Source: Borrelia turcica IST7 (GTDB lineage Bacteria; Spirochaetota; Spirochaetia; Borreliales; Borreliaceae). Taken from it: 64,000 nt of DNA. This document shows, piece by piece, positions 1 to 64,000 of the stretch. A program made the position numbers and the translations under genes. A model generated the notes under the pieces. The model saw only the letters and a list, made by a program, of their open reading frames with translations, was not told where the DNA came from and ran no database searches. The stretch lies in NCBI RefSeq assembly GCF_003606285.1, contig NZ_CP028884.1, forward strand, positions 248,001 through 312,000, in the 5' to 3' direction. How positions within the stretch are numbered: the stretch's first letter is position 1; the number at the start of each line of letters is the position of its first letter.

Positions 1-15
1 TAAAAAAGAGGAAAA

Positions 16-1575
16 ATGAAAACAAAATATCTCTATCTAGCCTTATTCTCCGGCATTCTTACAACTTTAGCAATTCCAAACGAAATAAAAGAAACAGGAT
101 TTTCAACTATTGGTCTTTTTGCATACATACCACTTTTCATTGCATTAATTCAAATAAAAGACAAAAAAACTTTAATTAGCATAACTGTCTTTTATTTTTT
201 GGTAGCAAATAGCCTACAAAATTTTTGGCTTGCTTTTTTTCATTACTTTGGGTTATTAACATTCTTGGGAGCAATAGTAGGGTACATGCCTTACTCTTTT
301 GTGTTAGGATATTTGTTATATTATTCTCTTAAAACTTTTAAGAATAAAACATTAATTTTAGCTATGCTTTTTACTCTTTACGATTACTCAAAGTCCGTTG
401 GATTCTCAGCATATCCTTGGGGATTCTCAGCTTTTATGGTTAGTAACTTCAATGATTTAATACAAGTAGCTGATATTTTTGGAGTCTTTTTTGTATCATT
501 TATTGTTTATTTTTTTAACGCAGGACTTGCAAATCTTTTAATAAAACAAAGTAAAATGAACATATCAAGTGCCCTTTTCTCTACGATGTTAATAGTTGCA
601 TCTTTTACTTATGGAATGATTAAAAAAATAGAAATAAATCCAATATTAAACAAAGAAATAGATACTCTGAGTATTGCAGCAGTTCAACTTAATATTGACC
701 CCTGGTTGCCTGGAAATTATAAAGAAAGTGTTCAAAGATCTATTAAGCTTACAAAAGAAGCTTTAAAAGAAAATCCAGATACGGAACTTGTACTATGGAG
801 TGAAGGGGTACTAACCTTTCCCTTTAATTCTTATAAAGAATATATTCATCATAATTTAGACTTACTTGCACTATACGATTCAATAAATGAATTGATATTA
901 GAAAGCAAATCTCACTTTGTTATTGGTTCACCTTCAAACATAAACCAAAGATTAAGAACACATCAAAATTCGGTCTATGCAATAAAACCTAACCTTACTA
1001 TAGAAAATATATATTCTAAGATATTTTTAGTTCCATTTGCAGAAAAAGTACCATTTTACAATTATGAACTTGTAAGAGAATTTTTTATTAAAAATTTTGG
1101 AATCTCAGGGCAAACTAGTGGAAATAAGCTTGAAATATTTAAATTAAAGAAATTCCGTTTAGCTCTTTTAATATGTTATGATGATGCATTTACTGACCTT
1201 GCAAGAGCTTATAAAAAACAAGGTGCAAATTTATTACTAAACTTCTCAAACGATTCTTGGTCAAATACAAATTCATCGGAATGGCAACATTTTGTAGTAG
1301 CGAAATTTAGAAGCATAGAAAATGGCATTAAAACAATTAGAGCCACAAATTCTGGAATAACTACAATAATCAATGAATATGGAGAAAACATAAAAAGTTT
1401 AGAAACATTTAAAGAAGGATACTTAACTTCCAAAATCAAACTGTCTCCAAAGGTCATAACAATTTACGAACATATTGGAGACTTATTTATATACATGCTA
1501 GCAATAATGCTTGTAATAATGACACTAAGATTTTATTTTATTGAAGAAAGAACCCATTTATCACCCTTTCTTTGA
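16..1575 (+). CDS. lnt: Apolipoprotein N-acyltransferase Lnt
   Basis: Inner-membrane enzyme that adds the third acyl chain to the N-terminal cysteine of lipoproteins, the last step of lipoprotein maturation after Lgt and Lsp. The first ~210 residues are a run of hydrophobic membrane segments. They are followed by a periplasmic nitrilase-type domain and a final membrane helix near residue 495, the family layout. The Glu-Lys-Cys triad is visible as E263 (LWSEG), K335 (YSKIFLVPF) and C387 (LLICYDD), close to the E. coli numbering of 267, 335 and 387. The length of 519 aa is normal. The start has a good upstream AGAGGA. Its last 43 bases overlap the 3' end of the opposing TPR-protein gene. Borrelia surfaces are rich in lipoproteins, so this is expected housekeeping. 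Confidence 0.95.
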   Translation: MKTKYLYLALFSGILTTLAIPNEIKETGFSTIGLFAYIPLFIALIQIKDKKTLISITVFYFLVANSLQNFWLAFFHYFGLLTFLGAIVGYMPYSFVLGYLLYYSLKTFKNKTLILAMLFTLYDYSKSVGFSAYPWGFSAFMVSNFNDLIQVADIFGVFFVSFIVYFFNAGLANLLIKQSKMNISSALFSTMLIVASFTYGMIKKIEINPILNKEIDTLSIAAVQLNIDPWLPGNYKESVQRSIKLTKEALKENPDTELVLWSEGVLTFPFNSYKEYIHHNLDLLALYDSINELILESKSHFVIGSPSNINQRLRTHQNSVYAIKPNLTIENIYSKIFLVPFAEKVPFYNYELVREFFIKNFGISGQTSGNKLEIFKLKKFRLALLICYDDAFTDLARAYKKQGANLLLNFSNDSWSNTNSSEWQHFVVAKFRSIENGIKTIRATNSGITTIINEYGENIKSLETFKEGYLTSKIKLSPKVITIYEHIGDLFIYMLAIMLVIMTLRFYFIEERTHLSPFL

Positions 1576-2303
1576 AAGCTTAAGGTCTGATTTCCACTCC
1601 AAAATGGAATGTTTTTAGTAACATTATTTTTCTTAGTCTTAACTCGAACATTGTAAGAAACATCGGTATCTTTAATAATTTTTAAAGATTTTAAGTCATA
1701 AAAATCATCAACTGAAAGATAACTTAGTTCATCCTTATCAATACCACTTGATACGCCCTCTAATTTTGAAATAAAAGTATCCTTAGCCTCAACCTTATCC
1801 AAAACTTTAACCTCATCTGCCATAACAGAATTTAGCAAGCCAACATTTTGTAAAAGAAGAGCTCTTGCAAATTTGTTAAACTGAAATTTAACCGCCTGTT
1901 CTTTATGATTCTCTCTTGCCTTCTCAGCAATGTATTCTATTTTAGGGGCATTTGTAAGCTCATTAATCTCAATCTTATCATGAGTTATCCCTGGAATCTC
2001 ATCAAGTCTAACATCTTCAAACGCAAGGGATTTAGTTTCTCCCTCCATGCTCATTTTAGAGTCAATTTCTTCTATAGCACTTTTAAAGTCAACCTCTTCT
2101 TTAAGTCTAGGATAAATCTCTAAAGCCTTCTTCTGAAATTTTTTTCCCTTCTTAACCTTACCAACATCAATGTATCTCTGTCCTACTTCATAATAAAAAA
2201 TAGCAAGTTCTTTTTGTTTATCATCAATTACAGAATTACTCTTTGCAAACAAACTCGAAAAAACCAAAGAAAAAAATAAAAAAAATAATACCAATTTTCT
2301 CAT
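1533..2303 (-). CDS. BB0238-like periplasmic TPR protein
   Basis: By sequence character and position this is the counterpart of B. burgdorferi BB0238, which is reported to bind and stabilise the protease-like protein BB0323 and to be needed for infectivity. The N-terminus MRKLVLFFLFFSLVFSSLFA is a signal peptide. Residues ~30-65 form a TPR-like helical hairpin (YYEVGQRYIDVGKVKKGKKF). The C-terminal ~120 residues look like a compact alpha/beta domain of the NTF2/SnoaL kind, which is inference. I set the start at the second in-frame Met because GGAGG lies 4 bases upstream of it; a start 15 bases further upstream has no comparable site. The 3' end overlaps lnt on the other strand by 43 bases. 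Function beyond the BB0323 partnership is unknown. Confidence 0.85.
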   Translation of the reverse strand: MRKLVLFFLFFSLVFSSLFAKSNSVIDDKQKELAIFYYEVGQRYIDVGKVKKGKKFQKKALEIYPRLKEEVDFKSAIEEIDSKMSMEGETKSLAFEDVRLDEIPGITHDKIEINELTNAPKIEYIAEKARENHKEQAVKFQFNKFARALLLQNVGLLNSVMADEVKVLDKVEAKDTFISKLEGVSSGIDKDELSYLSVDDFYDLKSLKIIKDTDVSYNVRVKTKKNNVTKNIPFWSGNQTLSFQRKGDKWVLSSIK

Positions 2304-2362
2304 GCCAACCTCCAACAAAATGTAGACCTTCCCAAAACAATAAACAATAAATTATAAACAAA

Positions 2363-2968
2363 TTATATTACAAGTTTATCTTTAATTAAAGAAATAAGTT
2401 TGTTTTTGTGCTCATCATCAAAAATATTTATATCGTCATATTCAAGTCTCAATTTAGGGGACAAATTATAATTATCATACCAACTCAAATACTTAGTGTT
2501 AAGATTATCAAGGTACTCTCTAGGAATTCCTGTCTCAAAACTTCTATTTCTATTCTTAATTCGTCGTTCAGCTTCATCAACGCTACAATCAAGATAAATC
2601 ATCAATGCAGGTATCTGAGAATGTTCCAACATATTATCAAGTAAATCAAGATATATTCTATATTCGTCATCAGACATATATCCACCTTCATTTAAAAGAG
2701 TAGCAAATACACGATCACCATAAATAGATCTATCAAGTATGCCTCCTTTAGTTCTAAAAATAGCCTTTATGAGCTTAAATCTCTCATTTAAAAAATTAAT
2801 CTGAACGGGAAAAGCCCATCTAGACTTATCCTTATAAAACTTATCTAAAATAGATAGTGTAAATTCATTATTCAACTCACTATAAAAAGGAATATTAAGC
2901 TCCCTAGACAAGATATTTCCAAGCGTAGTCTTTCCTGCTCCAATTAAGCCCTCAATTACAATCACCAA
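2363..2968 (-). CDS. dck: Deoxynucleoside kinase (dCK/dGK family)
   Basis: Phosphorylates salvaged deoxynucleosides to monophosphates. Borrelia lacks de novo purine and pyrimidine synthesis, so salvage kinases matter. The P-loop GLIGAGKTT is at residues 8-16, the DRS-type motif is in LDRSIYGDRVF, and the Arg-rich lid is in NRNRSFE. The length of 201 aa fits the bacterial dCK/dGK group. The start is non-ATG: TTG at 2968 lies 5 bases after a strong GGAGG, and the next codon, GTG at 2965, is 8 bases after it, so either may be used. The gene is divergent from the HAD/glp operon, with 238 bases between them. Substrate choice (dA, dG or dC) cannot be read from the sequence. Confidence 0.88.
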   Translation of the reverse strand: MVIVIEGLIGAGKTTLGNILSRELNIPFYSELNNEFTLSILDKFYKDKSRWAFPVQINFLNERFKLIKAIFRTKGGILDRSIYGDRVFATLLNEGGYMSDDEYRIYLDLLDNMLEHSQIPALMIYLDCSVDEAERRIKNRNRSFETGIPREYLDNLNTKYLSWYDNYNLSPKLRLEYDDINIFDDEHKNKLISLIKDKLVI

Positions 2969-3098
2969 ATTTGCCTCCGCAATTTAAATCAATATCCACA
3001 TAATAGTGAAAAAATAAAATTATTTAAACACTCAAAAACATAGAATGTCTAGTAACAAAAATTTCAAAAATCATTAAAACTTTTTAAAAGAACTAAAT

Positions 3099-3133
3099 CA
3101 TTGACTTTAACTTTTTTAAACCATTGACATTAA
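3099..3133 (+). repeat. 12-bp near-perfect direct repeat overlapping the glp promoter
   Basis: CATTGACTTTAA at 3099-3110 and CATTGACATTAA at 3122-3133 differ at one base and are offset by 23 bp. The second copy contains the -35 hexamer of the promoter at 3124. A further related stretch (TCATTAAAACTTTTTAAA) begins at 3071. The first copy has no -10 at the right distance, so it is more likely a protein site than a second promoter. That role is inference. Confidence 0.45.
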
Positions 3134-3152
3134 TAATGATAAAAAATAAAAT
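3124..3152 (+). promoter_or_regulatory. Sigma70-type promoter of the glp operon
   Basis: TTGACA at 3124-3129, a 17-base spacer, then TAAAAT at 3147-3152: a perfect -35 and a 5 of 6 match at -10. Transcription should begin near 3159 and give a leader of about 47 bases before the HAD gene. No comparable promoter is seen in the 41 bases before glpF, so the HAD gene probably leads the glp transcript. Confidence 0.65.
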
Positions 3153-3206
3153 TTTTAACATAAGAACTACTCAATTATTGTGGCTCTCATTTAGGAGAAT
3201 ATTTAA

Positions 3207-4058
3207 ATGAATGTCAAGGCCGTAGTAACCGATTTGAATGGAACACTGCTGCTTCCTAATGGAACAATGGGGAATTTTACAAAAAATGTCATTAATCAAC
3301 TCATTGAGGAAGGAAAAAAATTTTTCATTGCAACAGGAAGAAGTAAAAACGAAATAAAAGGATTAGTACAAAGTTTTAATTTACATGAAACAAACTATAT
3401 TACTCTAAATGGAGGAAGAGTTTATGATTTCAATTGGAAAGAACTTATAAGCTATGACCTTGAGCCTTTAGTAGTAGAAGATATATTAAGAGATAAAAAT
3501 TTTAAATATAAAGATTTTATTCACTGCATATACAAGATAAAAGACCAAGAAGATAAGTTATATATAAACATAAACGATTTACAAAAGATAAATACAGAAG
3601 ATAACCTCATTGACAAATCAAATAGGAAATTCGAAAATATAGAAAAATTTGAAGATTTTAAAAATATTGTTGCATTGATAATAAGCCATCAAGAAGAGAA
3701 ATTATTAGAATATGAAAATATCTTATTACAAAAATATAAAGGTAATATTAATACTTTTCTCTCAAATCCCACAACCCTTGAAATAGTGAATATTGGAGCA
3801 TCAAAGGGGAAAGCAATAAAAGTCATAACAAATAGATACAAAATAGACCTAAGTGAAGTTGTTGCATTTGGAAACGGATTTAATGATTTAGATATGCTAA
3901 GTACCTCTGGTAAAGGTATAATGACAGAAAATGCAAATGAAAAATTAAAAAAAGCATTACCTAATATTGAAGTGATTGCCCCAAGTTGGAATGAATCTGT
4001 TGCTCATTATATAAATAACAATATTTTAATAAATCCAATAAAGATTACAGAAAGTTAA
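3207..4058 (+). CDS. Cof-type HAD hydrolase-like protein with altered motifs, head of the glp operon
   Basis: HAD superfamily, Cof/type IIB phosphatase fold, 283 aa, a normal family length. Seen: motif I TDLNGTLL at residues 8-15, IATGRS at 41-46, NGG at 68-70, ASKGKA at 198-203 with the motif III Lys at K200, and GNGFNDLDM at 222-230. In the family, motif I is DLDGTL and motif IV is GDxxND. Here the i+2 acid/base Asp is N11 and the first motif IV Asp is N223. The nucleophile D9 and D227 are kept. The protein may therefore be slow, altered in chemistry or non-catalytic. It sits 41 bases before glpF and behind the operon promoter, suggesting a role with glycerol or glycerol-3-phosphate, but the substrate is unknown. 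The RBS AGGAGA is 7 bases from the ATG. Confidence 0.8.
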   Translation: MNVKAVVTDLNGTLLLPNGTMGNFTKNVINQLIEEGKKFFIATGRSKNEIKGLVQSFNLHETNYITLNGGRVYDFNWKELISYDLEPLVVEDILRDKNFKYKDFIHCIYKIKDQEDKLYININDLQKINTEDNLIDKSNRKFENIEKFEDFKNIVALIISHQEEKLLEYENILLQKYKGNINTFLSNPTTLEIVNIGASKGKAIKVITNRYKIDLSEVVAFGNGFNDLDMLSTSGKGIMTENANEKLKKALPNIEVIAPSWNESVAHYINNNILINPIKITES

Positions 4059-4099
4059 TTTTAAAGTAAACTTAAATATTAAACATAAGGAGGTTAAAT

Positions 4100-4867
4100 A
4101 TGGTTTATACACGCTCTAAAGAATTTGCTTCAGAATTCTTAGGCACATTTATTCTATTAGCACTTGGAACAGGTTCAGTAGCTATGACAGTATTATTTCC
4201 ATCAAGTCCTACTGTGGTAGGAGAAGTAATAAAGGGGGGCTATACCAATATCGTATTTGGATGGGGTTTGGGTGTAACATTTGGTGTTTACACAGCTGCA
4301 AGAATTAGCGGAGCCCATTTAAATCCTGCTGTTAGCATTGGACTAGCTGTCACTGGAAGATTCCCGATGTCAAAACTCTTTCACTACATCATAGCTCAAA
4401 TGCTTGGAGCTTTCTTTGGAGCTCTAATGACATTAATGGTATTTTATCCTAAATGGATAGAAATAGACCCTACTTTTGAAACTACTCAAGGTATTATGTC
4501 TACTTTCCCTGCTGTTCCTGGTTTTTTGCCTGGATTTATTGATCAAATATTTGGAACATTCTTATTGATGTTTTTAGTTTTAGTTGTCGGGCAGTTTGTA
4601 AAAGAAGGAGCTAAAAATCCATTCTTTCCGTTTATTATTGGAGCAATAGTGTTGTCTATTGGAATAAGCTTTGGGGGTATGAATGGTTACGCTATTAACC
4701 CAGCAAGAGATTTAGGACCAAGATTACTACTATTAGTGGCTGGTTTTAAAAACCACGGTCTTGATGACATTTGTATAACTCTCATTCCTGTATTAGGTCC
4801 AATAATTGGTGCTGTTTTGGGTGCTATAGTTTATGGGTTTACTTTAGAAGAGAAAGAAAAATCTTAA
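4100..4867 (+). CDS. glpF: Glycerol facilitator GlpF (aquaglyceroporin)
   Basis: Inner-membrane MIP-family channel for glycerol. Six membrane helices and the two half-helix NPA signatures are present: HLNPAV at about residues 73-78 and INPARD at about 200-205. The following GPR and the overall length of 255 aa are as in GlpF rather than the shorter water-only aquaporins. The start has a strong AAGGAGG 7 bases upstream. It lies between the HAD gene and glpK in the order HAD-glpF-glpK-glpT-glpQ-glpD. In B. burgdorferi glycerol use supports growth in the tick and the glpFKD operon responds to the Rrp1 c-di-GMP pathway. That regulation is known from Lyme borreliae, not read from this sequence. 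Confidence 0.95.
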   Translation: MVYTRSKEFASEFLGTFILLALGTGSVAMTVLFPSSPTVVGEVIKGGYTNIVFGWGLGVTFGVYTAARISGAHLNPAVSIGLAVTGRFPMSKLFHYIIAQMLGAFFGALMTLMVFYPKWIEIDPTFETTQGIMSTFPAVPGFLPGFIDQIFGTFLLMFLVLVVGQFVKEGAKNPFFPFIIGAIVLSIGISFGGMNGYAINPARDLGPRLLLLVAGFKNHGLDDICITLIPVLGPIIGAVLGAIVYGFTLEEKEKS

Positions 4868-4918
4868 GTATAATCCAATTACAAGTTATTCAAATATGTT
4901 AAAGAAGGAGAAATTATT

Positions 4919-6409
4919 ATGAAGTACATCCTATCTATTGACCAAGGTACAACTAGTTCAAGAGCAATAGTATTTGACAAAAATGCGAACATAAAAGGAC
5001 TCGCACAAAAAGAATTTACACAAATTTACCCACAAACCGGTTGGGTTGAACATGACCCTAATGAAATATGGGGATCTCAATTAGGAGTTATAGCAGAAGC
5101 ATTAGCAAATGCAAGAACTTTTCCCAGTGAAATTGAAGCAATTGGAATCACAAATCAACGAGAAACCACAATTATTTGGGACAGAAGCACAGGATATCCA
5201 ATTTACAATGCAATAGTCTGGCAAGACAGAAGAACAGCACCAATTTGCGATAAACTTAAAGCAGAAGGAAAAGATAAAATTATTTTACAAAAAACAGGTC
5301 TTATATTAGATTCTTACTTTAGCGGTACAAAAATAAAATGGATACTAGATAATGTTGAGGGAGCAAGAGAAAGAGCGGAAAAGGGAGAATTATGTTTTGG
5401 AACAGTAGACACTTGGCTACTATGGAATCTTACTAAGGGTAAGGTACATACTACAGACTATTCTAATGCATCAAGAACTTTACTTTTAAATATCAAAACA
5501 CTTGAATGGGATGACGAGCTTTTACAAATATTAGACATACCAAAAGCAATTTTACCCGAACTTAAACAAAGCTCTGAAATATATGGTAAAACTGATTCTT
5601 CTCTATTTGGATCAGAAATCCCTATTGCAGGAATTGCTGGTGACCAATTTGCAGCAACATTTGGACAAGCATGTCTTAAGAAGGGAATGGCTAAGAATAC
5701 CTATGGAACTGGATGTTTTGCTACTGTTAACATAGGTCATGAACCCGTTATTAATGACAAAAATCTTTTAACCTCAATTGCATGGAGAATAAATAATTCA
5801 ACAACCTATGTCCTTGAAGGAAGCGTTTTTATTGGAGGAGCTGTAGTTCAATGGTTAAGAGATAATTTAGAACTATTTAGAAAAAGCTCTGACGCAGAAG
5901 CGTTAGCAACTTCCGTAAATGACAATGGAGGAATTTATTTCGTGCCAGCATTTGTAGGTCTTGGTGCACCTCACTGGGATTCCTACGCTAGGGGCACAAT
6001 TATTGGAATCACAAGAGGAACAACTAAAGCACATATTACAAGAGCTGCACTTGAAAGCATCGCACTACAAAGTTTTGATGTATTAACAGCAATGAAAAAT
6101 TCTATTCAGAACTTTGAAATACATGAAGTAAGAGTTGACGGAGGAGCTAGTCAAAATGATTTACTCATGCAATTTCAAGCTGATATTTTACAATGTAATG
6201 TTGTTAGACCAAAAATTACAGAAACAACTGCTCTTGGAGCTGCTTATCTTGCAGGTCTTGCTGTGGGCTACTGGGAAAGTGCTGAAGAGATTACAAACCT
6301 CTGGCAATCAGATAAAATCTTTGAGCCTTCAATGGAAAAAAGCAAAAGAGAAAATTTGATTTATAATTGGAATAAGGCTATTGATAGAGCAAAAGCTTGG
6401 ATTAAATAA
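4919..6409 (+). CDS. glpK: Glycerol kinase GlpK
   Basis: Cytoplasmic FGGY-family kinase that converts imported glycerol to glycerol-3-phosphate with ATP. Seen: the N-terminal phosphate loop DQGTTSSRA at residues 8-16, the substrate segment ITNQRETT near 80, WQDRR near 103, the catalytic Asp in [11 protein letters not shown] near 242, and the ATP-site DGGASQND near 407. The length of 496 aa matches the ~500 aa family norm, with no truncation. The RBS AAGGAG lies 9 bases before the ATG, and 51 bases separate it from glpF. Its product feeds GlpD for energy or phospholipid synthesis. Confidence 0.97.
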
Positions 6410-6427
6410 CCAAACAAACTAGTCTTG

Positions 6428-6480
6428 ATTAAAATATTGGTAGGTTAGTAAGATTAAAATTTTGCGTCTAATATTTTAAT
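6428..6480 (+). repeat. 11-bp inverted repeat between glpK and glpT
   Basis: ATTAAAATATT at 6428-6438 and its exact reverse complement AATATTTTAAT at 6470-6480 flank 31 bases. In RNA this would be a weak all-A/U stem ending about 33 bases before the glpT start. There is no run of U after it that would make a terminator. It could be an mRNA processing or stability element, or chance in AT-rich DNA. Confidence 0.35.
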
Positions 6481-6513
6481 AAAGGTACGATAATAAATAT
6501 AGCGGAGATAAAT

Positions 6514-7881
6514 ATGGCAAAATTATTTAATTTTCTCAGTCCAGCACCTCACATAGAAAGAGTAGACAAAAAAATAGAAGATTCACTATACAAAAGATTG
6601 AGGCTTCAAGTATTCGTGTCAATATTCATTGGATATGCTGGTTTTTATTTAACAAGAAAAATTTTTTCATTTGCTATGCCAGAACTCGAAAAAGAAGGTT
6701 TTGGGAAAGGCCAATTGGGTATAATTTTATCTGGCGTTTCAATTGCATATGGATTCTCTAAATTTATAATGGGGAATGTCTCAGATCGAAGTAATCCTAG
6801 ATATTTTTTATCTCTAGGATTACTCTTGACCGCTGTGATTACTGTTATATTTGGATTATTTCCTTGGAATTCAATTGAAACAACAACAGCAGTAGCACTC
6901 ATGTTCATTTTAATGTTTTCAAACGGATGGGTTCAGGGAATGGGATGGCCTGCTTGTGGGCGTACTATGGTCCATTGGTGGTCAACAAAAGAAAGGGGAA
7001 TAACTGTTGCTACTTGGAATGTAGCTCACAATACAGGAGCAGCCTTCTCGGGTATTATATCATCTTGGGCTCTGCTTCACTTCAACGAATGGCAAGCTGT
7101 ACTTTATGTACCAGCAGGAATAGTAGTAGGAATTGCTATATTTGTTCTCCTTACACTAAGAGATACTCCTCAATCTGTAGGACTACCGCCAGTTGAAGAG
7201 TACAAAAACGATTATCCTGAAAACTATACAAAAAAATTAGAAGAAGAGCTTAACGCAAAAGACATCTTTATAAAATATGTTTTTAATAATAAGCTGCTTT
7301 GGTATATAGCTATTGCTAACGCATTTGTGTACTTTGTCAGATACGGTGTTCTGGATTGGGCTCCTACATACCTATCGCAAGTAAAACATTTTTCTATAAA
7401 AGATTCAGGATGGGCATATTCCCTTTATGAGTTTTCAGCTATTCCTGGAACAATCATTTGCGGGTGGATATCCGACAAAGTTTTTAAAGGGAGACGAACT
7501 GAGACTGGAATAATTTTCATGGCTGCTACTCTTGTTACAGTAATTATCTATTGGCAATTACCAGAAAATACTCCGACCCTTACAACTACTCTTTTGGCAA
7601 TAATAGGATTCTTAATTTACGGACCTGTTATGCTCATTGGACTTCATGCTCTTGATCTTGCGCCCAAAAAGGCAGCCGGCACTGCCGCAGGATTTACAGG
7701 ATTATTTGGATATATAGGAGGTTCTGTAGCTGCTAGTGCTATTACAGGATTTGTATTGCAATACTTTAACTGGGATGTATATTTTTATCTATTAATAACT
7801 TCTTGCTTACTTGCAATAATATTTATAAGTCTAACATTTAGACAAGAAAACAAAATAAATGGGAACAATAAAAGAACATAA
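6514..7881 (+). CDS. glpT: Glycerol-3-phosphate transporter GlpT (MFS organophosphate:phosphate antiporter)
   Basis: Twelve-helix major facilitator, 455 aa, of the GlpT/UhpT branch, expected to exchange external glycerol-3-phosphate for phosphate. Family marks: YAGFYLTRKIFSFAMP in the first helix, GxxSDRSNPR in loop 2-3 (residues ~86-95), the long GWVQGMGWPACGRTMVHWWS region that is strongly conserved in the branch, and a central hydrophilic loop around residues 215-250. It follows glpK and precedes glpQ, which makes its substrate outside the membrane. B. burgdorferi has no GlpT at this place; relapsing-fever species do. The start has GCGGAG 8 bases upstream. Confidence 0.92.
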   Translation: MAKLFNFLSPAPHIERVDKKIEDSLYKRLRLQVFVSIFIGYAGFYLTRKIFSFAMPELEKEGFGKGQLGIILSGVSIAYGFSKFIMGNVSDRSNPRYFLSLGLLLTAVITVIFGLFPWNSIETTTAVALMFILMFSNGWVQGMGWPACGRTMVHWWSTKERGITVATWNVAHNTGAAFSGIISSWALLHFNEWQAVLYVPAGIVVGIAIFVLLTLRDTPQSVGLPPVEEYKNDYPENYTKKLEEELNAKDIFIKYVFNNKLLWYIAIANAFVYFVRYGVLDWAPTYLSQVKHFSIKDSGWAYSLYEFSAIPGTIICGWISDKVFKGRRTETGIIFMAATLVTVIIYWQLPENTPTLTTTLLAIIGFLIYGPVMLIGLHALDLAPKKAAGTAAGFTGLFGYIGGSVAASAITGFVLQYFNWDVYFYLLITSCLLAIIFISLTFRQENKINGNNKRT

Positions 7882-7889
7882 TAATTATA

Positions 7890-7918
7890 TGGAAATAGAA
7901 GATTAACAACTATATAAT
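7890..7918 (+). promoter_or_regulatory. Possible internal promoter before glpQ
   Basis: TGGAAA at 7890-7895 (4 of 6), a 17-base spacer and a perfect TATAAT at 7913-7918, 30 bases before glpQ. It would allow glpQ and glpD to be expressed apart from the main glp promoter. In AT-rich DNA a TATAAT alone is weak evidence. Confidence 0.35.
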
Positions 7919-7947
7919 GTAGTGATCATAATATAAGAGGTTGTAAA

Positions 7948-8961
7948 ATGAAACAAATAAAACTTAAATTATTGCTGTTCTTAATAAGTTCTCTTTTCAT
8001 TATTTCTTGTGAGAAGGAAAAAGTAAGTATGAATAAAGCGTTACCTCTAGTCATAGCTCATAGAGGTGCTAGTGGTTATTTACCAGAACATACATTAGAG
8101 GCTAAAGCATTTGCTTACGCTTTAGGAGCTCATTACCTAGAGCAAGACATTGTTCTGACAAAAGATGATATTCCTATTATAATGCATGACCCAGAAATTG
8201 ACACAACAACAAATGTTGCAGAAATATTTCCTGAAAGAGCCAGAAAAGATGGGAGATATTACTCGGTTGACTTTACATTAAGAGAGCTTAAATCGCTAAA
8301 ACTTAGTGAAAGATTTGATCCTAAAACTGGAAAACCAATATATCCTAACCGTTTCCCCTTAAATGAATACAATTTCAAAATTCCAACTCTAGAAGAAGAA
8401 ATACAATTCATACAAGGATTAAACAAAAGTACAGGGAGAAATGTTGGAATCTATCCTGAAATTAAAAAACCCTTTTGGCATAAGCAACAAGGTAAAGATA
8501 TATCTAAGATCGTAATAGAAATGCTAAATAAATATGGTTATAAATCAAAGGAAGACAAAATTTATCTTCAAATATTTGACTTTGATGAACTTAAGAGAAT
8601 AAGAGAAGAACTTGGTTATAAAGGAAAGCTTGTAATGCTTATTGGCGAAAACGATTGGAATGAGGCACCAACAGACTATGAATACATTAAATCAGAAGAA
8701 GGCATAGCAGAAGTTGCAAAATACTCTGATGGGATTGGCCCTTGGATACCTCAAGTCATAATTGATGGAAAAGTAACAGGACTTACTTCCTTAGCGCATA
8801 AGCACAAAATGGAGGTTCATCCTTACACTATGAGAATTGACGCATTACCTTCTTATGTAAAAGACGCAAATGAACTACTAAATTTACTATTTAATAAAGC
8901 AAAGGTAGATGGAGTATTTACAGATTTTCCTGATGTAGTATTAGGCTTTATAAGAAAATAA
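7948..8961 (+). CDS. glpQ: Glycerophosphodiester phosphodiesterase lipoprotein GlpQ
   Basis: Hydrolyses glycerophosphodiesters, for example glycerophosphocholine from host lipid, to glycerol-3-phosphate plus alcohol. The N-terminus is a lipoprotein signal peptide ending LFIISC, with lipidation Cys at residue 21, so the enzyme is lipid-anchored. GDPD family residues are in place: HRGASGYLPEHT with H38, R39 and E47, then E65, D67 and H80. The 337 aa length is normal for periplasmic GlpQ. Sitting after glpT it forms an obvious pair: GlpQ frees glycerol-3-phosphate, GlpT brings it in. GlpQ is the serological antigen used to tell relapsing fever from Lyme disease because Lyme species lack it. RBS AGAGG lies 7 bases upstream. 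Confidence 0.96.
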   Translation: MKQIKLKLLLFLISSLFIISCEKEKVSMNKALPLVIAHRGASGYLPEHTLEAKAFAYALGAHYLEQDIVLTKDDIPIIMHDPEIDTTTNVAEIFPERARKDGRYYSVDFTLRELKSLKLSERFDPKTGKPIYPNRFPLNEYNFKIPTLEEEIQFIQGLNKSTGRNVGIYPEIKKPFWHKQQGKDISKIVIEMLNKYGYKSKEDKIYLQIFDFDELKRIREELGYKGKLVMLIGENDWNEAPTDYEYIKSEEGIAEVAKYSDGIGPWIPQVIIDGKVTGLTSLAHKHKMEVHPYTMRIDALPSYVKDANELLNLLFNKAKVDGVFTDFPDVVLGFIRK

Positions 8962-8997
8962 ATTTATTATTAATAATAAGGAGAATATTTAATTTTT

Positions 8998-10560
8998 ATG
9001 AGTAAAAATGAAGAAAAAGAACTAAAAGATCTTGATAATCAAGATTTTGACCTAATAATAGTTGGTGGGGGAGCAACAGGCCTGGGCATCGCAATAGATT
9101 CCATTACAAGAGGGAATAAGACTTTGCTTATTGAAAAATTTGACTATGCAAAAGGTACATCCTCTAGATCAACCAAGCTAATACATGGTGGTGTAAGATA
9201 TTTAGCTCAATTTAATATACCCTTAGTAAAAGAAGCACTTTATGAGAAAGCATTACTCGAACAAAATGCCCCTCATTTAGTGAATGAATGCGCTTTTGTT
9301 ACGCCTATATATAACATTTTTAGCCTACCCTACTACTATTTTGGACTAAGTTGGTATCATAACCTTCTTGGAAAGCATAAAAAAGCTAAGTACAAAACAA
9401 GATTATTATCAAAATCCGAGACAATAGAGAGAATTCCAAATATTAAAACAGAGGGTCTTAAATGTTCCGTGCTCTATTATGATGATTCTTTTGATGATGC
9501 CAGAATGGCAATAAGTATGCTTAGAACTTTTACCGAAAAAGGTGGGATTGCATTCAATTATACAGAACTTATAAGTTTTACTAAAGAGAATGGTAAAATA
9601 TCAGGGGCTGTTATTAAAGATAAAACAACTGATACACAAGTTACTATAAAGAGTAAATGCATAATAAATGCAACAGGGATTTTTGCAGACGAGATTAGAA
9701 AAATAGATGACCCTAGTGCCCCTAACATTATTAGACCTTCTCAAGGAACACATCTAATACTTAAGAAAGATAAATTTCATACAGACTATGCAATGCTTAT
9801 GCCTAAGACAAGTGATAATAGAGTCTTATTCGCACTACCTTGGCACGATGGAGTTGTTTGTGGAAGCACAGATGTTTCAATAGATAAAATTGAAGAAGAG
9901 CCTAAGAGCCTAGAAAGTGAAATTGAATTCATAATAGACAATATGAACGATTATTTAAATACTAAAATAAGTAAGAGTGATGTTAAGAGCGCTTATGCAG
10001 GTATTAGACCACTAATAGTAGATCCTAAAGGAGAGCAAAACACCTCAAAAATATCAAGAGATGAGAAAATATTTATCTCAGAATCAAATCTTATTACAAT
10101 TGCCGGGGGTAAATACACCACTTTCAGAAAAATGGCCGAAAAGACTCTAAAAAGAGCAATAGAAGAAAAATTAATATCTGACTCAATCTCTACTACAGAA
10201 AACTTAAAGTTGCACGGTTACTTAGAAAAGGAAAAAGTACTCAATATTCCTGAACCCTTTAGAGTCTATGGAAGTGATTTTAAAATTTTAAGTGAAATGG
10301 AAGGATTTAATAATAAGATTCATGCTGATTTATCATTAAATGAAGCTCAAATCACCTTTGCTATTGAATTTGAACAAGCAAAAACTGTAGAAGATATTTT
10401 ATCAAGAAGAACAAGATCACTTCTATTAAATGCAAAAGCCACAATTGAAGCTACACCAAAGGTTGCTGAGATTATGATGCAAAAACTTGGCAAATCTGAA
10501 GAATGGAAGAATGATCAAATAAAAACCTTTACAGAGACAGCGCAAAAATATTTAGTTTAA
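8998..10560 (+). CDS. glpD: FAD-dependent glycerol-3-phosphate dehydrogenase GlpD
   Basis: Oxidises glycerol-3-phosphate to dihydroxyacetone phosphate, passing glycerol carbon into glycolysis; in Borrelia it is often annotated glpA or glpD. The Rossmann FAD motif IIVGGGATGLGIAID starts near residue 20, followed by the conserved SSRSTKLIHGGVRYL near 57 and the AGGKYTTFR segment near 363. At 520 aa it matches single-subunit GlpD. The purine-rich AAGGAG is about 15 bases from the ATG, longer than usual, and no in-frame earlier start codon brings it closer. Last gene of the glp operon, followed directly by a hairpin terminator. Confidence 0.94.
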   Translation: MSKNEEKELKDLDNQDFDLIIVGGGATGLGIAIDSITRGNKTLLIEKFDYAKGTSSRSTKLIHGGVRYLAQFNIPLVKEALYEKALLEQNAPHLVNECAFVTPIYNIFSLPYYYFGLSWYHNLLGKHKKAKYKTRLLSKSETIERIPNIKTEGLKCSVLYYDDSFDDARMAISMLRTFTEKGGIAFNYTELISFTKENGKISGAVIKDKTTDTQVTIKSKCIINATGIFADEIRKIDDPSAPNIIRPSQGTHLILKKDKFHTDYAMLMPKTSDNRVLFALPWHDGVVCGSTDVSIDKIEEEPKSLESEIEFIIDNMNDYLNTKISKSDVKSAYAGIRPLIVDPKGEQNTSKISRDEKIFISESNLITIAGGKYTTFRKMAEKTLKRAIEEKLISDSISTTENLKLHGYLEKEKVLNIPEPFRVYGSDFKILSEMEGFNNKIHADLSLNEAQITFAIEFEQAKTVEDILSRRTRSLLLNAKATIEATPKVAEIMMQKLGKSEEWKNDQIKTFTETAQKYLV

Positions 10561-10562
10561 TT

Positions 10563-10590
10563 AAAAGGGGGATGCTAAAATCCTCCTTTT
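10563..10590 (+). terminator. Intrinsic terminator of the glp operon
   Basis: The stem AAAAGGGGGAT (10563-10573) pairs with ATCCTCCTTTT (10580-10590) through 11 pairs, one a G-U, around a 6-base loop, and runs into a T tract. It begins two bases after the glpD stop codon. Confidence 0.85.
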
Positions 10591-10676
10591 TTAAAATTCA
10601 AACAAATAATTATTTATAACTATCACTTCACAAAAATGATATGCAATTTTCAATAACATCTCTTTTTATCATGAAT

Positions 10677-10751
10677 CTAAATAAAAGCAACATAACAACT
10701 TTGAAATAGTAACATAACAACTAAAGAATAGAGAACAAATAACCATTGCAT
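10677..10751 (-). CDS. Possible 24-residue hydrophobic small protein
   Basis: A short open frame in the 339-base gap between glpD and the DUF327 gene. It has an ATG preceded, 10 bases away, by a full AGGAGG (10762-10767), the best ribosome site in this part of the window. The peptide begins MQWLFVLYSLVVMLLFQSC and ends after five more residues, so nearly all of it is one hydrophobic segment. The FQSC could be a poor lipobox, or the peptide may simply span the membrane. I recognise no family. The rest of the gap has no other gene that I can see. The strong RBS is the main argument; the short length and lack of a known homologue are the main doubts. A chance frame in AT-rich DNA remains possible. 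Confidence 0.45.
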   Translation of the reverse strand: MQWLFVLYSLVVMLLFQSCYVAFI

Positions 10752-10803
10752 ACTTAAACTACCTCCTATTTCAATTATTCATGTATGGCAACTACCCAAT
10801 ATA

Positions 10804-10840
10804 ATATGTCATAAAACCAAAATTATTAGATTATATGTCA
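10804..10840. repeat. Direct repeat ATATGTCA, two copies 29 bp apart
   Basis: ATATGTCATAA at 10804 and ATATGTCACAA at 10833 are near-identical and both preceded by AT-rich DNA. They lie upstream of the small minus-strand gene at 10677-10751, where its promoter would be. A paired regulator site is possible but unproven. Confidence 0.35.
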
Positions 10841-10899
10841 CAAACTACGGCTAATATATAAAATAAATTATGGCATTTATACTAACTTAAAATTAAGCT

Positions 10900-11394
10900 T
10901 CATCTAAGTAGATTTACAAGTAATCCTTGAATTTCTTCAAGACTACTTAAAAGTTTAATCTGAGAAACTTGATTTTGCAAAACCGAATAAGCAAGCTTAT
11001 CAAGCTTTTCATTAATAATTCTAATAATGCGATACTTGGGTCTCTTTACCTCTCCACTACTCCCTCCCTTTTGTTCCTTAAGAGAAATAGAAGACGATAA
11101 GACAATAGATAAAAATTCCGCTATAGTTTTCTTGTAAAAAATTACATTTTGACGAGAAGGCTCGCTTAAAAGCTTTTCTCCAATATCATTAATCTCATCT
11201 AACATATTTTTAATAAAATCAAGATTAAATTCACCATTTTCAAGCAAAATAAAATGTTTATCTTCTTTTACAAATTCTGATTTAAATACTGAAGAAAAAA
11301 CATTTGACTTACCAACATCAACCTTCTTTTTATTCTTTTTATAATCTCTCGGTTCAAGATTTAAAGCACCTGCTACTAAATTATTAATCTTCAT
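10900..11394 (-). CDS. YaaR/DUF327 family protein
   Basis: A 164-aa protein with no signal peptide or membrane segment. From residue ~60 to the end it follows the DUF327 (YaaR) pattern: a helix with a D-I-G-E-K-L core, a YKKTIAEFL helix, then R-x-KYRIIRIINEKLDKL and a final EEIQGLLVNLL helix. The family occurs in Firmicutes and spirochaetes, and its biochemical role is not established. The first ~55 residues are basic and probably disordered. The start overlaps the end of the bactofilin gene by 11 bases, so the two are likely made together, and an M23 peptidase lies just upstream. I infer a role connected with the envelope or cell shape from that company only. Confidence 0.75.
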   Translation of the reverse strand: MKINNLVAGALNLEPRDYKKNKKKVDVGKSNVFSSVFKSEFVKEDKHFILLENGEFNLDFIKNMLDEINDIGEKLLSEPSRQNVIFYKKTIAEFLSIVLSSSISLKEQKGGSSGEVKRPKYRIIRIINEKLDKLAYSVLQNQVSQIKLLSSLEEIQGLLVNLLR

Positions 11395-11935
11395 CTATTT
11401 TACTCATATCATTGAATAAGTATTTATTACTCTCTTCTATTTGAAAATCCCTAACGATCCTTTCTCCTTTCATTTCCTTATTCACTTCAATTAAAATATC
11501 TTCATCTACCTTATAAGAACCTGTATAAATAAATACATCTTTCTCAGATAGTCCAAGATTTCCAGTACCAATATTCATATATCCATCAATAATTGCACCT
11601 TCTTCAACTTCAATTGACCTGCACGAAATATTGCCAATCACACATCCTGACTGAAAAACCTTAATTTTATTGTCAGCATAAATGTTTCCAAGAACTATTC
11701 CAGAAATAACAATCTCATTTGCATTAATATTTGATTTAATTCTCCCCGTTTCTCCAATTATAACCCTCTTAGTAGAACTAATAGTTCCAAGAAAATCACC
11801 ATCAATGCGAATAAAATTATTTGAAATTAACTCCCCTTTAAAAAAATCATTTTTCCCTACTATCGTTTTGATTTCATCAAAAATAAAAGTTGACGCAATT
11901 TTCTTATTCTTATTTATACTCAAAAAATTCAACAT
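11384..11935 (-). CDS. Bactofilin (polymer-forming cytoskeletal protein)
   Basis: 183 aa. Residues ~30-125 are a run of short beta turns with the repeating G-x-I/V hydrophobic pattern of the bactofilin right-handed beta helix, including IRIDGDFLGTISS, VIIGETGRIKSNI and IVISGIVLGNIYA. Bactofilins polymerise without nucleotide and act as membrane-linked scaffolds for localised wall synthesis or hydrolysis. The short N-terminal and longer acidic C-terminal tails around the core are typical. It directly follows a membrane M23 peptidase gene (adjacent, no gap) and overlaps the DUF327 gene. Bactofilin next to an M23 peptidase is a recurring pairing in other bacteria, for example CcmA in Helicobacter, so a shape role is a reasonable inference. 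Confidence 0.88.
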   Translation of the reverse strand: MLNFLSINKNKKIASTFIFDEIKTIVGKNDFFKGELISNNFIRIDGDFLGTISSTKRVIIGETGRIKSNINANEIVISGIVLGNIYADNKIKVFQSGCVIGNISCRSIEVEEGAIIDGYMNIGTGNLGLSEKDVFIYTGSYKVDEDILIEVNKEMKGERIVRDFQIEESNKYLFNDMSKIDED

Positions 11936-12961
11936 CTATTTTGAAGCTCCCGTTGATAAATTTAAATACATATCCGGATTTATAACTTGAGACCCTATTC
12001 GAACTTCATAGTGAAGATGAGGTCCTGTAGAATACCCTGTTTGTCCAAGAAATCCAATCACTTGACCTTTTTTAACATAAGAACCCTTTGAAGTGTTTAA
12101 GCGAGACAGATGTGCATAAAGAGTTGAAAGTCCATACTTATGCTTAATTTGAACAAAATTACCATAACCCGTTGATTGATGACTAGCTCTAATAACCTCT
12201 CCATCAGCAGCTGCAACAATAGCTGTTCCAATTCTCACTCCCGCAAGATCTATTCCCTTATGAATATACCATTGTCTAGTAAAAGGCTCAATAGCTGGCC
12301 CAAAATGCAAAGAAATAATACCGTCTCCTTTAATAATCGGCCAAAGCGAAGGAATATCATTTAACAATTTATTTTGAGAATGAAGTAATTTAACTATACT
12401 CTTAAGAGGAGGAATAGAGCCCTCTATTGTACTTTTAACATTTTTAAGATCACTCAATTCTTTGATTGCATTAGCCTCTAATACTTGCAAATCAAGAAAA
12501 TCTGCAAGATCACCATCTAATTTGTTACGGTTCAAATCAATATTACTTTCCTTTATTTTCAAGGAAGTTCTAAGTTCATCTAACACCCTAGAAAAATTAC
12601 TAGCAACAGAATTAATCTCAACAACTGTGTTTCTAAAATCTTCAATCTCCGTTTCCGCAAGTTCATAATTTTTCTCAGTAGACTTAACAATAGATGTAAG
12701 AGTAACATAATTAACAGCTAGTAAAACAAACCCTATAAAAATAACAAGAAAAAATAAAAAAAATAAAAAAAGAGTCAATAAAGAAATCTTGATATTCTTA
12801 ACATTCCCTTTAACATGAGGAACAATCATGAAGCTAACATTTTGACTAAAAAAAGAGTAAATATTATTTAAAACTTTAAGAAAAGAACTAAAGATTACAA
12901 AGCAAAGCTTACCTAGTCCCTTTAAAAATAAGATAATTTTATACCTCATTTTCTTTTTCAT
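11936..12961 (-). CDS. Membrane-anchored M23 (LytM-type) peptidase with coiled coil
   Basis: Predicted peptidoglycan endopeptidase. One strong membrane helix lies near residues 62-85, then a heptad-like coiled coil at ~90-200, and a C-terminal M23 domain. The zinc and catalytic residues are present: H234 and D238 in HKGIDLA, H284 in YAHLS, and H315/H317 in GPHLHYE, so it should be active. I use the ATG at 12961, or possibly GTG at 12964, because GAGG lies 8 to 11 bases upstream; the frame opens 21 bases earlier at a GTG with no RBS. It heads the peptidase, bactofilin, DUF327 cluster. The layout suggests the bactofilin may position the enzyme, which is inference. Confidence 0.9.
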   Translation of the reverse strand: MKKKMRYKIILFLKGLGKLCFVIFSSFLKVLNNIYSFFSQNVSFMIVPHVKGNVKNIKISLLTLFLFFLFFLVIFIGFVLLAVNYVTLTSIVKSTEKNYELAETEIEDFRNTVVEINSVASNFSRVLDELRTSLKIKESNIDLNRNKLDGDLADFLDLQVLEANAIKELSDLKNVKSTIEGSIPPLKSIVKLLHSQNKLLNDIPSLWPIIKGDGIISLHFGPAIEPFTRQWYIHKGIDLAGVRIGTAIVAAADGEVIRASHQSTGYGNFVQIKHKYGLSTLYAHLSRLNTSKGSYVKKGQVIGFLGQTGYSTGPHLHYEVRIGSQVINPDMYLNLSTGASK

Positions 12962-13192
12962 CACAGACTCTACCTCACTCACTAATTTATAAAGCTAAAA
13001 CACTTAACCCCATTTTAAATGTTAATTAAACTCTAAATATTGAACAAATGTTACTTCATTTTAAAATTTGCTTACCTTGTAATCATTATCTCATAATAAT
13101 TCACAAATTAATCACCACAAATGCTTACAGTAACAATGTTACAAGTGACGTAAAAATATACAAACCAAAATAAATGATTTATTATTTATACA

Positions 13193-13792
13193 ATGAAAAC
13201 ATTATTTTTTGCAACTACTAATATAAACAAAATAAACGAAGTAAAGCAAATTTTAAATATCCCTAATATAAAACTTGAAATTCCTAAAAATTTTGATGTA
13301 CAAGAAACAGGTACAACTTTTAAAGAAAATTCCTTACTCAAAGCAAAAGCTTTATTTGAACTTTTAGATAGGAAACAACATGTTTTTAGTGAAGATTCTG
13401 GACTATGTATTGAAGCTTTAAATCTAGAGCCTGGCATTTATTCTAAAAGATATGACAAATATAAACTTGGAAAAAAACTCAGTACTCACGAAAAAAATCA
13501 GCTCATTATCGATTTAATGAAAAATAAAGAAAATAGAGCAGCGTATTTTGTATGTATAATTAGCCATATTTCAACAGATGGACAAATAAGTAACTTTGAA
13601 GGTGTCTTTAATGGTAGCATTGCTTCTAATATTGATTATTGTCAAAAAAATGGATTTGGATATGATCCAATTTTCCTAACTAATAACAATAAAAGACTCA
13701 GTGAATTGAATCTTTCAGAAAAAAATAAAATATCCCATAGAGGAATTGCATTTACTAAATTTAAAAAATTTATAATAAAAAATTTAGCTTAA
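13193..13792 (+). CDS. rdgB: XTP/dITP diphosphatase (RdgB/HAM1)
   Basis: Removes non-canonical purine nucleoside triphosphates (ITP, XTP, dITP) before they enter DNA or RNA. Family motifs: [17 protein letters not shown] at the N-terminus (the T/S-x-N-x-x-K nucleotide loop), the metal-binding [10 protein letters not shown] with GxYSKRY just after, and GFGYDPIF near residue 155 followed by SHRGIAF. 199 aa is normal. No clear Shine-Dalgarno precedes the ATG; the upstream bases are AT-rich. The 231-base region before it is a divergent promoter region shared with the M23 peptidase gene and contains the small dyad GTAACaatGTTAC near 13131. Confidence 0.92.
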
Positions 13793-13834
13793 TACCAAAA
13801 TTCAAGAATCGACCACATATAAATATTTGATTTC

Positions 13835-13863
13835 TTGTAAAATTGGAAGCAAAGATTTAAAAT
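13835..13863 (+). promoter_or_regulatory. Probable promoter of pepF
   Basis: TTGTAA at 13835-13840 (4 of 6), a 17-base spacer, and TAAAAT at 13858-13863 (5 of 6), giving a leader of roughly 48 bases before pepF. It would serve pepF, pcs and dedA, which are closely spaced. Confidence 0.5.
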
Positions 13864-13917
13864 AATTACTATTCATATTTACAATTAATGTCCTATTAAA
13901 GTAAAGGAGAAAATTTA

Positions 13918-15687
13918 ATGATAGATAGAAGTAAAGTCAATGAAGATGACAAATGGGATTTATCTTCTTTATTTAAAAGTAATGAAGAATATAAACAAGA
14001 GGTAAAAGAAATCAAATTAAAACTTGAAGAGTTTAAGAAATATGAAAACCTAGAATTTGATTTAAACGCATTCAAACAGTCTCTAAACGCTTATTACGAA
14101 ATTGCAGAAAAATTAGAAAGAACAACTTATTACACTTATCTTCAACTAGAAACAGATGTAAGTAATAAAGATTCAAATGAACTTAGAACAATAAATGTCA
14201 ACTTAGAAACAGAAGTATCAAATACTACTTCATTTTTTATTCCAAAAATATTAAAGGCAGACATAAAACAAGTAAAGGAGTGGCTTGAGGATAGCGAACT
14301 AAAAGATAAAAAAATAGCTGTTGAACACATACTAAGAGAAAAAGAACACATTTTAAGTGAAGATGAAGAGAAAATATTAGCTAATTATACTTCTCTTTAT
14401 TCATCTTATAATGACATATTCTCTTCACTAACAAATGCTGATATGGAATTTGGAGAGATTGACGGGAAACCTTTAACTAATTCCACCTACAGCTTATTTC
14501 TTCATAATGAAAATCAAGAGATAAGAAAAAATGCTTTCTTAAAATTTTACAAAGAATATCAAAAACATGAAAATACATTGTCCAATCTTTTAATTGCTGA
14601 TATAAATAAAAATAAATTTTTGGCCAAAACAAGAAAATTTGAAGACACTATTTCAATGAAGCTTTTTAAAAATAATATTGACAAAAAAGTTTATACAAAT
14701 TTAATTGAAACAGTTAATGAAAATTTATCCACTCTTCATGAATATTATGACTTTAGAAAAAACATACTCAATCAAGAATATCTTAATCACTATGATGTTT
14801 ATGTTCCTCTAACAAAAGACATAAAATTTAAAAATTCTTTTAATGAAGCTTGTGAAAAAATCTTACATTCTTTAGCAATACTAGGAAGTGAATATACTGA
14901 AGTGCTAAGAAAAGGATTTTTTAAAGAGCGTTGGGTTGATATTTATGAAAATAAAGGGAAAAGGTCAGGAGCTTTTAGTGCAGGGTCTTACAATGGCAAA
15001 CCTTACATACTCATGAATTATAAAGACGAATCAATAAGAGACATGTTTACTTTAGCTCACGAGGCAGGTCATTCTATGCATTCTTATTTCAGCATTAAAA
15101 ATAATCCATTCCCCCAATATCAATATTCTATTTTTGAGGCAGAAATAGCATCCACAGTGAATGAACAAATACTTGCAGATTACTTACTACAAAATGAAAA
15201 AGATATTGAAAAAATAAAATACATAAAATTAACCCAAATAGATGATCTACTTGCAACATTTTTCAGACAAACAATGTTTGCTGAATTTGAATATATTATT
15301 CATAGTATGATTAATAAAGATGAACCTGTGGTAAAAGACACACTAAAGACAACTTATGCCAATTTACTAAAAAAATATTTCGGTTCAAGTCTTAAGCTTG
15401 ATGAAAATAGCTCTCTTGAATGTCTTAGAATTCCTCATTTCTATTCACCCTTCTATGTGTATCAATATGCAACAGGAATTACAGCTGCTCTTTTAATATA
15501 CAAAAACATAAAAGAGAACAAAAAAGATGCAATTAAGAATTACATAGAATTTTTAAAGACAGGAGGTTCAAAATATCCCTTAGATTCTTTAAAAGTTACC
15601 GGAGTTGATTTAACATTAAAATCAACAATAGAAAATACAATTAATATTTTCAAAGAACGTCTTGAGGATGTAAAAAAATTATTCTAA
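13918..15687 (+). CDS. pepF: Oligoendopeptidase F (M3B metallopeptidase)
   Basis: Cytoplasmic zinc peptidase that cuts short peptides, useful in an organism that lives on imported oligopeptides. The HExxH zinc site is seen as LAHEAGHSMHSYF near residue 381, with the downstream third-ligand Glu in FEAEIASTVNE. 589 aa is within the usual 560-610 range. The family start DRSKVNEDDKWDLSSLF matches. A strong AAAGGAG lies 8 bases before the ATG. The next gene starts 15 bases after it. Confidence 0.95.
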   Translation: MIDRSKVNEDDKWDLSSLFKSNEEYKQEVKEIKLKLEEFKKYENLEFDLNAFKQSLNAYYEIAEKLERTTYYTYLQLETDVSNKDSNELRTINVNLETEVSNTTSFFIPKILKADIKQVKEWLEDSELKDKKIAVEHILREKEHILSEDEEKILANYTSLYSSYNDIFSSLTNADMEFGEIDGKPLTNSTYSLFLHNENQEIRKNAFLKFYKEYQKHENTLSNLLIADINKNKFLAKTRKFEDTISMKLFKNNIDKKVYTNLIETVNENLSTLHEYYDFRKNILNQEYLNHYDVYVPLTKDIKFKNSFNEACEKILHSLAILGSEYTEVLRKGFFKERWVDIYENKGKRSGAFSAGSYNGKPYILMNYKDESIRDMFTLAHEAGHSMHSYFSIKNNPFPQYQYSIFEAEIASTVNEQILADYLLQNEKDIEKIKYIKLTQIDDLLATFFRQTMFAEFEYIIHSMINKDEPVVKDTLKTTYANLLKKYFGSSLKLDENSSLECLRIPHFYSPFYVYQYATGITAALLIYKNIKENKKDAIKNYIEFLKTGGSKYPLDSLKVTGVDLTLKSTIENTINIFKERLEDVKKLF

Positions 15688-15702
15688 TAAAGGGGCAGGC
15701 TT

Positions 15703-16407
15703 TTGAAAAACTTAAATCTCATTGTAGCTTGGTCAGTACATATTTTAACAGCTTCTGGTTTAATAGTTGGTTTTTATTCAATAATCGCCATAGTAAATGG
15801 CGATTATTCTCTTTTATTAAAACTCACAATTATAGGGCTTATAATTGACGGGATTGATGGGACATTGGCAAGAAAATTTAAGATAAAAGAATTAATCCCA
15901 ACAGTTGATGGTGCTCTTCTTGACAATATTGTAGATTATATAAACTATACATTTATTCCTACAATATTTTTTTATTATGGCTACTTCATAAAAGATGAAT
16001 ACAAAATAATAATCTGCATTGGCATTTTATTCGCATCAGCATATCAATTTTCAAGAATAGATGCAAAAACAAGCGATGATTTCTTTAGAGGTTTTCCTTC
16101 TCTATGGAATTTCTTAATAATTTTCAATCTCATTTTCAATATAGGGCAAACTACAAATCTCATTATAATACTAATATGTCTTGCCTTAAGCTTCGCACCA
16201 ATTAAATTCATTTATCCGTCAAAAACCAAAGAATTTAAACTTTTAACAATTCCCTTAACAATATTAACTTCTTTAATATTAATATTGGCAATATTTATAA
16301 AGCTACCAGAATCTTATTTAAAAATATCAAAAATGCTAATAATTTTTTACCTTTTATATCTCACCTTAATTAGCTTGTATTTAACATACAAGACAAGAAG
16401 AAAATAA
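15703..16407 (+). CDS. pcs: Phosphatidylcholine synthase (CDP-alcohol phosphatidyltransferase)
   Basis: Joins CDP-diacylglycerol and choline to make phosphatidylcholine in one step. Phosphatidylcholine and phosphatidylglycerol are the main borrelial phospholipids, and this is the BB0249 position. The CDP-alcohol transferase motif D-G-x2-A-R-x8-G-x3-D-x3-D is complete: DGTLAR, then G in VDGALLDNIVD with both Asp, residues ~53-75. About eight membrane segments; 234 aa. The start is TTG at 15703 preceded by AAAGGGG. It lies between pepF and dedA in a compact operon. The choline specificity rests on the B. burgdorferi orthologue, not on a residue I can see. Confidence 0.88.
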   Translation: MKNLNLIVAWSVHILTASGLIVGFYSIIAIVNGDYSLLLKLTIIGLIIDGIDGTLARKFKIKELIPTVDGALLDNIVDYINYTFIPTIFFYYGYFIKDEYKIIICIGILFASAYQFSRIDAKTSDDFFRGFPSLWNFLIIFNLIFNIGQTTNLIIILICLALSFAPIKFIYPSKTKEFKLLTIPLTILTSLILILAIFIKLPESYLKISKMLIIFYLLYLTLISLYLTYKTRRK

Positions 16408-16417
16408 CGAGAAATTT

Positions 16418-17026
16418 ATGCATATAATACTAGAATTTATAGATCTCAATATAGGCTATGCTCCCATGGTATTCTTTACACTACTTATCCTTGCGGGATT
16501 TAACATTCCAATTTCCGAGGATGCAATAGTAATAATGGGTGGCATACTTTCTAGTCGAAAAAGTGAATACACAATCTTAATATTTTTAGGAATTTTCTGG
16601 GGAGCATATATTGGCGATATAATTTCATTTTACATAGGAAGATTTTTAGCATATAAACTATTTAGGAAAGAAACAAAAGTTAACAAACTCATAGATACAA
16701 TGAATTACTACTATGGAAAATATGGAAGTTTAACTCTCTTTTTGGGCAGATTTATTCCATTTGGTGTCAGAAATGCAATATTTATATCCGCAGGAATGGG
16801 AAACATGAGGCCTCGTCATTTCCTTTTAGCTGATTTCTTTGCAGCTATTATATCAATTACAATTTACTTTACTTTAAGCTTTAAAATAGGAGAATCATTT
16901 AAAATGATATTTCCTAAAATAAAAATAATACTATTAATAGCATTTATCGCATTATCCATAATAATTTTAATTGTGTTTTTTATAAAGAATAAAAAAACAC
17001 AAAAAGTTGACAAACATTTTAAATAA
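16418..17026 (+). CDS. DedA/SNARE-associated family membrane protein
   Basis: Integral inner-membrane protein, 202 aa, of the DedA family, whose members are thought to act as lipid flippases, notably of undecaprenyl phosphate, and to keep the membrane potential. Seen: IPISEDAIVIMGG near residue 28, the acidic/aromatic region WGAYIGDIISFYIGRF near 68, and FLGRFIPFGVRNAIFISAGM near 106, which carries the family's key Arg. Four to five hydrophobic segments. It follows pcs by 10 bases. Its last codons contain the -35 of the next tRNA promoter. The exact substrate is unknown. Confidence 0.87.
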   Translation: MHIILEFIDLNIGYAPMVFFTLLILAGFNIPISEDAIVIMGGILSSRKSEYTILIFLGIFWGAYIGDIISFYIGRFLAYKLFRKETKVNKLIDTMNYYYGKYGSLTLFLGRFIPFGVRNAIFISAGMGNMRPRHFLLADFFAAIISITIYFTLSFKIGESFKMIFPKIKIILLIAFIALSIIILIVFFIKNKKTQKVDKHFK

Positions 17027-17036
17027 AAAATATAAT
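17007..17036 (+). promoter_or_regulatory. Consensus promoter of tRNA-Leu, partly inside dedA
   Basis: TTGACA at 17007-17012 and TATAAT at 17031-17036 with an 18-base spacer: both hexamers perfect. The -35 lies within the last codons of dedA and the -10 just after its stop. Transcription would start a few bases before the mature tRNA 5' end at 17046. Confidence 0.75.
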
Positions 17037-17045
17037 TGTTTGTAC

Positions 17046-17129
17046 GCTGTGGTGGTGGAAGTGGTAGACACGCTAGCTTGAGGGGCTAGTGGGTGAAAGC
17101 TCGTGCTGGTTCAAGTCCAGTCCACAGCA
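17046..17129 (+). tRNA. tRNA-Leu (GAG)
   Basis: 84-base class II tRNA. Acceptor arms GCTGTGG and CCACAGC pair over 7 bp with discriminator A at 17129. The D-arm region is TGGTGGAAGTGGTAGACAC; anticodon stem CTAGC/GCTAG encloses the loop TTGAGGG with anticodon GAG at 17080-17082. A long variable arm and the T loop TTCAAGT follow. CCA is not encoded. It reads CTC and CTT leucine codons and lies, fittingly, just upstream of leuS. Confidence 0.96.
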
Positions 17130-17186
17130 TTATTCAAAAGAACCTTACCCTCATTAATTCAAGTTAGTAAAGAATTAAAACATCAA

Positions 17187-17215
17187 TTTACTTTTCAATA
17201 AAATAGCTATAAAAT
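17187..17215 (+). promoter_or_regulatory. Probable promoter of leuS
   Basis: TTTACT at 17187-17192 (4 of 6), a 17-base spacer and TAAAAT at 17210-17215 (5 of 6), about 55 bases before the leuS start. The 140-base gap holds nothing else that I recognise; no T-box-like leader is visible. Confidence 0.45.
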
Positions 17216-17269
17216 GTAGAAATAGTGTAAAATTTTTTAAAATAACGATTTCATTCACTGAGAGGCTAA

Positions 17270-19798
17270 ATGTCTGAATACAGTTTCAAACAAATAGAAA
17301 AAAAATGGCAAGATTATTGGGATAAACATAAAACATACAAAGTTGATGAAGATCCGAGTATTCCTAAAGAGAAAAGAATTTACATTCTTGACATGTTTCC
17401 TTACCCTTCAGCTAATGGACTTCATGTCGGACACCCCGAAGGTTACACCGCAACTGATATATTAGCAAGATATAAACTTTTAAATGGATTTAATGTACTT
17501 CATCCAATGGGATTTGATAGTTTTGGACTTCCTGCAGAGAATTATGCAATACAAACAGGAACTCATCCAAAAAAAATAACAGAAGATAACATTAAGAAAT
17601 TTAAAGAACAAATTAAAGCATTAGGATTTGCATATGACTGGGATAGAGAAATTAGAACTCATGATGAGAACTACTACAGGTGGACACAATGGATATTTCT
17701 AAAATTATATAAAAAGGGTTTAGCTTACACAAAAGAAATGCCTGTTTGGTATTGTCCTACTCTTGGAACAGTATTATCAAATGAAGAAGTTATACAAACA
17801 TCTAGCGGTCCAAAGTCTGAACGAGGGCTACACAAGGTAGAACGGAAACCCTTAAGACAATGGATACTTAAAATCACAGAATATGCAGAAAGATTAATTG
17901 AAGACCTTAAGGAGGTAGACTGGCCTGAATCGGTTAAAGAAATGCAGAAAAACTGGATTGGAAAATCAATAGGAGCTGAAATCGAATTTGAAGTAAAGGA
18001 CAGCAAAGAAAGAATTAAAGTATTTACTACAAGACCAGATACAATCTTTGGTGTAACCTATTTAGTTCTAGCACCAGAGAATAAAATAGTAGATAAAATA
18101 ACGAAAGATGAACTTAAACCCCTTATATCAGATTACAGAAATAAAGAATATCTTAAAAGCGACCTTGAAAGAACTTCTCTTGAAAAAGATAAAACAGGAC
18201 TATTCACAGGAGCCTATGCTATTAATCCAATTACTCAAGAAGAAATCCCAATATGGATAGGTAGTTATGTACTTGGATCTTACGGAACTGGGGCTGTAAT
18301 GAGTGTTCCAGCACATGATGAGAGAGATTTTGAATTTGCTAAAAAGTACAATTTAGAAATAAGACAAGTAGTTTCAAAGACAGGAAATAACGAAATACTA
18401 GAAAAAGCATTTATTGAAGATGGGGTTTCTGTTAACACACCTAAAGAATTTAATAATCTACAAACTAGCGAAGTAAAAGAAAGAGTAATAGAATGGCTCA
18501 TTAGGAATAACAAGGGAAAGAAAAAGGTTAATTACAAACTTAGAGATTGGGTTTTTTCAAGGCAGAGATACTGGGGCGAACCTATTCCTATTTTACTTGA
18601 TGAGAAACTAGATGAAACACCACTAGAAGAAGATGAATTACCTCTAAGACTCCCAGAAATAGAAAATTATAAACCATCAGGTACAGGTGAATCTCCTTTA
18701 GCAAGAGTTCACGACTGGGTAAATGTAAAATATAATGGAAAAATATACAAGAGAGAAACAAATACAATGCCTCAATGGGCGGGCTCCTGTTGGTACTATC
18801 TTCGCTATCTTGACCCAAATAATGAAAAAGAATTTGCTAGTAAAGAAAAAATTAACTACTGGATGCCAGTTGATCTTTATATTGGAGGTGCTGAGCACTC
18901 CGTATTACATCTCTTATACGCAAGATTTTGGCACAAAGTACTATATGATTTAGGATATGTTAACACAAAAGAACCATTTACGAAACTTATAAATCAAGGA
19001 ATGATAACATCATTTGCATATCAAGATGAAAACGGAATTCTCATTCCTAATGATGAGGTCATACAGAAAGACAATAAATTTTTTTCCAAAAGTAATAACA
19101 AAGAATTAAAACAAATAGTTGCTAAAATGTCAAAATCATTAAAAAACGTAATAAACCCAGATGACATTATTAATGAATATGGAGCTGACTCAATGAGAAT
19201 TTATGAAATGTTCATGGGACCTTTAACTGATTCAAAACCTTGGAATACACAAGGACTAATTGGAATTTTTAGATTTTTAAATAAAATCTGGGCTATTAAG
19301 AATAAAGAACTAGTAACAGAGACAGCCCCTAGGGGAATCATATCCGAACTTCACAAAACAATAAAAAAAGTAACAGAAGATATAGAAAATCTAAATTTCA
19401 ACACCGCAATATCATCATTAATGATATTTGTAAATGAACTTTTAAAATATGATAAAAACTATAAAGAAATATTTAACCCCCTTACTATCATACTATCACC
19501 ATTTGCACCCCACTTAGGAGAAGAATTGTGGGAGTATATAGGAGAATCCTCTAGCATATTTAAGAATGCAAAATGGCCAAAATATAATCAAAGTCTTATT
19601 ATTGATGAAACAAGAGAAATTGTATTGCAAGTCAATGGCAAAATAAGAGACAAAATTGTACTAAGTAAAGGAACAGATGAGGATATTCTTAAGGAAATTG
19701 CACTAAAAAATAACAAAATTATACAAAATATAGAAAACAAACAAATACTCAAAATAATTACGGTTAAAGATAAGCTTATAAACATAGTAATAAAATAA
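17270..19798 (+). CDS. leuS: Leucyl-tRNA synthetase
   Basis: Class I aminoacyl-tRNA synthetase that charges tRNA-Leu. The HIGH motif appears as HVGH in PYPSANGLHVGHPEGY near residue 50, and KMSKS as AKMSKSLKN near 625. The CP1 editing domain carries the threonine-rich TTRPDTIFGVTY near 248 and the Asp of GTGAVMSVPAHDERDF near 340. 842 aa is normal for bacterial LeuRS. The RBS GAGAGG lies 6 bases upstream of the ATG. It ends 10 bases before the RND exporter gene, suggesting a shared transcript. Confidence 0.97.
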   Translation: MSEYSFKQIEKKWQDYWDKHKTYKVDEDPSIPKEKRIYILDMFPYPSANGLHVGHPEGYTATDILARYKLLNGFNVLHPMGFDSFGLPAENYAIQTGTHPKKITEDNIKKFKEQIKALGFAYDWDREIRTHDENYYRWTQWIFLKLYKKGLAYTKEMPVWYCPTLGTVLSNEEVIQTSSGPKSERGLHKVERKPLRQWILKITEYAERLIEDLKEVDWPESVKEMQKNWIGKSIGAEIEFEVKDSKERIKVFTTRPDTIFGVTYLVLAPENKIVDKITKDELKPLISDYRNKEYLKSDLERTSLEKDKTGLFTGAYAINPITQEEIPIWIGSYVLGSYGTGAVMSVPAHDERDFEFAKKYNLEIRQVVSKTGNNEILEKAFIEDGVSVNTPKEFNNLQTSEVKERVIEWLIRNNKGKKKVNYKLRDWVFSRQRYWGEPIPILLDEKLDETPLEEDELPLRLPEIENYKPSGTGESPLARVHDWVNVKYNGKIYKRETNTMPQWAGSCWYYLRYLDPNNEKEFASKEKINYWMPVDLYIGGAEHSVLHLLYARFWHKVLYDLGYVNTKEPFTKLINQGMITSFAYQDENGILIPNDEVIQKDNKFFSKSNNKELKQIVAKMSKSLKNVINPDDIINEYGADSMRIYEMFMGPLTDSKPWNTQGLIGIFRFLNKIWAIKNKELVTETAPRGIISELHKTIKKVTEDIENLNFNTAISSLMIFVNELLKYDKNYKEIFNPLTIILSPFAPHLGEELWEYIGESSSIFKNAKWPKYNQSLIIDETREIVLQVNGKIRDKIVLSKGTDEDILKEIALKNNKIIQNIENKQILKIITVKDKLINIVIK

Positions 19799-19808
19799 AG
19801 AGGCAGAA

Positions 19809-22097
19809 ATGAATTTTGAGAAACTAACCATTAAATACAGACTCCTTATATTCCTTATTTTCACATTAATAACTATTTTTTTAGCTTTTTTTTTGAAAAA
19901 CATAGAATTTGATTCTAATATTCTAAAGCTTATCCCAAAAACCGAAGAAACTGAGAGAATAATAGACATAGACAAAAGTAATTCACTCTTATCAACAATT
20001 GTAATATTTAAAGATAAAAAGAGTATTTTTAATAAAGAAACCTTTGAAAAAATTAATAAAGTAGCAAATGATATAACTAATATATTAAAAGTACCCCCTA
20101 ACTCTGTTACAAGCATATTTACCTACTTTCCACAATTTAAAAAAGATATTTATACAGATGAAGAAATAAATGAAATAAGAGAAAAAGTAAATTCAACATC
20201 ATTTATAAAAAATACATTCTTAAACAACGATGAAACTTTAACCTATTTTATAGTTGTTCCCACAGAAAGCGAAAAAACAAATTTTAGTAGAAGCTTAAAA
20301 AGCGAACTTGAAGAAATGGAAGCCACAATTAAAAGATATGAAACTGATGAACTTAAGCTTTATTTGACAGGAGATCTTGTAGTAAGAGAAAAAATACTCA
20401 ATTATATGGCTGACGACTTTAAATTTTTAGGTCCCTTAGCTACTCTTGTAGTCATTTTATCACTTTATCTTGTTGTAAAAAACATAGCAGGAGCCTTCAT
20501 ACCCGTACTCATTGCAACATTTGCATTAGCTTGGACTTTTGGAATTAAAGGACTTGTGAGGTCTCCTATTACTGTTCCAGAAACCACAATGATTGTATTA
20601 CTTATTTCGATTGGATGTGCTAATGCCGTACACATAATAAATGGAATACTTAAGAGAATAAAAAAAGAATCTTTTTCTAAGGAAACAATAATTACTACAA
20701 TAAAAACTTTAAGAGTACCAATACTTTTAACCTCTCTTACAACAGCTCTTGGCTTTTTGTCATTAATGACTTCATCAATTCATGCATATAGAACAATGGG
20801 AATTTTTATGGCAACAGGAGTAATTATTGGAATGATTATGTCCTTATTAGTATTACCTGGAATACTAGTTTACATTCCATTTAAACATAAAATAATAAAT
20901 AAAAGCAAAATCACCAAAAACAGCTTTCTTGAAAAACTTTCAATAATAAACCAGAAAATCACAAATTGGATACTAAGCAATAAATATCTATCGTCTATCA
21001 TAACTCTATTTATTTTATTCATATCTATTGTAGGCCTTCTAAGAATAGAAATTAACTTTGATGAAAAAGATTATTTTCAAGAATATACAAGCGTAAAGCA
21101 AACATTAAATTTGATGCAAAAAGAGATAGGAGGAATTTCAATCATTAAAATTGAAATCAAAGGCACTCCTGGAGCATTTAAAAATGCAAAAAATATGAAA
21201 AATTTGGATTTAATTACAGATAAGATTGACGCATTTAGTGATAAAACACAATCTAGCTCAATAAACGGTATCATAAGATTTATGAACTTTAAATTTAAGA
21301 AAGAAAATCCGAATGAATACAGGCTCCCTGAGAATCAACCCATATTAAATAAGCTAATTCTTTTAATTAGCAGAAGTAATTCCATTAAAAACATGACCAA
21401 AATGTATGTCAATGACGATTGGTCTCAAATATCAATTATTGTAAGAATTGATAAAAATTCAACTGAGGAAATAAAAATCTTCGCAGATTATGCAAGGAAT
21501 TTACTTAACAAGCATATGCCAGGATATGAATATCACTTCTCAGGTGCTTATGACAAAATATTGATATCTAAAACTATGGTAGCAGAACAAATTACTAATA
21601 TTATTACAACACTTAGTGCAATAACAATATTGCTAATGATATTCTTTAAATCAATTAAAACTGGAATAATCATTGCAATTCCAGTAGCATGGTCCGTATT
21701 CCTGAATTTTGCTGTAATGAGACTTTTTGGTATAACACTAAATCCTGCAACAGCAACAATTGCATCCGTTAGTATGGGTGTAGGAGTAGATTATTCAATT
21801 CACTTTTTTAATGCATTCAAATTAAATTATCAAAAAATTAACGATTATAAAAAGGCTTTACTTGAATCAATTCCCAATGTATTTAATGGAATTTTTGCAA
21901 ATTCAATATCAGTAGGTATAGGATTCTTAACATTAATATTTTCTACTTATAAAATAATCGCAACACTTGGCGCCATCATAGCTTTTACAATGCTAACAAC
22001 TTCTCTTGCTTCACTCACACTACTCCCATTACTTATTTATCTCTTCAAGCCTAAAATTAAAGCATTAAAGATAGTAAGTGAAAAAACAACATTATAA
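19809..22097 (+). CDS. RND-superfamily (MMPL-type) transporter
   Basis: 762-aa inner-membrane protein with the duplicated RND plan: a first membrane helix at ~13-32, a large exposed domain, five more helices at ~200-355, then a second helix-loop-five-helix half from ~390. Conserved segments include LISIGCANAVHIINGI and GVGVDYSIHFFNAF, the matching positions of the two halves, with the sterol-sensing-like character of MMPL/HpnN proteins. These export lipids or other hydrophobic compounds. The substrate here is unknown. It follows leuS by 10 bases with AAGAGG as RBS and converges on lon with 23 bases between the stops. Confidence 0.85.
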   Translation: MNFEKLTIKYRLLIFLIFTLITIFLAFFLKNIEFDSNILKLIPKTEETERIIDIDKSNSLLSTIVIFKDKKSIFNKETFEKINKVANDITNILKVPPNSVTSIFTYFPQFKKDIYTDEEINEIREKVNSTSFIKNTFLNNDETLTYFIVVPTESEKTNFSRSLKSELEEMEATIKRYETDELKLYLTGDLVVREKILNYMADDFKFLGPLATLVVILSLYLVVKNIAGAFIPVLIATFALAWTFGIKGLVRSPITVPETTMIVLLISIGCANAVHIINGILKRIKKESFSKETIITTIKTLRVPILLTSLTTALGFLSLMTSSIHAYRTMGIFMATGVIIGMIMSLLVLPGILVYIPFKHKIINKSKITKNSFLEKLSIINQKITNWILSNKYLSSIITLFILFISIVGLLRIEINFDEKDYFQEYTSVKQTLNLMQKEIGGISIIKIEIKGTPGAFKNAKNMKNLDLITDKIDAFSDKTQSSSINGIIRFMNFKFKKENPNEYRLPENQPILNKLILLISRSNSIKNMTKMYVNDDWSQISIIVRIDKNSTEEIKIFADYARNLLNKHMPGYEYHFSGAYDKILISKTMVAEQITNIITTLSAITILLMIFFKSIKTGIIIAIPVAWSVFLNFAVMRLFGITLNPATATIASVSMGVGVDYSIHFFNAFKLNYQKINDYKKALLESIPNVFNGIFANSISVGIGFLTLIFSTYKIIATLGAIIAFTMLTTSLASLTLLPLLIYLFKPKIKALKIVSEKTTL

Positions 22098-22120
22098 AGT
22101 AATAGAACTCAACATAATAC

Positions 22121-24541
22121 TTAAAATAATAATTTAATAACCTCATTCATATTATTGACTAGATGAAAATTTATTCCATTCTTAATGTTAATAGGTATTT
22201 CGTCAAGATCCACTTTATTTGCTATAGGAATAATAACATGCTCAACTCCACTTCGCTTAGCCGCGATTATTTTCTCTCTCAATCCTCCAATGGCCATTAC
22301 ATTTCCCGTTAATGATAATTCTCCAGTCATAGCCAAATGAGGTCTAACAGCTTTATTAAGAGCCAGTGATATAAAAGCACTGGCAATAGTAATACCAGCA
22401 GAAGGCCCATCTTTTGGAATAGCACCTTCTGGTATATGTAAGTGAATCATATACTTCTCAAAAAAAGACTTGTCTATCTTAATTTTATTTCTAATACTGT
22501 TTACATAAGTAAATGCAATATTTGCAGATTCCTTCATAACATCGCCAAGTCTACCTGTCAATTTAATCCCAGAAGACTTGGCTTCCGTTTTGACAGTCTC
22601 AATTATCAAGGTTGAACCTCCATAATTTGTCCAAGCAAGACCCATTACCATACCTGGAGACATAGCCTTGTTTAAAAATTCTTCTTTTCTAAACACAGGC
22701 ACACCAATATATTCTTCCAAATTTTCCTTAGATATTTGGTAAGATTTAATAGATTCATCCTCAACAAGCTTTCTTGCAACTTTTCTTACAATCTTCTTTA
22801 TATACTTTTCAAAATTTCTAAGCCCATTATCTCTTGCATATTCTCTAGCAATCTGAACAAGAGCTGAACCTTGAAATTTTAAAGAATCTTTACTAACTCC
22901 ATTCTCCTTTAAAACCTTAGAAATTAAATATTTTCTTGCTATTTCTATTTTCTCATCATCAACATATCCTGAAAGCTGAATTACTTCCATTCTATTTAAT
23001 AAAGGATTAGGTATTGTCTCAACAGAATTAGCTGTCAAAATAAAAAACACATTAGAAATATCAAAAGGCAAGTCTAGGTAATGATCTCTAAAATTAATAT
23101 TTTGTTCAGGGTCTAAAACTTCAAGAAGAACTGAAAATGGATCACCATAATTAGATGATGAAACTTTATCAATCTCATCTATTAAAAAAACAGGAGAATT
23201 TGTCTTTGTAATCCTTAATCCCTGAATAATCTTTCCTGGCAAAGCACCAACATAAGTCCTTCTATGTCCCTTAATCTCTGATTCATCCCTCATACCACCT
23301 ACAGAAAACCTGAAAAATTTTGTCTTAAGAACCTTAGCAATAGCTGTCCCTATTGAAGTTTTACCAACTCCAGGAGGTCCAACTAAAAGCATAATAGCTC
23401 CTCGTTGAGATTTCCTTAATTTAAGAACAGAAATATATTCAATAATCCTATCTTTAACTTCCCCCATTCCATAATGTGTCTTATCTAAAATCTTTTTTGC
23501 TTTCTGTAAATCAAATTTATCAAAATCAATCCTAGACTCTCCCCAAGGAAGATTAGTAATAAGTTCAAGATAATTTCTAACCACAATATACTCTGACGAA
23601 TTTGTCTCAAGAAATGAAAATTTTTCAAGTTCCCTCTCCACTGCTTCTAAAGCTTCACCCTTTAATGCCAAAGAGTTTATTTTAGCTTTAAGTTTCACAA
23701 AATAACTATTCTTATCATCTCCTAAACCAAGTTCAGCCTTAATAGCTTTAAGTTGTTCTTTTAAAAAGAATTCTTTTTGTTGTTTTTCTAACTTTTCCTG
23801 AATACCCCTAGTAATTTTATTTTGAATTTCAATTAAATTTAATTCTTCATAAATTAATTCTAAAACCTTTTTAAGTCTATCCTTTATACTTAAAGTCTCA
23901 AGCACTTCTTGATGAGATTCTTTTGAAGATGAAATCATTCCTGCTACAACATCACATAATCGACCCTTATCCTCAATGTTTACCATATTTAACTGAACTT
24001 CCGGCATCTTCCTATGTGAAAATATTTCTTTTGTCCTAAGCAAAATGCTACTATAGATTGCCTTTGACTGTAAATCATCTTTCTTAACTGGAATCTGCTT
24101 TAAATACTCAACCTCAATTATTGGAAAATCTTCATTAAGAACAACCTTAACAAACTTAACCCTGTCAATAGTTGAAACAAAAATATTATATCCACCATCA
24201 GGAAGATTAATTTTTTTCACTATCTTAGCAGTAATACCAACAGAATAAACATCCCGTTTATAATTGATAGCTATTTTATCGCTCTTATTTCCAGTTTTTT
24301 CTAAAAACTTATCACGCAAAACAAATAAGGAGACAATACCATTGCCCTTATTAACATAATCAACAGCTTTCATATCAGTATCAGAAACTATAATAATCGG
24401 AATAAACATACCCGGGAATATAGGGTGTGATGGAACTGCAATTAAAGGCACTCTTACAGGCTTATCAAAATGAGGTAAAATGGCAGCAGAATCATTTGAA
24501 TGCTTTTTCCCCTTAGAGTCAGTGTTTTTTAATTCTTCCAT
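22121..24541 (-). CDS. lon: ATP-dependent protease Lon (first of two types in Borrelia)
   Basis: Cytoplasmic AAA+ serine protease that removes misfolded and regulatory proteins. Domains in order: N-terminal substrate domain (~30-235), a coiled helical region, the AAA+ module with Walker A GPPGVGKTS near residue 382 and Walker B VFLIDEIDK near 443, then the protease domain with catalytic Ser in KDGPSAGIT near 705 and Lys in GLREKIIAAKRSG near 748. 806 aa is normal. The RBS AAGGAG is 10 bases before the ATG. This is the BB0253 position; Borrelia chromosomes usually carry a second lon elsewhere. Confidence 0.96.
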   Translation of the reverse strand: MEELKNTDSKGKKHSNDSAAILPHFDKPVRVPLIAVPSHPIFPGMFIPIIIVSDTDMKAVDYVNKGNGIVSLFVLRDKFLEKTGNKSDKIAINYKRDVYSVGITAKIVKKINLPDGGYNIFVSTIDRVKFVKVVLNEDFPIIEVEYLKQIPVKKDDLQSKAIYSSILLRTKEIFSHRKMPEVQLNMVNIEDKGRLCDVVAGMISSSKESHQEVLETLSIKDRLKKVLELIYEELNLIEIQNKITRGIQEKLEKQQKEFFLKEQLKAIKAELGLGDDKNSYFVKLKAKINSLALKGEALEAVERELEKFSFLETNSSEYIVVRNYLELITNLPWGESRIDFDKFDLQKAKKILDKTHYGMGEVKDRIIEYISVLKLRKSQRGAIMLLVGPPGVGKTSIGTAIAKVLKTKFFRFSVGGMRDESEIKGHRRTYVGALPGKIIQGLRITKTNSPVFLIDEIDKVSSSNYGDPFSVLLEVLDPEQNINFRDHYLDLPFDISNVFFILTANSVETIPNPLLNRMEVIQLSGYVDDEKIEIARKYLISKVLKENGVSKDSLKFQGSALVQIAREYARDNGLRNFEKYIKKIVRKVARKLVEDESIKSYQISKENLEEYIGVPVFRKEEFLNKAMSPGMVMGLAWTNYGGSTLIIETVKTEAKSSGIKLTGRLGDVMKESANIAFTYVNSIRNKIKIDKSFFEKYMIHLHIPEGAIPKDGPSAGITIASAFISLALNKAVRPHLAMTGELSLTGNVMAIGGLREKIIAAKRSGVEHVIIPIANKVDLDEIPINIKNGINFHLVNNMNEVIKLLF

Positions 24542-24566
24542 AAAAGATTAAATCTCCTTAAGCTCA

Positions 24567-24595
24567 ATTATAACAAAAGAAAATTTTTATGAAAA
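24567..24595 (-). promoter_or_regulatory. Probable lon promoter
   Basis: On the minus strand TTTTCA (24595-24590, 4 of 6), a 17-base spacer and a perfect TATAAT (24572-24567) lie 26 bases before the lon start codon. I saw no CIRCE-like inverted repeat in this 95-base divergent region. Confidence 0.5.
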
Positions 24596-24636
24596 TTCAT
24601 TTAATATTGAATTCTTTTATTATACAATAATGTATA

Positions 24637-25323
24637 ATGCAGTTTAATAAAATTAATGCTATCATAATAACTTCATATCATAAAAAGAATTATTATTTTT
24701 TAAGTTTATTTCATCCAAAAGGAATCATTAATACAATTGTTTACAGTTCCACCATAAAAAAATTTAAATCAAACATTAATACGTTAGTGAAGGCCAATTT
24801 TGAGATCGTAAAAGAAAATAATTTATGTAAAATAATAGAAGTCAATGACGAAGAATTTATTTTAAAAGATCTAACTTATGAAAAACTAATAATCATTAAT
24901 CTTTGGTTAAAATTAATTAATTTAAGTTTTGACGACGGAGAATGTTTTGAGTTATTCACAAAAGCTACAGATGTTCTTAACACTTCAACTATGGAAAAAG
25001 CATATTTAGTTGACTTACAATACAAGATAAGATTTTTAATAATAAAAGGCTTTCTCTATTTATCAAATTCATGTTTCACATGTAATAAACAAATAGAAAA
25101 TAATTATCATTATGACACGCATATTAATGGTTTTAATTGCATAAATTGTACTAGTAACAAAAATCACTATATTAATACAGAAAGTTTTAAATATTTAAAA
25201 GATACAATTCAAAAGAATATAAGTTCTTCCTTACTCATAGATTTACCCAGTAAATCAAAAGCACTTATTGAATTTATGATAAAAAATAAAATAAATGCAG
25301 AATTTGAAAAAACATTACTCTAA
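24637..25323 (+). CDS. recO: Divergent RecO-like DNA repair protein
   Basis: 228 aa, the usual length for RecO. The N-terminal ~75 residues start NKINAIIITSYHKKNYYFLSLF, the pattern of the RecO OB-fold (AIVL..Y.E.d.ll.lft). A helical middle follows, and residues ~147-175 hold CFTCNK and CINC, the four-Cys zinc site of many RecO proteins. RecO loads RecA onto SSB-coated single strands with RecR. The gene lies just before recJ, whose exonuclease acts in the same RecF-type pathway. No Shine-Dalgarno is present; a possible -10 (TACAAT, 24623-24628) sits so close to the ATG that the message may be leaderless. Identity is by pattern recognition and divergent sequence, so moderate confidence. Confidence 0.65.
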   Translation: MQFNKINAIIITSYHKKNYYFLSLFHPKGIINTIVYSSTIKKFKSNINTLVKANFEIVKENNLCKIIEVNDEEFILKDLTYEKLIIINLWLKLINLSFDDGECFELFTKATDVLNTSTMEKAYLVDLQYKIRFLIIKGFLYLSNSCFTCNKQIENNYHYDTHINGFNCINCTSNKNHYINTESFKYLKDTIQKNISSSLLIDLPSKSKALIEFMIKNKINAEFEKTLL

Positions 25324-25346
25324 ATAAAACAAACTGGAAACAAGAA

Positions 25347-27461
25347 ATGAAAATTTGGAAAAAAAAAGAAATTGATATAAAAAAAGAAGACATAATAAAT
25401 ATTACAAAGAAATATAATATTAGCCTCCTTGAAGCAACACTGCTCATGAGAAGAGAAATCAAGGAAGAAGACTTTTTGTTCTTTATTGAAGATAGTGTAA
25501 ATTTAATGCATAATCCTTTCCTACTCAAAAACATAGATAAATTCATTTATAGAATAAATGAGGCTATTGAAGAGAATGAAAATGTATTAATCTTTGGAGA
25601 CAAAGACGCTGACGGAATCACGGCTACAATCATAATGTATGAAACACTTAAAGATTTTGGTCTTAATGTAACATACAAGATACCCTCTAATGGAGAATTT
25701 TATGGCATTACAAAAGAACTAATTGACAAAGCTCATGAAGATAAAATATCAATAATAATTACCGTTGATTGTGGTATTTCTAATATTGAAGAAGCAAATT
25801 ATGCAAGATCAAAAAATATAGAAGTAATTATTACAGATCACCATCTTCCCAACAAAGAGCTTGACACAGAAATTATTATTATTAATCCCCATTTAAAAGG
25901 CGATTTATCTCCATTTAAAGAAATAGCTGGATGCTATGTTAGCTTTAAAGCATGTCTTGCCTTCTATCTATCCACCACCAATCTTTATAACAAAAACATT
26001 GTGTTTTTATTTTTAGAAAAAATGAGTAATAAAATTGTTCTTGATGCAATAGAGATAAATAACTACATTTTAAAAAAACATCTCTCACTAGAAAGCAATA
26101 ATGACCTACAAATTAATATCAATAAGCTAGAAGCATTTTCAAAAGACAAATACATAATCGTATTTAACAAAAATGAACAAAATCAACTTTTAAATGAATT
26201 CTTTAATCAAAAAATAGATATTGAAACAATTGATATTAGTGAAGATTTTATAAGAAAATATCCAAAATTTGCTAAAAAAACACTAAAAGAACTCATTCAA
26301 ATTATAAAGTACTTTAAATATAAAGAAACTCATATCAAAGACAAGCTATATTATGTTTTTTATAACATCTTATTTGAAATAAATAAAGATTTACTAAAAA
26401 AATGCCTTAAAAATCTTAAATTTGTTGCAATAGGAACCATTGCTGATAATATGCCAATTATTAATGAAAATCGAATAGTTGTAAAAGAGGGACTTAAAGA
26501 AATTGCACTAAAAGAGAGAATTCCCATTAACTGTTTACTAAAAGATGCTAACTTATTAACAAAGCCAATAATAAACTCATCAGATATAGCTTTTAAGATT
26601 GCTCCTATATTGAATTCAACAGGAAGGCTTGAAAAAGCAGATATTACAATTAAATTTTTATTAAACGAAGACATTAATAACATAGAAAACAAGTTTAAAG
26701 AAATTAAAAATATAAACACTTTAAGAAAACAAAAGGAAGATATCTCTTGGAATACACATAACGAGAATACCATTTTCAAAAATGATAAATTCATTGTATG
26801 TTATGACAAACATACTCCAAAGGGTATTAGTTCTAGAATGGCAACAAGACTGTCCTCTTACTATCAAAAAGTTGCTGTTTTTTTGACAAAACAAGGCAAT
26901 ATAATTAAAGGTTCTATAAGATCAAACAATAAAATCAATTCAAAAGATTTAATCTCAATGATACCATGCTCTTTATTAATAAATTCTGGAGGTCATAAAG
27001 CGGCCGCTGGTTTTACGCTTTATGAGGATGTGCTAAATGAGTTCATTAAAAAACTTGAACATGCTCTTGAAGAAATAGAATACAATGATTTACGTGAAGA
27101 CTCCATACTCATTGATGCCATTATACCCAAAGACTTTAAAAAAGAAGAGCTTTTAAAAATAATTGACTTATTTGAACCTTACGGACATGGATTTAGAGAA
27201 TTTATCTTAACCATGGAAGATGTATCCGTTCAAGATCTCAGAACAATTGATAAAAATGGGACTTCAAAACATATAAGCATGAAAATTAAAAATAATCAAG
27301 ACTACTACAGAGCTATTTACTTTAACGGTACTAAAAATATTCAAGAGCTCGGGATTAAAGATGGACAAAATATAGATATAATATTCACAGTTAGCGAAGA
27401 TTTCTACAATCAAAGTGATAAAATTCTAAAAATTATGGACATTAAAAAGAGAGTAAATTAA
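25347..27461 (+). CDS. recJ: Single-stranded-DNA-specific exonuclease RecJ
   Basis: 5'-3' single-strand exonuclease of the DHH family used in recombination and repair. Motifs: FGDKDADGITAT near residue 83 (motif I), VDCGIS near 140, TDHHLPN near 161 (the DHH motif), then GTIAD near 363 and SGGHKAAAGF (DHHA1-type GGGH region) near 547. At 704 aa it is longer than the common ~570. The excess lies between F200 and F359, about 160 residues where most RecJ proteins have about 30. It starts 23 bases after the recO-like gene and its stop overlaps the next start by one base. The start codon has only a weak purine stretch before it. Confidence 0.93.
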   Translation: MKIWKKKEIDIKKEDIINITKKYNISLLEATLLMRREIKEEDFLFFIEDSVNLMHNPFLLKNIDKFIYRINEAIEENENVLIFGDKDADGITATIIMYETLKDFGLNVTYKIPSNGEFYGITKELIDKAHEDKISIIITVDCGISNIEEANYARSKNIEVIITDHHLPNKELDTEIIIINPHLKGDLSPFKEIAGCYVSFKACLAFYLSTTNLYNKNIVFLFLEKMSNKIVLDAIEINNYILKKHLSLESNNDLQININKLEAFSKDKYIIVFNKNEQNQLLNEFFNQKIDIETIDISEDFIRKYPKFAKKTLKELIQIIKYFKYKETHIKDKLYYVFYNILFEINKDLLKKCLKNLKFVAIGTIADNMPIINENRIVVKEGLKEIALKERIPINCLLKDANLLTKPIINSSDIAFKIAPILNSTGRLEKADITIKFLLNEDINNIENKFKEIKNINTLRKQKEDISWNTHNENTIFKNDKFIVCYDKHTPKGISSRMATRLSSYYQKVAVFLTKQGNIIKGSIRSNNKINSKDLISMIPCSLLINSGGHKAAAGFTLYEDVLNEFIKKLEHALEEIEYNDLREDSILIDAIIPKDFKKEELLKIIDLFEPYGHGFREFILTMEDVSVQDLRTIDKNGTSKHISMKIKNNQDYYRAIYFNGTKNIQELGIKDGQNIDIIFTVSEDFYNQSDKILKIMDIKKRVN

Positions 27462-28399
27462 TGCTTAGCATAAAAAGCTTTATTCTTATGAGCTTCATTA
27501 TTTTATTCAATATTAATGTAGCAAATGATACTGCATTAATGGGTTGTTATAAAAGAGAAGTTTTTCAAGGAGAATGCACTTACTTTGCAAGCAACAAAAA
27601 TTTTAAAAAACTATCCCTATTAAGTAATAATAAAAAGCCTATTTTAAGCTCTTATCCCTTTAAATTTAAAGTAGATAACAAAACATATCATATAGCTCTA
27701 CTAGGAATTACACCAATGATTAAAGAAGGAATAAGGGAAATTGAAATAGAATTTGAGAATAAAAAATACATCAAGGAAATAGAAATAAAAAAATTCGAAT
27801 TTAAAAAAACAACTGTCAAGTTAGATAAAAAAAAAGCAACACTTTTTAAGCGTCAAAAGTCAGCAAAAGCCAAAGAACAAGCTCTCATATTATGGAATAT
27901 AATTGGAAACATAGGAGACACAACAATATACCACTACGATACCTTAGTTCACCCTATCAAAGACCAATATAGAATAAGCAGTCCTTATGGAGACCAAAGA
28001 ATTTATATGCAAGACAATAAAAAAATATCAAAACTCACAATGCATAACGGTAAAGATTATGCGACTTTTAAAAGAGAAAAAACACCTATTTTCGCAGCTG
28101 GCAGAGGGAAAGTAGTATTTGCAAGAGATAGGGAAATTACTGGAAAAACTGTAATTATTCAACACTTACCGGGTGTATTTACAATTTATTTACATCTATC
28201 AAAATTTGGAGTTACAGAAAACAAAATAGTTCACACAGGAGAATATATTGGACATGTTGGAAACACAGGAATTTCAACAGGACCTCATCTACACTTTGAA
28301 GTTAGAATTAATGGAGTTGCTATAAATCCAGATTTCTTCTTAGAACACATGCTTATTGACAAAAATAGAATAATCAATCATATTAAAAGAATAGAGTAA
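27461..28399 (+). CDS. Secreted M23 family metallopeptidase
   Basis: 312 aa with a hydrophobic N-terminal signal segment (residues ~5-21), a ~100-residue N-terminal domain of beta character, a basic linker near 115-140, and a C-terminal M23 domain. Zinc ligands H195 and D199 (MHNGKDYA) and H276/H278 (GPHLHFE) are present, so endopeptidase activity on peptidoglycan is likely in the periplasm. The start codon shares one base with the recJ stop, which indicates translational coupling despite unrelated function. It is one of three intact M23 proteins in the window, each anchored in a different way. Confidence 0.88.
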
Positions 28400-28415
28400 T
28401 AAAGGGGGTGATTTT

Positions 28416-28628
28416 TTGGTAACTGTCAATGTGGACAAAAATGAAGGTCTAGAAAAAGCATTGAAACGTTTTAAAAGAATGATTGAGAAAGAAGCAATAA
28501 TTCGAGAATGGAAAAGAAGAGAATACTATGAGAAGCCGTCCACCATTCGAGTGAAGAAAGAAAAAGCATTCAAAAGAAAACAAGCTAAAAAAGTCAGAAA
28601 ATTAAAACAAAAAATTGGAAGACAATAA
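28416..28628 (+). CDS. rpsU: 30S ribosomal protein S21
   Basis: 70-aa basic protein of the small subunit, involved in initiation. The family pattern is clear: V-x-V-x-x-N/D-E-x-L-E-x-A-L-K-R-F-K-R near the N-terminus ([13 protein letters not shown]), followed by [13 protein letters not shown]. The start is TTG at 28416 with AAAGGGGGTG upstream. It follows the M23 gene by 16 bases and is closed by a strong hairpin terminator. Confidence 0.97.
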
Positions 28629-28662
28629 AAGAGAGATATTCTACATTGAATATCTCTCTTTT
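28627..28662. terminator. Bidirectional intrinsic terminator between rpsU and ftsK
   Basis: AAAAGAGAGATATTC (28627-28641) and its exact complement GAATATCTCTCTTTT (28648-28662) form a perfect 15-bp stem with a 6-base loop. It carries A and T tracts on either side, so it can end transcription from rpsU and from ftsK, which converge here. Confidence 0.92.
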
Positions 28663-28670
28663 ATTTTAAA

Positions 28671-31025
28671 CTAAATAAAGACATCTCGTGGTTTTGAGCC
28701 CTTTATAGGACCTACATATCCCATCTCTTCCATAAGTTCAATAATCCTTGCAGCTCTATTGTACCCTATTTTGAGTCGTCTTTGCAGATAGGAAGCAGAG
28801 GCCTTCTTAGTAGAACGAACAATCTCAAGAGCTTCTTCAAACATAGGTTCATCTGAAGGGTCAAGAGCTACCTTATCTGCCTCACCTACACTATCAATAA
28901 ATATCTCATCATCAATATAATTTGGAGCGCCAAATTTCTTCACCTCTTCAACTAATCTGTAAACTTCCTTTTCATTCAAAAATCCACCTTGAATTCTTTG
29001 AGGGAAAGGAGTAGTAGGACTAACATAAAGCATATCCCCTCTTCCTAAAAGCTTCTCAGCACCTGAAGTTCCAAGAATTATCCTTGAATCCATAGCACTA
29101 GCTACCATAAAAGAAATTCTTGAAGGAAAATTAGCCTTTATTACTCCCGTAATAACATCAACAGACGGTCTTTGAGTAGCAAGAACCAAATGTATTCCAA
29201 CAGCCCTAGCCATAGCTGCAAGTCTAGAAATTAAATTCTCCAAATCTTTTCTTGCAGAAAGGATAAGATCTGCAAATTCATCAATAATAATTACAAGATA
29301 AGGCAAAGGGACTTCATTTAATCCCTCTTCTATTATTTTTCTATTATAAGCATTAATATCTCTGACAAGAAAATTATCAAGAAGTACATATCTTCTCTCC
29401 ATCTCATCAAGACACCAACGAAGAGCCTCTAAAGCTCTATTTACATCAGTAATAACAGGAGTTAGCAAATGTGGAATATCATTAAAAAGCTTAAGTTCAA
29501 CTATTTTAGGATCTATCATTATAAGTTTAATTTCATCTGGTGACTTAGAAAAAAGAATAGAAGCAATAAGCGAGTTAACACAAACTGACTTACCAGCCCC
29601 AGTAGCACCTGCTATTAAAAGGTGAGGAGCATTAACAAGATCAAAAACAACATTACCTCCACTAATTTCTTTACCAAGTGCAAAAGGAATTTTGAAATTA
29701 TCTCTAAATTCTTTACTATCTATTATCTCTGAGATTAAAATAAACTCACGTCTTTTATTAGGAATTTCAATCCCTACAGCTTCTTTGCCAGGTATTGGTG
29801 CGATAATCCGAACTCTAACTGCTGCAAGCCTTAGGGCAATGTTATCCGATATAGAAGTTATCCTTGAAAGCTTAATACCCTTGTCGGGACGAACAGCATA
29901 CATAGTAACAACAGGGCCTTTAATAACATCAATAAGCTTAGCATTAATATTAAATTCTTTAAAAGTTTCCTGTAAAATCATTGATTGTTTTTGAATCTCT
30001 CTCTCATACTCAATGTCTTCTGTCTCACTCTTGGGCTCTCTTTTATCAAAAACAGAAATATCTATAAAATAGTCACTATTGTTTCTATTTGCTAATAAAT
30101 TTTCACCTGAAACTTTAGCAATACTATCTATTATTCCCTTATGCCTTATATCACTAGCCTTAATTTTTCCACTAGCTACAAGCTTATTACTATCAAACTT
30201 TGACAACGGTTTATACCGAGATTCATCACTATCTAAATCATATTGAGCATCTTGCAAATCTTGATTTTCCATTAGTCTTTCATCTAATAATGTCTTATCC
30301 AATCCCTTTGACTGGTCAAAAACAGTTTTATCTAAATTCACACTAGAAGGTTTATTAGACTGTCTTAAAAATGTATTAAAAGACCACAATGCTTGATACT
30401 CTTCCCCATTAATAATATTATCCCTTTCACTAGAAGGTTCATTTTTATCCAAATCATTATCAAAATCTTCATATACTTTAATGTCTTTTTTAACCCTTAA
30501 AGAGCTTAAAAAAGGAAAATAAGCAAACAAACTTTCAAACAAGATTTTAAACTTAAATCCTAAAAACTGAACCGTATCTAGTATAAAATTAGTATTCTTG
30601 AAAAAGACATAATTCAAATAAATCCAAATAATAAATTCTAAAATTAAAACAAGAAAAATAAAAAAATTACCAAGAACTATTCCAAAATTACTCAAAAACC
30701 AATTAATAACATTAGAACCTTCAAGCTTAGAATTAATTTTTAACCAAAATGTTAGCGTAAAAAATAAAATAACTGTATAGTTCCAGTTAAATATAAATCT
30801 CTTACTAAGCATATTGTTTTTATAAACATACCAATTTACAAGAGGATAAAGTATTAAATAAAATGACAGAAATGAGAAAGTATTTAGCAACATTTGCCCT
30901 ATTAAGTTAAAAATAAAAAATACAAATATATTCCCTATGGGAGTTAATGCTACACAAAGAGAAAATGATATAATAGCCAACATAAAAAAAAACAAAAATT
31001 GAAAATACTGATAAAAATTCTTCAT
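28671..31025 (-). CDS. ftsK: DNA translocase FtsK
   Basis: Septal DNA pump that moves chromosome ends during division. Four hydrophobic segments occupy residues ~10-145, an acidic linker spans ~180-340, and the RecA-like motor follows with Walker A GATGAGKSVC near 480 and Walker B LVIIIDEFADL near 575. The C-terminal gamma winged-helix domain (ASASYLQRRLKIGYNRAARI) is intact. 784 aa is compact but complete for the SpoIIIE/FtsK class. The RBS is weak. On a linear chromosome with telomere resolution, dimer resolution is less needed, so segregation is the likelier job; this is inference. Confidence 0.95.
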   Translation of the reverse strand: MKNFYQYFQFLFFFMLAIISFSLCVALTPIGNIFVFFIFNLIGQMLLNTFSFLSFYLILYPLVNWYVYKNNMLSKRFIFNWNYTVILFFTLTFWLKINSKLEGSNVINWFLSNFGIVLGNFFIFLVLILEFIIWIYLNYVFFKNTNFILDTVQFLGFKFKILFESLFAYFPFLSSLRVKKDIKVYEDFDNDLDKNEPSSERDNIINGEEYQALWSFNTFLRQSNKPSSVNLDKTVFDQSKGLDKTLLDERLMENQDLQDAQYDLDSDESRYKPLSKFDSNKLVASGKIKASDIRHKGIIDSIAKVSGENLLANRNNSDYFIDISVFDKREPKSETEDIEYEREIQKQSMILQETFKEFNINAKLIDVIKGPVVTMYAVRPDKGIKLSRITSISDNIALRLAAVRVRIIAPIPGKEAVGIEIPNKRREFILISEIIDSKEFRDNFKIPFALGKEISGGNVVFDLVNAPHLLIAGATGAGKSVCVNSLIASILFSKSPDEIKLIMIDPKIVELKLFNDIPHLLTPVITDVNRALEALRWCLDEMERRYVLLDNFLVRDINAYNRKIIEEGLNEVPLPYLVIIIDEFADLILSARKDLENLISRLAAMARAVGIHLVLATQRPSVDVITGVIKANFPSRISFMVASAMDSRIILGTSGAEKLLGRGDMLYVSPTTPFPQRIQGGFLNEKEVYRLVEEVKKFGAPNYIDDEIFIDSVGEADKVALDPSDEPMFEEALEIVRSTKKASASYLQRRLKIGYNRAARIIELMEEMGYVGPIKGSKPRDVFI

Positions 31026-31046
31026 ACACTATTCACTCTATTAAAA

Positions 31047-31841
31047 TTAAAAAAAGAAATAAACCACACTTGAGAGAGCAAATAAATAAGCTGAAAAATA
31101 ATAAGTTTTGCTTCCTTTGAGTATCCTGACAAATAAACTTATTGAAAATAGTCCAATAACAAAAGCAATAACTGCTCCTAAGTTTATTTCAAAAATATTA
31201 AAAACCATATTCAAAGCAAATAACTCCTTTCGCTTCAAAAATAAACCCCCAAATACAATAGGAATCAAAGATAAAAATGAAATCTCGCATGCTTTTGGCC
31301 TGCTAAATCCAAGAAAAATTGAGGCAAAAATTGTAATTCCTGAACGAGAAATACCTGGCATTGCACCAATTCCCTGCATCACCCCAATAAAAATCCCTGA
31401 AAAGAGAACATTATTTTTAAAGTCAAAAATCAAAAGCCTAGATTCAAGTAATAACAATAAAATACCCGTTAAAACAAAGTTCAGTAAAACTATATTAAGA
31501 GTAAATATTCCTTCAAATGTTCCTATAAAAATACCAATAAACGCTGTGATAAAAGTAATCGTTAATATAAGTAATATTACCTTCAAATTCTCTAAATCCA
31601 ATACAGTATTTTTTCTTAAAAAAAATCTTACTAAACTTAGACAAAGCTCTAATATTCGCCCTCGATAATAAATCATTACAACCAAAGCAGTTGCAAAGTG
31701 CAAATAAATATCAAATACTATTGGAATTTCAAGACCCATGAACTTTTTTAAAAGTAATAAATGGCCTGAACTAGATATAGGCAAAAACTCAGTAATTCCT
31801 TGTATAATTCCTAAAATAATAATCTTAAAAAGATTAACCAT
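31047..31841 (-). CDS. uppP: Undecaprenyl-diphosphatase UppP (BacA)
   Basis: Membrane phosphatase that turns undecaprenyl diphosphate into the monophosphate lipid carrier for peptidoglycan. The two family signatures are present: [17 protein letters not shown] at residues ~14-30 and [15 protein letters not shown] near 155, which supply the catalytic Glu, Ser and Arg. Eight hydrophobic segments; 264 aa as expected. It sits 21 bases upstream of ftsK on the same strand and 14 bases after the lytic transglycosylase gene, a wall and division neighbourhood. Confidence 0.95.
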
Positions 31842-31855
31842 TAGTTCTCAACAAT

Positions 31856-34009
31856 CTAGGCTCCCTTAGGAAATTTACCCACAATATACTCTACCACAGA
31901 ATCTATGCCTTTACCCTCATATAAAGCATCATACAATACAGAATAAACTAATATTTTCTTAACATAATTCCTAGTTTGACCAAATGGGATTGCCTCAATG
32001 AAAAGTTCCTTAGGCATATGTCCATAAGCTTGGTCCCACTTACGCACATTGCCAATACCAGCATTATAAGATGCAAGAGCCTTATAAACATCTCCTATTG
32101 TTCCTATTCTTTTTTTTAAATAATAAGTTCCTATAATCACATTATCTTTTGGTTGCTTCAAATCATAATCATAGTATTTAATCTCTCTAGATATATCAAC
32201 TGCCGTTGAAGGCATAACTTGCATAAGTCCAACAGCACCAGGCCTAGATACAGCATCTCTTTTAAAACTACTCTCGGCCTTTATTAAAGAGAAAACAAGA
32301 CTAGACTCAAGCATTCGTCTCTTTGACCAATATTTCACCAAAGAACTATATAAATAAGGATAAAGACGCTTATAATCATCTCTATTTAAAGCTGAATTAT
32401 CTTGCTTTACAAGATAATTAATAACAAGTGTAGCTTCATAATAATATTCATGCCTTATAAGCTCATCATAAAGCTCACGGTAAAAATTAGGTGAAAATCT
32501 ATACCCATTCTTAAAATCATCCGCAACAAAAGCGCCAACATAAGCATGCAGATTAAATCTCAAAAAGCCCTCTAGGAAACTTTCATAATCAGACTGCTCA
32601 TAATCAATATCTAAATTATTTTCAAAAAAATCATCAATGTTTTGATCCAATAAATATTTGCTCATAAAAGAAGAATAAGACGCCTTGTTATATTGAATCG
32701 AAGATCGTAAGAGCTCGCCATACTCACTCTCTGATTTAGCCTTAATCAATTTATGATATATAAGTCTTGCATTAATAAAGGCAAGCCTAGATAAAACAAC
32801 ACCATCAAGTACACCTTTACCATTACGATAGAGCGCATATAAATTATCATAATCCTCAAGTTGAATAGCCTCTAAAATATATTCATCCAATATCCTAATA
32901 AATACAGGATTACTGCTATCTCTATTCGTATAAAATCTAGCTATGTTTTGTGAAAAATAATTCCTCGCATTCTGCGTAAATATCAAATTGCTAAAAATCT
33001 CATTAAGCATTTCAAGCCTATAAGATTTATTTTCTAAAGAACTATTTTCTATATACCCAACTATACTATGCAACCCATTTGCCGTTTTTAATCTTAAGTT
33101 TATAAGTCCCAAATAGTATTCCTTATAAACACTATTCAAATTACTAAAAAAAGATAACGCCTTGCCTATGCGCCCTGAAGCCAAAAAAACCTTATAAACA
33201 TCATTTAAAAATACAAAATTATTATAATATTCCTTAAAATCATTACTTAATGTATTTATTGCACTCTCTAGTTTCCCATTAGCAACTAGGGCTTTAAACC
33301 TAACAAGATTTAAAAAACTCTTACTCAGGCGTCCAAATCTCTCATCCAAAATAAGATAATCATGAGCCCTTACATGTAAATAACCTGCCGGCAAATCCTC
33401 AAATAACTTTCTAAAATAAACCAATGATTCATTAATATCCGCAATATTAAAATAAAGAACAGCTTTAAATAAAATATTCTCATTCAGCTGAGATTCTAAA
33501 AAATTCATTTTATCCAGTTTATTTAAAACTAAAAGAGCCTCATCATTCTTTTTTTGCCAATAAAGACTTTTAAAATATCCCAATACAACATACTTATTGT
33601 CTTCATATTTTTTGTAAAGCTTCCGTCCAATAAGTTCAGCCTCATAATATTCTCTTCTTGCATTATGGTATTCCAGAAGCCTAACACCAGCAAATTGTGA
33701 TACAATATCATTACCAGTCTCTATTGCTTTAAGCATATATTCCCTAAATTTTTCTTCATATCCTATTTTCCTAAAAAGATAGGCAACATACACATACGAA
33801 CTTGAATCTATACCAAAATATTCATCAAAATTTTGTTTCTCATAATCAAAATTCCATAACCAGTTTAAATGATTTAAATCAAAATGATCCAAATTCCTCT
33901 GTACCACACTTCCATTCAAAGATTTTCTTTCAAAAGAACAAGATAATAAACTTAATAACAAAAAAATAAAAACAGATTTACTGAATAAAAAAAATACTTT
34001 CTTAAACAT
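31856..34009 (-). CDS. Lipoprotein soluble-lytic-transglycosylase (SLT) with helical repeats
   Basis: Cleaves the glycan strands of peptidoglycan. The N-terminus is a lipoprotein signal ending LLSLLSC, so the enzyme is membrane-bound in the periplasm. About 500 residues of helical, TPR-like superhelix resemble the U-domain of Slt70. The C-terminal SLT domain has catalytic E579 in LIKAESSFKRDAVS, then GAVGLMQVMPSTA and ALASYNAGIGNV. I start at the Met giving MFKKVFF, at 34009, since an earlier in-frame start at 34054 would put 15 charged residues before the signal peptide. With this start it overlaps the upstream acidic-protein gene by 8 bases. Confidence 0.92.
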   Translation of the reverse strand: MFKKVFFLFSKSVFIFLLLSLLSCSFERKSLNGSVVQRNLDHFDLNHLNWLWNFDYEKQNFDEYFGIDSSSYVYVAYLFRKIGYEEKFREYMLKAIETGNDIVSQFAGVRLLEYHNARREYYEAELIGRKLYKKYEDNKYVVLGYFKSLYWQKKNDEALLVLNKLDKMNFLESQLNENILFKAVLYFNIADINESLVYFRKLFEDLPAGYLHVRAHDYLILDERFGRLSKSFLNLVRFKALVANGKLESAINTLSNDFKEYYNNFVFLNDVYKVFLASGRIGKALSFFSNLNSVYKEYYLGLINLRLKTANGLHSIVGYIENSSLENKSYRLEMLNEIFSNLIFTQNARNYFSQNIARFYTNRDSSNPVFIRILDEYILEAIQLEDYDNLYALYRNGKGVLDGVVLSRLAFINARLIYHKLIKAKSESEYGELLRSSIQYNKASYSSFMSKYLLDQNIDDFFENNLDIDYEQSDYESFLEGFLRFNLHAYVGAFVADDFKNGYRFSPNFYRELYDELIRHEYYYEATLVINYLVKQDNSALNRDDYKRLYPYLYSSLVKYWSKRRMLESSLVFSLIKAESSFKRDAVSRPGAVGLMQVMPSTAVDISREIKYYDYDLKQPKDNVIIGTYYLKKRIGTIGDVYKALASYNAGIGNVRKWDQAYGHMPKELFIEAIPFGQTRNYVKKILVYSVLYDALYEGKGIDSVVEYIVGKFPKGA

Positions 34010-35198
34010 AATCACTTCTTTCATGCTTTTTAACTTTTTCTTCCTCACATACATAATGATAAGAAATTTTCAAATTTCTAGGATTTAAAACTTTAGAAAA
34101 AATCAAAAATAATGAAAAAAATATCAACAGAAATAAAGAAATAAGACTTAAATAAAGCATAAAGGTTTGCATAAAACCTTCCTTTGAATCTGAATCTAAC
34201 TGATCATCCTCAATACCCATACCCAAGCCTTTGCTAGTATCTAAAACAACATCATCAGCCGGTCTATCTCCCAACCCTTTATCAATATCTGCAATAATAT
34301 CATCAACACTCAAATCATCAGAATAAGAATCTTTAAAACTGGCTACATTAACACTACTAAAATCAATATCTTCATCCTCAATGAATTTCATAACATTATT
34401 ATCAGAATCAAAACTAACATCACTAGCTTCAGAGGGAAAATCATCTAAACCAGACCCATCTCTTTCTACATTATCCCCATCATTAACAAAATTAAGAAGC
34501 TCCCTACCCACCTCATCATTCCCATTCTCAAAGGTGTCTCTATTAAGATTATCATCCACCTCTTCTAAATTAAGGTTAGAATCAAAATCTAAAGCACTAA
34601 ATGTGTCCTCACCTTTGTCTAATGAATTAGATATATCTAAATTACCCTCATTAACAAAACTCTCTTCACTTAAAGAATTTAAGTCCTCTGTATTAGGCAA
34701 ATCATCAACATCATCTAAGATATCCAAGGAAGAATTATCTTTATCTTGCTCAAAATCACTGTTTAAATTTTCAGCAGAGATATCCTCAAACTCTAAATCA
34801 CCAGAACCAGAAACAAGTACATCTTCAACTTGACTATCCTCAACAGAATCACTAAGCTCAACCGAATCTACATCAAGATTAACCAAGCTCAAATCAAACT
34901 TAGATTTACTCTCAATCCCATCACACTCACCATAAACATAAAGCATCGTAGAATCCATTCTAAAATAAACATTTATATCCGAACTTTCTTCTTTAAGATT
35001 ATCTAAGAAAAAAGACCCGACAAGAACAGGATTAGAAAAATCTTCAGCCTTACTAATGTAAAAATCCAACTTCACATTAGTTTCATCTACAAGCTTACCC
35101 AATACCACTTTTTTTACAGAACTATCTTCCAAGTCCAAAACTGAAAAATACTCTTTATTAGAAAGCCTTATTGCTAAAAACCCTTTCAAGAATTCCAA
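34002..35198 (-). CDS. Acidic, low-complexity membrane protein of unknown function
   Basis: 398 aa. The first ~105 residues look like a folded beta-rich domain. Residues ~110-335 are dominated by Asp, Glu, Ser and Asn with little predicted order. A single strong membrane helix (LYLSLISLFLLIFFSLFLIF) lies near 348-367, followed by a short basic tail. I recognise no family. The frame opens at a TTG (35198) directly abutting AAAGG; a second TTG at 35189 has better spacing (9 bases), so the true start may be three codons in. The stop overlaps the SLT lipoprotein start by 8 bases, so the two products may work together at the wall. This is inference. Confidence 0.75.
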   Translation of the reverse strand: MEFLKGFLAIRLSNKEYFSVLDLEDSSVKKVVLGKLVDETNVKLDFYISKAEDFSNPVLVGSFFLDNLKEESSDINVYFRMDSTMLYVYGECDGIESKSKFDLSLVNLDVDSVELSDSVEDSQVEDVLVSGSGDLEFEDISAENLNSDFEQDKDNSSLDILDDVDDLPNTEDLNSLSEESFVNEGNLDISNSLDKGEDTFSALDFDSNLNLEEVDDNLNRDTFENGNDEVGRELLNFVNDGDNVERDGSGLDDFPSEASDVSFDSDNNVMKFIEDEDIDFSSVNVASFKDSYSDDLSVDDIIADIDKGLGDRPADDVVLDTSKGLGMGIEDDQLDSDSKEGFMQTFMLYLSLISLFLLIFFSLFLIFSKVLNPRNLKISYHYVCEEEKVKKHERSDYV

Positions 35199-35248
35199 CC
35201 TTTTTGTTTTTTTACAAAAACAAATTTATGAATAATAATTATAATATA

Positions 35249-35277
35249 ATATAAGTTGAATTATATTCAACTTATAT
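35249..35277. repeat. 13-bp perfect palindrome in a divergent promoter region
   Basis: ATATAAGTTGAAT (35249-35261) and ATTCAACTTATAT (35265-35277) are exact inverted copies around TAT. It lies between the divergent acidic-protein and TPR-protein genes, upstream of the plus-strand promoter at 35305 and over the likely minus-strand promoter region. Because the genes diverge, it is not a terminator. An operator for a dimeric regulator is the simplest reading. Confidence 0.6.
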
Positions 35278-35304
35278 CTAGTTTTTATTCAAAATAAAAA
35301 CACT

Positions 35305-35333
35305 TTGATTATGTTTTATATTTTTCATATGAT
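35305..35333 (+). promoter_or_regulatory. Probable promoter of the TPR protein gene
   Basis: TTGATT at 35305-35310 (4 of 6), a 17-base spacer and TATGAT at 35328-35333 (5 of 6), 31 bases before the GTG start. Confidence 0.5.
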
Positions 35334-35364
35334 ATTACTAAATATAAGTTTAGGAGAAATTTAG

Positions 35365-36747
35365 GTGTTACCATTATTCATAATAGTTTCCTCATTTACA
35401 GTATCTTTTTTGGTATTTTTATTTTTCAAGCTTGCAATAAAAACTACACAAATAAGAGAAAAAGGTATACATGATAACAAGTCAGATAGAACAAAAAAAT
35501 TAATAGAAAAAGCTATGAATATGCTCAAAACAAATCCAAATGAAATAAGAGCTCTTCAAACTTTAAACAATTATTATTATGACAATAAAGATTCTGAGAA
35601 TGGAATTAAATATGCTAAAAAATTATGTCAACTTATAGAAAAAAATCCTATAAGCCAAGATATAGACTCTCTTAAAGCTTTTTTAAGCTACGGTTTTTAT
35701 AATCTTGAGAGAAATTTTAATAGAGAAGCATTAGAGTTCCTTAAAAAGGCCTATGCAATAAAAAAGAATGATACAGATGTTAACTATTATCTTGGAATAG
35801 CTTTCCTCAGAAACGACTATTACAAAGAAGCTCTCCATTATCTCACAAAAATATACAAATTTGATAAAAATAATCATCAAGCTTTAAAATACATAGGAAT
35901 AGTTCTTTTTCATATGGAAAATTATCATAAAGCCGTTGGGATATTTAATAACATAAAAAATTACATACAAAATGATGTCAATGCTCTTTTAATTTATGCT
36001 AAATGCCTATCTCAACTCAATCAAGATCGCCTTGCTCTTGAAATTGCAGATAAACTAAAACACAGAGACGGAATGACATACGAATCTCTTTTAATTGAGT
36101 GTGAAATTCATGCAAAAAATAATAACCTGGAAAACTTAGAAGAAAATGTTAAAGAACTAATTAAAGTAAAACCTGATTTGCCTAAAAAAATATTCCTTGA
36201 ACTCTTTTATAAACTAGGTGAGCTTTACATAGAATCTGAAAACTATCAAAAAGCAACCGATGTTTTTATTCAAGTTGAAAGAGTAGACTCAAACTATAAA
36301 AAAATCAACGAAAAACTAGAATTTAGTAGAAGGCTAAGCGAAAATCTATCACTTAGAACATATCTTAAAAGTTCAAAAGAAAAATTTGAAAAATTAGCTA
36401 GTGAAATTATCCTTAAACTTTATAAAAATAAGTTCCAAATAAGAGACGCAAAGACAAATGAAGTAACTTCTCAATTTATAGACATAAATTTTCAACTTGC
36501 AAATAATCAATGGGAAGAAAATTTAATAGTCCGATTTGTTAGGACAGAACAAGAGATTCTAGGAGAATTATTTTTAAAAGATCTTATTTCAAAAACTAAA
36601 GAAAATAAATTAAAAGGACTCTGCATAGCACCAGCCATATTTTCTGCTAAAGCTAAACAAATAATTGAAGGTAGATTAATTGACCTAGTAGAAGGGAAAA
36701 AACTAATACAAATATTAAAAAAAGTGAATATATCAAAGTATCACTAA
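35365..36747 (+). CDS. Membrane-anchored TPR protein with an Mrr/restriction-endonuclease-like C-terminal domain
   Basis: 460 aa. Residues 3-25 form one N-terminal membrane helix, with a basic segment after it. Residues ~45-320 are tetratricopeptide-like helical repeats, clearest at ~105-200. The last ~110 residues resemble the end of Mrr-type nuclease domains: a beta strand LIVRFVRT near 387-394, a helix, then CIAPAIFSAKAKQIIEGRLIDLVEGKKL (split by position 420-447), which follows the usual F-S-x-x-A-x-x-x-A-E-G-x-x-I-x-L-I-D-G-x-x-L pattern. The Q-x-K or E-x-K catalytic pair expected in the strand reads R-F-V here, so activity is doubtful. Start GTG at 35365 with AGGAGA 8 bases upstream. 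Its stop is one base from that of the convergent M23 gene. Function unknown. Confidence 0.75.
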   Translation: MLPLFIIVSSFTVSFLVFLFFKLAIKTTQIREKGIHDNKSDRTKKLIEKAMNMLKTNPNEIRALQTLNNYYYDNKDSENGIKYAKKLCQLIEKNPISQDIDSLKAFLSYGFYNLERNFNREALEFLKKAYAIKKNDTDVNYYLGIAFLRNDYYKEALHYLTKIYKFDKNNHQALKYIGIVLFHMENYHKAVGIFNNIKNYIQNDVNALLIYAKCLSQLNQDRLALEIADKLKHRDGMTYESLLIECEIHAKNNNLENLEENVKELIKVKPDLPKKIFLELFYKLGELYIESENYQKATDVFIQVERVDSNYKKINEKLEFSRRLSENLSLRTYLKSSKEKFEKLASEIILKLYKNKFQIRDAKTNEVTSQFIDINFQLANNQWEENLIVRFVRTEQEILGELFLKDLISKTKENKLKGLCIAPAIFSAKAKQIIEGRLIDLVEGKKLIQILKKVNISKYH

Positions 36748-36748
36748 T

Positions 36749-37999
36749 CTATCTAAGATACTTCATAGGATTTTCTGTTTTTCCATTTTTAAAAATAGTG
36801 AAATGTAAATGATTTCCCGTGCTATACCCTGTGCTCCCCATATGTCCTATCACTTGTCCCCTTGAAACTCTTTGACCAACTTTAACCGCAAAAGAACCTA
36901 AATGAGCATAAAGAGTCTGAAAGCCATGATTATGCGAGATAACAATATATTTTCCATACCCTCCCGCATTAAACCCAGTTGTTACTACAATGCCCTCCTT
37001 TGCTGCCACAATGGGTGTATTAGCCGCATTTGCAATATCAATCCCATTATGAAAACTAATAACCCTAGTAAAGGGATCCGGACGATATCCATAACCAGAG
37101 GTAATAACTCCTTGAGTTGGAAAAAGAAAAGTTTCTCCCAAAGCATCTCTAAGTGTCTCCTTAGGCATTCTCCCTCCCGGAATAAAGAGCTTTTGACCTA
37201 AAGAGAGTACCTCATTATCAAGATTGTTAGCATCAAGAATATCTACTTTGCTAGTGTTATATTTCTTTGCAATTGATGATAAAGAATCATTCCTCTCAAC
37301 AGTATAAAGAATTCCTTTCATATTAGGCACATTAATTACTAAATTAGGCCTAATATTCCTTACATCTTTAATATTATTGTAAGAGATTAAAGTTTCACTT
37401 GTTATGTTATACCTAGAGGCAACATGAGAAAGTGTTTCTCCTGGTTTAATTTTGTGCTCAACAACTTTTAAAATCAAAGGCTTTTTTAATCCTTCATAGT
37501 TATCTCCATTTGCTGCAAATATGTCATTATTGATCTGATTGAAATCTTGATCGCTATAGTATAAAAAAGTATCAATAAAATAATCCTTGGGAAAACTAAG
37601 TCTATTTAGAAAAATATAGGAACCGTAATACGAAAAAATATCTAAATAAAAGACTAAAATTAAAACAAAGATTAAGGCATTCAATCTAAAAATAAAATTA
37701 AACCCAAGACTAACACTAAAAGGATTTTCCAGCTTAAGTCCAACATGTTTATAAGAATATTGATATTTATAACGCTTAATATTTATTGTTCTATACTTAA
37801 CTAAATTGAAAAATAATTTAATTATATAAAAAGGTTTTTTAAAAAAATTCATAAATCGAAAAGATTTATTACTTTTCTTTCTACTCAGATTGGCAATATT
37901 ACTAAAATCTTTTAATTCAAAATCACCTTTAGTGGTTTTACTAAACAAAAAATTTTTATTTCTTTTCCCTAGATTCTGTCCCTTTTTTGGTATAATCAT
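36749..37999 (-). CDS. LysM-containing M23 metallopeptidase
   Basis: 416 aa. A ~100-residue basic N-terminal cytoplasmic region precedes one or two membrane helices at ~103-130. Two LysM peptidoglycan-binding modules follow, at ~181-224 (HKIKPGETLSHVASRYNIT) and ~230-274 (YTVERNDSLSSIAKKYNTS), and then an M23 domain. Metal ligands H317 and D321 (FHNGIDIA) and H397/H399 (GNHLHF) are present, so it should be an active wall endopeptidase. RBS AAGG is 6 bases upstream of the ATG. It diverges from lepB with 49 bases between starts and converges on the TPR gene. Confidence 0.93.
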   Translation of the reverse strand: MIIPKKGQNLGKRNKNFLFSKTTKGDFELKDFSNIANLSRKKSNKSFRFMNFFKKPFYIIKLFFNLVKYRTINIKRYKYQYSYKHVGLKLENPFSVSLGFNFIFRLNALIFVLILVFYLDIFSYYGSYIFLNRLSFPKDYFIDTFLYYSDQDFNQINNDIFAANGDNYEGLKKPLILKVVEHKIKPGETLSHVASRYNITSETLISYNNIKDVRNIRPNLVINVPNMKGILYTVERNDSLSSIAKKYNTSKVDILDANNLDNEVLSLGQKLFIPGGRMPKETLRDALGETFLFPTQGVITSGYGYRPDPFTRVISFHNGIDIANAANTPIVAAKEGIVVTTGFNAGGYGKYIVISHNHGFQTLYAHLGSFAVKVGQRVSRGQVIGHMGSTGYSTGNHLHFTIFKNGKTENPMKYLR

Positions 38000-38048
38000 A
38001 ATATGCCTTATTATACACTAGAAATATCTATTTCTTAAAAAGCATTTA

Positions 38049-38570
38049 ATGGAAATTCTTAAAACTATAATAAAAATATATAAACACCAGATAGCCTCTA
38101 TTATGCTAGCTCTATTATTATTGTTAATAATTATTAAATTGCCTCTATCCTTTTACCTAGTCAAAGGTTCTTCAATGTTGCCTATACTTATAGAAAAAAA
38201 TTGGATAATAAGTAACAACTTAGCATATGGAATAAAACTAGGCAACAGAGGAAAATACATGGTTCTATGGAATACACCTAAAAAAAACGATATGGTAATT
38301 ATTAAAGATCCCATAACAAGGAAAGCGTCAGTTAAAAAAATTTTCGCTATACCAGGAGAACCCTTCACAAGAGTACAAAAAAATATAATAAGTATTGATA
38401 ATTTAAATTTCAATATAAAAGAAAAACATTTGGACATGTTAAAGAATACATCAATTCCAAAAAATTATTACCTAGTTATAGGAGAAAATAAACAAGTTTC
38501 CCTTGACTCCAGAGAGTATGGATTTATAAATATAAATAGCATAATTGGTAAAATAATATATAGACTATAA
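38049..38570 (+). CDS. lepB: Signal peptidase I (one of several borrelial LepB)
   Basis: Cleaves Sec signal peptides at the outer face of the inner membrane. One N-terminal membrane helix at residues ~15-37 precedes the catalytic Ser in KGSSMLP (S42, just before M43), and the general-base Lys is K96 in SVKKIFAIPGE. The last box reads IGENKQVSLDSREYG, matching GDNxxxSxDSRxxG with D to E and R to K changes. 173 aa is short but complete. B. burgdorferi has three lepB-like genes, and this matches the BB0263 position. No strong Shine-Dalgarno; the ATG is preceded by AAAAAG. Confidence 0.88.
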   Translation: MEILKTIIKIYKHQIASIMLALLLLLIIIKLPLSFYLVKGSSMLPILIEKNWIISNNLAYGIKLGNRGKYMVLWNTPKKNDMVIIKDPITRKASVKKIFAIPGEPFTRVQKNIISIDNLNFNIKEKHLDMLKNTSIPKNYYLVIGENKQVSLDSREYGFININSIIGKIIYRL

Positions 38571-38589
38571 TAAGTAGTAACCCATAAAA

Positions 38590-40080
38590 CTAATCATCTA
38601 GCATTGTATCAGAATCAATCTCTTCAAAAGCAATAATACCTTCCTTTCCCTGTACGCTACTATTATAAGAACTAGTTATCCTTATTTCAATGGATTTAGA
38701 AATATTAGTATCTAAATCCATTGCAGCAACATTTAAGATACCACTCTCATTTAAACTAAAAAGTATCTCTATCTTTGGAATACCCCTTGAAGCTTTTTGT
38801 ATATTGCTAAAGAAAAATCTACCTATAGAATAATTTAAAGAAGACTTTCTATGTTCTCCCTGCAGTACATGTATTTCAATCTCTTCTTGACAATCATTAG
38901 TTGTTGTAAAAATTCTTCTCTCACAAGCTGGCAACGGAGTATTTCTCTTAATTAAAGTAAAAAATCCATCGTTGCAAGTCTCAATTCCAAGAGAATAAGG
39001 TGTTACATCTTTAAAATTAATAAGAGCATTATTATTTAACAAACTAAAAGCTTGAATACTTGCCCCACTTGAGACAACCTCATCTTGATTTAAAGAATCT
39101 AAAACCTCAATTTTAGGAAAAGCTTCCCTTAATCTCTGCTTAACCAAAGGAATCCTAGTTGAACCTCCTGAAAGTACTATTTTTGAAATACTCTCAGGGT
39201 TAACCCCTGAATCAGAAATGCAATCATTAGTAAGATTAATGGTTTTGTCTATGAATTCATTAATCATAGACTCAAAATCATCTCTTTTAAGTTTATATTC
39301 TAAATGTTCACCATTAAGAAAAGGCAATACAATACTAACTTCATTCATAATAGATAAATTCTTTTTAGCTTCTTCAATTCTGTCTCTTATTTGCTCGAGA
39401 AGAACAACATCATCCAAATTAATATCAGGATATTTTGTTCTAAAACTATTTAAAACATCTCTTTCTATTTTTTCGTTAAAATTATTTCCGCCAAGCCTAT
39501 TTTCACCCTTAATTGATAGAACAGTATAAGTATCATCCTGTTTTTCTAAAAGAGTAACATCAAAAGTACCACCACCAAGATCATAAACAAGAAACGACCC
39601 TTCTACTTGCTTTTCAAAAGCATAAGATATAGCAGCTGCTGTTGGCTCATTAAGTATTGCTCTACAATGCAAACCTGCAAGACTTGCAGCTTCTACTATG
39701 CCTCTTCTTTGCACTTCAGAAAAATAAGCAGGTACCGTTATTACAGCATCACTTACTTCTTCTTCTAAAAATTTCTCAGCATTTTTTTTAATATGTAAAA
39801 GCAAATAAGAAGCAATATCCTCAGCTCTATATAAACCACTGCCTACCTTATAAGAAATTCCAGTACCTATATTAACTTTAAAATTATAAAAAGTTTTATC
39901 CGGATTCACCAATATCTGATATTTAGCAGGACTGCCAACAATAATACCAGAATCTGTAAAAGATACAACAGAAGGCGTCATTCTTTCCCCTCTATCATTT
40001 AATATCACTCTAGAAGTAGTGTCAAAATAAGACACTACCGTATTTGTAGTCCCAAAATCTATCCCTATCCACTTTTTCAT
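38590..40080 (-). CDS. Lidless Hsp70 (DnaK-like) chaperone homologue
   Basis: 496 aa. The nucleotide-binding domain is complete: GIDFGTTNTVV at residues 5-15, EPTAAAISYAFE near 145, VYDLGGGTFDVTLLE near 165 and VLSGGSTRIPLVKQ near 305. It is followed by a beta-sandwich substrate domain (from DVTPYSLGIET near 363) ending in INVAAMD-like LNVAAMDLDT near 455. The helical lid of DnaK (about 130 residues) is missing, so it is not the main DnaK, which lies elsewhere with grpE and dnaJ. The stop is 20 bases from that of lepB. I start at ATG 40080, which shares one base with the upstream stop; GGGG is 6 bases before. Last gene of the motility operon. Confidence 0.88.
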   Translation of the reverse strand: MKKWIGIDFGTTNTVVSYFDTTSRVILNDRGERMTPSVVSFTDSGIIVGSPAKYQILVNPDKTFYNFKVNIGTGISYKVGSGLYRAEDIASYLLLHIKKNAEKFLEEEVSDAVITVPAYFSEVQRRGIVEAASLAGLHCRAILNEPTAAAISYAFEKQVEGSFLVYDLGGGTFDVTLLEKQDDTYTVLSIKGENRLGGNNFNEKIERDVLNSFRTKYPDINLDDVVLLEQIRDRIEEAKKNLSIMNEVSIVLPFLNGEHLEYKLKRDDFESMINEFIDKTINLTNDCISDSGVNPESISKIVLSGGSTRIPLVKQRLREAFPKIEVLDSLNQDEVVSSGASIQAFSLLNNNALINFKDVTPYSLGIETCNDGFFTLIKRNTPLPACERRIFTTTNDCQEEIEIHVLQGEHRKSSLNYSIGRFFFSNIQKASRGIPKIEILFSLNESGILNVAAMDLDTNISKSIEIRITSSYNSSVQGKEGIIAFEEIDSDTMLDD

Positions 40081-40577
40081 CAACTACCCCTATGAATTGA
40101 AATAATCAACTCAATTTCTCCCAAATCTAATTTCAACTTCTTAGAAATAATTTCCAAAGACATCCCCTGTTCATAAAGTGAAATAACTTGTTGGCGAATA
40201 TCATATCCTTCCTTTATTATATTTTTCTCAATAGTAGGTATTGAATAATCTAAATTATTTTTATAAACACTAGAGTCACCTTTAGTGCCAAAATTATTAT
40301 TTCCCATTGACATCGAATTAGAATTAAATCCTAATAATCTCTGATCTAGTATTTCGATCCTCTCATCAACTTCTTTAATAATCCTATTTAAACTCTCAAT
40401 TTTTATCTCAATAATATTTATATTACGATCCGTGGCTTGATTAATCTCAATAATAGTTTTATCTACCTCACTTCTAAATTTCCTAAGTATGCTATTAGAC
40501 TTTATCTTTAAACTAATATAAACATGAAAATATATAAAAATAAATATAATCAATATAAAACAAAAAACCATCAACAT
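40080..40577 (-). CDS. Membrane-anchored protein with a DUF2802-like C-terminal helix-turn-helix
   Basis: 165 aa. The first ~20 residues are one membrane helix (MVFCFILIIFIFIYFHVYIS). A coiled-coil stretch follows at ~35-80, a flexible region, and a C-terminal ~45 residues beginning IRQQVISLYEQGMSLEIISKK. That end follows the Q-x-x-x-L-x-x-x-G-x-S-x-x-x-I-A-x-x-L pattern of small HTH-like modules such as DUF2802, which in proteobacteria also lie beside flagellar genes. The final GEIELIISI matches the G-E-V-x-L-I-L end of that family. Being membrane-tethered, it may bind a protein rather than DNA. The stop overlaps the Hsp70 start by one base. Function unknown. Confidence 0.7.
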   Translation of the reverse strand: MLMVFCFILIIFIFIYFHVYISLKIKSNSILRKFRSEVDKTIIEINQATDRNINIIEIKIESLNRIIKEVDERIEILDQRLLGFNSNSMSMGNNNFGTKGDSSVYKNNLDYSIPTIEKNIIKEGYDIRQQVISLYEQGMSLEIISKKLKLDLGEIELIISIHRGS

Positions 40578-40592
40578 GTAAAATACTCTAAA

Positions 40593-40904
40593 CTATCTTT
40601 CAATATCAACTTTTCTTCCTATTTTTGGGTCGTTAAACTTAACATCATATACACCATCTGTATCTTTCTCATGACTCTTGCTCTTTGATAATACAGTAAA
40701 ATTTATATTGTCATCCTTTATCTCATTAGTAGGATATATACTATTTACTTCAGAATCAACATGATAACTCTTATTTGGATTTAAACTTAAATCTTTATCT
40801 TCTCTTATCTTTTTTTTCCTTAAATCTTCATTTGAAATTTCACTAACCTTAAAAGCACTCTGTGTAATTACCTTTGCAACTTCAGATGCACCATTAATAT
40901 CCAT
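40593..40904 (-). CDS. Small hydrophilic protein of unknown function
   Basis: 103 aa, rich in Lys, Asp, Ser and Asn with no membrane segment or signal peptide. The N-terminal ~20 residues (INGASEVAKVITQSAFKVSE) look like an amphipathic helix, and the rest is probably disordered. I recognise no family. A strong AAGGAGG lies 6 bases before the ATG, which supports it as a real gene. It is embedded in the operon, 27 bases after the FapA gene and 15 before the HTH-like gene, so it is made with the motility proteins. Confidence 0.7.
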   Translation of the reverse strand: MDINGASEVAKVITQSAFKVSEISNEDLRKKKIREDKDLSLNPNKSYHVDSEVNSIYPTNEIKDDNINFTVLSKSKSHEKDTDGVYDVKFNDPKIGRKVDIER

Positions 40905-40931
40905 AAAGCACCTCCTTAATTTTAAACCTAT

Positions 40932-42827
40932 CTAAGGTTTAAAAGGAACATAAGCTACCATCTTAATAACATTATCATCCTCTTCAAAAGTTACATTATT
41001 ATAATCTCTTGATAGCTCATAATAAACATCTTTAATATAAATTTTAACTCCTGCATAAGCTATGTGCTCAACAAAAATTTTACCATCTACCTTACTTTCT
41101 TCAAGCTCCTCTTGCAAGCTTTCTTGCTTGCTTTTTACCATCTTTATTTCCAAAATCAAAACCTTTTTCTCATTAATAAGCTCATTACAACTGTCAACTT
41201 TTAAAGATTTTTCCGCCTTATCAGTAGTAACTAAAATACTCTTCTTTAAAACAGAAATATCCTTTATCACAACATCTAATCTCTTCTCAATTTTTACAAG
41301 ATATTTAGTAAATTTAGATAGCAAATCTTTTACCTCAGGATCATACCCAACAGCAACAGAAGTTTCCGCATTACCCTCAGACCCAATAGAATAAGCTCTA
41401 ATCTCTTCTCTAGCATGAATAACAGAGCCCACTATCTTAGATTTCTTTCCAATACATAAAACTTTCTTTTTACAAGATATAAAAGAATTAACAATTCCTC
41501 TTACAACCTCAATATCACCTTCACTTCTTATATTAACATTTTCTAAAAATTTAGCCTTAATTCCTCTCTTCGAATAAATCTCTGAACCACCTTTTCCATT
41601 AGCACCACTACTTAAAATAAGAAGTCCATCTGTTCTTAAATTACATCTACCAACAAGCCCACTTATTTCTATTCCACCCTTAGCCATAATGTTATATCCA
41701 TCCAAAACACTTCCCTTAACAAGAACCATACCATTATTTATTATATTCCCAGTACCAGGACCAACATCACCCTCAACAACATAAACATCATGAACAGTAA
41801 TCACTCCACCCACAACAGACATATATCCACCACATTTTGCAATAATTTTGTTTCCTTCTCGTCTAGTATTTTCTCCCAGAGTAAATTCCAATTCACTACC
41901 ATCTTCTGCTTCTAATATTTTTCCAAAAACAGTATATCCATCAATACCCTTTGAAAAGGGAATAATTTCCGCCAATTCATCCCCTTCATTAACATTCTTA
42001 AATCCAACACTTAAAGTACCAGACTCACCAGAATGTTTATTATCAACAATAAATTCAACATAAGAATCTCTTCCCCTAATAGGATTTGCTCCTCTTGCCA
42101 TCTCGACTGGTTCACCGTAAATAGGAAAATCTACAAACTCTTCTATTCTATCTTTAAGGAATGCTCTCTCTGATATCCCATACTTTTTAAGAATATTAAA
42201 AATATCTTTGTCTAATATCTCATAACCATTAACCCCAGGACTAGTAAATTCAATAGTCACTGACATTGAATCCTCTGATATTTGAACCATCATAGTTACA
42301 CTCTCAGAAGGATCAGCCTCAAAATCACCTATTCGCTCATACTTACCATTAGCATTCTCAACTAAAGACCGAATAAAATCCTTATTCATATCTTCAATGT
42401 TACTCTCCAAATGTAAACTATTAATTACATCTTCAAAATTAACAGCATTACCTTGTCCCTTAGGTGCCACAACTTTTAAAAATATGCCCTTTGCAGCTTT
42501 CCTGATAAAAAATGCGCCATCCACTGATAAAATTTCTTCTTCTCTTTCCCCTGTACCCAAAACATCAGAAACACCAAGCTTTGTATAAGAATTTTTATAA
42601 GCAATTATTCTCCATTTTTTCTTACCATATCCAAATATTCCATTAGATCCTCGTGTCAAAATCTCATAATCTAAATCTTTATAAGGAATTGAAAGCTCTA
42701 AAGAAGCATCATTTAAAGCCTCCTCAAGGGTATCTGCTTCTATCTCTATTAGATTGATATTATTCTCTTTTTCTAAATAATCTTTCATCTTATTACAAAA
42801 ATCAGAAAAATTGACACTATTAGGCAT
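40932..42827 (-). CDS. FapA/DUF342 family protein
   Basis: 631 aa. The N-terminal ~60 residues contain a Jag-N-like module (IEADTLEEALNDASLELSI, then GFFGYG-like GIFGYGKKKWRI), as in many spirochaete DUF342 proteins. The central and C-terminal part has the DUF342 beta-helix signatures: NPIRGRDSYVEF near 250, EDGSELEFTLGENT near 315, VEGDVGPGTGNIINNGMVLVKGSVLDGY (seen in pieces near 345-375), then a coiled coil near 490-560. Family members named FapA affect flagellar assembly and polarity in Vibrio. Here it lies in the motility operon just after the flhF-flhG genes, which agrees. RBS AAGGAG is 6 bases upstream. Its molecular action is not known. Confidence 0.82.
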   Translation of the reverse strand: MPNSVNFSDFCNKMKDYLEKENNINLIEIEADTLEEALNDASLELSIPYKDLDYEILTRGSNGIFGYGKKKWRIIAYKNSYTKLGVSDVLGTGEREEEILSVDGAFFIRKAAKGIFLKVVAPKGQGNAVNFEDVINSLHLESNIEDMNKDFIRSLVENANGKYERIGDFEADPSESVTMMVQISEDSMSVTIEFTSPGVNGYEILDKDIFNILKKYGISERAFLKDRIEEFVDFPIYGEPVEMARGANPIRGRDSYVEFIVDNKHSGESGTLSVGFKNVNEGDELAEIIPFSKGIDGYTVFGKILEAEDGSELEFTLGENTRREGNKIIAKCGGYMSVVGGVITVHDVYVVEGDVGPGTGNIINNGMVLVKGSVLDGYNIMAKGGIEISGLVGRCNLRTDGLLILSSGANGKGGSEIYSKRGIKAKFLENVNIRSEGDIEVVRGIVNSFISCKKKVLCIGKKSKIVGSVIHAREEIRAYSIGSEGNAETSVAVGYDPEVKDLLSKFTKYLVKIEKRLDVVIKDISVLKKSILVTTDKAEKSLKVDSCNELINEKKVLILEIKMVKSKQESLQEELEESKVDGKIFVEHIAYAGVKIYIKDVYYELSRDYNNVTFEEDDNVIKMVAYVPFKP

Positions 42828-42829
42828 AT

Positions 42830-43330
42830 TTACTCCTTCTTATTAATTAAGGTTTTAATAGCTTCAGCAACAATTTTTGGATCATTTGCTTCAACATATG
42901 AAAGTTGACTCGATCGTTTATCACTAAACTGAATATTACTACTAGGCTTACTATCCTTATGCTCTATATTGTGTTTCTTAAATTCTTCCATAAACTGAAA
43001 ATCATTATTACTCTCACCCTTCTTAGCAATAGTAGCGTTGTCAGCCAAAGAGTTCATATCAACCTCTCTAGTTTCATACTTTTCACCCTTATTATATTTA
43101 TTATTTTCTTTTTTACTACTAAATCTTATCTCTTTAAAAAGATCATACAAATATTTTTTATATATAAATTCTATCAAAAGACCAATAAAGAAAAAAAATA
43201 TAAATTGAACGAATGCTCTAAACAATATTGTAAAAAAATATACATGTGAGACCAGCCCAAGAATAACTGAAATAATAAATGCAAGTGCACTAAACAATAA
43301 GACATATCTAATTTCTTTACCAAACAACAT
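42830..43330 (-). CDS. Two-TM membrane protein, syntenic with BB0268 (reported borrelial Hfq)
   Basis: 166 aa from the ATG at 43330, which lies just after the flhG stop and has GGAAAG 5 bases upstream; an earlier TTG at 43348 would overlap flhG and has no RBS. Two adjacent membrane helices fill residues ~7-55 (VLLFSALAFIISVILGLVSH, then FVQFIFFFFIGLLIEFIY). A long polar, probably disordered tail ends in a short helix (NDPKIVAEAIKTLI). By position it corresponds to B. burgdorferi BB0268, which has been reported as an atypical Hfq RNA chaperone. I see no Sm-fold motif in this sequence. It lies between flhG and the FapA gene, so a motility or membrane role is at least as likely. Confidence 0.75.
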   Translation of the reverse strand: MLFGKEIRYVLLFSALAFIISVILGLVSHVYFFTILFRAFVQFIFFFFIGLLIEFIYKKYLYDLFKEIRFSSKKENNKYNKGEKYETREVDMNSLADNATIAKKGESNNDFQFMEEFKKHNIEHKDSKPSSNIQFSDKRSSQLSYVEANDPKIVAEAIKTLINKKE

Positions 43331-43331
43331 A

Positions 43332-44222
43332 TTATCTTTCCATGCCAAAAAATTTAGATATAAACCCTATTACGCCCCTTCTTTTCTTATTATCCAAAGA
43401 AACTTCTTCAAGGGTAGCTACAATAGAATCAAGGCAATAACTAGCCTTACTATTAGGACTTAATAAAATAAAAGGCCTTTGTTTAAAAACAGAATTTCTA
43501 ATATTCTGATCTTCATAAACATACCCTAAATAATCAATATTTAAATTTAAAAACTGACTTGATATATCAATAACCTTCTTAGCAACTACCTTCCCTTCAC
43601 TTACATTAGCAACCCTATTAACAATAAGTCTCAAATTCTTTAAATTTTCCATTCTGTGGGCTAAAACCTTAATTATACCATAAGCATCTGTTATAGAAGT
43701 AGGCTCTGGAGTTGTAACAATAACTACATCATCACTAGAAAATAAAAATGAAATAACTTGTCTTGAAATTCCTGCGCTAGTATCTATGATCACTATATCA
43801 TACTCATAAACCTTTAATAGCTCCTTTATAAATTGGTTCATCTCCGCGTCTGAAAGATCTAAAAGTTCTGTTGTTCCAGAAGCACCTGCCAAAAGATCTA
43901 TATTATATTCTGTTTTTGTTATAACTTCTTTAATATCTCTACCCTGCATAATCATATGATAAATACTGTACTTTGGAATAACACCAAGCAAAATATTTAT
44001 GTTAGCCATCCCAATATCGGCATCAAATATTAAAACCTTCTTCCCAAGACTTGAATATTTAAGGGCAAGCCCCACAGCAATATTACTCTTACCAACCCCA
44101 CCCTTACCACTAGTAATAGCAATAAATCTAGTTCTACTATTTTGAATTTTATCATCAATAACAAAATTAGCCTTATTATTCAATCTCATAATATCTCGTA
44201 AACTTTGAGCCTGATCTTCCAT
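43332..44222 (-). CDS. flhG: FlhG (YlxH/FleN) MinD-like ATPase
   Basis: P-loop ATPase of the MinD/ParA group that, with FlhF, sets flagellar number and place. Deviant Walker A TSGKGGVGKSN near residue 33, switch I in DADIGMANINILLG near 70, and Walker B-like IVIIDTSAGIS near 145. An N-terminal segment DQAQSLRDIMRLN fits the DQAxxLR activator motif known to stimulate the FlhF GTPase. 296 aa is normal. It lies 12 bases after flhF. Confidence 0.93.
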   Translation of the reverse strand: MEDQAQSLRDIMRLNNKANFVIDDKIQNSRTRFIAITSGKGGVGKSNIAVGLALKYSSLGKKVLIFDADIGMANINILLGVIPKYSIYHMIMQGRDIKEVITKTEYNIDLLAGASGTTELLDLSDAEMNQFIKELLKVYEYDIVIIDTSAGISRQVISFLFSSDDVVIVTTPEPTSITDAYGIIKVLAHRMENLKNLRLIVNRVANVSEGKVVAKKVIDISSQFLNLNIDYLGYVYEDQNIRNSVFKQRPFILLSPNSKASYCLDSIVATLEEVSLDNKKRRGVIGFISKFFGMER

Positions 44223-44234
44223 TTTATATTATCC

Positions 44235-45401
44235 TCAATAATAAGATTTACTCTTGATCCTTCGAATGAATTCAACATCGTCACTTATTCTGTATCCATT
44301 TATCTTCTTTATAAAAGTAAGTGGTTCTGCCACACTAATGTTATGAGGTACAACTTGCCCATCAGTGATATAAGAAACTTCCTTTCTCATTTCATGAATC
44401 AAACTTATTAAATTTCCAACACATGTTGTCTCATCTAGTTTCGTAAAAATCACAGTCTTATAATTAAAAGGAGAAAACTGATGAAATATTTCCTTAATGT
44501 CCGATGTTTTTGTAGTAGAACTTACGGCCAAATGAAATTCAGCATCACGACCACAAGCATTCAGAAGTTCTTTCATCTCAGCAAGTTTCATAAAATCCTT
44601 AGGACTTTTGCCAATAGTATCAATAAGAACAAGATCAAAATCTTTTGACTGTGTAATCTCTTCCTTTAAATCCTTAAAAGACTCAATTGCCTTAACGGGA
44701 ATTCCCATAATATCACCATAAGTTTGAATTTGCTTCTTAGCCCCTATACGATAATTATCAATAGTAATAATCTTAATATTTAAGTTCTTATTGTCACCAT
44801 TGATTCCATAAATTGCCGCAAGCTTTGCAATTGTGGTTGTCTTCCCTACTCCCGTTGGACCTACTAGAATAAAAATCCTCTTTTTAAGATTATCAATAAT
44901 AGAACCTGAGCATTTAATAGTCTCAGCAATATATACCACAACACTATCCCTAACTTTATCATAATCATCAAGACCTGACAAACTAAACTCTTTCTTAATA
45001 AAATCATTAACATCTCTTATGTAATTTTCAGAAAAATCATTATCACGCAAAATGTCTTCTATTTTCAAGATTGTTGGATGATTAATTTCTTCTTTCTTAT
45101 GTGCAAGCTCATTCTTAAGAGATTTAACCTCCTTAAGTACATCTTCAATTGAAGAACTCTCTTGTTTTTTTATACTTTGAAGAATTTTACGTTTTTCCTC
45201 TTCAACATTTATTTGCTGTTGTCCAATGTCATATCTAACATAACCTGAAACCTCAATCCAATCCTTACTAAATAAGCCAAAGATACCCCCATGAGATATG
45301 GTCTTATAAGTCATGACTCTAGCATTTTTTCCATATTTCTTCTTAATTATTTCTATGACCTCATTATAGGTTGGTCCTCTTTCTGTAAAATATTGAACCA
45401 T
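44235..45401 (-). CDS. flhF: FlhF SRP-type GTPase
   Basis: Signal-recognition-particle-like GTPase that selects the site of flagellar assembly; in Borrelia it is needed for polar placement and number of the periplasmic flagella. A B domain at residues ~1-90 and a helical N domain precede the G domain with G1 VGPTGVGKTTT near 195, G3 region DTIGKSP near 270 and FTKLDET near 330. 388 aa is normal. The ATG shares one base with the flhA stop, which implies coupled translation. Confidence 0.94.
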   Translation of the reverse strand: MVQYFTERGPTYNEVIEIIKKKYGKNARVMTYKTISHGGIFGLFSKDWIEVSGYVRYDIGQQQINVEEEKRKILQSIKKQESSSIEDVLKEVKSLKNELAHKKEEINHPTILKIEDILRDNDFSENYIRDVNDFIKKEFSLSGLDDYDKVRDSVVVYIAETIKCSGSIIDNLKKRIFILVGPTGVGKTTTIAKLAAIYGINGDNKNLNIKIITIDNYRIGAKKQIQTYGDIMGIPVKAIESFKDLKEEITQSKDFDLVLIDTIGKSPKDFMKLAEMKELLNACGRDAEFHLAVSSTTKTSDIKEIFHQFSPFNYKTVIFTKLDETTCVGNLISLIHEMRKEVSYITDGQVVPHNISVAEPLTFIKKINGYRISDDVEFIRRIKSKSYY

Positions 45402-47494
45402 TATTCTTCAACCTCTACTGTCTTAAGCACATTAACTTTAACATTTTTGGGCACTTCTAGCACAGAAATAACAACAATATCTGAAAGATCTCTACTCATT
45501 AGCACCCTTATTACAGGTCGTGCAGACTCACTTGACAACACAACAGGATAATAACCTTGAGTTTGTACCTCATTTATAAGTTTAAAAAGCTCATAAACAA
45601 ATTTTGCCTTCAAATTGGGCTCAAGAGAACTTATAAGATCATTATTAGACTCAAACCTTGATTCAATTATTTTTTGCTCAAATTCTGGATTTATTGTTAT
45701 TACATTAAGTTCCAAGTTAGAGTCTAAATATCCACTAACTATTTGTCTTCCAATTGCTTGTCTGCATTTTTCAATTAAAAAGAATATATCTTTAGTAATA
45801 CTTGTAAAGTCTGCTATTGTTTCAAAAATTGTAACTAAATTACGAATTGAAACTTGTTCCCTTAAAAGTCCTTGAAGTACTCTTTGAATCTCTCCAACTG
45901 AAAAATCCTTTAAAACTTCTTCAACAATTGCCCCATAGTCTTTCTTAAATACATCAAGAATATTTTGGACATCTTGACGAGTTAAGATTTCAGAAGCATG
46001 CCTCTTAATAAGTTCTGTCATATGAGTAGCAATAATAGAAGGTGGATCAACTACAGTATAACCTAACTTTTCAGCCATTTCTCTTCCCTCATCATTCACC
46101 CAAAGAGATGGAAGTCCAAATGAAGGATCTTTTGTAAGATCTCCCTGTATACCAGAATCAGCACCTACATTGATAACCAAAAACTTACCAAGCTTAATCT
46201 CCCCGTGTCCAATCTCAACCCCTCTAAGTTTAAATGAATATTCATTAGACTTAAGGCGCATATTATCTACTATTCTAATCTTAGGTACAACTATTCCAAA
46301 TTCAAGTGCAATCTCACGGCGTATTTTTACGATACGGTCAAGTAATTCTGAAGTTTTTGTATCATCTACAATTGGAACAAGATTGTATCCAATCTCTAAA
46401 GATAATGGATCTAGTGGAACAACAGGAGCAACTTCTCTTTCAGCATAACTTGATATTTTATCTTCCTCTGCCTTTTGTCTCTCATAAAATTCTTTATTCT
46501 TAATTAAATTAGAAAGTGAATAAGCTAAAAATGCTATTACTAAACTTAACAAAATTAGTATTAATGTAGGAAATCCTGGAAGAAACGCCAAAAACAATAA
46601 AAATCCAGATACAATCCAATAAATTCCCGAATAAGAGGTAAATTGTTCAATAATTTCCCCTCCAAAACTATTCTTAGCTATGGACCTTGTAACAATAAGT
46701 CCTGTTGCTGTTGAAATTAATAGTGCCGGAAGCTGTGACACAAGTCCATCTCCAACAGTTAATGACACATAATTATTAATGGCATCGTTAAAATTAAGAC
46801 CTTGTAGAGTAACACCTATTAAGAGTCCTCCAATAATGTTTATAAGAGTTATTAAAAGCCCAACCTTTACATTCCCTGAAACAAACTTAGAAGCACCGTC
46901 CATAGCCCCATAAAAATTTACTTCTGCCTGTAAATCATTTTTCTGTCTTGTAGCTTCCTCTTCCGTTAAATTTCCAGAACTATATGCAGAATCAATAGCC
47001 ATCTGTTTTCCAGGAAGAGCATCAAGCGCAAAACGAGCAGCTACCTCAGCAACCCTTGTAGCACCCTTAGTGATAACAATAAATTGAACTGCAATTATAA
47101 TAAGGAATATGATAAATCCAACAACAAGACCCTGAGTCCCAGTACTTCCAACAACAAATGTTCCAAAAGCTCTTATCATCTGACCATCGAAACTCACTCC
47201 CTTTGTCAAAATTAATCTAGTAGAAGAAATATTTAAAACAAGGCCAAAAATAGTCATAACAAGCAAAAGTGTTGGAAAAACAGAAAAATCAAGTGAACGC
47301 TTAGAATAAAGAACAATAAGGATAATTAAAAGACTCACTACCAAATTAACCGCAATCAAAGCATCTAAAATAAATGCAGGAAGTGGTAAAATAAAACCAG
47401 CAACAATAAGTATTAAACCAATTGAAACTATTAAGTCCGACTTATTAGCCAACCCCAAATATCCTAATACAGTATTCCTTCTAGCATCCAACAA
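45401..47494 (-). CDS. flhA: FlhA flagellar export apparatus protein
   Basis: Main membrane component of the flagellar type III export gate, forming the nonameric ring under the MS ring. About eight membrane helices lie within residues 20-330, with the FHIPEP-like loop region near 145-215 (ARFALDALPGKQMAIDS, a strong family mark). The cytoplasmic domain follows from ~350 and contains GYTVVDPPSIIATH. 697 aa is as expected. One base separates it from the flhB stop. Confidence 0.97.
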   Translation of the reverse strand: MLDARRNTVLGYLGLANKSDLIVSIGLILIVAGFILPLPAFILDALIAVNLVVSLLIILIVLYSKRSLDFSVFPTLLLVMTIFGLVLNISSTRLILTKGVSFDGQMIRAFGTFVVGSTGTQGLVVGFIIFLIIIAVQFIVITKGATRVAEVAARFALDALPGKQMAIDSAYSSGNLTEEEATRQKNDLQAEVNFYGAMDGASKFVSGNVKVGLLITLINIIGGLLIGVTLQGLNFNDAINNYVSLTVGDGLVSQLPALLISTATGLIVTRSIAKNSFGGEIIEQFTSYSGIYWIVSGFLLFLAFLPGFPTLILILLSLVIAFLAYSLSNLIKNKEFYERQKAEEDKISSYAEREVAPVVPLDPLSLEIGYNLVPIVDDTKTSELLDRIVKIRREIALEFGIVVPKIRIVDNMRLKSNEYSFKLRGVEIGHGEIKLGKFLVINVGADSGIQGDLTKDPSFGLPSLWVNDEGREMAEKLGYTVVDPPSIIATHMTELIKRHASEILTRQDVQNILDVFKKDYGAIVEEVLKDFSVGEIQRVLQGLLREQVSIRNLVTIFETIADFTSITKDIFFLIEKCRQAIGRQIVSGYLDSNLELNVITINPEFEQKIIESRFESNNDLISSLEPNLKAKFVYELFKLINEVQTQGYYPVVLSSESARPVIRVLMSRDLSDIVVISVLEVPKNVKVNVLKTVEVEE

Positions 47495-47495
47495 C

Positions 47496-48623
47496 TCAAC
47501 CTCTACTTAAATTTTTAGTAATAGAATATACTTTTACAAGAATTTTTGAAACAATCTCCCAATATTCTCTTGGAATCTCCTCATTAACTTTAACATTAGC
47601 ATAAAGAGCTCTAGCAAGTGTTTTATTCTCTACCACAGGAATATTATTATCTCTAGCAATTTGCTTAATTATAAATGCAATCTCATCCTGTCCCTTTGCA
47701 AGCACCTTAGGTGCTAACATAGTCTTACTATCCCACTTAATAGCAATAGCAAAATGCTCCGGATTAGCAATTACTACATCTGCCTGAGGAACCGTTATCT
47801 TTAAATTAGAATTTAAAATATCCCTCATCCTCTCTCTCATCCTAGAACGAAGTAGGGGATCACCTTCCATTTCCTTTCTCTCTTGTTTTACCTCTTCTTT
47901 CGTCATTTTCAAATTTTCGATATAACGAGTTCTTTGAAAAGCATAATCCAATATACTAATAACCATTAACACTATTACCGAAAAAAAGCACATTCTATAA
48001 GCAAGTCCCAATATAATAGAAATGCCTTCTTCAAGACTATACTCAGATATTCTTGAGATTTTACCTATATTGCTTTTTAGAATAATGTAATATATCAAAA
48101 ATATTATAACAACTTTTGATAAACTTTTAAACAAATTAAAAAAAGCATCAAATGAACCAAATGAATTCTTTATCCACTTTGAAAAATTCGGGTTTATTCT
48201 ATCCCACTTAGGAGCTATAGGTTTAAAAGTAACCAGAAAGCCAACTTGAACAACATTAATAAAAAAATTGACCACAAATGATATTAAAAGAAATACAATT
48301 ATATATCCAAACATTGCTTTAAAATATGCAAAATTTAATGAATAAATACTAATAGACATTATTTCTGGAAGTTTACTGGCTTGCCATCTAAAAACACTCA
48401 CTAAATCTTGTGCAAAATAAGATAACATAAAGAAAAATACTGTTAATAATATGCAAAGACTAATGGCTGAATTAATTTCATTTGATTTTAATACTTGCCC
48501 TTCTTCTCTTGCTTTTTGTTTCTTCTGCTCAGTAGGAAGTTCGGTTCTCCCTTCATCTTCTGAAGCAAAAAAATTAAGGGGAATATACCAATTTTTACCT
48601 AAGAATTCTTCCTTAGCACTCAT
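47496..48623 (-). CDS. flhB: FlhB export specificity switch protein
   Basis: Export gate protein whose cytoplasmic domain controls the change from rod/hook to filament substrates. Four membrane helices lie at ~50-235, then the conserved linker with many charged residues (KEEVKQERKEMEGDP) and the autocleavage region. The usual NPTH reads N287-P288-E289-H290 here; the Asn-Pro bond is kept and the Thr is Glu. 375 aa is normal. The start overlaps the fliR end by 4 bases (ATGA type). Confidence 0.95.
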   Translation of the reverse strand: MSAKEEFLGKNWYIPLNFFASEDEGRTELPTEQKKQKAREEGQVLKSNEINSAISLCILLTVFFFMLSYFAQDLVSVFRWQASKLPEIMSISIYSLNFAYFKAMFGYIIVFLLISFVVNFFINVVQVGFLVTFKPIAPKWDRINPNFSKWIKNSFGSFDAFFNLFKSLSKVVIIFLIYYIILKSNIGKISRISEYSLEEGISIILGLAYRMCFFSVIVLMVISILDYAFQRTRYIENLKMTKEEVKQERKEMEGDPLLRSRMRERMRDILNSNLKITVPQADVVIANPEHFAIAIKWDSKTMLAPKVLAKGQDEIAFIIKQIARDNNIPVVENKTLARALYANVKVNEEIPREYWEIVSKILVKVYSITKNLSRG

Positions 48624-49408
48624 TTTAAAATCCCAGAAAATAAATTTAAAACATTCTGCAGAGATTCTAAAGCAAGCTCAATTACTCTCTTAACAGATAT
48701 TGTCAAACTTGGAAAACTAACATACAAAATAAGCAGACCTAAGCATAAAGAAACCGAAAAACTAAGCATTAATAAATTCATCTGAGGAGAAGTTTTTGAA
48801 AGTATGCCTAAAATCAAATAAAGTAATAACAGTACTCCTAATATAGGCAAAGAAATTACTAAAGCTTTTTCAAAAAGAACGGCAAAAGAATAAAGCATTA
48901 ATGTAACAAATTCATAATTTCCTACATTAACCAAATTTTCAATTCTAACATTTAAAACAGAATCATGAACTCCTACAAAAAAGAAACGCATCAAAATATC
49001 ATTTGATAAAAATACAAGTAAAAAAAGATATGTAAATATCTGAGATATTACCAAACTATCTTCCTCTGCAAATACATCAAAAATATTTGCGTAAGCAAGT
49101 CCCATTTGATTTGAGAAAAAAAATCCTAACAAATGAAAAACATTAAAAATTATACTCACAAAAAAAGCTTGAATAAGCCCCAAAATGGCTTCTCCTAACA
49201 ATATCAACACAAATGAAAACAAATTATCTAAAGGATAAACAACATTTATTTTATCTACAAGGATAATAGAAAGAATTAGAGAAAAGAAAAAATTTAAATA
49301 ACCTACTCTTATGGTTGAAAAGAGAGGAGAAAATCTTAAAAAAAGAAAAATCCTAACAAACACAGGTAAAACAACAAAAGATTTTAAAACTAAAAAATTT
49401 ATATCCAT
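48620..49408 (-). CDS. fliR: FliR export gate protein
   Basis: Membrane core of the FliPQR export channel. 262 aa with about six hydrophobic segments covering nearly the whole length. The FliR pattern PVFVRIFLFLRFSPLFS near residue 14 and the middle segment with NQMGLAYANIFD near 98 match the family. It follows fliQ by 16 bases and overlaps flhB by 4. Assignment rests on length, topology and its place in the fliPQR-flhB order. Confidence 0.93.
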   Translation of the reverse strand: MDINFLVLKSFVVLPVFVRIFLFLRFSPLFSTIRVGYLNFFFSLILSIILVDKINVVYPLDNLFSFVLILLGEAILGLIQAFFVSIIFNVFHLLGFFFSNQMGLAYANIFDVFAEEDSLVISQIFTYLFLLVFLSNDILMRFFFVGVHDSVLNVRIENLVNVGNYEFVTLMLYSFAVLFEKALVISLPILGVLLLLYLILGILSKTSPQMNLLMLSFSVSLCLGLLILYVSFPSLTISVKRVIELALESLQNVLNLFSGILK

Positions 49409-49424
49409 ATTCTAAATTCACAAA

Positions 49425-49688
49425 TTATATATTTTGTATTTGATTAAATACCGCAAAAGTAAACTGCATCAGCTTTTTTAAAATCCAAGGACCAAAAATA
49501 ACAAGAGTTAAAAGTATTATAATAATTTTAGGAATAAAACTAAGAGTTTGATCTTGAATGGATGTGACTGCTTGAAAAATCGAAATTAAAAGACCAACCA
49601 CAAGTGCTGTAATCAACATTGGAGCCGAGAGAATAATGATATTCTCAATAGAAATTCTAATTAGATAAATAATTTGACCAGTTGTCAT
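49425..49688 (-). CDS. fliQ: FliQ export gate protein
   Basis: 87-aa small membrane protein with two helices (residues ~16-38 and ~53-75), the standard FliQ plan. The conserved ISIFQAVTSIQDQTLSFIPK loop between them is a family hallmark. It sits between fliP (7-base gap) and fliR. Confidence 0.95.
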   Translation of the reverse strand: MTTGQIIYLIRISIENIIILSAPMLITALVVGLLISIFQAVTSIQDQTLSFIPKIIIILLTLVIFGPWILKKLMQFTFAVFNQIQNI

Positions 49689-49695
49689 TTAACCC

Positions 49696-50466
49696 TCACA
49701 TGAAGCTTTTAATAAGCCCCCCCGTAATTAAAGTCCAACCGTCTACCATGACAAAAAGAATAAGTTTAAATGGCAAAGAGATCATTACAGGAGGCAACAT
49801 TATCATCCCCATTGCCATTAAGACCGAAGCTACAATAATATCTATCACTATGAATGGCAAAAATATTAAAATTCCCATTTTAAAAGCAACTTTCAATTCG
49901 TGCAAAACAAAAGACGCAATCAAAACATGAGTTGGAACCTCACTAAAATTTTTAGGCTTTGCATAATTACTCATACTCATAAATAATCTAATCTCTTCAT
50001 GTCTACCATTAGACATCTGTTTATACATAAAATTCCTAAGTGGAGCAATTCCTTTATCATAAAATTCATGAAAAGTTATTTTGGAATCCTTAAGGGGTAC
50101 ATACGCATTCTTGTATATTATGTTAAAAGTTGGCCACATTGTAAAAAGAGTTAAGAACAAAGCTAATCCCATTATTACCTGATTTGGAGGAGATTGCTGA
50201 AGAGATAACGCTCTTCTTATAAAATCCAATACTATTGCTATTCTTAAAAATGAAGTCATTAAGACCAAGAAAGCTGGAGATAGAGTTATTATAGTCAATA
50301 TCAATAAAAGCTGTAAAGGAAATACTAAACCCCCACCTGCAGAATTTCCAAAATCAACAAACGGAAAATTTAGGCCAGTAGTAGTCTGCAAAGATTTAGT
50401 CTGTGCAAATAAAAAATTTGCAACTCCAAAAAACAAAAAAAGAATTAATTTATTTTTCAAAAACAA
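49696..50466 (-). CDS. fliP: FliP export gate protein
   Basis: 256 aa. A cleavable signal peptide (LFLFFGVANFLFA, residues ~8-21) is followed by four membrane helices and the well-kept FliP segments SPAFLVLMTSFLRIAIVL near 63 and LRRALSLQQSPPNQV-like RRALSLQQSPPNQVIMGLAL near 85. With FliQ and FliR it forms the export channel. It lies 3 bases after fliO. Confidence 0.97.
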   Translation of the reverse strand: MFLKNKLILFLFFGVANFLFAQTKSLQTTTGLNFPFVDFGNSAGGGLVFPLQLLLILTIITLSPAFLVLMTSFLRIAIVLDFIRRALSLQQSPPNQVIMGLALFLTLFTMWPTFNIIYKNAYVPLKDSKITFHEFYDKGIAPLRNFMYKQMSNGRHEEIRLFMSMSNYAKPKNFSEVPTHVLIASFVLHELKVAFKMGILIFLPFIVIDIIVASVLMAMGMIMLPPVMISLPFKLILFVMVDGWTLITGGLIKSFM

Positions 50467-50469
50467 CCT

Positions 50470-51111
50470 CTAAAACTTTTTAAGTCTATCTTGCTTACTC
50501 TTTAAAGAAGTCTCAATATCTTTTTCTAGGTCAGTATAATCATCCTTATCAAGTGATTCTTCATCTTCTTCCCTACTCTTATGCAACACCTTATTAATTA
50601 TCGTTTTAAAAGAATTTTCACTACTCAGATCTTTATCCTTAACAAGTTCAAATTCCAAATTGTTTAATTCTTCACCTTGTCTTATTTCTCTTAATAAAAC
50701 AGAAGAATTAGCAGACACCAAAAATACATAAACATTGCCTAGTATATTAATAATTCTTATGGAATTTTTATTATCTATTTCATAAAAAGCAAGCTCTCTT
50801 ATAAAATCTAATTTTCTATCATTCTTTACTCTCTTATGATTAAAAATCATTTTCTTAAATAAAAAGATAAAAAAGATAAAAAAAGACAGAAACAATAATA
50901 TCTTAACTAAATCCGTCATATTGAAAAGAGATATATTTTGTATATCGTCACTATTCAGCTTAGACTCATCATCTCCAAATATAGGTAAATCAGCCTCATT
51001 TTCCAGCCCAGAAGAAACAATATCCAAATTAACTTCCTCTCCCTGAGCAAATAAATTTTTAGAAAACAAAAGAAAAATCAAAAACAAAAACTTAAATAAG
51101 CACTTAGTCAT
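50470..51111 (-). CDS. fliO: FliO/FliZ-type export assembly protein
   Basis: 213 aa. A signal peptide at residues ~5-22, an acidic periplasmic stretch, a membrane helix near 68-87 ([20 protein letters not shown]), and a cytoplasmic domain with a [16 protein letters not shown] beta segment typical of FliO. FliO helps assemble the FliP ring. In spirochaete annotation this gene is called fliZ. It overlaps the fliN end by 8 bases. Confidence 0.88.
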
Positions 51112-51445
51112 TTTTAATTTTAATTATTTCAGTAATTCTAACTCCAAAATTCTCATCAATTACAACAACTTCTCCTTTAGCTACCGCCTTTCCATTTACC
51201 AAAATATCTACAGGTTCACCCGCAAGCTTATCAAGCGTAATAATCGTACCCTCAGACATACCAAGTATGTCCTTAATCTTTCTCTCCGTTCTACCAAGTT
51301 CAACAGTAACTTGCATAGACACATCCATTAAAAGTCCAAAATTACTAGGGTCAACACCTTCTGGCAAGGTATCAATCAAATCAGGAAGCTTAACACCCTT
51401 TATTTCAGGCTTTTCTTCTCTAAAATCATTCTCATCTACACCCAT
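51104..51445 (-). CDS. fliN: FliN C-ring switch protein
   Basis: 113 aa. The C-terminal SpoA/surface-presentation domain is clear: [20 protein letters not shown] near residue 43, then [20 protein letters not shown] and FGVRITEI at the end. Part of the rotor switch with FliM and FliG. A disordered N-terminal ~30 residues carries [14 protein letters not shown]. 44 bases separate it from fliM. Confidence 0.95.
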
Positions 51446-51489
51446 AAATTACCTCTTTCCACGAACTTAATAATACTATTTATTATAAA

Positions 51490-52548
51490 CTATTCAATCT
51501 CTTCTGTAAGTTCTTTTAATAAATCAAAATCTTTTATATCACCAACCTTCTCCGTAACCTGAACAGAAATCTTATTTCCTACCAGACCCATTCTACATTT
51601 AAACTTCTGTTTAGTCCCTACCTTTAAACTCAAATCTTTATTTATTGGAGAATTTTCAAGATTAATAACATCTCCCTTTTCCAAAGACAATATTTCTCTT
51701 ACCTTTAGTTTAACCTCTCCCATTTCCGCTATTAAAGGCATATTTGTATTTTCAAGTCTTTCTCTTAATGCATCAAGATTCTCACTAGTAGTACCCACTC
51801 CAATTAAAGAATGCCAATATCTTGTTGAAAGCTTAGAAACAATAGGCTCTATTGTAATATAAGGCAAGCAAAAGTTCATAAGTCCCTCAACTTTACCTAT
51901 CTTAACCTCAAGAGTTACCAAAATAATCATCTCTGTTGGAGGCACTATTTGGGCAAACTGAGGATTGACCTCTATATGACCAAACCGAGGCCTAAGGTCA
52001 ACGACCTGAGACCAAGCTTCTCTCATATTAGCAAGTATACGAATAATAACACTCTCCATTACAGATTGCTCTATTTCCGTCAAGTCTCTACTCTTATCCT
52101 TAATAGTATCCCCATCACCACCAAAAAGTCTGTCAACTATTGCAAATGCAATAGTAGGATCAACTTCAAATATAGCAGAACCCTTTAAAGGATCCATATT
52201 GATTATCGCTAAAGTAGTAGGATTTGGAATAGACCTAATAAATTCTTCATAAGTCAACTGATCAACTGAAGCCACATGTACATGTACCATTTTCCTTAAA
52301 AGAGCAGACAAAGAAGTTGTAGTATACCTTGCAAATGCCTCATGAAAACTTGATACTGTTCTAACTTGTTCTTTTGAAAACTTATCCGGTCTCTTAAAAT
52401 CATAAATTTTAACCTTCTGTTTCTTGCCCATAGGGCTAGATATAACATTAGAAAGTGTATCATCCGATGATAAACTATCAGATGAATTAATAGACTCTAA
52501 AAGACTATCTATATCATCTTGAGACAATGCTCCTGGATTACTCGCCAT
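51490..52548 (-). CDS. fliM: FliM C-ring switch protein
   Basis: 352 aa. The N-terminal LSQDDIDSLLESI (residues 8-20) is the CheY-P binding motif. The middle domain has the GGDGDTIKD turn near 145, which holds a GGxG-like FliG contact, and the SpoA domain lies at the C-terminus (MGEVKLKVREILSLEKGDVI). Binding of CheY-P here switches motor direction. 17 bases follow fliL. Confidence 0.96.
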   Translation of the reverse strand: MASNPGALSQDDIDSLLESINSSDSLSSDDTLSNVISSPMGKKQKVKIYDFKRPDKFSKEQVRTVSSFHEAFARYTTTSLSALLRKMVHVHVASVDQLTYEEFIRSIPNPTTLAIINMDPLKGSAIFEVDPTIAFAIVDRLFGGDGDTIKDKSRDLTEIEQSVMESVIIRILANMREAWSQVVDLRPRFGHIEVNPQFAQIVPPTEMIILVTLEVKIGKVEGLMNFCLPYITIEPIVSKLSTRYWHSLIGVGTTSENLDALRERLENTNMPLIAEMGEVKLKVREILSLEKGDVINLENSPINKDLSLKVGTKQKFKCRMGLVGNKISVQVTEKVGDIKDFDLLKELTEEIE

Positions 52549-52565
52549 TAAAATTCCTCTTAAAA

Positions 52566-53096
52566 TTACATATCAAATATATCAATTTGTGTTAATGCAA
52601 TCTCTTTTATTTCACCATTTCTAAGAACACTATTAATCCTAGCCTTAATTTCTGCTTTAATCTGACTCTCATTTTTTATCTCTTGTGCTGTCCTTTGACT
52701 AAAATATTCTCTAATAATATCTTTTAACCTTACTTTTTGTCTTCCAAGTTCATTTAAAATATTTACATTATTCTCAGCATATCCCAAAGCAAGTTTTATT
52801 ACAAAAGTTTTAGGAGGAGTATCAAGAGTAGTTCCCCTAATCTCATCTATGCTCTCATACCATATAAGCATAGGAGGTTTTCCTAAATATTCATTAGAAA
52901 AAATTGGAAATTCATTAGGTGCTCCACTTTGACTTACTACCATCTTAGATACAAAATAAGAAACTATAATCATAATAACAACAGTAAATAATCCTATTGC
53001 TATTATTTGCAAAATTTTTATTATAATATCTGGTAATAAAGCACTTTTTTTCCCATCACTCCCAACATCCATATTCTCATCATTATTCTCAGGCAT
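52566..53096 (-). CDS. fliL: FliL stator-associated protein
   Basis: 176 aa, single-pass inner-membrane protein with helix at residues ~24-51 and a periplasmic domain ending in the conserved ...EIKNESQIKAEIKARINSVL and DIFDM segments, as in FliL. In Borrelia FliL surrounds and steadies the stators and affects flagellar tilt. RBS AGGAGG is 5 to 6 bases upstream. 37 bases from motB. Confidence 0.93.
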   Translation of the reverse strand: MPENNDENMDVGSDGKKSALLPDIIIKILQIIAIGLFTVVIMIIVSYFVSKMVVSQSGAPNEFPIFSNEYLGKPPMLIWYESIDEIRGTTLDTPPKTFVIKLALGYAENNVNILNELGRQKVRLKDIIREYFSQRTAQEIKNESQIKAEIKARINSVLRNGEIKEIALTQIDIFDM

Positions 53097-53133
53097 ATTC
53101 CCTCCTATAAATTTCTTCCTTCATTCTAACTTA

Positions 53134-53916
53134 TTATTGATTAATACCCTTAGTAGTACTTAAAGAAGAATCACTAGTAATTAAAATATCTATTCTTCTG
53201 TTATAAGCTCTACCCTCAGGTGTATCATCTGTAGCAATTGGTCTGCTACCTGCCAACCCAGATACCTCAAATTTATTCTCAATATTTGCTATCCTAGACT
53301 GATCAGTGTAGTTCAAAATCTGCTCTAGCATATTTACTGCCCTTGCCGCTGAAAGCTCCCAATTACTCTTCCAAATTTCATTTATACCAGTATCAATATT
53401 ATCCGTATGTCCTTCAATCTTAAAATTATATCCTTGCTCATCTAGGAAACCAATAAAAGATGCTATTTTTTGTATAGTCTCTCTATTTCCATCAAGCTTA
53501 ACTTCAGCACTAGCTGTATCAAAAAAAGTATCTGCTAAAAGAGATACAATAACCCCTCGTTCAAGACGCCTAACAATAACACTCTTAGACTGAATTTTTT
53601 CAATAAATTCAATCATAGACTTATTTCTAGCTGTCTGAGAAGCTTGTTTATTTTTAGCAGTAGAAGGTAAAGACATAAAACTATTACTCAAATAAGAAAG
53701 TTTATCTATATCTAAAGTCTTTCCACCTTTAAAAAATCCGGAACCTGTAAATGAAGCTGACATTATCTTTAATATGTTTTCTTTAAAAATAACATCATTT
53801 AATGAAAACATAGTAACAAAAAAAACAAGCAACAAGGTAACCATATCCCCATATGTTAACATATAATCAGGAGCACCCTCTTCACATTTTGAACGCTTCT
53901 TAGTCCTCAATGCCAT
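53134..53916 (-). CDS. motB: MotB stator protein
   Basis: 260 aa from the second of two adjacent ATG codons, which gives 6-base spacing to GGAGG and overlaps the motA stop by 1 base. The single membrane helix (MVTLLLVFFVTMFSL) carries the proton-binding Asp at D24, as numbered in Borrelia MotB. The C-terminal OmpA-like domain has IEGHTDNIDTG and AARAVNMLEQIL, for peptidoglycan binding. With MotA it forms the torque unit driven by the proton gradient. Confidence 0.96.
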   Translation of the reverse strand: MALRTKKRSKCEEGAPDYMLTYGDMVTLLLVFFVTMFSLNDVIFKENILKIMSASFTGSGFFKGGKTLDIDKLSYLSNSFMSLPSTAKNKQASQTARNKSMIEFIEKIQSKSVIVRRLERGVIVSLLADTFFDTASAEVKLDGNRETIQKIASFIGFLDEQGYNFKIEGHTDNIDTGINEIWKSNWELSAARAVNMLEQILNYTDQSRIANIENKFEVSGLAGSRPIATDDTPEGRAYNRRIDILITSDSSLSTTKGINQ

Positions 53917-54698
53917 CATTCACCTCCAAGAACACTTCCAACCTGATTTCTATCCTTAGGCGTCAAGAATGTCACTAACTTTTGCTCCAAAATTCTAGGA
54001 TTATCCCCTGCCTGAATTGATAAAATACCTTCAACTATCATCGTTTTCACTGCCGTCTCTTCATTATCTATAGATTCTAACTTAATTTGAACAGGAATAA
54101 ACATCAAATTTGCCATTATTGTACCATAAAGAGTTGTAATAAGAGCAACAGCCATAGAAGAACCCAGAGCTGACTTATCTTCTAAATTTCCAAGAAGAGC
54201 TATAAGTCCAATAAGCGTACCTGTCATTCCAAAAGCAGGAGCAAGCTTTGCCCAAGTTCCAAAAAGATTAGCACCCATCTTGTGTCTCTCCTGCATTTGA
54301 TCTAGTTCAAGATAAAGCATAGTTCTAATTATTTCAGGGTCAGCACCATCAACAACAAGTCTCATTCCAGACTTAAAAAATGGATCATTAATTTGTTCAA
54401 GTTCATCATCAAGAGATAAAAGCCCCTCTTTCCTAGCTTTTTCTGAAAGCTCTACTAAAGTCTTTATGTTAGACGCCTTAGCAAAAGAACTCTTTTTAAA
54501 GAAAAAGCCTAAATAAGTAGGTATTTTCTTAACAGCAATAATTTCTGAAGAAGCCATAAGTGCAGAAAAAGAACCAACAACCGTAATAAATACAGAACTT
54601 AAATCCCAAAAAACCCCTAATCCTGTTGGAGTAAATGCCATAGAAATTAAAATAGCTCCAAATCCAACTCCCCACCCAAGTATACTAGCCAAATTCAT
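53916..54698 (-). CDS. motA: MotA stator protein
   Basis: 260 aa, four membrane helices (two near the N-terminus, two at ~145-205) and a large cytoplasmic loop between helices 2 and 3 containing the charged EQINDPFFKSGMRLVVDG region that meets FliG. The family segment KLAPAFGMTGTLIGLIALL near 150 carries the proton-path Pro. It overlaps flbD by 4 bases. Confidence 0.96.
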   Translation of the reverse strand: MNLASILGWGVGFGAILISMAFTPTGLGVFWDLSSVFITVVGSFSALMASSEIIAVKKIPTYLGFFFKKSSFAKASNIKTLVELSEKARKEGLLSLDDELEQINDPFFKSGMRLVVDGADPEIIRTMLYLELDQMQERHKMGANLFGTWAKLAPAFGMTGTLIGLIALLGNLEDKSALGSSMAVALITTLYGTIMANLMFIPVQIKLESIDNEETAVKTMIVEGILSIQAGDNPRILEQKLVTFLTPKDRNQVGSVLGGE

Positions 54699-54916
54699 AA
54701 CCCAACTCCCTCATCCTCTTGTGTAACTTTACCTAAAAAAGCAACCTCTCTTCTATACATTTTAATTCTATCTACCACCTCTTCTATATTTTCTTTTACA
54801 ACTAATTTCTTACCATTCATCAGAAGAATCGTAGTATCGGGATTAGCCTCAATACTCTCAATATGATAAGGATTTAAGTAATAACCATCTCCATTTAATT
54901 TAGTTACATAAATCAT
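54695..54916 (-). CDS. flbD: FlbD-family small motility protein
   Basis: 73-aa cytoplasmic protein of the FlbD (SwrD-like) family, marked by I-x-V-T-x-L-N-G and Y-x-x-N-P-x-H-I-E-x-I-E near the N-terminus (TKLNGDGYYLNPYHIESIEA) and TTILLMNGKKLVVKENIEEV. In Bacillus the family boosts stator torque; it lies next to motA here, which fits. Overlap of 4 bases with motA. Confidence 0.9.
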   Translation of the reverse strand: MIYVTKLNGDGYYLNPYHIESIEANPDTTILLMNGKKLVVKENIEEVVDRIKMYRREVAFLGKVTQEDEGVGL

Positions 54917-54927
54917 ACATCAAAACA

Positions 54928-56256
54928 CTATGCCTTAAGTCTTACAAGTTCCTGTAATAACTGATCTGAAGTAGTAATAGTCTTAGCATTAGCTTGAAAC
55001 CCTCTCTGTGTAACGATCATATCTGTAAATTGTTCCGCAAGATCAACATTAGCCATCTCTAAGACTCCCGCCCTAATAGTACCAAGACCTGCAAACCCAG
55101 TTTCACCTATTCTAACCTGACCTGAATTACTTGTCTCAATAAAATTAGTATCACCCGCTTTAGCAAGTCCTCCAGGATTAATAAATGACGCAAGAGCAAT
55201 CTTTCCAATATCTCTTCTAATACCATTTGAATAAACTCCTGTTATGACTCCATTTTGATCTATTTCATAATTTTCCATATAGCCCATTCCATATCCATCC
55301 TGAACAATAGCCTTTGTTGTGCTTGCATCAGCAAATTGAGTAATTGAATTAGTATAACTACCAACATTTCCAAGTCTAAAATTAACAGTTTGCACTTCCC
55401 CAGCCTCGCCAACATTAGCACCAGGAACACCAAATGTTATAGGAAATTCAAGCAAATCTCCTACCTGCCCCACTTGACCATTTAAAGAAAGTAATGCACC
55501 CTCATTATTAAAGCCTATTGAAAAGTTAGAATTCTCCTCTCCATTCACTAAAACTGTAGCATTCCATGCATTAGGAGTAGCTGGATCCTTTACAACTCTA
55601 AGCTCCACAATACTAGTATTCCCAAATCCATCATAAACCGTCTTATTAACAACCCAAGTTCCACGAGCAACATCCAATTCACTAGAACCTTCTTCAATTA
55701 TAGGTAACCTCTTGTCAAGATTGCAGGCAAAAGTAATATACTCAGTAGCCTTAGCCCCTTCTTTGTCTCCAATAGGAATAACTAAATCTTCAACATCAGA
55801 AGATGTATTAATAACCTGTTGTCCTCCAATAGTCCTTGCCATCCATCCTTGAATCCTCATTCCATTTGCAGGATTTACAAGATTGCGTTCAGAATCAATA
55901 TCAAACGCACCAGCTCTTGTATAAAAAGAATTATTGCCTTCTCTTAAAATAAAGAATCCATTACCACTAACTCCAAGGTCAGAAGCCTTCTGAGTACTTT
56001 GAAAAGATCCTTGAGTATGAATCGTATCCACTGTAGCAACACTCATACCAAGCCCAACCTGCTTAGGATTAGTACCACCCCGCCCCTCAGTAGGACGAGA
56101 TGCCCCAGAAATACTCTGAGATATCATATCTTGAAAATTAACTCTTCCCTTTTTAAAGCCAATTGTATTCACATTTGCAATATTATTACCAACAACATCC
56201 ATCCTAGTTTGATGATTCTGAAGACCAGAAACACCAGAATATAAAGATCTCATCAT
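54928..56256 (-). CDS. flgE: Flagellar hook protein FlgE
   Basis: 442 aa hook subunit. The N-terminal MMRSLYSGVSGLQNHQTRMD and NNIANVNTIGFKKGRVNF are the rod/hook signature, and the C-terminal helix contains ANAKTITTSDQLLQELV. K165 and C178 are present at the positions that form the lysinoalanine cross-link between hook subunits in Treponema denticola, the reason spirochaete hooks appear as stable high-mass multimers. Strong GGAGGAG 7 bases before the ATG. Confidence 0.97.
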   Translation of the reverse strand: MMRSLYSGVSGLQNHQTRMDVVGNNIANVNTIGFKKGRVNFQDMISQSISGASRPTEGRGGTNPKQVGLGMSVATVDTIHTQGSFQSTQKASDLGVSGNGFFILREGNNSFYTRAGAFDIDSERNLVNPANGMRIQGWMARTIGGQQVINTSSDVEDLVIPIGDKEGAKATEYITFACNLDKRLPIIEEGSSELDVARGTWVVNKTVYDGFGNTSIVELRVVKDPATPNAWNATVLVNGEENSNFSIGFNNEGALLSLNGQVGQVGDLLEFPITFGVPGANVGEAGEVQTVNFRLGNVGSYTNSITQFADASTTKAIVQDGYGMGYMENYEIDQNGVITGVYSNGIRRDIGKIALASFINPGGLAKAGDTNFIETSNSGQVRIGETGFAGLGTIRAGVLEMANVDLAEQFTDMIVTQRGFQANAKTITTSDQLLQELVRLKA

Positions 56257-56260
56257 ACAA

Positions 56261-56695
56261 TTACTCCTCCAAACCTATTGACAAAATATTTTCATAAGCA
56301 TAATATTTTCCATCTACCATAATTTTCGGATTTACTCCTGCCTTAATATTTGTTACCTTGCCCTTAATAATCTCTCCATCAACATGTTCAAATTCAACTA
56401 TCTTACCTAATAAATCTAAATCTCTATTTATAGAAAGCGAAGAGGATAGCTTTTCAAAAGATTTACTCATATTTGTCATTTGCTCAAGAGCAGAAAATTG
56501 TGCCATCTGAGCAATAAACTCTTTATCTTTCATCGGATCTGTAGGATCCTGATATCTAAGTTGAGTAATAAGAAGTTTTAAAAAATCATCCCTACCAAGA
56601 TTAGCGCCTTTAGACCCTCTCTCTACACTAGCATTAGAAGCCTCTTTGACCCTACCTACATTAATTAAGCTAGAAATATTTTCAATTGTATTCAC
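56261..56695 (-). CDS. flgD: FlgD hook cap/scaffold protein
   Basis: 144 aa. The N-terminal FlgD signature is clear: GRDDFLKLLITQLRYQDP, then KEFIAQMAQFSALEQM (residues ~33-75). The remaining ~60 residues form one small beta domain. Most FlgD proteins exceed 200 aa, so the C-terminal part is reduced, which seems normal for spirochaetes. It caps the growing hook. 4 bases separate it from flgE. Confidence 0.93.
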   Translation of the reverse strand: MNTIENISSLINVGRVKEASNASVERGSKGANLGRDDFLKLLITQLRYQDPTDPMKDKEFIAQMAQFSALEQMTNMSKSFEKLSSSLSINRDLDLLGKIVEFEHVDGEIIKGKVTNIKAGVNPKIMVDGKYYAYENILSIGLEE

Positions 56696-56705
56696 TTACC
56701 CTCCA

Positions 56706-57878
56706 TCAAACAATAAAATTAATACTTTTTTCTAAATCACCAGAAATTTCAACATCATCTTCAAGTTTAAATATTTTGCTCTCATCAAAAGAAAACCCTC
56801 GTCCCTCACCTTGATCTTTAAAATAACCAGAAAAAAATCCAGAATCACTACCCGCAAGAGAAAGACTCAAACTAGTATTAAACCCATTATCATCTAACAT
56901 TTTGCTGATTGAATACATATTTTGCTCAAAAAGAGCTCTAACATTTTGATTATCAACTATTATCCTACCAAATAAATTATTATTAGAATCAAGATTTAAA
57001 TTAATTCGTATGCTACCAAGCTCTCTAGGCTTTAAAATCAATCTAATCTCTCCTGTATCATTCGATTTTAACACAATCTTAGCCTTATCCACAATATTGT
57101 GATTAACCTTTAAATTCCACTCTGACATTAAGTTATCATTAATATTACCAATAAAAGATTCTTTATTGTATTTTACTGTGTCAGAACTATAAAGATCACC
57201 AACAAATTCTCCCATTCCATCAAATGCTTCTTTAATATTATATTTATTAACAGAATTTTCATTATCAACTACTCTAAACCTAGCCTCTACATTAAACAAT
57301 TCCCGTACACCATCATTTCTCTTAAAATTCTTAACATCAATATTAATAATATTCTTTTCCTTATCTCTTTTTTCAAGATCCAATTCATTATAACTAGAAT
57401 CAAGATCTACGCGTACGATATCAAAACCCAAAAGAGAATTCATGTTTCCAAACAAAACATTAATCTCAGACAGAAAATTTTCAATACCCTTTATTATTTC
57501 CTTCTGATTAATAAGTCTATCACCAGACAAATTTTCACCCAAAGCTCTAAAATTTTCAAAACCCGATAAATTACCCATCTTTTTTACTAAAGATTTCAAA
57601 TCAGACATAAAACCAGCATCACTAAGTTTTTCAAAAGCAAAAGTCTTATCTAAAGACATCTTTTTAAATTTCTTATCTATAAGGCCATTGCCTTTTAAAA
57701 ATCTCAAAAAATCTAAAACAGAACCTCTAATTTTAGATACACCTTTCATTTCTGAAAAAATAAGATCCAAAAATCCACCTTTACGTCCTTTATCCAAAAG
57801 ACCATCTAAATTTACCAAACCTAAGTCTTTACTCAATAAGTTAAAATTATTTGAAACAACCTTACTTAAATTATCCAT
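56706..57878 (-). CDS. fliK: FliK-like hook-length control protein (FlbC)
   Basis: 390 aa. The first ~250 residues are variable and hydrophilic. Residues ~265-355 match the Flg_hook domain: GEIRLILKPRELGSIRINL, then GRIIVDNQNVRALFEQNM and LDDNGF. This is the secreted ruler that stops hook growth and triggers the FlhB switch. Position before flgD supports it. Known as flbC in Borrelia literature. Confidence 0.87.
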   Translation of the reverse strand: MDNLSKVVSNNFNLLSKDLGLVNLDGLLDKGRKGGFLDLIFSEMKGVSKIRGSVLDFLRFLKGNGLIDKKFKKMSLDKTFAFEKLSDAGFMSDLKSLVKKMGNLSGFENFRALGENLSGDRLINQKEIIKGIENFLSEINVLFGNMNSLLGFDIVRVDLDSSYNELDLEKRDKEKNIINIDVKNFKRNDGVRELFNVEARFRVVDNENSVNKYNIKEAFDGMGEFVGDLYSSDTVKYNKESFIGNINDNLMSEWNLKVNHNIVDKAKIVLKSNDTGEIRLILKPRELGSIRINLNLDSNNNLFGRIIVDNQNVRALFEQNMYSISKMLDDNGFNTSLSLSLAGSDSGFFSGYFKDQGEGRGFSFDESKIFKLEDDVEISGDLEKSINFIV

Positions 57879-57881
57879 AAA

Positions 57882-58496
57882 TCACTCCAACGAACCAACA
57901 GACATCTTTCTCATCAATACAGCAGCTTTCTTAGCATCCATAAGAGATAACCAATAAGGAACAATAGATGCACGTCCCTCCTTTTTAGAAACATCTTCTA
58001 CCTTACGTATATAAGATATTGCAATCTCATCATTAAGTTCCTCAAGCCTTCTAACCGCATCTTCTGGTGGCATATTCATTAAATATAGAGCAGACTGTAC
58101 AAAATTTGCGTCCTCATCTTTATACTTGTTAACAATATCATCAATCACCTTCTGTTTTAAATCTAAATCTCTTTGCTTTTGATTCAGTTCGGCTTCAAGC
58201 TTATTCAAACTATCTTCTCTTTCCTTTAATTCCTCTCTTAACTTTTCAACTTGTTGGCTCTTAATATCAATAGCTTCTCTTTCCTTTATCATTCTAATTT
58301 CATCAAGACTAATATGTGTATCCTCAAAAGGTTGCATATTTTCACTAAAAAATAAATTCTTTACATACAGTGGAAAATAATCTCTAGTTCTATATATTCC
58401 AAATAAATCAATCAAAAAAAATGAAAGTCCCATGAAAAAAACAATCAAAAAAAGCCATAAACATAGTCTAGATAAGAATGACAAAACACTACTCAT
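57882..58496 (-). CDS. flbB: FlbB, periplasmic-flagellar collar protein
   Basis: 204 aa. One membrane helix at residues ~13-33, a coiled coil at ~63-115 (heptads through KLREELKEREDSLNKLEAEL), and a C-terminal MotE/MgtE-N-like helical domain (MNMPPEDAVRRLEELND). In B. burgdorferi FlbB is the base of the spirochaete-specific collar that helps place stators and orient flagella. It overlaps the fliJ-like start by 8 bases. The MotE likeness explains the location beside stator and export genes. Confidence 0.9.
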   Translation of the reverse strand: MSSVLSFLSRLCLWLFLIVFFMGLSFFLIDLFGIYRTRDYFPLYVKNLFFSENMQPFEDTHISLDEIRMIKEREAIDIKSQQVEKLREELKEREDSLNKLEAELNQKQRDLDLKQKVIDDIVNKYKDEDANFVQSALYLMNMPPEDAVRRLEELNDEIAISYIRKVEDVSKKEGRASIVPYWLSLMDAKKAAVLMRKMSVGSLE

Positions 58497-58920
58497 TACT
58501 ATTCCCTAATTTTCTACAAATTTCATAGTTAACATATTCATCTAAAAATGAACTTTCTTTTTTTTCTTTTCCCTTAATTATAGTATCATTTAAAATTTTT
58601 ATTAATATTTTGACCTTCTTTTCTTCTTTATACTTTTCTAAATAAGTATCATAATGCTTATTATATTCATTCTTCAATTTTACAAGCTTTTTTAATTCTT
58701 CTTTCTTTTTAAAATTTAAATAATCCAAATAATTCCCCTTACAAAGAATATCTACATTGTTTAATTCCTTTACACAATTAGGAACTTCATCAATAAACTT
58801 TTCTATTTTTGAAATATTATCATTTATATTCATTAAATTAATTTCACTAAATTTCTTATCATAAGTTTTAACAACTAATATTTTTTCAAATTTCTTCTTT
58901 TTAAATATTAAATCACTCAA
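58489..58920 (-). CDS. fliJ: FliJ-like export chaperone (FlbA)
   Basis: 143 aa, almost entirely charged alpha helix and coiled coil with high Lys, Glu and Asn, which is the FliJ plan. Primary sequence is too divergent for a motif; the assignment rests on length, helicity and the position right after fliI, where fliJ is usually found. FliJ couples the FliI ATPase ring to FlhA. It overlaps fliI by 4 bases. Confidence 0.78.
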   Translation of the reverse strand: MSDLIFKKKKFEKILVVKTYDKKFSEINLMNINDNISKIEKFIDEVPNCVKELNNVDILCKGNYLDYLNFKKKEELKKLVKLKNEYNKHYDTYLEKYKEEKKVKILIKILNDTIIKGKEKKESSFLDEYVNYEICRKLGNSNE

Positions 58921-60224
58921 GCTAATATTTCTCTTATCTCATTATCTAAATTTTCAAAATCAAATTCTTCTTGCATTCCCTGAGACACAAAATCAATAAT
59001 CTTTGGGTATTTTGAAATTGCTAAATCAACCTCTTTATTAGACCCCTTAAGATAAATTCCTGTCTTAATCAAATCTTCATAATTTTTATAAACTGACAAT
59101 AAATTTCTAATTTTAGATATTAATTTCTGTTTTTCAAAATTTACTATCCTATGAAGAGACCTTGAAGTAGAACTTAAAATGTTAATAGAAGGATAAACTC
59201 CTCTATCAGACAAATCCCTATCCAAAATGATATGTCCGTCCAAAATAGCCTTCATACTATCAGCTATGGGTTCTGTAAAGTCATCACCCTCAACAAGAAC
59301 AGTATAAAACCCTGTGATACTACCCTTACCATTAAGACCTGAACGCTCAAGCAAAATAGGGATTTCTACAAAAACAGAAGGAGGATAGCCCTTAGCTGTA
59401 GGTGGTTCCCCCATAGAAAGACCTATTTCTCTTTTTGCACTTGCAAATCTTGTAATTGAATCAAATAGTAAAATAACATCTAAACCTTTATCTCTAAAAT
59501 GCTCAGCTATTAATGTCGCAGTATAAGCACCCTTATATCTTGAAATAGGAGATTCATCAGAAGTTGATACAACCAAAACACTTTTTTTTAAACGCTCTTC
59601 TCCTAGCTCATACTTAATAAATTCATTAAGCTCACGCCCCCTCTCTCCAATAAATGCAATAACATTAACATCCGCCTTTGAATGCTTAGCAATCATACCA
59701 AGCAAAGTAGATTTACCCACCCCAGCACCAGAGAAAATACCTACACGCTGCCCCTTTGCAATTGGTAAAAATCCATCAAGAACCCTTACTCCAGTACTTA
59801 TTTGTTCAGAAAAAACGCCTCTGCTTAGGGGATTAATTCTCCTAAAGCCTATTTCTTTATAATGCTTACAAAAAAACTGCCCCTTATTATCAATAGGTCT
59901 ACCAAGCGAATCAATCACCCTTCCAAGCAGTTCATCACTAAGATTAATCTGAGGTCTTTTATTTAAAGAATAAACCTTATCTCCAACCTCAATACCATCA
60001 AAACCTTCATAAGCCATAAGACTAACCAAAGATCCATTAAAACCCAATACTTCAGCATATATTTTTTTCCCATTTCTCTGCTCAATCAGGCATAAATCCC
60101 CTATCCCACATTTTGGACCCAAACTCTCAACTAAAAGACCCTTAATCTTCTTTATCTTCCCAACAAGAGATATAGGCTCCACATTATCTAATACTTTTGA
60201 ATAACTCTCAAAGAAATCGTCCAT
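58917..60224 (-). CDS. fliI: FliI flagellar export ATPase
   Basis: 435 aa ATPase that unfolds and delivers export substrates. Walker A GIFSGAGVGKSTLLGM near residue 165, Walker B VILLFDSITRFA near 250 and the family PPTAKGYPPSVF near 273 are all present. I start at the ATG at 60224 (MDDFFES) with TTGGGA as RBS; the frame opens 12 bases earlier at TTG with no good site. An 18-bp hairpin ends just before this RBS. Confidence 0.95.
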   Translation of the reverse strand: MDDFFESYSKVLDNVEPISLVGKIKKIKGLLVESLGPKCGIGDLCLIEQRNGKKIYAEVLGFNGSLVSLMAYEGFDGIEVGDKVYSLNKRPQINLSDELLGRVIDSLGRPIDNKGQFFCKHYKEIGFRRINPLSRGVFSEQISTGVRVLDGFLPIAKGQRVGIFSGAGVGKSTLLGMIAKHSKADVNVIAFIGERGRELNEFIKYELGEERLKKSVLVVSTSDESPISRYKGAYTATLIAEHFRDKGLDVILLFDSITRFASAKREIGLSMGEPPTAKGYPPSVFVEIPILLERSGLNGKGSITGFYTVLVEGDDFTEPIADSMKAILDGHIILDRDLSDRGVYPSINILSSTSRSLHRIVNFEKQKLISKIRNLLSVYKNYEDLIKTGIYLKGSNKEVDLAISKYPKIIDFVSQGMQEEFDFENLDNEIREILA

Positions 60225-60235
60225 TAATATTCCCA

Positions 60236-60274
60236 AGAAGAAAGACTTAAGAAAAATTCTTAAGTCTTTCTTCT
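60236..60274 (-). repeat. 18-bp perfect inverted repeat at the fliH-fliI junction
   Basis: AGAAGAAAGACTTAAGAA (60236-60253) and its exact reverse complement TTCTTAAGTCTTTCTTCT (60257-60274) are separated by AAA. In the minus-strand transcript it forms an 18-bp stem with a 3-base loop, covering the last codons and stop of fliH and ending about one base before the fliI ribosome site. No U run follows it, so it is not a normal terminator. A translation-coupling or mRNA-processing element is the likely reading. Confidence 0.8.
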
Positions 60275-61158
60275 ATCCTATCAAGCTGAGATGAAATACG
60301 TGCATCAATTTCTCCAAAATCCGTTTCAATAACACAACCACCCTTTCCTATATTTACATCCTCAATAACTTCTAAATGTTCTATAAAATTAAACTTAGAA
60401 ATGAACTCATTCTTCTCATGTCTAACAATATCTACATCATCAAGATTAACTCGAATAATAATATTTGTTTTATTTTTTATTTTTCTTAAAGCTTCATTCA
60501 CATTTTCTATGACAACATTCTTTTGAGTGTCTACAATTTTTTTAACCACTTTAACTGCAATCTGCATGACAAGCTTCATTATCTGATCCCCTGAAGATTC
60601 AAGAATTTCTCTCCTCTTTGCAACTAAAGACGCTATCATACTATTTAATTTGCCTAATAACCTATCAAAATCTTCACAACCCTTACTAAAGCCTGCTTCA
60701 TATCCTTCTTTTCTTCCCATAGTAGTTGCAACCTCAAGTTCATTCTTCAACCTATCTTCATACTCTTTTACTATTTTTTCAATTTCAAGATTAGACTCTC
60801 TCTCTATTGCCTCTTTTTTACCCTCAGCTTCTCTTTGCAAAACTTCGGATCTCTCATTAGCTAAATCCACTATTTTACTAGCCTGCTCCCTAGCTTCTCT
60901 AAGAATCCTAGCAGATTCTTCTTCTATTTCCTTCCTAGCAAGCTCACGTCCATTATCAAGCTCTTCTTGAAGTTTTACTCTCTTGTCCATTAAAATTTCA
61001 AGTTCATTCCTAAGACTAACAACCTGATTATCTATATCAAAAACTTCATTTTCTTTTTTTCTAATTTCCAAAGATTCAAAAATAGGATTCGCAATCTCAA
61101 CAAATTCCAACTTTACTACATTTGTAATTTCTTTTGATTTATATAAAATCTTAGGCAA
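60247..61158 (-). CDS. fliH: FliH export ATPase regulator
   Basis: 303 aa. A long glutamate- and lysine-rich coiled coil fills residues ~35-150, followed by the FliH C-terminal domain (KVVKKIVDTQKNVVIENVNE, then GGCVIETDFGEIDARISSQL), a family hallmark. It holds FliI at the C ring. At 303 aa it is longer than the E. coli protein (~230), through the coiled coil. TTG start at 61158 with AAAGGAG upstream. Confidence 0.92.
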   Translation of the reverse strand: MPKILYKSKEITNVVKLEFVEIANPIFESLEIRKKENEVFDIDNQVVSLRNELEILMDKRVKLQEELDNGRELARKEIEEESARILREAREQASKIVDLANERSEVLQREAEGKKEAIERESNLEIEKIVKEYEDRLKNELEVATTMGRKEGYEAGFSKGCEDFDRLLGKLNSMIASLVAKRREILESSGDQIMKLVMQIAVKVVKKIVDTQKNVVIENVNEALRKIKNKTNIIIRVNLDDVDIVRHEKNEFISKFNFIEHLEVIEDVNIGKGGCVIETDFGEIDARISSQLDRIEERLKNFS

Positions 61159-61172
61159 GTAAAACTCCTTTA

Positions 61173-62207
61173 CTAAACAAGCACATCTTCTTCACCGCCT
61201 CTAGAAATCACTATTTCACCCTGCTCCTCCAATTTCCTAATCAAAGAAACAATCTTTTGCTGAGATTCTTCAACATCCTTACGTCTAGTAGGCCCCAAAA
61301 ATTCCATATCTTCTTTAAGCATTCCAGCAGCTCTTTTGGACATATTTTTAAAAATCTTTTCCTGAACAGGAACATCAACGGATTTTAAAGCCTTTGCCAA
61401 TTCTTGCCCATCTATTTCTCTTAAAACTCTTTGTATTGACCTATCATCAAGAAGAACAATATCTTCAAACACAAACATCTTTTTCTTTATTTCTTCGGCA
61501 AGTTCAGGATCTTCCTCTTCAAGAGACTCAATAATAAATTTCTCTGTCTTTCTATCCGCCATATTAATTATCTCAACAACATTATCAACACCACCAGCTG
61601 AAGTATAATCTTCTGAAGATAAAGAGGCCAACTTTTTCTCAAGTACCCTCTCAACTTCCCTTACCACTTCCGGAGAAGTTCTATCCATCAATGCAATCCT
61701 TCTTGCAACATTAGTCTGTATTTCAGTAGGAAGACTTGATAAAATAAATGAAGCTTTTTGAGGATCAAGATATGAAAGTATTAGAGCAATTGTTTGTGGA
61801 TGTTCCTGTTGTATAAAATTTAAAATATTAGCAGGATCTGCTCTTCTAATAAATTCAAAAGGTCTTGACTGTAAAGCAGACCCCAAATTATTAATAATAT
61901 CGACAGCCTTTTGAGTACCAAGAGATTTTTCAAGAAGCTCCCTAGCATAATCTATTCCACCCTTTTGAATAAATTCTTGAGCCATCATCAATTCTTTAAA
62001 TTCCAAAAGAACACTATCTTTAAGTTCAGAAGTAATAGTATCAAGTTTTGCTATCTCAAAGGTTAAAGACTCTATCTCCTCCTGAGAGAGATACTTAAAA
62101 ACCTTAGATGAAATCTCTGAACCTACTGAAACCAATAAAATAGCTGCTTTCTGTTTCCCCGTTAAAGTAGATATATCAAGCGTGTCTTTTTCATTTCTAT
62201 CTTCCAT
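61173..62207 (-). CDS. fliG: FliG C-ring motor protein (FliG2 type)
   Basis: 344 aa. N-terminal domain (KQKAAILLVSVGSEISSKV near residue 18), middle domain with the EHPQTIALILSYL segment near 134, and C-terminal torque domain with FVFEDIVLLDDRSIQRVLREID near 245 carrying the charged residues that meet MotA. Borrelia has two fliG genes; this one, in the main operon after fliF, is the FliG2 type needed for motor assembly and rotation. RBS AAGGA upstream of ATG. Confidence 0.95.
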   Translation of the reverse strand: MEDRNEKDTLDISTLTGKQKAAILLVSVGSEISSKVFKYLSQEEIESLTFEIAKLDTITSELKDSVLLEFKELMMAQEFIQKGGIDYARELLEKSLGTQKAVDIINNLGSALQSRPFEFIRRADPANILNFIQQEHPQTIALILSYLDPQKASFILSSLPTEIQTNVARRIALMDRTSPEVVREVERVLEKKLASLSSEDYTSAGGVDNVVEIINMADRKTEKFIIESLEEEDPELAEEIKKKMFVFEDIVLLDDRSIQRVLREIDGQELAKALKSVDVPVQEKIFKNMSKRAAGMLKEDMEFLGPTRRKDVEESQQKIVSLIRKLEEQGEIVISRGGEEDVLV

Positions 62208-62222
62208 AAACTCTATTATCCT

Positions 62223-63929
62223 TTATACATTCTTAAAAATCCATGTCCTAATTAGCTTGGCAACATCCTCTGGCTTCTCTCGAGCTAAAATTTCAGCATT
62301 ACTTTGAAGTTCATCCCCCTCCCTAAGTCCACCAACAACATCATCAACTCCAATGTCATCTCCATCCATTAATGCCTGTTGACGTCTTAAATGAGCCTGT
62401 TTTGCAAGTTCTTCTTCCCGAAGGCGTCTTCTTCTTTCAAGTTCTCTGGAGGCAATAAAAAATATTGTAAAAGCTAGTATCAACAATGCGAATACTATGC
62501 TTGCTATAAACAAAAAATATCTAAATTTCTCACTAGCAAAATAATCTTCATCTATCTTCCTAAATTCATTTAATCTATCAAAAGCAATATTCCTAACAGT
62601 AATAGAATCGCCCCTCTCTGGTTTATATTCAAAAGAACTCTGTAAAACATCTGTAATATTTTTCAAAGATTCATCAGAAATAGGCTTATATTCTCTTTTA
62701 CGAATACCATTCTCTATTATAAAATTTCCAGATTCATCATAAACAAAATCCCAAACACCATCCACAAAAATACCAAGAGAAACGCCCGCAATCCTAGCAG
62801 GTTCCTTCTCACTTAAAGATTTCTTCTCGTTAAGAGCAACATTCTTAGTCTCTTTAAATTCATTTGATTTACCAATAATATCACTTAAATCCTGATACTC
62901 AGGTGGAGTATTCCCCTCCTGCCCCGGTGGTCCCCATGGGCTATAACCCTGCCCCTGATACTCCCTCTTATGCACCTGAGAAGAAATAACAGTAGAATCA
63001 CTAATCTTCCTTGTATTATAAGAAGCCTTTGGATCTTGAGGTTGAAGTTCAATAGGAGCATATTCCTTAGACTCCGTAGTTTGCCGAGAAGTGTCTAGTT
63101 TCACATTAATTCTTGCAATCATAAACCTATCAACAGACAAAACCCTACTTAAAGCAAAATCAATCTCATCTCTCAACATAGACTCATATTTTAATTTAAG
63201 CTTCCTTTCCTTTTCCGCCAAATCAATTCTATCAATTCCATCTAAATTAGAAAAATCATTTAATATATTTCCCTTATTATCAACAATTGCAATATTATCC
63301 GATTCAAGACCCTCAACAGCGTACTGAATCAACTTAACAAGTCCTTCTACCTTCTTACGATTAGTAACAATATCAGAACCAGGCTTAGGCGTAATTCTAA
63401 CAGAAGCCTTAACAGCTTCTTGAGACTCCTTAAAAAGAGCCTTCTCTGGCATTACAAGACTAATACTAACAGCATCAACGTCATCAAGAGCAACAATATG
63501 CTGCTCAACGGCTCTTGTAATTGATCTTCTAAGATTAATATTCCTTTCAAAATCTGTAATAGTCCATCTATCAATATCAAAAAGAGACCAAGGATCCATA
63601 TGAACAGGAACAAGTTCCTCTCTCACAAGAATTGCTCTCATTCTCTTAGATATGTTTTCATCTGTTAAGTAAATTTTCCCATCTGCAGTAATAGTATATG
63701 TGACATTTTCCCTGTCAAGTCTTTGAACTATCCTATCTAATAAATATTGATCTTTAATCCCAACACCAAAAAGAGCAATACTCTGAGCCTTAGTAGAAAA
63801 TCCTACTAAAAAAATAAGTGCAAAAATTACAAATAAAGCAATAACTCCAAAGGCAATCCTTTGAATCATACTAGCCTTTTTAAAAACTGTTTTTACTGAT
63901 GCAAAAAAATTAGTAACAAAATTGCTCAA
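62223..63929 (-). CDS. fliF: FliF MS-ring protein
   Basis: 568 aa forming the membrane/supramembrane ring on which the motor is built. First membrane helix ~24-46, periplasmic ring-building motifs (~48-230, including the YscJ-like SISLVMPEKALFKESQ), a large middle region, second membrane helix ~472-492 and a cytoplasmic C-terminus (ARE KPEDVAKLIRTWI, written with a break) that binds FliG. The start is TTG at 63929 with AAGGAG 9 bases upstream. Normal length. Confidence 0.96.
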   Translation of the reverse strand: MSNFVTNFFASVKTVFKKASMIQRIAFGVIALFVIFALIFLVGFSTKAQSIALFGVGIKDQYLLDRIVQRLDRENVTYTITADGKIYLTDENISKRMRAILVREELVPVHMDPWSLFDIDRWTITDFERNINLRRSITRAVEQHIVALDDVDAVSISLVMPEKALFKESQEAVKASVRITPKPGSDIVTNRKKVEGLVKLIQYAVEGLESDNIAIVDNKGNILNDFSNLDGIDRIDLAEKERKLKLKYESMLRDEIDFALSRVLSVDRFMIARINVKLDTSRQTTESKEYAPIELQPQDPKASYNTRKISDSTVISSQVHKREYQGQGYSPWGPPGQEGNTPPEYQDLSDIIGKSNEFKETKNVALNEKKSLSEKEPARIAGVSLGIFVDGVWDFVYDESGNFIIENGIRKREYKPISDESLKNITDVLQSSFEYKPERGDSITVRNIAFDRLNEFRKIDEDYFASEKFRYFLFIASIVFALLILAFTIFFIASRELERRRRLREEELAKQAHLRRQQALMDGDDIGVDDVVGGLREGDELQSNAEILAREKPEDVAKLIRTWIFKNV

Positions 63930-63942
63930 ATTGTATAGCTCC

Positions 63943-64000
63943 TTAACGAATATTAATTATATCTTGATAAGCTCTAATACTTCTTTCAACAACAGCTTTC
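63943..64000 (-). CDS. fliE: FliE, 3' end only
   Basis: The window edge cuts this gene; only the last 18 codons and stop are visible. They read KAVVERSIRAYQDIINIR, which is the conserved FliE C-terminus (usually K-x-V-E-A-Y-Q-E-I-x-x-M/I). FliE joins the MS ring to the rod. It lies 13 bases before the fliF start, the standard order. Confidence 0.85.
   Translation of the reverse strand, partial: KAVVERSIRAYQDIINIR

Follow-up and report, generated by a model that had tools for sequence, protein, structure and literature searches.

Why does a Borrelia chromosome encode a protein that begins as a membrane-anchored TPR protein and ends like a restriction nuclease? The question is raised by the open reading frame at positions 35365-36747 (+) of the window, i.e. 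the 64,000-nucleotide stretch of Borrelia turcica IST7 analysed here. The initial annotation had proposed for this frame an N-terminal membrane helix, TPR-like repeats and an Mrr-like, probably inactive, nuclease domain, a combination it had not seen described for Borrelia; we also found no description of this fusion in the literature searched. The frame itself is real, with a GTG start, 460 encoded residues and a ribosome-binding site upstream. The features considered are the following.

31856-34054, minus strand: lytic transglycosylase BB0259, for flagellar assembly; matches NF047373 at 735.6 bits against a cut-off of 234
34002-35198, minus strand: BB0260-like membrane protein, divergent neighbour and conserved locus partner
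35352-35356, plus strand: AGGAG, the ribosome-binding site, 8 nt upstream of the start codon, read from the sequence
35365-36747, plus strand: gene of the TPR/inactive Mrr-like protein (460 aa), starting with GTG; by gene order, the presumed ortholog of BB0261
35365-35427, plus strand: membrane helix at the N-terminus (residues 1-21) with net positive charge behind it; predicted N-out/C-in
35485-36342, plus strand: TPR solenoid, residues ~41-326 (Pfam and AlphaFold)
36367-36744, plus strand: inactive Mrr-like domain of PD-(D/E)xK type, residues 335-460 (~125 aa), fold by homology
36481-36483, plus strand: D373, aligned with the Asp of the Mrr G-x-D motif; Asp in 27/47 family members, Glu in 12/47
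36532-36543, plus strand: R390-F-V-R393, where Q/E-x-K was lost; R393 in 46/47
36673-36675, plus strand: R437, near-invariant, family-specific Arg (46/47)

The gene order at the locus is ftsK, uppP, lytic transglycosylase, membrane protein, TPR/Mrr-like gene, M23 peptidase, lepB, and hsp70. On this basis, the product is presumed to be the ortholog of B. burgdorferi BB0261, a number anchored by the neighbouring gene, which the BB0259 model NF047373 matches. Protein identity is ~70-95% across Borrelia and Borreliella. In the open-access texts searched, a set that leaves out most subscription journals, we found neither a paper on BB0261 nor a report of a flagellar phenotype for it.

Membrane anchor and TPR solenoid

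The three-part layout is borne out along the whole protein. A strongly hydrophobic helix opens all of the 47 family members examined; charges are sparse ahead of it, and the 25 residues that follow carry a mean net charge of +5.6 (at least +3 in 44/47). Following the positive-inside rule, the TPR and Mrr-like parts are thus predicted to lie on the cytoplasmic side of the inner membrane. Between helix and C-terminal domain, Pfam placed TPR_2, TPR_19, TPR_14 and other TPR models above their cut-offs and found no other type of repeat in the Borrelia protein, which is therefore a TPR protein by its motifs. Coherently, AlphaFold built the same region as a confident helical solenoid, resembling designed TPR proteins and the TPR domain of OGT.

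Two known groups share parts of this layout. LapB/YciM is likewise membrane-anchored by an N-terminal helix and carries cytoplasmic TPRs; however, the C-terminus of LapB is a rubredoxin-type metal module, whereas the protein studied here ends in a dead nuclease domain. Identity with LapB/YciM was rejected on account of this Mrr-like C-terminus and of the score for the NCBIfam LapB model (33.7 bits vs a cut-off of 363). The collar proteins FlcA-FlcD and FlbB are comparable as flagellar parts specific to spirochetes, several of them with TPRs (PMC8609358, PMC11750108). They are periplasmic; in our protein, the positive charge behind the helix predicts that the TPRs are cytoplasmic, in place of a signal peptide or periplasmic location, and the TPRs are followed by an Mrr-like domain. 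Membership of the FlcA family was rejected as well (29.9 bits vs a cut-off of 300).

The C-terminal domain and its lost catalytic site

Taken alone, the last 126 residues of the Borrelia protein had no Pfam match. Relatives from 40 other spirochete loci share the length and layout of the whole protein, and when the C-terminal domains of 45 relatives were scanned singly (E<=10), 41 matched Mrr_cat (PF04471), with a best E of 1.9e-14. The relatives L044 (35.7 bits) and L080 (28.5 bits) score above the gathering score of 21 bits. Thus, the Borrelia domain, having no match of its own, is placed in Mrr_cat through its relatives. Furthermore, hhalign aligned the family profile over the whole domain with eleven true Mrr-type domains from spirochetes (98% probability, E 2.6e-13). 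The Mrr-like ending noticed in the initial annotation is therefore more than a chance motif. With Mrr_cat the family shares the F-S-x-x-A and I-x-L-x-x-G/K-x-x-L ending and, in many members, the Asp of G-x-D.

The AlphaFold model of the domain was unusable: the mean pLDDT was 53.5 at best in two runs, because the alignments contained only Borrelia sequences, and Foldseek with this low-confidence model gave no match at E<=0.001. Since the fold rests on sequence homology, we infer an Mrr-type PD-(D/E)xK fold for the C-terminal domain. Non-catalytic use of such a fold has precedents. RPB5, whose N-terminal domain likewise uses the REase-like fold without catalysis, was the top PDB-sequence match of the family profile, although weak (E 0.007) and limited to ~46 residues. 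NA-iREase1 (PF22722), a second such user, gave weak matches in 36/45 members (best E 3.4e-6); in the two members whose scores are given, these reach 21.9 and 18.5 bits, below the 27-bit cut-off, and Pfam found no NACHT domain in the Borrelia protein. Our family thus differs from NA-iREase1 both in score and in its lack of the associated NACHT ATPase. A scan of viral contigs found no further relatives.

Purifying selection acts on the domain, which is conserved more strongly than the TPRs: mean identity is 90% vs 84%, and its dN/dS is ~0.05-0.09.

The Asp of G-x-D and both the Gln and the Lys of Q-x-K are invariant in true spirochete Mrr domains. As the initial annotation had proposed, the strand V-R-F-V-R (389-393) and D373 align with this site, and the loss of the catalytic residues holds across the family. 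Indeed, the Gln/Glu position is Arg in 39/47 aligned members and Gln or Glu in none, while Lys occupies the catalytic Lys position in 0/47; in the Borrelia protein, Q-x-K is replaced by R390-F-V392. Of the Asp plus Q/E-x-K on adjacent strands that mark an active Mrr, only D373 is kept, and the winged-helix DNA-binding domain of Mrr is replaced at the N-terminus by the membrane helix and TPRs. In the more distant members, Leptospira-like and Brachyspira-like, Asn stands in place of Asp and the strand reads R-I-R-K-W or S-F-K-R-W. The loss of the site is thus general, and its form varies from branch to branch.

Could the enzyme still cut, at least conditionally, with a rearranged active site and a migrated catalytic residue? 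Migrated catalytic residues are known among PD-(D/E)xK enzymes, the D373 position is acidic in 39/47 members, position 405 is basic in 46/47 and a Lys is kept in the Brachyspira-like members (SFKRW). Even so, we regard activity as highly improbable, given the Arg that has taken the place of the second metal ligand in most members and the Asn that replaces Asp in the Brachyspira- and Leptospira-like members.

An Mrr-type domain with an intact site (GGIDG ... EVK) does occur elsewhere in the genome that carries our gene: outside the window, at G000:C1 ~58400-58591 (-), it is fused to a chromosomal DNA methyltransferase (L084). This feature was seen in 2/8 Borrelia genomes of the class draw described below, the other being a 101-aa open frame in G228.

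Having lost its second metal ligand and lysine, the domain should bind rather than cut. One candidate ligand is nucleic acid: the dead domain would grip DNA or RNA through its basic residues, tethering flagellar mRNA or the chromosome to the membrane. DNA is what ancestral Mrr domains act on, the Borrelia domain is predicted to be cytoplasmic and it displays conserved basic residues (R390, R393, R405/K405, R437). Moreover, the family gene adjoins rsmG-mnmG-mnmE in several families, and motility genes are under post-transcriptional control in spirochetes (PMC3757020). However, the R393 position is basic in true Mrr domains too, so that this residue may be inherited and need not mean binding, and the surface model of the domain is of low confidence. 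We consider this explanation unlikely, albeit the strongest of the rivals to the protein scaffold proposed below.

Distribution of the family and its flagellar neighbourhood

The family profile matches 269/296 Spirochaetota genomes. Many Spirochaetia genomes have two members, Borrelia keeps one, and the domain tree sets the paralog B group apart from the group holding Borrelia. The TPR/Mrr-like architecture is therefore phylum-wide and ancient, not peculiar to Borrelia, and often present as two paralogs. In this, too, it differs from Mrr_cat, a sporadic defence gene, being a near-universal core gene of flagellated spirochetes.

The link to flagella emerged from a draw of 118 Spirochaetia genomes, in which carriers were defined by a family match at E<=1e-6 and canonical FliG by a match at E<=1e-40. 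All of the 90 carriers encode FliG or flagellin: canonical FliG was found in 87, and flagellin in the other three, whose assemblies are 80-87% complete. Among the 28 non-carriers, canonical FliG is absent in 27, flagellin in 24 of the 26 tested and the canonical flagellar set in 26. Two non-carriers depart from this pattern, both of them fragmented assemblies: G334, with canonical FliG as well as flagellin, and G349, with flagellin and a weak FliG. The remaining non-carriers belong to families f11, f56, f57, f65 and f60 and to genus g13 of family f8. Within f8, genus g171 has flagellin together with the TPR/Mrr-like protein, and genus g13 has neither; this split, with the other non-carrier families, implies at least two parallel losses. 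Simple genome reduction is not the explanation, since some non-carrier genomes measure 4.4-5.7 Mb and flagellated genomes of 0.9-1.1 Mb keep the gene.

The association is not strict. Outside the 118-genome draw, G134 (99% complete) has FliG and flagellin and no family member, and G073 and G079 are further exceptions outside the class. The genome counts also overstate the number of independent events, because flagellar losses are few and clustered by family; for instance, f11, with 12 genomes in the phylum draw, probably lost the gene only once.

Six g13 genomes (G146, G237, G265, G350, G366 and G374) encode one weak FliG-like protein (E ~1e-17 to 1e-19), possibly a flagellar remnant or a repurposed FliG. 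Two candidate relatives were rejected as family members: L122, in G029, is a true Mrr, and L120 (G280:C1:2154294-2154470), from an unflagellated genome, is a membrane protein with EAAEK-type repeats and a similar Mrr-like C-terminal domain and has no TPRs.

The genomic neighbourhood also points to the flagellum. BB0259 is required for assembly of the periplasmic flagella (PMC8517470). In the draw, 70 genomes outside Borrelia match its model above cut-off, and 62 of these have a listed family member; in 34/62 the two genes lie less than 6 kb apart on one contig, and all 34 close pairs are divergent, as in the window. The gene between them is usually BB0260-like.

In the BB0260-like family outside Borrelia, part of the N-terminus resembles the substrate-binding region of Hsp70 (E 5e-10 in L064), and some members end in a C-terminal LysM, an odd combination (loci: window 34002-35198 (-), L069:2144-2947, L064:1945-2988, and L058:1000-2961). 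At the paralog B loci (L080, L082, L079 and L083), the neighbours are a pair of divergent TPR proteins bearing charged coiled-coil segments, a ParB-like/DUF4032 protein and, usually, a metallophosphoesterase. A link of paralog B to FlcD/BB0236 was rejected because the TPR neighbour of the paralog differs in kind from the presumed BB0236 (L115), which lies next to the window.

Further functions of the envelope may have disappeared in unflagellated lineages, and the link could thus be to cell shape or peptidoglycan. In that case, the protein would be an envelope scaffold serving the peptidoglycan machinery, required by coiled, flagellated cells and for that reason alone lost together with the flagella. 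The unusual cell walls and shape of unflagellated Sphaerochaeta fit this picture, as do the nearby lytic transglycosylase and, in Borrelia, the M23 LysM peptidase and lepB. The conserved neighbour is, however, the flagellum-related transglycosylase BB0259 (PMC8517470, NF047373), and within f8 it is the flagellated genus that keeps the gene and the unflagellated one that is without it. We hold such a function to be improbable, more so than nucleic-acid tethering.

Proposed role in the periplasmic flagellum

Co-occurrence with flagella and the conserved divergent pairing with the gene of a flagellar lytic transglycosylase argue for a flagellar role. The reading we favour, by a little over even chances, is that of a membrane-bound, cytoplasm-facing TPR scaffold with a dead Mrr-type nuclease domain, which serves the periplasmic flagellum of spirochetes as an accessory. 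The N-terminal helix would fix the protein in the inner membrane; the solenoid, judging from its repeat class, would bind at least one protein partner; and the former nuclease domain would also bind, with the near-invariant R393 and R437 as the putative point of contact with a phosphate-bearing ligand or a partner protein. Most likely, the protein would bring flagellar parts to the cytoplasmic side of the membrane or position them there. From most to least likely, we rank scaffolding or recruitment at the cytoplasmic face, nucleic-acid tethering, an envelope-shape function and residual nuclease activity. The initial annotation had read the protein as a nuclease fold recruited as a sensor or binding module at the membrane, an interpretation that is partly supported: the Mrr-type homology, the loss of Q/E-x-K and the fusion to TPRs behind a membrane helix hold, and the sensor or binding function is putative.

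Neither inactive domains of nuclease fold nor TPR scaffolds at the membrane are new in themselves; what is new is the functional association. Judging from genome comparison, the TPR/Mrr-like protein probably serves the flagellum of spirochetes as a helper that has been overlooked: published searches for the unassigned spirochete motor parts sought exported, periplasmic proteins, and the family is near one-to-one with flagella within the class and kept in the smallest flagellated genomes. More tentatively, at somewhat less than even chances, it may be a near-universal cytoplasmic flagellar component, from Leptospira-like spirochetes to Borrelia, in which a restriction-nuclease domain was captured, disarmed and made into a structural or placement module. 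Should the link to flagella hold, the gene would be a ready target in any motile spirochete, and the family would illustrate how a motility machine can take up a nuclease fold of the defence type.
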